IMG/VR virus record: IMGVR_UViG_3300046463_000610
Location: 1-25,044 of that record
DNA: 25,044 nucleotides
Strand: one strand, 5' to 3'
Source: a virus
Positions 1 to 25,044 of the stretch are shown in pieces. Position 1 is the stretch's first letter; every line of letters starts with the position of its first letter. The notes beneath the pieces were generated by a model, which searched no databases, was not told the DNA's origin, and saw nothing but the letters and a program-made list of their open reading frames with translations. The position numbers were made by a program, and so were the translations under genes.

Positions 1-962
1 TTGAACGACGGTGGAGTGCCGAAACTGACGCTCTCACCAAAGCCGAGCTCCTGGATAATCCCGGGCTCAACCCGATCCAAGAGCGGTGGTTTCTTCCCTC
101 CTGGTGTGCCGTTGTTTTCGTCCTTGGTGATGAAGGCTGCGAAGCAAGAGGCAATTTTTGCCTGCTCCATGACTGCATCTTCCATCTCGTCGAAGCTGCG
201 CATGCGCTGCATGACAGGCGCGAACCATGTATAGCCTCGAGCTTGGCCAGGTCGCTTCGGCAGAAAAATGTGAATCACGTCTTCGGCTGGAACCCGCTTG
301 GACTGCATCGAGCCCCATACACGATTGCCTCCCGGGTGCTCATCAAAAAGCCAGTACGCTACCCGCCGGCCCAACGCATCGAACTCAATACCCTGGATGA
401 TCCGGTTCAAGCCGACGATATCGGCCTTGCTCTCGTCGAGAAAATCCGGTTCGAGCAACTGAAGCTGGACCGGGACCGGCAGGCCGTCGGAACTGAACCG
501 GCGCCGGCGGCGCAAGAGACACTCGCCTGCTTCCGCAACCGTCTCCATGATCTTGTGCTGCAGGCCGTAAAAGTTCTCCAAGCCGTCAGCATCGCAAAGT
601 GTGGTTTCTGCCCAAGCCTTCCAAAGAGCGACCAACGATTTGTTGTCGCGATCCTTGCCCATCGGGCGGGGCACGATACCGGCGCCGACTACGTTGTCAG
701 CGATGCCAGTAACCGCACGTTCTGCGTATGGGTTGTTCCGGCGCATATCACGCGCACGGTTTCGAAGCACCGCTAGGGCTGGAGCGTTCTCGGCGTTGGC
801 ATCAGTACCAGCGCTGCGCCAGCCATCATTCCTGCGTCCACCGGCAGCGCCTTCAAACCGGCGCTTGATCATGTCCAGTGCCATGTCAGTACGCAGTTTC
901 TTCAACCGTTGCTCTGAACGTTTGGCAGCGAACCCGGGGAAAAGATCATCAATCATCCCCAT
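1..962 (-). CDS. Phage portal protein, lambda gpB family (3' end cut by window edge)
   Basis: The portal forms the ring at the capsid vertex through which DNA is packaged and to which the tail joins. The reading frame opens at the ATG at 962-960 and stays open to the window edge, giving 320 residues, so it is partial. The N-terminus reads MGMIDDLFPGFAAKR. It continues with RARDMRRNNPYAERAV, then TGIADNVVGAGIVPRP, a block typical of lambda-type portals, and later VIHIFLPKRPGQARGYTW and MEDAVMEQAKIASCFAAF. An AAGGGG ribosome site lies about 8 bases before the ATG. Only one base separates it from the gpW-like stop codon, so the two are translationally coupled. The order terminase, gpW, portal is the lambda order. 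The call is firm; the missing part is the C-terminus. Confidence 0.93.
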   Translation of the reverse strand, partial: MGMIDDLFPGFAAKRSEQRLKKLRTDMALDMIKRRFEGAAGGRRNDGWRSAGTDANAENAPALAVLRNRARDMRRNNPYAERAVTGIADNVVGAGIVPRPMGKDRDNKSLVALWKAWAETTLCDADGLENFYGLQHKIMETVAEAGECLLRRRRRFSSDGLPVPVQLQLLEPDFLDESKADIVGLNRIIQGIEFDALGRRVAYWLFDEHPGGNRVWGSMQSKRVPAEDVIHIFLPKRPGQARGYTWFAPVMQRMRSFDEMEDAVMEQAKIASCFAAFITKDENNGTPGGKKPPLLDRVEPGIIQELGFGESVSFGTPPSF

Positions 963-963
963 G

Positions 964-1167
964 TCAGTACCCCTTGGAGAACGATGCGTATCGGCGGCCG
1001 CCGTCGTTGCAGGTATTCAGTCCAAGCTCGGTGGCCATCAGCTTGAGGATCCGCATCATCTCGTCGAGTGACCGGTAGGTGACGCTCTTGTCGGCATAGC
1101 GGACCGACAACGCCCCTTCGGCGATGGCCGCCTGCAGGGCGTTGTATTGCTCGATCGTGTAGGCCAT
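964..1167 (-). CDS. Head-completion (head-tail joining) protein, gpW family
   Basis: A 67-residue protein starting MAYTIEQYNALQAAIAEG. Lambda gpW (68 residues) plugs the packaged head so that tail connectors can bind. The length fits, as do the helix-hairpin-helix layout, the basic stretch NDGGRRYASFSKGY at the end, and the position between large terminase and portal. Its ATG overlaps the terminase stop by one base (TGATG), and its own stop is one base from the portal start, so it should be made by coupled translation from the late transcript. The call rests on size, position and general resemblance rather than on a catalytic motif. Confidence 0.87.
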   Translation of the reverse strand: MAYTIEQYNALQAAIAEGALSVRYADKSVTYRSLDEMMRILKLMATELGLNTCNDGGRRYASFSKGY

Positions 1168-3113
1168 CAGTTTTTATTCCAGTGAGAGGATTTCTTCCGC
1201 GGCCGTTCTTCAGCGTCCGGTTCATTGCCGCCGGTGACAGCTGCAACCAGCAGATCGAGATCAAGCCCGAATCGCTGCTGGCAGATGCGCAAAGCGGCGA
1301 GCGCGTACACGAAGCAGTCGAGCGCCTCGTTTCGGCGGCCGCCGCTGTCCCAACGCATCACGCGCTTGCCTTTGGAGATGGCTGCTTTTTTCTTTTCTGA
1401 GGTGAGTTGCTTCACCTCCGATTCGTCGCAGATCGCGTCGTTGGCCGGAAGGTGAACTACCCCTGGCTGAGACACGCCCGCCTGGGAAGCAGCCGTATCG
1501 ACGGGGAGCCCCATCCGGCTGTAGAGCAGCTCTTTGGCGTTATCGGTACCGACCTCGGTGAGGAAGACCTTGTGCACCTTGTTCTTGGTGCGCGGGAAGT
1601 TCGCGATCGGCTTGCCGTAGACGGTCGCACCACGGATTGGAACAACCCAGTGCACGCCGTGCTTGCGGCTCTCTGCATACACCTCGTCGGCATAGTGGCC
1701 GCCGGCGTCCCAGGTCCAGCGCTCCACCTTCATGATGGTGCCGTCCACGCGGGTGAACTGCCGGTGCAGCTCGAGGCCAACCTTGCGGCGCAATTCCTCG
1801 CTAGCAGGGTCGCCCATAAGGATGAAGCGATGAACCAGCCAAGCTTCCTCGCCGGGACCGAAAGCCCAGACGCGCCCCTCGAACCGGTCGTCCTGTGTAT
1901 CGATGCCGCCGACCAGGACCAGGCCAAGGGCCGGGACCTGCGGAAAAACTTCGCGGCGACCGTACAGAACTTCCGAGTCGAGCTTCTCGCCCTGGTCGTC
2001 GTCCCACGTTTCGCCACGGGTGGTGTTGATGAAGGTGATCAGCTTCGATACATCGCCTTTCACCTTCAGCCATTCTTCGGCCAGGCTAAGCCAAGTACTC
2101 CAGGTGCTGTAGATCGCCCAGATGCTGAAGCTGACTGAGCGCGGAGTGCGGATGATTTCGTCATCGACCCCAAACCAGTCCATGCCGTCGCGGGTCCAGA
2201 TGCCGGTGTGCTCGCAGATCCACCGCCCTGTCTTGGACGCCTCGACCATTTCGTTGTGCCAGATGACGCAGGCAGCGTGCTCGCACACGTACCAGGCTTT
2301 CTCGGCTTCACCGAGCGCGTTCTTTTCCCACTTCAGACCGAACTCACAATCCTTGCCGCCCCACTTCAGCGTCTGCTCCTGCCGGCAGTGCGGGCAGTTG
2401 ATGTGAAACTTGAGCAGGTAGGGTGACTCTTCGACGGCCTTGGTGATCTGGCAGGAGCCCACTCGTTTCGGCGTTGAGCCGCGAATTGACTTCGGGTAGA
2501 TCGCGCCATTGAGTCGCTTGTCGCCCAGGGTGATCGGAGCACCCTCGCCTTCGACGCTTTCGTCAAAGTTCGAGAGCTCGTCGTAGATCACTTCGTCGGC
2601 GGATTTCTCACGGTAGTTGCGCGATGCCTTTCCGCCCCGGATCCAGAGTGTTCGCCGGTTCGCGAATATCTTCTGGTCGAGGGTGTTGTCGCTGTGTTTG
2701 CGGCCAAACCACGGGGCCAAGTCGCCCAACACAGGAACGTCACGGATCATGCCGTTGATGTGGCTTTTGCTGATGTCCTCGGCATCCGGGTCCGTCGGAC
2801 TCCACATCATGACGTTGCGGCGCTTGTGCTGGATCTTGTAACCGATGTTCGCCATCAACAGCTTGGTGTAACCGATCCGCGCCGATTTGATGAAGTTGAC
2901 GACGTTGATCAGGTCGTTGCCCATGCTGTTCAGGATCGCGACCTGGAACGGCTCGGTCGTCCACTTGCCCTCGTTGTAGGAGGACTCGGCGGACATGTAG
3001 AAATTTGCATCCGCCCATTCGACGGCGGTTTGCGGTGGTTCTTTGTAGAGCGCCTGGAGTCCTAGCTTGATCGACTTGCGCAGATCATTCAGCCATGGAC
3101 TCAACGTACTCAT
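1167..3113 (-). CDS. Terminase large subunit, lambda gpA family
   Basis: A 648-residue packaging motor and nuclease that cuts concatemers and pumps DNA into the prohead. The N-terminal ATPase carries the deviant Walker A KSARIGYTK at residues 76-84, the same form and position as in lambda gpA. Walker B is VIYDEL at 175-180 with acidic D178 and E179. A CPHCRQEQ and later CEHAAC pair suggests the zinc-binding insertion seen in this family. The nuclease half begins near GGIDTQDDRFEGR, with an acidic metal-binding Asp in the usual place, and later has DAGGHYADEVY. Length is normal (lambda gpA 641). Its first 29 bases overlap the end of the small-terminase gene and its stop overlaps the gpW-like start. 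It appears intact. Confidence 0.96.
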   Translation of the reverse strand: MSTLSPWLNDLRKSIKLGLQALYKEPPQTAVEWADANFYMSAESSYNEGKWTTEPFQVAILNSMGNDLINVVNFIKSARIGYTKLLMANIGYKIQHKRRNVMMWSPTDPDAEDISKSHINGMIRDVPVLGDLAPWFGRKHSDNTLDQKIFANRRTLWIRGGKASRNYREKSADEVIYDELSNFDESVEGEGAPITLGDKRLNGAIYPKSIRGSTPKRVGSCQITKAVEESPYLLKFHINCPHCRQEQTLKWGGKDCEFGLKWEKNALGEAEKAWYVCEHAACVIWHNEMVEASKTGRWICEHTGIWTRDGMDWFGVDDEIIRTPRSVSFSIWAIYSTWSTWLSLAEEWLKVKGDVSKLITFINTTRGETWDDDQGEKLDSEVLYGRREVFPQVPALGLVLVGGIDTQDDRFEGRVWAFGPGEEAWLVHRFILMGDPASEELRRKVGLELHRQFTRVDGTIMKVERWTWDAGGHYADEVYAESRKHGVHWVVPIRGATVYGKPIANFPRTKNKVHKVFLTEVGTDNAKELLYSRMGLPVDTAASQAGVSQPGVVHLPANDAICDESEVKQLTSEKKKAAISKGKRVMRWDSGGRRNEALDCFVYALAALRICQQRFGLDLDLLVAAVTGGNEPDAEERPRKKSSHWNKN

Positions 3114-3630
3114 CTAATAATTCCGGAAGTTGCTCGCCAAAGCTGGCTGCAATATTTCGAGCAAGCGCGATCTCCCGCTCCACCGACTCGATGATTCGAG
3201 GGTCAACCTCTGGGTGACGCCGAGTGACGGTCTTGCCGACGGTGTCCAGTTTCGAGCCGATCTGTGCGGCGATTTTAGCAAGGGCAAATGTGGCGAACGG
3301 GACCGGCACCAATTGCTTGTCCAGGACCAGGTTCTTCTTCTCCTGGGCGATGCGTTGGGCGGCGGTGAGACCGCGACGCTCTTCGAGCAGCTTGTACTCG
3401 ATCAACGGATCGAGACCTTCGGTTCCCTCACCTGCAGGTTGTGGTTTCCGAAGCGAGTGTTCGACGCGGTTTTCGACCACGTTCTGCACGGTGTAGAACG
3501 CCTCTCGACCAATGCGTGCGACGGGATCAACTCCCCATTTGTCAAAGGCTTGCGGAGAAATCCCCAGGCTCGAAGCCATCTCGGATTTGTTCAACCACCC
3601 GCGCTGTTTGGTTGTTTCGTTTTTGGCCAT
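3085..3630 (-). CDS. Terminase small subunit, gpNu1-like DNA-packaging protein
   Basis: A 181-residue protein from the chosen ATG (MAKNETTKQRGWLNK). The small subunit binds cos and recruits the large subunit. Residues about 11-30 (LNKSEMASSLGISPQAFDKW) form a helix-turn-helix as in gpNu1. The C-terminal half is helical and charged, as expected for the large-subunit contact. It lies directly upstream of the large terminase and overlaps it by 29 bases. The start is not secure: the frame runs back to an ATG at 3669, and the AGAGG at about 3648-3652 is roughly 17 bases from the ATG at 3630, farther than usual. I chose 3630 because MAKN resembles a natural N-terminus and the longer form adds the odd MYDLFSEVGCCLI. 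Confidence 0.85.
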   Translation of the reverse strand: MAKNETTKQRGWLNKSEMASSLGISPQAFDKWGVDPVARIGREAFYTVQNVVENRVEHSLRKPQPAGEGTEGLDPLIEYKLLEERRGLTAAQRIAQEKKNLVLDKQLVPVPFATFALAKIAAQIGSKLDTVGKTVTRRHPEVDPRIIESVEREIALARNIAASFGEQLPELLDEYVESMAE

Positions 3631-3754
3631 GATTAAACAACAACCAACCTCTGAAAAAAGGTCATACATGTTTGATGGGCGGGGCCCGAATTACCCGCAT
3701 GGGGTCGGGGCCCGGGGAAGGACCCAAAGGGGGGGGTACCCCCTGCCCTGCCCG
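3631..3754. other. GC-tract intergenic region; candidate cos site
   Basis: This gap lies between the 247-aa gene and the small terminase, where lambda-type phages keep cos. It is strikingly rich in G and C runs. It has two GGGGCCCG copies (near 3680 and 3707), a 12-base palindrome of five G, TA, five C at 3732-3743, and further CCC/GGG runs. No reading frame in it looks coding apart from the possible 5' extension of the small terminase. The cos role is inferred from position and symmetry only. The cut point cannot be fixed from sequence. Confidence 0.45.
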
Positions 3755-4498
3755 TCAGCCCCGGGCTGTCGACAGTGCCTGATCCATCGCGCTGACGAAC
3801 TCCTTCGCTCGGTTCGCCTTCACGATGTTGTCTGCGATCTTGTAGAACGGAACGATCACCCGATAACCAGGCTCGCTATCACTGAAGATGAACACAGGGC
3901 GAACAGCATCACCGAACGCGGTCTTCTTCCTCTCCCAGATGCCTTGGGTGCCGTCGACATCGCCGGCGAAATACTTGTCGGCGTTGCCCTTTCGCTTACT
4001 GCACTTGCTGTTCGTGGCATTGGCCTGCACACCACTGACCGTCTCGGCGGCACCCAAGCCCGACAGGATCTTCATGATCGTGCCGCGTGGGACGTTGCCG
4101 AATTGGTTGAGCGCTGAGGGTGCCGGGATTGCGTACTGTCCTGGCTTCATGAGGCCTTTAGCGATCAGGGCTTTCTCGAAGCGCTTGTGTGGACGGCGTC
4201 CGCCCTTCACTGCCTGCTGAAGGTAAGTGTCAGCGGGAACGCCAGAGGTCCATGCGTCCTTGAAAAAGGTTCTAGCCTCTGGATTTTCCTTCTTGGCAGC
4301 TGTGACATAGAGGCTGTTCATGGTGGTGGCAGTCGGTTGATCCAGGCGTTGCCGCATGACCGAAAGCTCACCTTTCTTCACCAGTACTGCTAACCGGGTG
4401 GCCATCAAGGCAAACGCGAACGGAAGCTGTTTGCTGCCCAACGTGCGCAAAGCCTTCGACAGCTCTTCCACATTGTTACTGGCATCAATCTTGACCAT
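3755..4498 (-). CDS. Conserved phage protein of unknown function (247 aa)
   Basis: The protein begins MVKIDASNNVEELSKALR and has an early block QLPFAFALMATRLAVLV, then a segment rich in basic and polar residues (RTFFKDAW, AVKGGRRPHKRFEKAL), a YAIPAPSALNQFGNVPRG stretch, and a C-terminal FYKIADNIVKANRAKEF. I recognise this pattern from unannotated proteins of other Pseudomonas and Burkholderia phages, but not a function. The early helical block loosely resembles the start of minor-tail Z-type proteins, which is only a hint. A GAGG lies 6 bases before the ATG. It sits between holin and small terminase, where lambda has its endolysin and spanins, yet shows no lysozyme, amidase or transglycosylase motif. 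No signal peptide or membrane segment is evident. Confidence 0.8.
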   Translation of the reverse strand: MVKIDASNNVEELSKALRTLGSKQLPFAFALMATRLAVLVKKGELSVMRQRLDQPTATTMNSLYVTAAKKENPEARTFFKDAWTSGVPADTYLQQAVKGGRRPHKRFEKALIAKGLMKPGQYAIPAPSALNQFGNVPRGTIMKILSGLGAAETVSGVQANATNSKCSKRKGNADKYFAGDVDGTQGIWERKKTAFGDAVRPVFIFSDSEPGYRVIVPFYKIADNIVKANRAKEFVSAMDQALSTARG

Positions 4499-4529
4499 GC
4501 CTCACCTCAAAATAAGCGCTTTCAGCGAC

Positions 4530-4859
4530 CTATTCAGCACGCCGAGGAAGCTTGAAGTCGGCGAACCGATCAGCCAAGTCAGCAATTTTTTTCACTCCAA
4601 GAAAGCCAATGAATACACCGGCCGCAGTGGCGAAGTTTTGCGGCAGACCGAAGTATTCGAGTAGCGGGATCAAACCAATGGTGATGAGCGTGCAGAGCGA
4701 GGCCTCCAGCAGCGCCTGCCGCCGAGTGCCGCCACCGTAGATGATGCGCAAAGCACCCACCACGAAAGACAGTCCACCGGCATAGATCGTTGGTGAGTGC
4801 TGGCTGAGCCACGCGAGAACGAGCAGCCAGGTGTCTGGTTTGTCTGGCATGTTTGGCAT
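4530..4859 (-). CDS. Holin, lambda S family (Phage_holin_3_1)
   Basis: A 109-residue membrane protein that should form the lesions timing lysis. It has three hydrophobic segments, about residues 25-44 (TIYAGGLSFVVGALRIIYGG), 50-67 (LLEASLCTLITIGLIPLL) and 77-92 (ATAAGVFIGFLGVKKI), and a charged tail ADRFADFKLPRRAE. This matches lambda S in length, in the GxxRxxYxGG motif after the first segment, and in the FIGxxG motif in the third. The N-terminus MPNMPDKPD has a second Met at position 4, recalling the dual starts of lambda S, though without the Lys between them. GGGAGG lies 8 bases before the first ATG. It is the first gene after the late terminators. Confidence 0.93.
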   Translation of the reverse strand: MPNMPDKPDTWLLVLAWLSQHSPTIYAGGLSFVVGALRIIYGGGTRRQALLEASLCTLITIGLIPLLEYFGLPQNFATAAGVFIGFLGVKKIADLADRFADFKLPRRAE

Positions 4860-4948
4860 CTCGGAGTCCTCCCTCTCGGGGAGTAAATAGATCCGGCTCC
4901 AACAGCACTCCCAGCTCGGAGCAATGGGTGTGGCGGAGCCGAAAACGA

Positions 4949-4973
4949 AAAAGCCCCGGCGAATGCCGAGGCT
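4949..4973 (-). terminator. Intrinsic terminator, second of two before the lysis genes
   Basis: On the minus strand AGCCTCGGC pairs with GCCGGGGCT across a 4-base loop (one G-T pair), followed by five T. It lies downstream of the 4992-5018 terminator and about 90 bases before the holin start. The pair resembles the lambda tR' arrangement that Q overrides. Confidence 0.87.
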
Positions 4974-4991
4974 CTGTGAACTGTAGAAAGC

Positions 4992-5018
4992 AAAAAGCCC
5001 AACTCAGGGTCGGGCTTT
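4992..5018 (-). terminator. Intrinsic terminator, first of two before the lysis genes
   Basis: On the minus strand AAAGCCCGAC pairs with GTTGGGCTTT, ending in a T run. It begins only about 25 bases from the predicted start of the late transcript, so without antitermination the transcript would be very short. Confidence 0.87.
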
Positions 5019-5046
5019 GCTCGCGGAAAAACCGCAAAGTAACTGA

Positions 5047-5075
5047 AATCTATATACCCGCCCCGGTCCTGTCAA
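5047..5075 (-). promoter_or_regulatory. Predicted late promoter (pR'-like) inside the end of the Q gene
   Basis: A perfect -35 TTGACA (5070-5075, minus strand) is followed after 17 bases by TAGATT (5047-5052). The TGA stop of Q is part of the -35 hexamer. Transcription would start near 5040 and meet the two terminators at once. The GC-rich spacer could hold the Q-binding element, as in lambda where Q binds between -10 and -35; that part is inference. Confidence 0.72.
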
Positions 5076-5425
5076 GCAGCCTCTCGACGAATATCTAACG
5101 CGCCATCAATCCAGGCGATACCGGCCTTCCAAAGCTGCCTGGTCTTCTCTTCGCCGAAGCCAAGCTTCTTGCCGACGTCGACCAATGCCTTGTCCCTGGC
5201 GGTGTAGTACTTCATCAGCACGTTTCCGCATTCGGGGTATCGTTTCAACAAACGACCCATCAGACCGTCAATCATTAAGGCGTCGTCATCGGTGATCATC
5301 GGCGTGTGAAGGGTGTTCTCGCGGGATGCGCAGCAGGACACGCCGGAACCCAAAACCACCCAGCGGCCCCAATGCTCCAGCAGGTCTTCCGATGTGCGCT
5401 CGGTGAAGCTCTTCGTTCTGGCCAT
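5072..5425 (-). CDS. Q: Late antitermination protein Q (phage 82-type)
   Basis: A 117-residue protein from the ATG at 5425 (MARTKSFTERTSEDLLEHWG). It has the features of the short Q family of lambdoid phages: an early WGRWVVLGSG block, then ITDDDALMIDGLMGRLLKR, a helix-turn-helix-like GKKLGFGEEKTRQLWKAG, and WIDGAL at the end. Q loads onto RNA polymerase paused at the late promoter and makes it resist terminators. The context supports this: it is last in the early operon, with a late promoter and two terminators directly after it. The frame can be read from a GTG at 5431, but GGGGGAGAG is better spaced for the ATG. Confidence 0.9.
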   Translation of the reverse strand: MARTKSFTERTSEDLLEHWGRWVVLGSGVSCCASRENTLHTPMITDDDALMIDGLMGRLLKRYPECGNVLMKYYTARDKALVDVGKKLGFGEEKTRQLWKAGIAWIDGALDIRREAA

Positions 5426-5427
5426 GA

Positions 5428-5640
5428 TCACTCTCCCCCGCTTTCATTGATTGCTCTGCGTCCACCGCGAGCAAGTATCTTGTCCTGACAGCCGTGAATG
5501 GCAGTGCAAAACTCCTGGCGAGCCATTGGATGCTCGATGGGTAATTTCAGAAATTCATTCCAGGCTTCTGCAAGAAGCCCAACTACTTTCGCCTCCTGAT
5601 CCGTCACCCTGGCCGTTCTCATTATGAATTTGGCTGCCAT
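5428..5640 (-). CDS. Small conserved phage protein (70 aa), unknown function
   Basis: The protein reads MAAKFIMRTARVTDQEAKVV then LLAEAWNEFLKLPIEHPMAR and ends RGGRRAINESGGE. The middle is a predicted helical stretch with a pattern (AWNEFLKLP.EHP..R.EF...IH..QD.ILAR) that I have seen in small proteins encoded just before Q in Pseudomonas phages, without a function. A GGGGGA lies 7 bases before the ATG. Three bases separate it from the preceding stop and two from the Q start, so it belongs to the same translated unit. No cysteine motif, membrane segment or signal is visible. Confidence 0.78.
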   Translation of the reverse strand: MAAKFIMRTARVTDQEAKVVGLLAEAWNEFLKLPIEHPMARQEFCTAIHGCQDKILARGGRRAINESGGE

Positions 5641-5643
5641 CGA

Positions 5644-5982
5644 TCAATCCCCCATGAAATTCGAACCGCCGGCGCCGCGACGGTTGTTCTGTTCGTACTG
5701 CGCGGCGGGGCCATTCACCAGCACTGGGCGCTTCAATTGTTCGATCTGGTGGTCGGCGGCCTGCAGGCGGATGCTCAGCTGCGTAACCAGAACCTCCAGT
5801 GGCAAAGCCTCGCCGGTATCAGCTGAGACCCAGCCCGAGGCATTGCATTGCACACAGGCCAAGTCGTGGAAAACGCCTGATACCACCGCGCGACCTCGGC
5901 AAGTCGAGCACTTGGCCAAGTCCAGTTGGGCAGCTCTAAAAGACGGGCCGTGACTCTTCTTCATCGCCGTTACTCGATCCAT
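5644..5982 (-). CDS. Small zinc-finger-like phage protein (112 aa)
   Basis: From the ATG at 5982 the protein begins MDRVTAMKKSHGPSFRAAQL. Two CXXC pairs follow (C25/C28 in KCSTCRGRAVV and C43/C46 in ACVQCNASGWV), a DnaJ-type rubredoxin-like knuckle that should bind zinc. The rest is a helical segment (LEVLVTQLSIRLQAADHQIEQLKRP) that could be a coiled coil. The start is set by GGGGGAG 6 bases upstream; an open extension to 6072 has no comparable site. It overlaps the previous gene by 13 bases. A role as an RNA- or DNA-binding accessory of the early operon is plausible but unproven. Confidence 0.8.
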   Translation of the reverse strand: MDRVTAMKKSHGPSFRAAQLDLAKCSTCRGRAVVSGVFHDLACVQCNASGWVSADTGEALPLEVLVTQLSIRLQAADHQIEQLKRPVLVNGPAAQYEQNNRRGAGGSNFMGD

Positions 5983-6182
5983 TCGCCGCTCCCCCAAGTC
6001 AATGGGTTCAACCACTTCCAAGCAGGCACCCAGACAACCACTGTGTCCCGCCAGCCCTGTCTCGATCCGCATCTGCCACAGAGTCTTTCGGATTCGAACG
6101 AGTTGTAAAAACCAGCGTCATGGCAATCGACATCGCCGATCGAATTGCAGGCTTTGCAGGCAATAGCGTGATGAAATGCCAT
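5970..6182 (-). CDS. Small Cys-rich phage protein (70 aa)
   Basis: The protein starts MAFHHAIACKACNSIGDVDC and has two CXXC pairs (C9/C12 and C35/C38 in LCGRCGSRQGW) separated by an acidic stretch, consistent with one zinc knuckle. The C-terminal third is unusually rich in Trp (VVVWVPAWKWLNPLTW, then GSGEWIE) and may contact a partner or membrane. GAGG lies 7 bases before the ATG. It starts two bases after the recombinase stop and overlaps the next gene by 13 bases, so it is part of the coupled early operon. I know the sequence type from Pseudomonas prophages but no function. Confidence 0.82.
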   Translation of the reverse strand: MAFHHAIACKACNSIGDVDCHDAGFYNSFESERLCGRCGSRQGWRDTVVVWVPAWKWLNPLTWGSGEWIE

Positions 6183-6184
6183 TT

Positions 6185-7471
6185 TTAAACCTCGCCTATG
6201 GTTGATTCTTGAATGGCCTCGCAGGCCTTTTGTTCTGTGACTTCCAGCGGTTTTCCCGAATTTTCGTTTCTACCGCCCTTCAACCCGTGAATCAGGGAAA
6301 AACCCTTCTGGTCTAGATGGGCGTGCCACAGTTCAAGGGCGGCGCGCTTGCGCTCTTCGACGGTGGTGTGGATGTAGGCCTGCACGTTGTGGCCCATCGC
6401 GTGGTTGATCAGCATCTCGCCAATCAGGAAGTCGATCCCAAGGTCTGCCCAGCCGGTCCTGGCCAATTTGCGAAGGTCGTGGCTGCTCCACTCGCCCTTC
6501 CCAAGCCCGGTAAACACGGCGCTGGCTTGGCCTTCGCTCATGCCCTTTCCGCCGAGGGAGCGAAACAGGCAATCGCCGTCGTAATGGCTCGCCTTTTGCG
6601 CCGCGCGGTACTGGATTAGCAGGTTGCAGACTTGGTCGGTCAGTGGGAGCGAGTGCTCGACACGGGTCTTGGTGTTGCCCACAGGCAGATACCAGGTGCG
6701 CTCGGCCAAGCTGATATGTGACCACTGGGCTTTGCGCGTCTCACCGATGCGGGTGCCGTGGCAGAGCATCATCAGCGCGAGCATGGCCGGTTGAGGGTCA
6801 ACCTCGAACAACGAATGCAGCTGGCTCAATAGCGGCTCGATCTGCACACCACGAAGGCGTGCCGGCTTGGCCTTGATCTTGGTCTTGGAGAAGTCGCTGA
6901 ACTTGATGCCCGCCATCGGGTTGGAGTGGATCAGGCCCAGCGTATGCGCCTGACGGCAGGCGACCACCAGCAGACCGAAGATCAGCCGGACAAACTCCAG
7001 CGACAAGGTCTCCTGCAGGGGCCACATCAGTTGGGTATCGAGGGTGCCGTGACGGACATCGGCCAGCGCCAGCTCACCCACGCGAGGGATCAGGTGGCAG
7101 GCAATTGCTGACTTACCCGTGGCTTTGCGTTTGTCGGAGAGGTTACGGTCGCGGCTCATCCGGTCGGCGTACCAGGTCAGCAGCTCGCCCAGCGTCGCCC
7201 AAGGCGATACGGCAGCGCCCGCTTCAGGGTCGGCGCTCAGACGCATGCGCAGGTCCGGCAGCGCGGCCAGCACTGCCTTCGCCGACAGGTCAGGATAAGC
7301 GCCGATCCGATTCCACTTCTTGCGCACTACCAAGCTCCAGGTCCCGCGCGGGCGAGCCTCAGTGAAGCGGAAGTACAGCCCCGGGTGTCGCGGGTCACGC
7401 ATCAACACGGCAGCCGGGTCTTCAGCACGGCGCCGAAGCTCGGCATCAGAGAAGGCCACAGTCAAAGTCAT
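6185..7471 (-). CDS. Tyrosine recombinase/integrase-like protein in the nin region
   Basis: A 428-residue phage-integrase-fold protein, separate from the integrase at the right end. An N-terminal arm-binding-like domain precedes a SAM-like core-binding region (residues about 90-190), followed by the catalytic domain. All expected residues can be placed: R241 in CHGTRIGETRKAQW, K268 in GNTKTR, H331 and R334 in SSHDLRKLARTGWADLG, H357 in LINHAMGH, and Y366 in VQAYIHTT. It therefore looks catalytically competent. The start is the ATG at 7471, which overlaps the nuclease stop as ATGA; the frame extends further upstream but inside that gene. Its place between a VRR-NUC nuclease and Zn proteins in the replication operon suggests a role in phage DNA processing, such as resolving multimers, rather than integration. 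That role is inference. Confidence 0.9.
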   Translation of the reverse strand: MTLTVAFSDAELRRRAEDPAAVLMRDPRHPGLYFRFTEARPRGTWSLVVRKKWNRIGAYPDLSAKAVLAALPDLRMRLSADPEAGAAVSPWATLGELLTWYADRMSRDRNLSDKRKATGKSAIACHLIPRVGELALADVRHGTLDTQLMWPLQETLSLEFVRLIFGLLVVACRQAHTLGLIHSNPMAGIKFSDFSKTKIKAKPARLRGVQIEPLLSQLHSLFEVDPQPAMLALMMLCHGTRIGETRKAQWSHISLAERTWYLPVGNTKTRVEHSLPLTDQVCNLLIQYRAAQKASHYDGDCLFRSLGGKGMSEGQASAVFTGLGKGEWSSHDLRKLARTGWADLGIDFLIGEMLINHAMGHNVQAYIHTTVEERKRAALELWHAHLDQKGFSLIHGLKGGRNENSGKPLEVTEQKACEAIQESTIGEV

Positions 7472-7899
7472 GCAGCCACCACTGTAGGAGCGAGCCGCAG
7501 GTAGGCGCGGATCTGCTCCATCGTGTCGAAGTGGCCACGGCACACCACCGCGAGATAACCCTGGGCGTTGAGTTTGCGAATGCGTTCGTGCTGGCTCTCA
7601 GAGATTGCGGCATCGTTCGGCGGCGTGGCCTTGAATTCGATGTACAGGCCGAAGAATCCACCACGGGCCATTGGCAGGACCAGATCAGGGATGCCGGCTT
7701 TCACGCCTTGGGCCTTCAACTTCGCCGCGACGGCTTTGACGCGATGCCCGCCGTTCGGAACATGAAAGATCAGGTCAGCGACTTCGGGCATCCGAGCACG
7801 AAGCTCAGCCATCAACGCCGCCTGCTCCAGCCCCTCACGGTCTACTGGTTTGGCGCGGGTGGTCGGGGTCTTGAACAGCTTCATGGCCGCCAGCTTCAT
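7468..7899 (-). CDS. VRR-NUC domain endonuclease
   Basis: A 143-residue PD-(D/E)XK nuclease of the VRR-NUC type. The core motif is seen as GIPDLVLP (D72), then GLYIEFKA (E88-x-K90), and then SESQHERIRKLNAQGYLAVV, with Q103 and the helix typical of this fold. The early E25-Q26 of REGLEQAALM matches the first conserved acidic helix. Stand-alone phage VRR-NUC proteins are thought to cut branched or flap DNA, taking the place of a RusA or NinG-type junction nuclease in the lambda nin region. It is coupled by overlapping start and stop codons to a 37-aa gene upstream and to a recombinase downstream. An alternative start is Met6. Confidence 0.9.
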   Translation of the reverse strand: MKLAAMKLFKTPTTRAKPVDREGLEQAALMAELRARMPEVADLIFHVPNGGHRVKAVAAKLKAQGVKAGIPDLVLPMARGGFFGLYIEFKATPPNDAAISESQHERIRKLNAQGYLAVVCRGHFDTMEQIRAYLRLAPTVVAA

Positions 7900-8009
7900 T
7901 TACGGTCGCCCCGCACTTTACGGTACCGGTCGCTCAGGCGGCGGCACACCTCGTAGAGCGCACAATTGGCGAGGATTAACAGAACGAGCAAAGTCATTGG
8001 GTCGATCAT
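7896..8009 (-). CDS. 37-aa single-pass membrane peptide
   Basis: A short reading frame of 37 codons starting MIDPMTLLVLLILANCALYE and ending in a strongly basic tail (CRRLSDRYRKVRGDRK). Residues about 5-18 are hydrophobic enough for one membrane segment, with the basic tail predicted to stay inside. Its start overlaps the preceding stop as ATGA, and its stop overlaps the nuclease start as ATGA. Such coupling on both sides is good evidence that it is translated. Function is unknown. Confidence 0.72.
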   Translation of the reverse strand: MIDPMTLLVLLILANCALYEVCRRLSDRYRKVRGDRK

Positions 8010-8308
8010 GCAGCCCCCTTCACGGTGAGTATTCCGGCCCGGATCAGGGCCTCATGTGTTTCGGCGATCGCGCGCGGCATGTCGTACCAATCAATGTCGC
8101 CGGCGGCGCGGCCATCGATGACGTCATGGCAGGCGCTGCAGGCGTATACCGCCACGGTGTCGAAGCCCTTCATGCCCATGCCCTTCTGCCCACACGGCAA
8201 ATGCGCGAGCACGGTGGTGGCTGGGTTGTAGTTGCAGATGCCTGGCAGGCGGACGGTGCAGTCCTGGCCATTGGCCGAAGCGCGGAGTTTCTTCGAGGTC
8301 ACGCGCAT
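8006..8308 (-). CDS. DUF1364 (YbcO-like) HNH-type nuclease domain protein
   Basis: From the ATG at 8308 the protein is 100 residues, starting MRVTSKKLRASANGQDC. It matches the lambdoid DUF1364 pattern: C17TVRLPGIC25NYNPATTVLAH36, a Gly-rich linker GQKGMGMKG, and AVYAC57SAC60HDVIDGR. The Cys and His residues should bind zinc, and the fold of the E. coli relative YbcO is HNH-like, so it is probably a DNA endonuclease acting on phage replication or recombination intermediates. GGGGGAG lies 5-6 bases before this ATG. The frame stays open to 8356, but that part lies inside the upstream gene. It overlaps its neighbours on both sides. Confidence 0.9.
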   Translation of the reverse strand: MRVTSKKLRASANGQDCTVRLPGICNYNPATTVLAHLPCGQKGMGMKGFDTVAVYACSACHDVIDGRAAGDIDWYDMPRAIAETHEALIRAGILTVKGAA

Positions 8309-8508
8309 ACCCGCTCCCCCGTGGTGATATCGATGACTTCGCAGGTGGACGGCCACATCGACTGGCCGAACCGCAGAGCTGCAGCCGAGTCAGCAAACAA
8401 AGCGACAGCGCGGTCTGGCTGGTAGCCCAGGTCCCATTTGTAGCCGCAGCTGTGCACGGCAAAGCGGTACTCGGCTGGGTCAGTGGGAGCGAGATACGGG
8501 TTAGGCAT
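8299..8508 (-). CDS. Small phage protein of unknown function (69 aa)
   Basis: Starting at the ATG at 8508 the protein reads MPNPYLAPTDPAEYRFAVHS and later ALRFGQSMWPSTCEVIDITT. I do not recognise a characterised family. It looks like a compact alpha/beta protein with no cysteine pair motif, signal or membrane segment. The start is marked by GGAGGTGATC, a ten-base perfect match to the 16S 3' end, 8 bases before the ATG. That is the strongest ribosome site in the operon, so it may be made in larger amounts than its neighbours. The ribosome site lies in the last codons of the P-like gene, which it overlaps by 8 bases. Confidence 0.78.
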   Translation of the reverse strand: MPNPYLAPTDPAEYRFAVHSCGYKWDLGYQPDRAVALFADSAAALRFGQSMWPSTCEVIDITTGERVCA

Positions 8509-9277
8509 GATGATCACCTCCCACGGCACGCGGCGAAGGCGTCAAACCAAAGCGGCGCAGCAGCTGCTCCCGGGCGGACTGCCCATCAGTGGGAATACCC
8601 ATCCGCGACACCTGGGCCTGCGCAACTCGTTCGGTCAGCTCGGAGGCCCACTCGACTTGGGACTTGCTACCATCATGGCCGATACCAACGGCGATCTCTT
8701 CCAGCGGAAGCCCTTTCACCAACCTGCGAATCGTGATGTCGTAAGCCCGATCGAATACCTTGCTGGCTTTCTCGGGAATCTGGTCGCAGAGGTTGTGGAT
8801 CTCACATTGGAGCGCTGCGTGCCGTACGGCCGGATGAGACCAGGTGCGCTCGCCAAATCGGCTCGGGTGCGAATTATCCAGGGCCTCGCGGAAGGCCTTG
8901 TCGTGCGAAGGGATACCCAGCATTTCAGGGGTGGGCTGGCACCACTTGATGAACTTCCCGACGCTGGGCGCGAAGTCGCCGCCGAGGTTTCGGCAATTCT
9001 GGATGCCGTACCGGATCTGCTCGATCTGGTTGATACCCTCGGCGAGGAACGCTTTGATCCAGCTACGCTTCGCCGCGTCCAGGGTTTCGTCGTCTGGCCA
9101 CGCCTGACGCCAAGCCGGAAAGATGGCCTTGAGCTCCTTGAACAGAGCGTTGACGACTTCGGCGGTACCCGGGGCGAGCTGAGTCGGCACCGACGGAATA
9201 ACCGGCGGCAGATTGCCCATGGTTTGTAGGAGCATGGTGGCGCTTTTAACGGTCGGCTTTTTCGCGGGTGCGTTCAT
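8501..9277 (-). CDS. Replication protein P-like helicase loader
   Basis: A 258-residue protein starting MNAPAKKPTVKSATMLLQTM. It has the layout of lambda P: a disordered N-terminus, a conserved central block (VNALFKELKAIFPAWRQAW, KRSWIKAFLAEGINQIEQIR, GGDFAPSVGKFIKWCQP), and a less conserved tail. P proteins bring host DnaB to the origin-bound initiator and strip the host loader. The ATG at 9277 overlaps the O-like stop (TGATG), with GGAGG 6 bases before it. A GTG three bases earlier is too close to the ribosome site. The O then P order and the iterons within O support the role. Confidence 0.9.
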   Translation of the reverse strand: MNAPAKKPTVKSATMLLQTMGNLPPVIPSVPTQLAPGTAEVVNALFKELKAIFPAWRQAWPDDETLDAAKRSWIKAFLAEGINQIEQIRYGIQNCRNLGGDFAPSVGKFIKWCQPTPEMLGIPSHDKAFREALDNSHPSRFGERTWSHPAVRHAALQCEIHNLCDQIPEKASKVFDRAYDITIRRLVKGLPLEEIAVGIGHDGSKSQVEWASELTERVAQAQVSRMGIPTDGQSAREQLLRRFGLTPSPRAVGGDHHA

Positions 9278-10065
9278 CACAAACCTCCAAGGTCGTCGGC
9301 CCAGCTGGTGCTATCGAAATCAGGCGCCTTACCCTGCCCCGACGCCTTGACGCGTTCGCGCTTCACCCACTGCACCAACCGGAAGCACCAGCCAGCAGCC
9401 GAGTCGACGGTGGTGGACTTGGTCACGAAGAAACCCTTGAACGCACGGACAGCTGCGTCAGGCACTGCGTCAGCAGGCAAGCCAGCAATCGCGATCTGGT
9501 CGGACAGGGACTTGGTATTCGGCTCCCAGGCAGCGAACATGGCGAAGCGTTGGCGATCATCCGGCGCATCGACGGCGGCCTGGTCCTGTCGAGAAATCTC
9601 ATCGGTCAACTCGCGCTGCAGCTGCTCTTCGGTTACCTGATGGTTAAGTGATGGATTGGGTGCAGCCGCTGCACCCCGTTCTGTCTCAGGCTGCACCCCG
9701 TTCTGTTGTGAGTTGCACCCCGTTGCGTCATCTGCACCCCGTTTTGCACGGGGTGCAGGATTTGCACCCCGCGATAGTTGAAGGTCGTAAACGACTGGGC
9801 GGCGGTCATGACGATCGATATGCACGGCGGCAATCGCTTGGTTGCCCTTCTGGATCAGTCCAACCTTCTCCAAGTCGTCCAGCTTGTAGCGCACGGTGCG
9901 CTCAGAGAGTCCGGTGTCCTGAGCCAGAGTCGAGGCAGATGGAAAGGCGCCAGCACCGTTGGAACCGGCGTAGTTGGCCAGGCACAGCAACACGTGACGC
10001 GCGCTTGAGTCTTTCAGGGTTTCAGTGGGCAAAGAGAGCGCCCAGGACATTGCTTGAACACTCAC
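9277..10065 (-). CDS. Replication initiator O-like protein (winged HTH plus DnaT-like domain)
   Basis: A 262-residue protein, GTG start at 10065 (MSVQAMSWALSLPTETLKD). Residues about 15-75 form a winged helix-turn-helix (FPSASTLAQDTGLSERTVRY then LDDLEKVGLIQKG), typical of phage initiators. A low-complexity linker with repeated QNGVQ-like residues is encoded by the iterons at 9670-9772. The C-terminal part (AAWEPNTKSLSDQIAIAG and WCFRLVQWVKRE) resembles the DnaT ssDNA-binding domain. As in lambda, the protein should bind the repeats within its own gene and recruit P and DnaB. GTGA overlaps the Rha stop, and GGAG is 7 bases before the start. An ATG at 10050 is possible. Confidence 0.88.
   Translation of the reverse strand: MSVQAMSWALSLPTETLKDSSARHVLLCLANYAGSNGAGAFPSASTLAQDTGLSERTVRYKLDDLEKVGLIQKGNQAIAAVHIDRHDRRPVVYDLQLSRGANPAPRAKRGADDATGCNSQQNGVQPETERGAAAAPNPSLNHQVTEEQLQRELTDEISRQDQAAVDAPDDRQRFAMFAAWEPNTKSLSDQIAIAGLPADAVPDAAVRAFKGFFVTKSTTVDSAAGWCFRLVQWVKRERVKASGQGKAPDFDSTSWADDLGGL
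9670..9772. repeat. Iterons inside the O-like gene: predicted replication origin
   Basis: Four direct copies of TGCACCCCGTT begin at 9670, 9692, 9714 and 9733, so the first three are spaced 22 bases (two helical turns) and the next 19. A fifth near copy (TGCACCCCGC) begins at 9763. An inverted copy, ACGGGGTGCA at 9748-9757, pairs with 9733-9742 as a perfect 10-base inverted repeat with a 5-base spacer. The position inside the initiator gene, between its DNA-binding and C-terminal regions, is that of lambda ori. A strongly AT-rich unwinding tract is not obvious, though 9635-9660 is somewhat richer in A and T. Confidence 0.85.
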
Positions 10066-10805
10066 AGCGAGGCTCCGATATTCTTTTCAGCCAGATAGGC
10101 CAGGCCTTTTGGTGTTACGAGAGGTTGAAAGGCCGCACGATCCTCACCGGTCTCCGGATCGCTCTTCAGCGCGGTGACCTTGTGGACCAGATAGCCGGAG
10201 GTGATGCGGGGTTGGTAGGCGGTCCAGCGCTTGGAGCCGCCGCGGTGGAAGATCCAGCGATTCTTCTCAAGCCACTGAAAAAGCTTGGACGGTGGCACCT
10301 GAAGTTGTTTGGCGGCATCACTGATGCAGATCGCGCCGGCGGCGGACGCCAGACGCTTGATGGCAGCTACCTTCGGCGCCTGGTCCAAGATCACCAAACG
10401 AAGAGATTGGTTCTCCTTCGCCTGATCAGCAGCCGCTTGCAGCGCCTCGGCGTAGGTAGCCGGAATCTGGAACTGATCCGCCCTCGCCTCCAGCTCCTGC
10501 CACCGATCAATGATCCGGGCGCGCAACTCGACGCTGTAGCCTGAGACCACCACCAGGGTGTCGCGCCGGGAAAGCAGGAATTCACGGTAGACCTGACCGT
10601 TCTGCGGGTGAACGTAGGGGGTGTCGTTTGAAGAAACGACACCCTTGGCAACGTAAGCGCGGATGGATTTCAGCACGTTGTCATGAGTGCTGCCCGTCAG
10701 TTCGGCAATCTCGCGAGACGACATCGTGTGTCGCGACACGTTTTGTGATTGATCGAAAAGTGTCGCGACGTGGCGGGTATTGCTTGGAGCGGTGTTGATG
10801 TTCAT
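10062..10805 (-). CDS. Rha-family regulator with KilAC (antirepressor) C-terminal domain
   Basis: A 247-residue protein. The N-terminal part (HTMSSREIAELTGSTHDNVL, then NGQVYREFLLSRRDTLVVVSGY) matches the Rha domain found in phage regulatory proteins. The C-terminal part from about residue 120 (YAEALQAAADQAKENQSL, ISDAAKQLQVPPSKLFQWL, TPKGLAYLAEKN) matches the KilAC/ANT domain with its helix-turn-helix. Such proteins act in phage antirepression or lytic switching, but the target here is unknown. GAGGGG is 5 bases before the ATG. It is coupled to the O-like gene by a GTGA overlap. Its 5' part holds two palindromic motifs and a perfect hairpin (see separate entries). Confidence 0.92.
   Translation of the reverse strand: MNINTAPSNTRHVATLFDQSQNVSRHTMSSREIAELTGSTHDNVLKSIRAYVAKGVVSSNDTPYVHPQNGQVYREFLLSRRDTLVVVSGYSVELRARIIDRWQELEARADQFQIPATYAEALQAAADQAKENQSLRLVILDQAPKVAAIKRLASAAGAICISDAAKQLQVPPSKLFQWLEKNRWIFHRGGSKRWTAYQPRITSGYLVHKVTALKSDPETGEDRAAFQPLVTPKGLAYLAEKNIGASL
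10619..10644. repeat. Perfect 11-bp inverted repeat with 4-base loop in the Rha gene
   Basis: GGGTGTCGTTT and AAACGACACCC flank GAAG. No T run follows on either strand, so it is not an ordinary terminator. It falls about 55-62 codons into the gene. It could be an RNA hairpin slowing translation or a protein-binding site; nothing in the sequence decides. Confidence 0.75.
10728..10771. repeat. Two related palindromes near the start of the Rha gene
   Basis: A perfect 12-base palindrome, GTGTCGCGACAC (10728-10739), is followed by a near copy, GTGTCGCGACGT (10760-10771). Their centres are 32 bases apart, about three helical turns, on one face of the DNA. They lie about 35-75 bases inside the coding start. 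This is the pattern of a two-site operator, perhaps for autoregulation, but both also encode R-H residues, so chance is possible. Confidence 0.55.
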
Positions 10806-10837
10806 AATGGCCCCTCAAGTGTTTTGCGTTTTGAAGA

Positions 10838-10862
10838 AGCCGGTCTAGCCACCGGCTTTTTT
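10838..10862 (+). terminator. Hairpin between the CII-like and Rha genes; terminator for plus-strand transcripts
   Basis: AGCCGGT and ACCGGCT flank a 6-base loop, followed on the plus strand by six T. On the minus strand, the direction of the operon, the hairpin is followed only by CTTCTTC, so it would be a weak terminator or pause site. A second perfect 7-bp hairpin (10864-10880) overlaps the CII-like stop codon. A plus-strand transcript ending here would be antisense to the start of the Rha gene. Confidence 0.65.
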
Positions 10863-10873
10863 GTGCCTGAAAT

Positions 10874-11296
10874 TCAGGCAGCCTTGAGCGATTCGCGCAG
10901 GATCTGCAGAGCCTCGATCGCTTCAAGAATTGCTTTCTCGCCCTGGGCTTTCTCGTGCTGACTGATGTGGTTGTCCGCTGCTGCGTCGAAGATCAAACGC
11001 CCAACGTCACCGCACTCGGCGGAAAGGTTTCCGAGGGCCAGCATCAATGGCTTGGCCGCTGGCTTCTCGCGAGCAACCAGGTCGAAACCGAACTGATCAG
11101 CCAGGGCGGCGAGCGGGCGCATATCACCGGTGTGCAGCAAGATCCCGAAGAGGTGCTCAATCGTCAGGTGATGGGCATCGTTGTCGGGATTGGCGCGCTG
11201 CAGCAGGCTCACGTGAGGAACGCCCATCTTTGCCGCCAACGGTTTCGCCTCGTTGTCCAGAACGGCGCTCTGGCATGCCCTCAGAAAGTCTTCCAT
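10874..11296 (-). CDS. CII-like phage regulatory protein (Phage_CP76 type)
   Basis: A 140-residue protein from the ATG at 11296 (MEDFLRACQSAVLDNEAKPL). The block AKPLAAKMGVPHVSLLQRAN forms a helix-turn-helix. It is followed by HHLTIEHLFGILLHTGDMRP and a helical C-terminus. This is the pattern of proteins annotated as phage regulatory CII family in Pseudomonas phages. The place between cro and the replication genes is that of lambda cII, so a role in the lysis-lysogeny decision is likely, though sequence likeness to lambda CII itself is low. GAGG is 8 bases before the ATG. The open frame back to 11350 lacks a better start. Confidence 0.82.
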   Translation of the reverse strand: MEDFLRACQSAVLDNEAKPLAAKMGVPHVSLLQRANPDNDAHHLTIEHLFGILLHTGDMRPLAALADQFGFDLVAREKPAAKPLMLALGNLSAECGDVGRLIFDAAADNHISQHEKAQGEKAILEAIEALQILRESLKAA

Positions 11297-11379
11297 CCGT
11301 AAAACCTCGTAACAGTTTCCGTGGTGGCTCAATGCCAACCCGGCGATCATTCGTTCATCGACTGATCAAGGACGCATCC

Positions 11380-11586
11380 ATGACCGACTCTTCCGAACTG
11401 CAAGGCGAGATAACGGCCCTTTGTTGCTTCGTAGCTGCCTTGGCATCCTCCCTGCCCTTGTCTTCTCAGCACAGGCGTTGGCCTGCGTTTGAATCGAAGG
11501 CCGGTCTGTTGCGTGATCAGTTGAGCCAAGAGGCATTGCGCGGCTTCGAAGAGGCGACGATCCCGCTCAGTTCGAAGCGCGGTTAG
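11380..11586 (+). CDS. Small plus-strand protein in the cro-cII interval (68 aa)
   Basis: An open frame on the opposite strand to cro and the CII-like gene, starting MTDSSELQGEITALCCFVAA with AAGGA 7 bases before the ATG. The sequence (LPLSSQHRRWPAFESKAG then LRDQLSQEALRGFEEA) has the amphipathic helical pattern of a group of roughly 70-aa Pseudomonas phage and chromosomal proteins beginning MTD..EL...I.AL. Function is unknown. It ends four bases inside the cro 3' end, the two genes sharing stop-codon bases on opposite strands. It fills a 286-base stretch with no convincing minus-strand gene. Its transcript would be antisense to the cro-to-cII message. Confidence 0.6.
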   Translation: MTDSSELQGEITALCCFVAALASSLPLSSQHRRWPAFESKAGLLRDQLSQEALRGFEEATIPLSSKRG

Positions 11587-11777
11587 GCGGCAGTCTTTTG
11601 TGAGGGAAAGGGGCGCTGCTCAAGCGCTGATAGCGATCCATCCTCGTTGCACGTCACGATCACATCGCGACCCACGCGGATGGCCTTACTCAAAGCTCCT
11701 TGGGTGCAGCCAAGCATTTGCGCAGCCTTCGTATGGCCATGCTGTTTTGCGAATTCAGAAAGCGGGATACGGCGCAT
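11583..11777 (-). CDS. cro: Cro repressor, lambda Cro family
   Basis: A 64-residue protein, MRRIPLSEFAKQHGHTKAAQ, then LGCTQGALSKAIRVGRDVI and NEDGSLSALEQRPFPSQKTA. It aligns without gaps of note to lambda Cro (66 residues) over its whole length, with the helix-turn-helix TKAAQMLGCTQGALSKAI and the C-terminal beta strand and PFPS tail that form the dimer. It is the first gene of the leftward early transcript, 25 bases after the predicted start. GAGG lies 8 bases before the ATG. It should bind the same operators as CI, favouring lytic growth. Confidence 0.95.
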   Translation of the reverse strand: MRRIPLSEFAKQHGHTKAAQMLGCTQGALSKAIRVGRDVIVTCNEDGSLSALEQRPFPSQKTAA

Positions 11778-11808
11778 GGCGTCGTCCTCAATGTAATTAC
11801 TCGCCTCA

Positions 11809-11838
11809 ATTATGACCGCCGGTATTGTTTATAGTCAA
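11809..11838 (-). promoter_or_regulatory. Early right promoter (PR-like), reading into cro
   Basis: On the minus strand, -35 TTGACT (11833-11838), an 18-base spacer and -10 CATAAT (11809-11814). The -10 and spacer lie under operator 1 and the -35 touches operator 2, so a bound repressor would block it. The predicted start is near 11802, about 25 bases before cro. Confidence 0.85.
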
Positions 11839-11875
11839 TACCGCCGATATTGGTTGCACGAATACCGCAGGTAAT
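11812..11875. promoter_or_regulatory. Three CI/Cro operators (OR-like) between cro and cI
   Basis: Three 15-base sites fit the palindrome AATACCG-N-CGGTATT: 11812-11826 (left half weaker), 11837-11851 (one mismatch) and 11861-11875 (right half weaker). Centres are 11819, 11844 and 11868, spaced 25 and 24 bases, close to the lambda OR spacing. The same motif recurs at 16020-16059. Which site is strongest cannot be judged beyond consensus match: 11837-11851 is the best of the three. Confidence 0.88.
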
Positions 11876-11880
11876 ATGAT
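11854..11880 (+). promoter_or_regulatory. Repressor-maintenance promoter (PRM-like), reading into cI
   Basis: A -10 TATGAT (11875-11880) stands exactly 6 bases before the cI ATG, so transcription should start at or very near the ATG. The -35 is poor: TTGCAC (11854-11859) with a short 15-base spacer, or TTGGTT with 19. This suits a promoter needing activation by repressor bound at the adjacent operator, as in lambda. Confidence 0.65.
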
Positions 11881-11886
11881 TTGTGG

Positions 11887-12696
11887 ATGACTAAAGACTC
11901 GAGACGACTGCCACTTGCCGATTGGCAACTGGAAGATAGCGACCGCCTGAAAGAGATATTTCAGAAAAAGCGTGCTGCCCTGAAATTGACCCAGGAGAAG
12001 CTGGCAGCGGAATTGGGGGATGGCGTGACTCAGGGTGCCGTCAGTCACTTCATGAACCGGAGAACAGCGCTGAGCCTCAAAGCCGCTGCCGTGTTTGCGA
12101 AAATGCTTGAGGTTCCTGTATCGGAATTCAGTCCTCGTCTCGCTGAGCAACTTGGGCAGTTGAGTTCGGCCCTTGCGCCGGCTGATTCAGCAAAGTCGTA
12201 TGCGTCAAGGGATACCCCATCAGCAAACACGCCATTCCCTGAAGGCGCTGACGCTGAAGCAGCCGAAGACAAATACGCACACATCCCTCAGTACACTGCA
12301 AAAGCAGCCGCTGGCTTTGGACATGAGAACCCTCACGTTGAATCACACGCGACCCTCGCCTTCAAGCGCGAGTGGCTGCGTATCAAGGGCGTGAACCCGA
12401 AGAATCTGATGGTCATTTATGCCGATGGCGAAAGCATGTGGCCGACGATAAACGACCATGATGTGCTGCTCGTTGACGCATCTCGGATTGAGCCTGCGAA
12501 TGGCCATGTCTTTGTTTTGGCAAGCGCCGATAAAGGCGCGATCGTGAAGCGCCTGGTTCAGACTGCACTTGGTGGCTGGATCATCCGAAGCGATAACGAA
12601 GACAAGGATGAATACCCTGATCTCATGCTTTCACGAAGCGAGATCAATGAGCACCGAATCATCGGACGGGTGATTTGGCGAGGTGGTGACCTTTGA
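11887..12696 (+). CDS. cI: CI-type repressor with S24 autoprotease domain
   Basis: A 269-residue protein from the ATG at 11887. The N-terminal DNA-binding domain has the helix-turn-helix LTQEKLAAELGDGVTQGAVS (residues 34-53). A linker of about 50 residues leads to a LexA/CI-type protease domain. Its parts are the A142-G143 cleavage pair in TAKAAAGFGHENPH, S183 in GESMWPTINDHDV, and K221 in GAIVKRLV. It should repress the right and left promoters and cleave itself when RecA is activated. No ribosome site precedes the ATG and PRM would start at it, so the message is probably leaderless as in lambda. A TTG at 11881 also opens the frame. The stop overlaps the next gene's TTG start. Confidence 0.95.
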   Translation: MTKDSRRLPLADWQLEDSDRLKEIFQKKRAALKLTQEKLAAELGDGVTQGAVSHFMNRRTALSLKAAAVFAKMLEVPVSEFSPRLAEQLGQLSSALAPADSAKSYASRDTPSANTPFPEGADAEAAEDKYAHIPQYTAKAAAGFGHENPHVESHATLAFKREWLRIKGVNPKNLMVIYADGESMWPTINDHDVLLVDASRIEPANGHVFVLASADKGAIVKRLVQTALGGWIIRSDNEDKDEYPDLMLSRSEINEHRIIGRVIWRGGDL

Positions 12697-12920
12697 GCCT
12701 CACGAAACCAAACCAAGAATTACATCGAACCCTGGAAGCTGCTGCCGATGAGATTGAGGCTGCAGTCCAGGACTTATTTAGAAAAGCCAAGTCTTACGAC
12801 GAGCCTGAGTTTCTGGCGGCTATGGAAAGGATCAGCAGGATTCACGACCATGTGGATGTTCTGCGAGCCTTTGCCAAGCAAGTGATGGATGGCGCGATCA
12901 TCATGGTCAGCCCTGTTTGA
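12693..12920 (+). CDS. Tandem paralogue 1 of 3 (75 aa, unknown function)
   Basis: Starts with TTG overlapping the cI stop (TTGA), with GAGG 8 bases upstream, so it is co-expressed with cI. The protein reads MSLTKPNQELHRTLEAAADE then DEPEFLAAMERISRIHDHVD and is predicted to be two or three amphipathic helices. By ungapped hand alignment it shares 41 of 75 residues with copy 2. It differs from copies 2 and 3 in its C-terminus, which lacks the GRI.R.K.E ending. It has no signal, membrane segment or cysteine motif. I have seen single members of this type downstream of Pseudomonas prophage repressors, but no function is known to me. Confidence 0.85.
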   Translation: MSLTKPNQELHRTLEAAADEIEAAVQDLFRKAKSYDEPEFLAAMERISRIHDHVDVLRAFAKQVMDGAIIMVSPV

Positions 12921-12935
12921 TATCACGGAATACGG

Positions 12936-13163
12936 ATGCCTCTCACCAAACCCAACCAAGAGCTGCGCCGCGACCTGAAAGCCGCCGCCTCCGCTCTCGA
13001 AGACGCAGCGCACGACCTCTTTCGTGAATCGAAAAACTATGCCGAGCCAGAGTTTCTGGCGGCCATGGAGAAGATCGGGAAGCTGCATGTGCATGTGGAT
13101 CGTCTGATGGAGTATGCGGAAGAGGTGAGAGTAGGAAGGATCGTACGTGGGAAGGTTGAGTGA
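12936..13163 (+). CDS. Tandem paralogue 2 of 3 (75 aa, unknown function)
   Basis: Exactly the same length as its neighbours: MPLTKPNQELRRDLKAAASA then EPEFLAAMEKIGKLHVHVDR, ending GRIVRGKVE. The conserved frame LxKPxQ.LRR.LK, the KLH.HVDRL segment and the V..GRI.R.K.E ending define the family in this window. The ribosome site is weak (GGA in CACGGAATACGG), and the gene begins only 15 bases after copy 1 ends, which suggests one message for all. It shares 33 of 75 residues with copy 3 without gaps. A small helical, probably self-associating protein is a fair guess; the partner is unknown. Confidence 0.85.
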   Translation: MPLTKPNQELRRDLKAAASALEDAAHDLFRESKNYAEPEFLAAMEKIGKLHVHVDRLMEYAEEVRVGRIVRGKVE

Positions 13164-13195
13164 TCTGACGCGGCGCACATGTGCGGGAGGTTTAC

Positions 13196-13423
13196 ATGGG
13201 GCTCAACAAGCCAACCCAAGACCTGAGGCGCGAACTCAAAGAGCTGGCACGTAGTCTGGAACAGGCGGCGACCGAGGTGCTCGATATCACCAAGGGCTGC
13301 ACGGACACCGAGATTGTTCCCGCGCTGAAGCTGATGGCGAAGCTGTACGAGGATGCGGATCGACTGGCGGCTCTGGCGGATGAAGTCAGGGATGGGCGAA
13401 TAACTCGAGCCAAGCCTGAGTAG
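13196..13423 (+). CDS. Tandem paralogue 3 of 3 (75 aa, unknown function)
   Basis: Starts at the ATG at 13196 (MGLNKPTQDLRRELKELARS), set by GGGAGG 5 bases upstream, which also makes it exactly 75 residues like the other two. The open frame back to 13181 has no site. It is the most diverged copy: the central EPEFLAAME is replaced by DTEIVPALKLMAK, while the start, the DRL segment and the GRITRAKPE ending are kept. Its better ribosome site may give it a different level. The gene lies 32 bases after copy 2. Confidence 0.85.
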   Translation: MGLNKPTQDLRRELKELARSLEQAATEVLDITKGCTDTEIVPALKLMAKLYEDADRLAALADEVRDGRITRAKPE

Positions 13424-13474
13424 TCGTTGCAGGGATTGGCAAGACACGGTTTTTCATTGCTACCAAGGATAGGC

Positions 13475-13651
13475 ATGACAAACATGATGACGTTTTTTGC
13501 GCTGGCCTTGCTTGCTGGCTGCAGCGCTCAAAAGGTAGAGCCTCCCCTCCTACCGCAGGGCAACATGCCGATGACGCAGCAGCAGTATGAAAAAGCTGAG
13601 CGGCTGCTGATCAAGAAGCAGGCGTTGCCGCCTGATCGGCGGGCGGGATAG
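13475..13651 (+). CDS. Small predicted lipoprotein (58 aa)
   Basis: From the ATG at 13475 the protein reads MTNMMTFFALALLAGCSAQK, with the lipobox LAGC ending at Cys16, and a short polar mature part (MPMTQQQYEKAERLLIKK). It should be lipidated and held at the inner or outer membrane. The residue after Cys is Ser, which does not favour inner-membrane retention. AAGGA is 5 bases upstream. The signal lacks a basic residue near its start, which is unusual; a TTG at 13427 would add Arg residues but has no ribosome site. Small phage lipoproteins in lysogen-expressed regions often exclude other phages (for example Llp of T5 or Ltp of TP-J34); that role here is inference. Confidence 0.75.
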   Translation: MTNMMTFFALALLAGCSAQKVEPPLLPQGNMPMTQQQYEKAERLLIKKQALPPDRRAG

Positions 13652-13690
13652 GTGAAGGCGGGAAAGTTTGTGCGGGGGAAGGCTGAGTGA
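13652..13690 (+). pseudogene. C-terminal fossil of a fourth copy of the 75-aa family
   Basis: Directly after the lipoprotein stop, the frame from 13652 reads VKAGKFVRGKAE and then stops. This matches the last 12 residues of copy 2 (VRVGRIVRGKVE) at 8 of 12 positions and resembles copy 3. The bases are also close to 13125-13165. No upstream part of a gene remains in frame, because the lipoprotein occupies it. It looks like the tail of a lost copy. Confidence 0.72.
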
Positions 13691-13778
13691 GGGTGCTAGA
13701 ACGTGGATTTGTACCGAAAGTCAGTTCCGGACAAGCAGTAATAGGCTTCAATAGACAGAATCAGGCAGGGAAGCAACA

Positions 13779-14717
13779 ATGGACGACATGAGCAAAGCAT
13801 CCTTCAACGTACTTTATGATGGCCCGGCCCTCGCGAACAGCGAGATGGACGTGAGAGAGCTTGCACCCGCTCTTTTATCGTTGGGCACCCTTCTGGAGGA
13901 GGCAAACTCCGTTATCAATGATGGTCGGGCTCAAGTATCGGTTCAGGTCAAGGCTACCTTTAAAACTGGCTGCTTTGGCATAGAGCTTGAGGTCGTGCAG
14001 TCCTTTCTTCAGCAGGCTCACAGCCTGTTCTCTAGTGACTCGGTGTCCAGTGCAAAAGAGCTTCTAGAGTGGCTTGGGCTCATTCAGGACAACGTAGGGA
14101 ACCTTGCTGCTGGCGTCGGCGGCCTGCTTCTGCTGATCAAGAAAATTCGTGGCCGACGAATCAACCAAGTAGTGCTCCTTGATAACGGCAAGGTGCGTAT
14201 TGTTATGGATGACGGCGCCATTGAGACAGAAGAGAAGATCCTCAAGCTCTACCGTCAGTTTCGAGTTCGCCAGGCGCTTGAGGGTGTACTTAAGCCCCTT
14301 GAAAGTGAGGGTATCGACACGTTTGCCGTGACAAATTTGAAGCAGACCGAGCGGTTTATTGAGATAACACGTGTTGAGCGCCCCTACTTTAAAACCCCAG
14401 AACCAGAGTCAGAACTATTGGCTGACAATGAGTTCGAGGTGAACCTCCAGATCGTCAGTATCTCCTTCCAGGACGGCAATAAATGGCGGTTCAATGACGG
14501 GGCAAGCGTTTTTTATGCAGACATGCTAGACGAGACGTTCTCCGCCCAGGTGGCCGCAAGCGCAGCAAGCTTCACCAAGGGTGACATCTTGAAAGCTCGA
14601 GTGCGAAGAGTTCAGTCAGTATCTGGCGAGGCATTCAAAACCGAGTACACGGTTCTAAAGGTTTTGGAGCACCGCAAGGCAGCAGCTCAACTGAAAATGA
14701 ACTTCCAGAGAGAGTAG
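13779..14717 (+). CDS. Conserved protein of unknown function (312 aa) in the immunity region
   Basis: The protein starts MDDMSKASFNVLYDGPALAN, then MDVRELAPALLSLGTLLEEA, a beta-rich VSVQVKATFKTGCFGIELEV, and a hydrophobic stretch NVGNLAAGVGGLLLLIKKI near residues 105-124 that could be one membrane segment. Later come LYRQFRVRQALEGVLKPLES, LQIVSISFQDGNKWRFNDG and KGDILKARVRRVQS. I recognise this pattern from uncharacterised proteins scattered across Proteobacteria, often in mobile elements, but know no function and see no catalytic motif. GGGA lies about 7 bases before the ATG. A strong terminator follows and an 88-base gap precedes it, so it may form its own unit. A phage-exclusion role is a position-based guess. 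Confidence 0.88.
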   Translation: MDDMSKASFNVLYDGPALANSEMDVRELAPALLSLGTLLEEANSVINDGRAQVSVQVKATFKTGCFGIELEVVQSFLQQAHSLFSSDSVSSAKELLEWLGLIQDNVGNLAAGVGGLLLLIKKIRGRRINQVVLLDNGKVRIVMDDGAIETEEKILKLYRQFRVRQALEGVLKPLESEGIDTFAVTNLKQTERFIEITRVERPYFKTPEPESELLADNEFEVNLQIVSISFQDGNKWRFNDGASVFYADMLDETFSAQVAASAASFTKGDILKARVRRVQSVSGEAFKTEYTVLKVLEHRKAAAQLKMNFQRE

Positions 14718-14755
14718 GTAGAAGGGCCACACCTGTGCGGATAAAGCTCTTCCAC

Positions 14756-14790
14756 AAAAGCCCGGCCCAGCGCCGGGCTTTTTGTTTTTT
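14756..14790 (+). terminator. Intrinsic terminator after the 312-aa gene
   Basis: GCCCGGC and GCCGGGC with a 5-base loop, extended by AAAA/TTTT, and followed by a long T tract. It closes the cI-to-312-aa unit and separates it from the glycine-zipper gene. Confidence 0.92.
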
Positions 14791-14840
14791 TTCAATATGT
14801 AATACTTCACGCCATTGCGTCATTTTTTGAGGTTGAAAAT

Positions 14841-15269
14841 ATGCGTTTCATACTGCCTACATTGCTTTTAGGTTTTGTCGTTACTCAGCCCGCTATGGCC
14901 GCTGGCGATGGCACTGCCGCAGTCGGTGGCGGCATCGGTGGTGCGCTGGGTAATGTTATTGGACAGCAAATGGGCGGTAGCACAGGGGCCGCGATTGGGG
15001 CGGGTGTCGGCGGCGCCGCTGGCGGGGCTATAACGGCTGAAAAAGGCAAAAGAAATGAAGCAGCACTAGGTGGAGGGCTTGGTGCGGCTGGCGGCTCAAT
15101 CATTGGCCACAGCGTAGGCGGAACTACCGGGTCAACCATTGGTGCAGGCCTTGGTGGTGCGGCAGGCGGGGCCCTCGGAAACAACATGGCCGATGATGGT
15201 GATAATCATCAATCGCACGGCAAGCAGCATGGGCACAAATACGGGCACAAAAAACATAAGCACGATTGA
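14841..15269 (+). CDS. Secreted glycine-zipper protein with His-rich tail (142 aa)
   Basis: A Sec signal peptide (MRFILPTLLLGFVVTQPAMA, likely cut after residue 20) leads to a long glycine-zipper region, about residues 24-115, made of GxxxG-type repeats (GGGIGGALGNVIGQQMGG, GAGVGGAAGGAI, GAGLGGAAGGALGNN). A tail from residue 116 holds seven His residues in DNHQSHGKQHGHKYGHKKHK. Glycine zippers pack in membranes or form pores. The tail should bind nickel, copper or zinc. The protein is probably periplasmic or outer-membrane-associated. GAGG is 8 bases before the ATG. It is bounded by terminators on both sides, the mark of a moron. Similar proteins occur in Pseudomonas chromosomes; function here is unknown. 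Confidence 0.85.
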   Translation: MRFILPTLLLGFVVTQPAMAAGDGTAAVGGGIGGALGNVIGQQMGGSTGAAIGAGVGGAAGGAITAEKGKRNEAALGGGLGAAGGSIIGHSVGGTTGSTIGAGLGGAAGGALGNNMADDGDNHQSHGKQHGHKYGHKKHKHD

Positions 15270-15383
15270 GTGACTGTGTCGTCCGGCACTACGCCTGACT
15301 TCCTTATCAATCAGTCTGTCGCCCCATCGTCACATGCAACCAGCATACTGCGATCTGCCAAAGGGATTTGGCCCCGTCTACAG

Positions 15384-15407
15384 AAAGCCCGCCTCGTGCG
15401 GGCTTTT
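15384..15407 (+). terminator. Terminator, GCCCGC stem (first of a series)
   Basis: GCCCGC and GCGGGC flank CTCGT, with AAA before and TTTT after. It is the first strong terminator after the glycine-zipper gene. Confidence 0.85.
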
Positions 15408-15474
15408 CCGTTTATGACCTCTTGGCGAGACGCGCGAGTTGATCTACGATCATTTCTGTCCCATGACTTACTAC

Positions 15475-15503
15475 AGCCCGCTCCCCCTTAGCGGGCTTTT
15501 TTT
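15475..15503 (+). terminator. Terminator, GCCCGC stem (second of a series)
   Basis: AGCCCGCT and AGCGGGCT flank a 7-base C-rich loop, followed by seven T. No gene lies between this and the terminator at 15384-15407. Confidence 0.85.
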
Positions 15504-15585
15504 CGCCTGCTCTTTCTTGATCCTCTCAGGTGCTGACCTACACTCAGGTAAGCTGATGGATCAGCGCCCCGTGTGAGAAAAAGCA

Positions 15586-15607
15586 GCCCGCCCCGTGCGG
15601 GCTTTTT
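15586..15607 (+). terminator. Terminator, GCCCGC stem (third of a series)
   Basis: GCCCGC and GCGGGC flank CCCGT and are followed by TTTTT. It insulates the DUF1654 promoter from upstream transcription. Confidence 0.85.
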
Positions 15608-15668
15608 CATGCCTGCGCCATCGAGGAGTACAAATGTGCTACTTGCCATATTGCGGATCTTCACTGGA

Positions 15669-15691
15669 TAAAATACTGTACATACATACAG
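15669..15691 (+). promoter_or_regulatory. LexA-type SOS box overlapping the DUF1654 promoter
   Basis: CTGTACATACATACAG at 15676-15691 fits CTG-N10-CAG with the alternating TA core of LexA sites. A -10-like TAAAAT (15669-15674) lies directly before it, so LexA would cover the start point. No good -35 is seen at the ideal distance (TTGCCA at 15643 is 20 bases away). AAGGAGG and the ATG follow within 20 bases. Confidence 0.8.
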
Positions 15692-15710
15692 TTTACCCAA
15701 GGAGGATTAC

Positions 15711-15962
15711 ATGGCAAAGCAGAACCCCCAGGCGCCCAAAGTACCGACTTCCTACGAGCTTCTTGGTATGCGCGTGCAGCGCGCAGTCAATACGCCCAAG
15801 GCACAGACATCAAAATCCGTACTGCTGGAACGATCAGCGAATGAAGACCCTGCTGACTGGGACCGCATCCTTGATGAGATTTCGGAGAACGACAACGTCA
15901 CCATCGCGCATAGAGACGACGGACTGATCCAGCTCTTCTGGACAATTCCAAAAGAAGACTGA
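15711..15962 (+). CDS. DUF1654 protein (83 aa), predicted SOS-induced
   Basis: The protein reads MAKQNPQAPKVPTSYELLGM then RVQRAVNTPKAQ, NEDPADWDRILDEISENDNV and DDGLIQLFWTIPKED. This is the pattern of DUF1654, a family found mainly in Pseudomonas and its phages, with no known function. It is a small soluble, acidic protein with no catalytic motif. A near-perfect ribosome site (AAGGAGG, 5-6 bases from the ATG) indicates strong translation. The LexA box in front predicts induction by DNA damage independently of CI. A terminator follows, and the left operators lie only 57 bases downstream, so it is a self-contained unit inside the immunity region. Confidence 0.9.
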   Translation: MAKQNPQAPKVPTSYELLGMRVQRAVNTPKAQTSKSVLLERSANEDPADWDRILDEISENDNVTIAHRDDGLIQLFWTIPKED

Positions 15963-15979
15963 ACATCGAACTCCTCTTT

Positions 15980-16002
15980 GCCCGCCTTGTGCGGGCTTTT
16001 TT
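15980..16002 (+). terminator. Terminator after DUF1654 (fourth of the GCCCGC series)
   Basis: GCCCGC and GCGGGC flank CTTGT, then six T. It stops DUF1654 transcription just before the left operators and promoter. Confidence 0.88.
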
Positions 16003-16019
16003 ACGCTCACGGAAAATAC

Positions 16020-16061
16020 ATGACCGGAGGTATTGACCACAAACAATACCGGCGGTATTGT
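16020..16061 (+). promoter_or_regulatory. Left operators (OL-like) and rightward early promoter (PL-like)
   Basis: Two sites match the operator motif between cro and cI: 16020-16034 (left half weaker) and 16045-16059, a perfect AATACCG-G-CGGTATT palindrome. Centres are 25 bases apart, as at the right operators. Interlaced with them is a plus-strand promoter, -35 TTGACC (16033-16038), 17 bases, -10 TATTGT (16056-16061). CI or Cro bound here would block it. It should drive the early-left arm, starting at about 16068. The pairing of right and left operators about 4.2 kb apart could allow repressor looping. Confidence 0.87.
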
Positions 16062-16108
16062 TTGTTCATCGCAGCGACAAACGCTGCGAAGGGCCTCAAC
16101 AGACCCGC

Positions 16109-16120
16109 CGCTCTTTAACA
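16109..16120 (+). promoter_or_regulatory. boxA antitermination element
   Basis: CGCTCTTTAACA is the rRNA-operon type boxA to which NusB/S10 bind. It lies about 40 bases after the predicted PL start. No such element is seen in the cro leader. Confidence 0.7.
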
Positions 16121-16174
16121 GTCAGCGCAACAAACAACAGACCGCATTGCCTCTACCGGCGACCGGCGAGCAGA

Positions 16175-16190
16175 CAGGCACGAAAGCCTG
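16175..16190 (+). promoter_or_regulatory. boxB-like small hairpin downstream of boxA
   Basis: CAGGC and GCCTG flank ACGAAA. The size and A-rich loop recall nut-site boxB, but it is about 55 bases from boxA, farther than in lambda, and no N-like gene is recognisable in the window. Confidence 0.35.
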
Positions 16191-16403
16191 CCAACGACAG
16201 GAACAACCTGGACGGCTGCTCGATGGTGAAACGCCTTAACCGTGTGAATGACCCGGCAAGCAATGCGCCCCGCCCCTCCGGCGGTAATAGGACGGACAGC
16301 ATCACTTCTGCCCATTCACTGAGTGGGCAGCGGGATGCAGGCCTGCATTAAACGAAAGGCTCAACAGAGCAAGGCGACATCAAATGAATTAGGGAATCGA
16401 CCC

Positions 16404-17078
16404 ATGACTGTAGACATCAGCAACTACACCATCGCCACCCCGCTTCCAATTTCCGAGACCAACCCGATCGCGCTGGAACTGATCGGTTGGCGTGCGCTAC
16501 TCGAGTGTCCGGAAGTTATCTCGATGCTTCCCGATGGCTCCCTGCAGATGACGGCGCCGACACTCGGAGCTTCGAGTAAGAGCACGAAGCGAACTCGTTG
16601 CGAATGGAAGGAGCCAGGTTACTGGTTGTTCTCCAGCGCCGAAGATCACTGGAGCCGACAAGAGATGCGAGTAACGAAGGTCAACTCGCTGCAGAAGGTG
16701 GTGATCGCTCAAATTCATGTGAAGGACTCAGAACGACCGCCTGTGAAGGTGTTCTGGAACAAGGGAAAAATCATCATGGGGTTTCGATCGAGCTACCTGC
16801 AAGACGATCCCGTGAACTCGACGGTGCTCGAAAACGTACCGCTCGGTGCGCTTTTCAAAATCAACATTCACGCCAACTCCAGCGGTGCCATTTCCGTATC
16901 GGCGAGCTGTAACGGCGTCAAATCTACGTCCGAAATCATGCGCCTCGACAACACCTGGGACACGAAGACTCTCGCCTTCCACGGCGGCGTGTACAACCAG
17001 ATCGATTACTCCGACACCACCGATCCTGAGGACGCTTCGATTTGCGTGATCAGTGATCTATCCATCACTCACGGGTAA
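16404..17078 (+). CDS. Polysaccharide lyase family 7 (alginate lyase-like) protein
   Basis: A 224-residue protein starting MTVDISNYTIATPLPISETN. The whole length follows the PL7 jelly-roll pattern. Three signature motifs are present: TRCEWKE (R65, E67) for R.ELRE, QIH at 103-105 exactly, and AFHGGVYNQ at 191-199 for YFKAGVYNQ. The residues taken as catalytic in PL7 (motif-1 Arg, Gln103, His105, Tyr197) are all kept, while the outer motif positions differ. PL7 enzymes cleave alginate by beta-elimination. There is no signal peptide, so export would need lysis or another route. It is the first gene of the early-left transcript and has only a weak AGGGA 8 bases upstream. Loss of the usual motif residues may mean a changed substrate. 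Confidence 0.85.
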   Translation: MTVDISNYTIATPLPISETNPIALELIGWRALLECPEVISMLPDGSLQMTAPTLGASSKSTKRTRCEWKEPGYWLFSSAEDHWSRQEMRVTKVNSLQKVVIAQIHVKDSERPPVKVFWNKGKIIMGFRSSYLQDDPVNSTVLENVPLGALFKINIHANSSGAISVSASCNGVKSTSEIMRLDNTWDTKTLAFHGGVYNQIDYSDTTDPEDASICVISDLSITHG

Positions 17079-17420
17079 GACCAATCAGCCCGACGCCAGC
17101 CTGACGATACCTGCCGGATGCGGATGATTCTGCATTGCGCAATGGGGCCCCCTGCATCCAGTAGGACCGGAAACAAATTGCACCTAACCGGAATAGTTTT
17201 TCCATCTCAAGCACGGAGGGTTTGCACCAATGCAGCATTAAGGGATTCACCCGCGTGGCGCAGTAAGCCTGGAGGCTGCGCCCAACACCCTGGCAGGCAG
17301 CGGACATCTGTGCCGACGGTGTCACCGCGCACCATCCGGGCAACCGGTAGGCCGCCCCAAAGTTCAAGGCCACCGCTGATGAAACAAACCCACGCCGTCG
17401 CCAGTAGCGGGCCTGGGCTG
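17079..17420. other. 342-base intergenic region with inverted repeats, no supported gene
   Basis: Frames are open on both strands, but none has a ribosome site or a recognisable protein. It contains a 12-base palindrome, CATTGCGCAATG (17133-17144), enclosed by an outer pair, GGATGC (17116-17121) and GCATCC (17154-17159), which would fold as a nested structure. No T run follows. It may be a structured part of the early-left message. Confidence 0.45.
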
Positions 17421-17681
17421 TCAACGGCAATCGTCGCCTAGAAAGCCGCCCTTAAACACTTGATCGTCAAGATAAAGAGCATCGCCTTCACCTGCCTTAT
17501 ACGGCGACATCCGTTCTGTTCGACAGCGTCTGCATATATTTGGCACAGGCGTCCAGCTGTAGTGGTATCGGAATGTTGAATGGCAAATCTCACAAGCTGC
17601 CTCCGGCCACTCTCTATCCCTGCGCGCCTTTATCAAAGAGGTTATCAGCTTGCGCATCAAATCATGACTGCATGTGTTCAT
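17421..17681 (-). CDS. Small zinc-ribbon-like protein (86 aa)
   Basis: A minus-strand frame in an arm mostly read on the plus strand. The protein has two cysteine pairs, C30/C33 (ACEICHSTFRYHYSW) and C50/C53 (NICRRCRTERM), the spacing of a small zinc ribbon. It ends with an acidic segment and VFKGGFLGDDCR. Aromatic residues between the pairs (FRYHYSW) suit nucleic-acid or protein contact. Ribosome sites are poor for both possible starts (Met1 at 17681, Met9 at 17657), so the start is uncertain. Function is unknown; the regular Cys spacing is the main evidence that it is real. Confidence 0.58.
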   Translation of the reverse strand: MNTCSHDLMRKLITSLIKARRDREWPEAACEICHSTFRYHYSWTPVPNICRRCRTERMSPYKAGEGDALYLDDQVFKGGFLGDDCR

Positions 17682-17811
17682 GAAAAGAACCCGGTGTTTT
17701 TATCTGATGGTAGCAGCCGTCTTGCGGCTCGCTGAGATGGCGGACGAAATGGAGACCGAGCTGACAGACGACCTGGCAAACAGGAGCGGGTCACGGGGGA
17801 AAGCATCACTG

Positions 17812-17835
17812 AAGCCCGTTCTTGGAGCGGGCTTT
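17812..17835 (+). terminator. Hairpin, probable weak terminator
   Basis: AAGCCCGTTC and GAGCGGGCTT pair around TTG (one G-T pair). Only a short T run follows on the plus strand, so termination may be partial. Confidence 0.6.
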
Positions 17836-18068
17836 GGGATGCGGACGAAACTGCGGCCTATAACCGCCCACCTGCATCACCGCAGAAGAATCAAGTCGCC
17901 AAACTTGGGCTCTGATCCGTCGCTGGGTTAGATGGAGAACCCCAGCTATGCCGGGATTGGCTCCGGCCTTCTGCATCAACCAACTACCGAGGAATGCTCG
18001 GCAGTTCAGATCAGCAGGGAGGATTGGCAGCCATGTAACCGAACAGCCCAAAAATCACTACATCTGTG

Positions 18069-18097
18069 AAAGGCCCGAACGTCCAACGGGCTTTTCC
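18069..18097 (+). terminator. Terminator upstream of the 92-aa gene
   Basis: AAAGGCCCG pairs with CGGGCTTTT (one G-T pair) around a 9-base loop, followed by CCTTT. It lies 106 bases before the next gene, so transcription from PL must pass it. Confidence 0.65.
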
Positions 18098-18202
18098 TTT
18101 GCCCCGCCTTTATCCGCCAGCACTCTCCCCTGCGCCCAACGGCAACCAGCAGGAGACCCGAGTGCTGACGAATACACGCAACCCCACACCGAGGGATCAG
18201 CC

Positions 18203-18481
18203 ATGCAAATGCACCCATTGATCCAACAGAAGCGTGATGTCCTTAGCGTTCTGTTGATTCGCACCCAGGCCGCTCGTGAAGACTTCGCCCGGCTCGCCAA
18301 CTTGCCAAAACCCGAAAAGGCAGTGCGCTTCCAGGTGAAGACTGTCGGGCCGAAGGCTTACCACATCGTCGATCTGGTCACTGGCAAGACCCTGGGCTTT
18401 CGCTTCGAGCACGCCGCCGCTGTCGACTGCGCCATCCAGTTCGAGGAAAAGGCCAACCGCCTCGCCGGAGGTGCGCAGTGA
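18203..18481 (+). CDS. Conserved phage protein (92 aa), unknown function
   Basis: From the ATG at 18203 the protein reads MQMHPLIQQKRDVLSVLLIR then QAAREDFARLANLPKPEKAV, followed by a beta-rich KAYHIVDLVTGKTLGFRFEH and a helical end. GAGGGA lies 6 bases upstream and decides the start; the longer open frame has none. It looks like a small alpha/beta protein, and the VDLVTGKTLGFR segment suggests a compact beta hairpin. I do not recognise a named family. Its stop overlaps the next gene's GTG (GTGA), so the two are translated together. Confidence 0.78.
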   Translation: MQMHPLIQQKRDVLSVLLIRTQAAREDFARLANLPKPEKAVRFQVKTVGPKAYHIVDLVTGKTLGFRFEHAAAVDCAIQFEEKANRLAGGAQ

Positions 18482-18792
18482 TCGGCGTACCTATGCCCAA
18501 CCCGCGAGACTCGATCATCGCAAACCTGAACCAGCAGCTGGATCAGTTCTTCGGCACCGGCCGTACAGTGCAGGAAGTCGAAGCTGGCGTCAGCGGCGAG
18601 GTCAACCTTTCCGGCGCCAGCGGCCACAGCGAACGCCTGCGCAAAGAGCGCGACAAGCTCGCACCTATGCTCAAGGCCTTGGCAGAGACGGGCATCACCT
18701 CAAGCGCAGCAGCAACGCAAACCCGCATCCGGCAAAAGCGCATCGAGCTTATCGCCAGAGAGAACGGATTCAAGTTCGCATCGCCAACATGA
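18478..18792 (+). CDS. Small phage protein (104 aa), unknown function
   Basis: The GTG start at 18478 overlaps the upstream stop and has GGAGG 6 bases before it; an ATG five codons later is too far from that site. The protein reads MIGVPMPNPRDSIIANLNQQ, has a flexible Gly/Ser middle, and a basic C-terminal helix (TRIRQKRIELIARENGFKF) that could bind nucleic acid. In its last third, TGITSSAAATQTRIRQKRIE resembles a helix-turn-helix. No family name is known to me. Confidence 0.75.
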   Translation: MIGVPMPNPRDSIIANLNQQLDQFFGTGRTVQEVEAGVSGEVNLSGASGHSERLRKERDKLAPMLKALAETGITSSAAATQTRIRQKRIELIARENGFKFASPT

Positions 18793-18873
18793 AACGAATG
18801 ATCAACCGGGCGCACCAGCGCCGACGACAGACTTGGCTGGATCTGCCAGCCCACGGAATTGAAGAGGCAGGCC

Positions 18874-19209
18874 ATGGCCAAGAGCAACGCGGAAATTCAG
18901 CGGGACAAGCGCGCCAAGGAGAAAGCCCTGCTGGACCGGATCGGCGCCGAGAAGCGCACGCTGATTGTTTCGAAAGCGCTTGATGATGCGCTTCAGATCT
19001 TGGGCGAGCGCCACGACTTCGAAGAGTGGCAGGAGACGGTGTCGACACTGATCCTGAATCTGGCTGCGGCACCGGCCGAGGAGTCTGAGCGATTCGCGAG
19101 CATGTCACGACCGGAAATTATCGTTAAAGAAAAGTGGTCGCGACAGCTGGAAGACTTCGCCAAGACGGGCGTTGAAGTGTGCTTCAACCGTGCACAGATA
19201 ACCCAATAG
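18874..19209 (+). CDS. Small phage protein (111 aa), possibly DNA-binding
   Basis: From the ATG at 18874 ([20 protein letters not shown]), with GAGG 6 bases upstream. A basic helical N-terminus leads to [20 protein letters not shown] then [14 protein letters not shown], a strand-helix-helix order like ribbon-helix-helix proteins. The C-terminal third is variable. An RHH-type DNA-binding role is plausible but unproven. Its last 26 bases overlap the end of the convergent SEC-C gene, which points to a recent junction between plus-strand phage genes and a minus-strand insert. Confidence 0.75.
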
Positions 19210-19768
19210 ATGCTAGAGAAACCGCAAAGTTGGCCCAGAACGCCATGTTTATACCTTGGTCTTTAAACCATTTTTTCAACTTTGAGCTTTCAAGATCCTC
19301 GGCTGACGCACCTGCCTTAAGCTGTGCGAGGGCTTCCTTCACTAGCTCAACCGGCGGTTGTGCGGGAAGATTTTTAAGAATTTCAGCAAGAGCGGGGGTT
19401 TGAGTCGAATAGAAATTATAAACCTCAATACTTGCTTTACTGTCGACCAGATCGACACCGACATCAGCCACAATATTGGCCGTTCCAATTTTAAGCTCGC
19501 TGTTTTTTGAGCGAATACCTGTAGTCATCTGAGTTGCTCCATGGCATTTTTTGTATTTAATTCCAGATCCGCAAGGACACGACTCGTTCCTCCCGATTTT
19601 CTGTGAGCGAACAACGTCTGTGGCGTTCGGATGTTTTATGTCAGCGTGAAAACTGGGGAGAAAAAGATTAGTTGAGTTTGTCACATTAACAGCAGTTTCC
19701 ATCTCACCAGAAAACTGCATATTAAATGTGCAGAAATGGCAATCATTTATATCTGCGCCCGCTTTCAT
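19184..19768 (-). CDS. SEC-C motif protein with C-terminal hydrophobic end (194 aa)
   Basis: From the ATG at 19768 ([20 protein letters not shown]), set by GAGG 5 bases upstream; the frame also opens at a TTG at 19816. Residues 58-77 ([18 protein letters not shown] then HG) form a SEC-C zinc motif with C64, C66, C75 and H76, as at the SecA C-terminus. An early CHFC pair may bind metal too. The end, [20 protein letters not shown], is hydrophobic and may anchor the protein in the membrane. The gene is clearly richer in A and T than its neighbours and runs against the surrounding phage genes, so it is probably an acquired accessory gene. Its function, perhaps defence or exclusion, is not shown by the sequence. 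Confidence 0.82.
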
Positions 19769-19801
19769 CACGCCCTCGTCTGTAAAAGCAACAGTCTCTC
19801 T

Positions 19802-19828
19802 AATACCCCACTTCAACGAATCACGCCA
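19802..19828. repeat. 27-bp repeat, copy 1 (upstream of the SEC-C gene)
   Basis: Matches 20126-20152 at 25 of 27 bases in the same orientation, 324 bases apart. On the minus strand it can be read as [10 protein letters not shown] leading in frame into the SEC-C gene. The two copies bracket the 80-aa gene. Confidence 0.85.
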
Positions 19829-19839
19829 TGCTCAGGAGG

Positions 19840-20082
19840 TCAGCCATTGCCTCGGTCATACCAATTGTTAGCGAGTTCCATCCCGCACATTCTGGCATCG
19901 CAAATGCTCTTGAATGGGCCGTCTGATTCACCAATCAAGCACTCGCCTCTCGGATCTAGTTGTGCCACCACCCGCACGCCAACGGGCACAGGATCGTTAT
20001 CGTCGCCCCACTTGAAGCGTACGAGTGCCTGCTTTCCGCTGGAGTGCGAATGAAAGAACCCGGGCGGCCTATCGATAGCCAT
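19840..20082 (-). CDS. Small protein of unknown function (80 aa) between two repeats
   Basis: From the ATG at 20082 (MAIDRPPGFFHSHSSGKQAL), with GAGG 8 bases upstream. It continues VRFKWGDDNDPVPVGVRVVA and ends with an MELANNWYDRGNG segment. It looks like a compact beta-rich protein and I know no family. It lies 71 bases before the SEC-C start on the same strand and may be co-transcribed with it. A 27-bp repeat lies just before it and another just after it, as if it had been inserted or duplicated as a cassette. Confidence 0.65.
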   Translation of the reverse strand: MAIDRPPGFFHSHSSGKQALVRFKWGDDNDPVPVGVRVVAQLDPRGECLIGESDGPFKSICDARMCGMELANNWYDRGNG

Positions 20083-20125
20083 CGCTTTACCCTCTTTGAT
20101 CCGGACTGATTCCGGATCCTCAACC

Positions 20126-20152
20126 AATAGCCCACTTCAACGATTCACGCCA
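20126..20152. repeat. 27-bp repeat, copy 2 (upstream of the 80-aa gene)
   Basis: Second copy of the repeat at 19802-19828, with two mismatches. On the minus strand it can be read as WRESLKWAIG followed by a stop, as if it were the end of a coding region now lost. Confidence 0.85.
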
Positions 20153-20184
20153 GCCGGCGAGGCAATCGGCTGTCTGGAGCAATT

Positions 20185-21054
20185 ATGAATCCCTACCTTA
20201 TCACCGGCCCGGCCCAGATCGGCATCAGTGGTGGTCGTACCAGCGGGCACATGGTCTACAAGATCCTTGAAGCCCACGGCGGAGTGCTGCCGCCGGACGT
20301 GCACCTGTTCTTTCAGAACACTGGCAAGGAGCGCGAGGAAACGCTGGTCTTCATCGACCAAATAACCAGGCGCTGGAACGTGAAAATCGTTTGGATGGAA
20401 TGGTGCCGCTTGTACGGCCAGCCAGATGATGCTCCGTGGTACCGGTTAGTGGATTTCGAGACAGCCAGCCGCAACGGCGAGCCTTTCACGATGATGCTCG
20501 AGTATTACGCCGCGTACCGGGAGGCAGAAAAGAATCTGCCACCGGTGTTGCCGAACTTCTCGAACAATATGTGCACCGCGTACTTGAAGGTTAAGATCGG
20601 CGAGAAGCACATGCGCGCCCTGGGCTACGCCGAATGGGATTGCGTCGTCGGTATCCGCTACGACGAGCCGAAGCGCTACCACCGCATGATGGCCGCCAAC
20701 GACCGCGGCGGCACACGCTGGGATAATGTCTGCCCCTCGTACACAGCCAGCATCACCAAGGAGGACGTCAGTGCGTTCTGGGCAGCCCAGCCCTTCGATC
20801 TGGGAATGGATTCCGACTTCGGCAACTGCGATCTGTGCTGGAAAAAGAACGAGGCCAAGCTGATCAGGACCATTTATGAAGACCCGTCCAGGGTGATCTG
20901 GTGGTCCGGAATCGAAGAACGGTTCGGCCAGGTATTCCGCCAGGACCGTCCCAATTACAAGTCGCTGGCCTGGTCAGCAGACCAACGTGCCAGGCAGGCG
21001 GATTTCGATTTCGACTACCTGGCCGAAGACATCGACTGCTTCTGCGGCGATTGA
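20185..21054 (+). CDS. Phage PAPS-reductase-like protein (adenine nucleotide alpha hydrolase fold)
   Basis: A 289-residue protein with the PP-loop SGGRTSG at residues 15-21, then a DVHLFFQNTGKEREETLVFI segment typical of the phosphoadenosine phosphosulfate reductase superfamily. Cysteines C130 (NNMCTAYLKVKIGEKH), C183, C215/C218 (GNCDLCWKKNE) and C285/C287 (DCFCGD) could bind an iron-sulfur cluster or zinc. Relatives are frequent in phages and prophages; whether they reduce sulfate, modify nucleic acid or act in defence is unsettled. TGGAG is 5 bases before the ATG. A DNA methyltransferase follows on the same strand, which makes a nucleic-acid role worth considering. Confidence 0.9.
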   Translation: MNPYLITGPAQIGISGGRTSGHMVYKILEAHGGVLPPDVHLFFQNTGKEREETLVFIDQITRRWNVKIVWMEWCRLYGQPDDAPWYRLVDFETASRNGEPFTMMLEYYAAYREAEKNLPPVLPNFSNNMCTAYLKVKIGEKHMRALGYAEWDCVVGIRYDEPKRYHRMMAANDRGGTRWDNVCPSYTASITKEDVSAFWAAQPFDLGMDSDFGNCDLCWKKNEAKLIRTIYEDPSRVIWWSGIEERFGQVFRQDRPNYKSLAWSADQRARQADFDFDYLAEDIDCFCGD

Positions 21055-21076
21055 GACGGGACACGAAAGTTTTTAA

Positions 21077-21259
21077 TTACCCTGGGTAGCACCTAGACTC
21101 ATCTACCCACCACTCTTTCCCGTGATGCTCGTTGCAAGATACCCGTACCATCGAGTCATCGATCTCTTCTATAACGCCACAACGCTCTTCGCCTGTCGTT
21201 GTATCGCACACGCAGTCACCTACCTCGAACTCAACCGATTTGTCGTCATTTATCTGCAT
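21077..21259 (-). CDS. Small acidic protein (60 aa), unknown function
   Basis: From the ATG at 21259 (MQINDDKSVEFEVGDCVCDT), set by GGGAGG 4-5 bases upstream. It continues RCGVIEEIDDSMVRVSCNEH and ends WWVDESRCYPG. It resembles a small SH3-like beta barrel with several cysteines, but I know no family. It lies on the minus strand between the PAPS-reductase-like and methyltransferase genes. Reading frames upstream are open to 21403 without a better site. Confidence 0.62.
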   Translation of the reverse strand: MQINDDKSVEFEVGDCVCDTTTGEERCGVIEEIDDSMVRVSCNEHHGKEWWVDESRCYPG

Positions 21260-21357
21260 TGATCCTCCCATTGCCCGCTGGGTTTTATTCGGGCCACTCG
21301 GCAAATTACCCCACATCACCCCATTGCTCCAGCCCAAAGAGGCTGGCGGGACTATCA

Positions 21358-22281
21358 ATGACAACAGCAATTGATTTGTTCGCCGGTCTCGGCGGATGGT
21401 CAACCGGTGCCCGCAATGCCGGCATCGACGTTCTTTGGGCCGCTAATCACTGGCCGGTTGCGGTTGAGTGGCACAGCGCCAACCACCCCCACACACAACA
21501 CGTCTGCCAAGATCTGCACCAGGCGCAATGGGAGAAGGTTCCGGCGCATGACCTGCTGCTGGCCTCGCCATGCTGCCAGGGACATTCGAAAGCCCGCGGA
21601 AAGAAGTCTGGAAACCCACAACACGACTCATCACGCTCGACAGCTTGGGCTGTGGTTTCGGCGCTGGAGTTTCACCGACCTGAAGCTGGGCTGGTAGAGA
21701 ACGTCGAGGAATTCACCGACTGGGCGCTTTACCCGGCCTGGGTCGCAGCAGTGCAAGCGCTAGGCTATCAGGTCGCACCACATGTAGTGGATTGCGCTGA
21801 CTTAGGGGTTCCGCAGCATCGAGTGCGACTGTTCTTAGTCCTGACTCGGAGCAAGGCACCGCTGATGCTAGAGCTGCACCGGCGTCAGCATGTACCGGCC
21901 GCCAGCTTCCTCGACTTCGATGCCGGCCGCTGGTCACCGATCGAAAAGCCGGGGCGAGCCCACGCCACCCTAGAGCGGGTGCGCAATGGCCGCGAACGCT
22001 TCGGCGAGCGATTCATCATGCCCTATTACGGCAAAGGCTCTGGCCTGACCGGGCGCGACATCAAACGGCCAATCGGCACCATTACCACCCTGGATCGCTG
22101 GGCATTGGTCGACGGTGACCGCATACGGATGCTCAGCGCCGGCGAGGCCCTGGCCGCGCAATCCTTCCCGGCGGACACCCTACGCCCGGTCAACCACCGC
22201 CTGACCATGCATATGGCTGGCAATGCGGTACCGCCGCTGGCGGGACAGCGAATCATCGAGGCGCTGGTGGCTGCCGCATAA
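21358..22281 (+). CDS. DNA cytosine-C5 methyltransferase
   Basis: A 307-residue orphan methyltransferase. Motif I is DLFAGLGGWSTGARNAGID (binds S-adenosylmethionine), motif IV is LASPCCQGHS with the catalytic Cys at 73, motif VI is VENVEEF (114-116), motif VIII is QHRVRLF, and motif X is GNAVPP near the end. It transfers a methyl group to C5 of cytosine in a specific site, probably to protect phage DNA from host restriction or to mark it. No restriction enzyme is adjacent. The target-recognition part is short. The ribosome site is weak (GGCGGGA). The ATG at 21358 begins MTTAIDLF; the longer open frame adds unrelated residues. Confidence 0.94.
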   Translation: MTTAIDLFAGLGGWSTGARNAGIDVLWAANHWPVAVEWHSANHPHTQHVCQDLHQAQWEKVPAHDLLLASPCCQGHSKARGKKSGNPQHDSSRSTAWAVVSALEFHRPEAGLVENVEEFTDWALYPAWVAAVQALGYQVAPHVVDCADLGVPQHRVRLFLVLTRSKAPLMLELHRRQHVPAASFLDFDAGRWSPIEKPGRAHATLERVRNGRERFGERFIMPYYGKGSGLTGRDIKRPIGTITTLDRWALVDGDRIRMLSAGEALAAQSFPADTLRPVNHRLTMHMAGNAVPPLAGQRIIEALVAAA

Positions 22282-22288
22282 CCCACCC

Positions 22289-22519
22289 TCACCTATTTCG
22301 CTGATTCCTGCGGAATGAAGGGAAGTTCTCTTGGGCATTTTCAATTTCATTGATCGCTTCTTTCAACAACCCTGCCCTGCTCCACTTCAATGATTCGTCT
22401 CCCTTAATTACCTCGATCGTCATCCGACATAACTCATTAACATCCATACCCTGAAGTCTCGCCGTCCCAATGACGTATCTCAGTGCAGTTTCAAGCGCAG
22501 CAACTCGATCCTCGGTCAT
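22289..22519 (-). CDS. Small helical protein (76 aa), unknown function
   Basis: From the ATG at 22519 (MTEDRVAALETALRYVIGTA), then RLQGMDVNELCRMTIEVIKG and a basic end (FPSFRRNQRNR). It is almost entirely helical and begins with a coiled-coil-like MTEDRVAALE segment seen in many small phage proteins. The ribosome site is weak (GAGAG about 8 bases upstream); a TTG at 22525 also opens the frame. It ends 7 bases from the convergent methyltransferase stop. The upstream gap is very AT-rich and may hold its promoter. Confidence 0.65.
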   Translation of the reverse strand: MTEDRVAALETALRYVIGTARLQGMDVNELCRMTIEVIKGDESLKWSRAGLLKEAINEIENAQENFPSFRRNQRNR

Positions 22520-22598
22520 ACGCAATACTCTCTACACATAAAAAATTTTAAAAAACTTCACCGCCCAGGCATGCCCCGGACTCCCTCCCACTTCTAAG

Positions 22599-22904
22599 TC
22601 AGGCGCTATTGGAGGAAGCCGCTCGGCGAGAACTCGCACCTCCGGAAGTAGCCAACTGACGAGCTCGACCGACACCCCAGGCCAGAACTCTTGTCATTGA
22701 TTCTCTTGGGTGTGAATCATCAGCCTCTTCATGCAGCGCCATACCATCGGGAGCATAAATCCCGATAAACATCTGAGTCGTTCCGGCACTCGAAAGCCTG
22801 ACTTGCACATCAATGTAAGTCCCATCATTGAGAGTTTCATCGTGTGTTCTGGTGTGGAGCTCAGGGTCTGCCCACTCCCAAAAAACATTGCCTCGATGTC
22901 TCAT
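22599..22904 (-). CDS. Small protein (101 aa), unknown function
   Basis: Starts MRHRGNVFWEWADPELHTRT with GGAGG 5 bases upstream, a strong site. The core DGTYIDVQVRLSSAGTTQMF then IGIYAPDGMALHEEADD suggests alternating strands. The helix MTRVLAWGVGRARQLA is followed by a low-complexity Ser/Ala tail. I have seen this type in Pseudomonas genomes without a function. It reads on the minus strand like the 76-aa gene beyond it, separated by 79 bases, so the two may share a message. Confidence 0.78.
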   Translation of the reverse strand: MRHRGNVFWEWADPELHTRTHDETLNDGTYIDVQVRLSSAGTTQMFIGIYAPDGMALHEEADDSHPRESMTRVLAWGVGRARQLATSGGASSRRAASSNSA

Positions 22905-23302
22905 AAATCCCTCCTGCCCGTTCCTTGTGAGGGTCTACAGAGTTCAAAACTAGACTCATTCGAACGAAGTGCAACAGTGCCGAAACAGTATCGGACAGCT
23001 GGTCTCAACAGCTGTACGAATTCAAATTTTCTGTACAACTTTCAGCCACTATTGCGGCAAGGACGAAGTAATACCTGAAGAAAAGTTGATGTAGTGCGTG
23101 ACGAGAACGGGTACATGCACTGCTAAAAAAGACCGCGGCTATGGGGGGGGTCCACCCCGCCAGGCACTTCAGGGGAGAAAGCGTGTACGCAACTGGCGAG
23201 GCGAACGAATAAACAATAGCTCAGCCTCTCAACCTCCCTCAGACCCCTCATCTGATTCCCATCACCAACTTCTGCTGCCACGCGCGGCATGGAGCATTTC
23301 CC
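22905..23302. other. 398-base gap before the xis-like gene; no supported gene
   Basis: Frames run through it, but none has a ribosome site and sensible protein. It contains a direct repeat of TTCTGTACAACT/AGCTGTACGAAT type near 23010-23040 and a GGGG-TCCA-CCCC hairpin near 23150. It must hold the control region for xis/int and that of the minus-strand 101-aa gene, but no clear promoter can be named. Confidence 0.5.
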
Positions 23303-23716
23303 ATGGCAAACGCTACTGCGGCCAAGGCCAGCAGCATCCCTCCGAGGTTCATCCGATTCATGGATGCCCCCGGCTATCTCGGCATGTGCCGCGACGAATT
23401 CAACAAAACGGTCCGGCCCAACGTTCGCGAGTTCCCCATCGGGAAGCAGGGTGTCGCCTTCGATCGTATCGAGCTAGACGAGTGGGCCGACGCCTATATC
23501 GAAAGCAAGTCGATTGAAAAGGCAGCCAAACAGGACAACAATCGCCCTCGCAGCGAGCGCCAGGGTGAAACCAAAGGAGGTAACCCATGGCGAGAAAAGC
23601 GATCTCAGGTCTATATCAGAAAGGTGGAGTCTGGCAAATCGACAAAGTGTTCCGAGGCGAGCGACTTCGAGAAAGCACTGGCACTAGTGACCGGCAAGAA
23701 GCCGAGCAGTACCTGA
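23303..23716 (+). CDS. Excisionase-like / small DNA-binding protein overlapping int
   Basis: A 137-residue protein starting MANATAAKASSIPPRFIRFM. Residues about 13-66 (DAPGYLGMCRDEFNKTVRPN, then GVAFDRIELDEWADAYIES) have the layout of winged-helix excisionase/AlpA-like DNA-binding proteins. GGAG is 8 bases before the ATG. The position directly before int supports a role in excision or in int control. Unusually, its last 130 bases overlap the integrase in another frame, and that part (SQVYIRKVESGKSTKC then SDFEKALALVTGKKPS) still looks like sensible protein. The int ribosome site lies inside it. Confidence 0.78.
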   Translation: MANATAAKASSIPPRFIRFMDAPGYLGMCRDEFNKTVRPNVREFPIGKQGVAFDRIELDEWADAYIESKSIEKAAKQDNNRPRSERQGETKGGNPWREKRSQVYIRKVESGKSTKCSEASDFEKALALVTGKKPSST

Positions 23717-24765
23717 TTCACCGGCTGGAGCAGCTTCGACAGCAGAAGGTATACGGCGTACGCCGCACCAGAACCTGGGAGGAAGCGGCGACACGGTTTC
23801 TGATCGAGAGCAAGGACCAACCCTCGATCAAGTTGACGGCGCATCACCTGAAGCAGCTTCACCCATACCTCAAGGACCTGCCATTGACTCACATCGATGA
23901 CCAGGCGCTTGAGCCTTTCGTGAAGGATCGCTTGAAGGGAATGGTGTTGCCATGCGGGAAGCAGTTGAAGCCGGTGGCACCCCGCACAATCAACATCTCA
24001 ATTGAGCGGGTGATACGGGTTCTATCGCTTTGCGCAAGGAAGTGGCGGGATGAAGAGCGCAGACCCTGGCTTGATTCTGTGCCAATGCTGGCCAAGCTGG
24101 ACTTGAAGAAAAAGGTACGCGAGCCTTACCCCATGACATGGGAAGAGCAATCGATCCTTTTCGGTGAGTTGCCGGCCCACCTGCAAACAATGGCGCTGTT
24201 CAAGGTGAACACCGGCACACGGGAGCAGGAAGTCTGCAAGTTGAGATGGGATTGGGAGATCTCGGTGCCCGAACTGGGCACCAGTGTATTCCTGATACCG
24301 TCCGACTTTGGGGGCCGGAACGAGCGGTCAGGTGTGAAGAACGGTGATGAGCGGCTTGTCGTGCTCAACAACGTGGCCAAGTCGATCATCGACAAGCAGC
24401 GCGGGCTGAGCAAGGACTGGGTTTTTCCGTACAACGGCAACGCGATGCACCGTATGAACGACTCGGCATGGAAGAAAGCGCGGGTGAGAGCGGCGAAACT
24501 CTGGCAGGAGGAAAACCTTCGCCCCGCTCACCCTGGGTATGCATCTATCAGGGTGCACGACTTGAAACACACGTTTGGCCGTCGCCTTCGGGCGGCAGGT
24601 GTCACGCAGGAGGACCGCAAGGCACTTCTGGGGCACAAGAACGGCAGCATCACCAGTCATTACTCGGGCGCCGAGCTCGGGCATCTGATTGAAGCTGCGA
24701 ACATGGTATCAGCAACCGACTCGCGGGGACCGGTGCTGACGATCTTGAAGAGGAAAACGGGATAA
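23587..24765 (+). CDS. int: Phage integrase, tyrosine recombinase
   Basis: A 392-residue enzyme that should recombine attP with the tRNA-Pro gene. An N-terminal arm-binding region (ISGLYQKGGVWQIDKVFRGE) and a SAM-like core-binding region (about 63-160) precede the catalytic domain. R212 lies in NTGTREQEVCKLRW, K251 in the beta hairpin region, H324 in VHDLKHTFGRRL, H350 in LLGHKNGS, and the nucleophile Y359 in ITSHYSGAEL. The second Arg of HxxR is Lys327, a substitution found in some integrases. GGAGG is 6 bases before the ATG. It ends 70 bases from the 3' end of the tRNA, the usual place for a tRNA-targeting prophage. Confidence 0.96.
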   Translation: MARKAISGLYQKGGVWQIDKVFRGERLRESTGTSDRQEAEQYLIHRLEQLRQQKVYGVRRTRTWEEAATRFLIESKDQPSIKLTAHHLKQLHPYLKDLPLTHIDDQALEPFVKDRLKGMVLPCGKQLKPVAPRTINISIERVIRVLSLCARKWRDEERRPWLDSVPMLAKLDLKKKVREPYPMTWEEQSILFGELPAHLQTMALFKVNTGTREQEVCKLRWDWEISVPELGTSVFLIPSDFGGRNERSGVKNGDERLVVLNNVAKSIIDKQRGLSKDWVFPYNGNAMHRMNDSAWKKARVRAAKLWQEENLRPAHPGYASIRVHDLKHTFGRRLRAAGVTQEDRKALLGHKNGSITSHYSGAELGHLIEAANMVSATDSRGPVLTILKRKTG

Positions 24766-24790
24766 AGTCCCGAAAAACTCCCCACCAATG

Positions 24791-24818
24791 AAAAAGCCCA
24801 ACCTGAGAAGATTGGGCT
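24791..24818 (-). terminator. Terminator for tRNA-Pro, lying on the prophage side
   Basis: On the minus strand AGCCCAA and TTGGGCT pair around a 10-base loop, followed by TTTTT. It lies 17 bases after the CCA end of the tRNA. No T run follows on the plus strand, so it serves the tRNA rather than int. Confidence 0.85.
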
Positions 24819-24834
24819 AAGTCATTGAAAAATA

Positions 24835-24911
24835 TGGTCGGGACGGAGTGATTCGAACACTCGACCCCTAGCACCCCATGCTAGTGCGCTACCGGACTGC
24901 GCTACGCCCCG
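24835..24911 (-). tRNA. tRNA-Pro (anticodon GGG), probable integration site
   Basis: A 77-base cloverleaf. The acceptor stem CGGGGCG/CGTCCCG closes with one G-T pair. The D arm is GCGC...GCGC. The anticodon stem CTAGC/GCTAG carries a 7-base loop with GGG at 24875-24877, and the T arm is GAGTG-TTCGAAT-CACTC. The discriminator A and encoded CCA are at 24835-24838. The 3' end faces the integrase. Phage DNA entering here normally rebuilds the 3' part of the tRNA, so the attachment core should lie within 24835 to about 24880. Confidence 0.96.
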
Positions 24912-25000
24912 ACTAGGCGTGAAACCTGTTCTTCATCTCGAAGAATGCTCAAGAATATATCGCAAGCGTTTGAAAACTGGAAGTATTTAAACGCAGAAAT

Positions 25001-25044
25001 TTATTTCTTGAGAACCACCAGTACATCTTCCAGCTCAGCGATCA
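25001..25044 (-). CDS. Host MerR-family regulator, last 13 codons (partial)
   Basis: The frame entering from the right edge reads IAELEDVLVVLKK and stops with TAA. It matches the C-terminus I remember for the MerR-family regulator lying between ihfA and tRNA-Pro in Pseudomonas genomes. So little is present that the call rests on this ending and on the neighbouring tRNA. It marks the chromosomal flank. Confidence 0.65.
   Translation of the reverse strand, partial: IAELEDVLVVLKK

Follow-up and report, generated by a model that had tools for sequence, protein, structure and literature searches.

A phage depolymerase is commonly pictured as a late-made part of the virion. Tailspikes and other virion-bound depolymerases are late virion proteins whose presumed target is the host exopolysaccharide. 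In Pseudomonas, SOS switches of the AlpR/PrtR type consist of a chromosomal CI-like repressor that is relieved by DNA damage and lies beside its target, and they control lysis or pyocin genes. The P. aeruginosa protein PA1167 (PDB 1vav), a PL7-fold protein of about 223 residues without a signal peptide, cleaves alginate in vitro (PMC8829089). A PL7 glucuronan lyase is known from the fungus Trichoderma parareesei (PDB 7nde). Additionally, P. aeruginosa infected with phage GH4 displays alginase activity although the phage has no such gene; the host cell is the presumed source, and the activity was left unexplained (PMC4790368). Its authors discuss two purposes, opening of the matrix to let progeny phages through and a flight response by the host (PMC4790368).

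The PL7 gene described here lies in a 25-kb IMG/VR fragment (25,044 nucleotides, not a whole prophage), referred to below as the window. Like the tailspike enzymes, its product presumably targets host exopolysaccharide; unlike them, it is a single-domain, cytosolic protein encoded in an early operon. Its chromosomal relatives include units that resemble AlpR/PrtR switches, with a polysaccharide lyase in the place of lysis or pyocin genes. The putative regulation of PL7 genes by such CI-type units or by LexA is the new point.

Protein Family, Fold, and Catalytic Residues

The gene occupies 16404..17078 on the plus strand, from an ATG at 16404 to a stop at 17078, and encodes 224 amino acids. The protein matches Pfam family PF08787 (Alginate_lyase2) with 145.6 bits (cut-off 29.7), residues 3-223 aligning to positions 1-225 of the 225-position profile, and Pfam finds no other domain in it. 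It also matches PHROG 31475 (450 bits), a phage family without assigned function, and no NCBIfam model. By sequence, the nearest solved structure is PA1167 (E 1e-7). An AlphaFold2 model based on 59 sequences from the window and the related loci has a mean pLDDT of 96.3, and its best structural match (Foldseek, VIA-align) is again PA1167 (Z 29.7, rmsd 1.6 Å, 207 residues). Below PA1167, the PDB ranking contains almost entirely alginate and glucuronan lyases of the same fold, nearly all PL7. The structure prediction that had been suggested as a check on the assignment thus returns the PL7 fold. Together, profile match and model leave very little doubt that the window ORF belongs to the PL7 family and fold.

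A profile alignment with PA1167 and A1-II' places Arg65, Gln103, His105, and Tyr197 at the PL7 catalytic residues; we take the catalytic roles of Arg, Gln, His, and Tyr at these positions to be those established for PL7. None of the four varies in the 59-sequence alignment, where identity to the window protein goes down to 52%, or in more distant phage proteins. The QIH, GVYNQ, and R-x-E motifs of the original prediction are present as Q103-H105, residues 195-199, and R65-C-E67, and its presumption that the catalytic residues are kept agrees with their invariance in the group. PA1167 shares these residues, yet it has 23% identity to the window protein and belongs to a separate lineage with RxELR and YFKAG motifs. 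The T. parareesei enzyme has the PL7 fold (Z 25.0) and YNQ at the catalytic Tyr, but it keeps an FK-type motif and has 19% identity over the structural alignment.

The whole Pseudomonas lineage to which the window protein belongs has RTRCEWK and FHGGVYNQ in place of RxELR and YFKAGxYxQ. In the window protein, His193 stands at the Lys of YFKAG and Lys69 at the second Arg of RxELR. These letters around the catalytic residues have no bearing on PL7 family membership, and the His193 and Lys69 changes may result in a specificity that differs from alginate. The original prediction had taken YFKAG to AFHGG and RTELR to RCEWK as possible signs of an altered protein. Both changes are real, but they are lineage-wide and conserved, that is, a lineage trait and not decay.

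The protein lacks a signal peptide, as had been proposed; the highest 15-residue hydropathy near its N-terminus is 1.06. An in-frame GTG at 16323 could open a longer ORF, and the ATG matching 16404 is the start in nearly all relatives. A signal peptide encoded from this GTG was considered and rejected because the added region has no hydrophobic stretch and is a structured, conserved leader with indels among relatives. Charge is uninformative, with a pI of 5.5 for the window protein and of 9.8 and 4.7 in two other Pseudomonas lineages. A role in defense was rejected as well, since PADLOC gives no match. So was a tailspike or other virion part; the protein has one domain and 224 residues, is encoded in an early operon without late context, and does not form part of a tail protein among late genes.

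Immunity Region and PL Promoter

The window has an immunity region of the lambda type. A CI-type repressor (11881..12696, plus strand) with HTH and S24 peptidase domains carries the Ala-Gly, GESM, and Lys features of self-cleaving repressors, and Cro (11583..11777, minus strand; Pfam Cro, 75.8 bits) is encoded divergently. Both were assigned by Pfam and PHROGs. The operator-like sequence AATACCGNCGGTATT and its near matches occur three times in the cI-cro gap (11812..11826, 11837..11851, and 11861..11875) and twice before PL7, on the plus strand, as ATGACCGGAGGTATT (16020..16034) and AATACCGGCGGTATT (16045..16059). The second of these lies within a perfect 13-bp inverted repeat (16039-16065). 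Over both strands, 10 matches are observed vs. 0.78 expected from shuffles, and the spacing of 24-25 bp is like that of lambda.

A promoter-like PL site, TTGACC-17-TATTGT (16033..16061, plus strand), overlaps the second PL7-side operator. With 9 of 12 consensus positions, the match is weak alone, and the overlapping operators support the site as promoter-like. An intrinsic-terminator-like hairpin (15980..15996, plus strand) closes the transcript of the DUF1654 gene and separates that gene from PL, and the interval from PL to PL7 contains no credible gene. PL7 is thus the first gene behind PL, in line with the original prediction. The operators of a self-cleaving CI in its promoter are, at the level of sequence, the mark of an SOS-regulated gene. 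Control of the window PL7 gene by CI is therefore highly probable on this promoter anatomy.

The DUF1654 gene (15711..15962, plus strand) often adjoins PL7 in prophages and at one chromosomal location. It is preceded by CTGTACATACATACAG (15676..15691, plus strand), the only LexA-like box in the window; none lies upstream of PL7. The pairing of such a box with DUF1654 is seen again at the P. putida chromosomal location described below.

A leader of about 340 bp separates the PL promoter from PL7. Its conserved untranslated part (16085..16290, plus strand) contains the boxA-like CGCTCTTTAACA at 16109-16120 and is a candidate antitermination RNA of the nut or put type. Phage UFJF_PfDIW6 shares the stretch 16090-16273 (184 bp) at 92% identity, and phage VW-6S shares 101 bp at 94%. 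Both are lambda-like Pseudomonas phages that otherwise differ from the window. Farther down, the 5' untranslated region has a hairpin element, GCATCACT...GGGATGC (16299..16338, plus strand), with a second copy at 17803..17842 (plus strand) in the PL operon; two occurrences compare with 0.02 expected. Three of its pairs show compensatory changes. The element is the conserved PL7 5' leader in prophages and in two groups of chromosomal units, and in four chromosomal loci (L069, L072, L073, L074) it recurs directly 3' of PL7. Neither leader nor hairpin matches a known RNA family in Rfam.

Relatives in Phages and Chromosomes

Relatives were found in 48 IMG/VR loci. Most are about 90% identical and of prophage type, and a few, at 61-65%, are in contigs of 109-317 kb. 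Among isolated phages, the jumbo phage Psa21 has a relative with 59% identity, nine 200-kb P. putida phages have relatives with about 40%, and AH02 has one with 31%. In AH02 (L052, 8001-8855), this distant PL7 gene lies between an aminohydrolase and an esterase gene, close to a holin gene, which is a different, lysis-side placement. The lineage with RTRCEWK and FHGGVYNQ, here called lineage C, is represented in jumbo phages and in about 50 loci of prophage type, and a genus-wide sample of 299 Pseudomonas genomes has it in 53. Plasmids gave only one distant PL7 hit (25% identity).

PL7 genes are common in Pseudomonas. Each of the four genomes searched first has two or three, and at least one is present in 23 of 25 genomes of a wider set. 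They form three lineages, PA1784-like, PA1167-like, and lineage C, all without a signal-peptide-like start. An early, cytosolic PL7 enzyme had been described in advance as out of place, which does not hold on either count. The PA1167-like and PA1784-like chromosomal lineages are likewise free of signal peptides, and the early position recurs in dozens of prophages with varied repressors. In most prophage loci, PL7 is downstream of cI or DUF1654, often directly after the leader and sometimes a few genes later.

A tree was made by a quick method with SH-aLRT support and midpoint rooting; its root is not fixed, so it does not tell which way transfer between phages and chromosomes went. In it, the prophage-type proteins fall into a single clade (55 rows, support 99) together with the chromosomal copies from locations 1 and 2 (see below). 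The jumbo-phage proteins form a separate clade (99), and the remaining chromosomal lineage-C proteins group apart (57 rows, 86). Median pairwise dN/dS (Nei-Gojobori) is 0.048 in the prophage clade; the chromosomal members of the clade give 0.056, and the copies at the P. putida location 0.18. By this measure, PL7 of the prophage clade is under strong purifying selection. Nearly all relatives have a full-length open frame. One chromosomal copy without cI nearby (L076, 8001-8633) has lost 14 residues behind the catalytic Tyr and is apparently decaying.

CI-Type Units and LexA Boxes

In 22 chromosomes, a CI-type repressor gene lies a short distance upstream of PL7, the pair is flanked by host genes, and no further phage gene was recognized in the loci that were read closely. 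P. frederiksbergensis AS1 is among the strains with a stand-alone cI-PL7 unit. Location 1 adjoins folE (L068, L069, L071-L074). The flanks of a second group (L058, L059, L063, L064, L066, L067) suggest more than one site. A P. putida-group location is near aroE, often with DUF1654 (L083, L092, L093, L097, L098, L100-L102, L105, L107). The repressors differ, and all CI types keep the self-cleavage residues. The palindromes of the units differ as well: ATATGGGA..CCCATAT, ATAGCAGC..GCTGCTAT, and ATTTAGC..GCTAAAT. Across 21 chromosomal cI-PL7 loci, the location-specific motif is in the PL7 promoter of 19 and the cI promoter of 16, counts that describe location and are not an independent test of discovery because part of these loci had served to derive the motifs. 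Elsewhere in these loci, the motif occurs once in about 340 kb, and this near absence is the informative part of the count. As in the window, the units thus have sequence matches to the operator of a self-cleaving CI in front of PL7, the layout of an SOS-regulated gene.

Prophage loci allow a less tailored comparison in which the palindromes are taken from the cI promoter only, with at most 2 mismatches. The palindrome recurs upstream of PL7 in 24 of 39 loci vs. 1 of 39 in a control region downstream, some loci being near copies of each other. Several different operator sequences are represented among the matches.

LexA-like boxes were scanned with at most 3 mismatches within 350 bp. They lie upstream of 17 of 80 lineage-C genes vs. 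0.2 expected from the remaining sequence of those loci, and of none of the 30 PL7 genes of the PA1167-like and PA1784-like lineages. Seven chromosomal copies without a neighboring cI (L077-L082, L087), all at one location near PAS-kinase and KaiC-like genes, have a box 136-163 bp before the start. Nine of the 17 boxes belong to the P. putida location and stand at the DUF1654 promoter rather than PL7's own, so they point to an SOS neighborhood rather than to PL7 itself. About half of the chromosomal lineage-C genes, including that of P. aeruginosa PA7, have neither a CI operator nor a LexA box. Some chromosomal copies have a further SOS-type neighbor, a YedK-like (SRAP) gene recognized by eye just downstream of PL7 (L058, 8831-9550; also L063). 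Searches of open-access papers gave nothing relevant on a link between such lyases and SOS or mitomycin C.

Proposed Function and Alternatives

The proposed product is a PL7 lyase of the cytosol whose substrate is most likely alginate or a related uronan. In a lysogen, CI would keep PL closed. DNA damage or a fresh infection would relieve CI and give rise to a PL transcript that starts with PL7. The enzyme would then accumulate throughout the lytic cycle and exit the cell only at lysis, where it could cut the alginate matrix of the host colony and allow progeny phages to move and reach their receptors. Where a chromosomal relative is preceded by a LexA box or by a CI-type repressor of its own, the same logic would apply to the bacterium, with PL7 produced under DNA damage and freed when cells lyse. 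Sequence and prediction show the fold and family, the catalytic residues, the operators and promoter, the purifying selection, and the operator pattern of the stand-alone units, whereas we infer that the repressor binds, that the enzyme is catalytic and on which substrate, and that there is SOS induction, release, and a benefit. We assign a probability of roughly 0.5 to this reading, in which prophage induction or SOS leads to synthesis of a cytosolic alginate lyase and lysis sets it free to loosen the matrix. Release on lysis to help spread, one of the options in the original prediction, is thus still the reading we favor. Regarding its parts, an active uronan lyase is likely, alginate is somewhat more likely than not to be the main substrate, and the odds that release by lysis is the function are about even.

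We know of no uronate polymer in the cytosol of these bacteria, which makes use after lysis, on the surrounding alginate, the simplest option. An alginate export protein is encoded in all 24 host genomes tested. To our knowledge, alginate genes are near universal in Pseudomonas, so this finding does not discriminate. Release by lysis does not explain the early position because release from a late operon would work equally.

That early promoter, the missing export signal, and the place of PL7 near the front of PL in many prophages would also suit an enzyme that acts within the cell during infection or SOS stress, for instance on alginate trapped in the periplasm, another uronate polymer, or the envelope, and remodels the host early. 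Retention of PL7 in chromosomes without phage lysis genes nearby agrees with such a role. The lack of a known cytosolic uronate polymer in the hosts, which is established knowledge, speaks against it, and the usual routes do not carry a signal-less protein into the periplasm of an intact cell. Alginate in the periplasm does harm, and a fail-safe function against it has been proposed for other PL7 proteins (PMC8829089), which adds to the appeal of an intracellular role that we nevertheless consider unlikely. A PL7-fold protein without lyase activity, binding a sugar or another partner as, for example, an exclusion or regulatory factor, would account for the lineage-wide replacement of RxELR and YFKAGxYxQ by RCEWK and FHGGVYNQ. 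Such a protein is distinctly improbable given that the four catalytic-aligned residues are invariant down to 52% identity and that the best structural matches are active lyases.

The gene could instead be lysogeny cargo (a moron) that serves the living host by breaking down alginate in the environment, as food or for dispersal, after export by some route. Its separate conserved 5' leader travels with it into chromosomes, where the stand-alone copies are under purifying selection. With CI operators on its promoter in prophages and units, however, the gene should be silent in the lysogen, and the signal peptide is absent, so this explanation is very unlikely. An inert hitchhiker or false gene call is contradicted by the median dN/dS of 0.048 and the full-length frame in nearly all relatives and deserves practically no credence.

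If SOS control and release by lysis both hold, DNA damage and phage induction would directly trigger matrix breakdown. This would be relevant to how biofilms disperse and how phages spread through mucoid colonies, and also to old reports of alginase from Pseudomonas infected by phages, for which the gene was never found. One enzyme lineage heads the early operon across many immunity types, and chromosomes have kept it with a CI-type repressor and operators. A broader and more tentative idea, possible but short of probable, is that Pseudomonas and their phages share a dedicated cytosolic PL7 lineage. It would be wired to DNA damage through prophage CI, stand-alone chromosomal cI-PL7 units with operators of their own, or LexA, and would dissolve the alginate matrix once part of a population lyses under SOS or phage induction. 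If true, this lineage could supply the gene behind the unexplained host alginases that phages induce. The GH4-induced activity fits the proposed function, in that alginate degradation appears with phage infection (PMC4790368); its link to lineage C is only a hypothesis.

Other Genes in the Window

At the rex position downstream of cI, 13779-14717 encodes a protein that matches the candidate defense family PDC-S42 (340 bits) and NCBIfam LAPAL_fam. The RexAB-type system of a P. putida prophage provides a comparison (PMC12894663). After cI, three similar small genes (12693, 12936, and 13181; together 12693-13423) encode about 75-80 amino acids each, with starts like MPLTKPNQELRR, and form a tandem family with no function assigned. 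The early-left region also encodes a PAPS-reductase-like protein with weak SspD similarity (20185-21054) and an orphan C5 cytosine methyltransferase (21343-22281). Two proteins have a Pfam Phage_integrase domain (6185-7543 and 23587-24765). One of them belongs to the rightward operon and is thus distant from the side with the attachment site, where the end is a tRNA-Pro.
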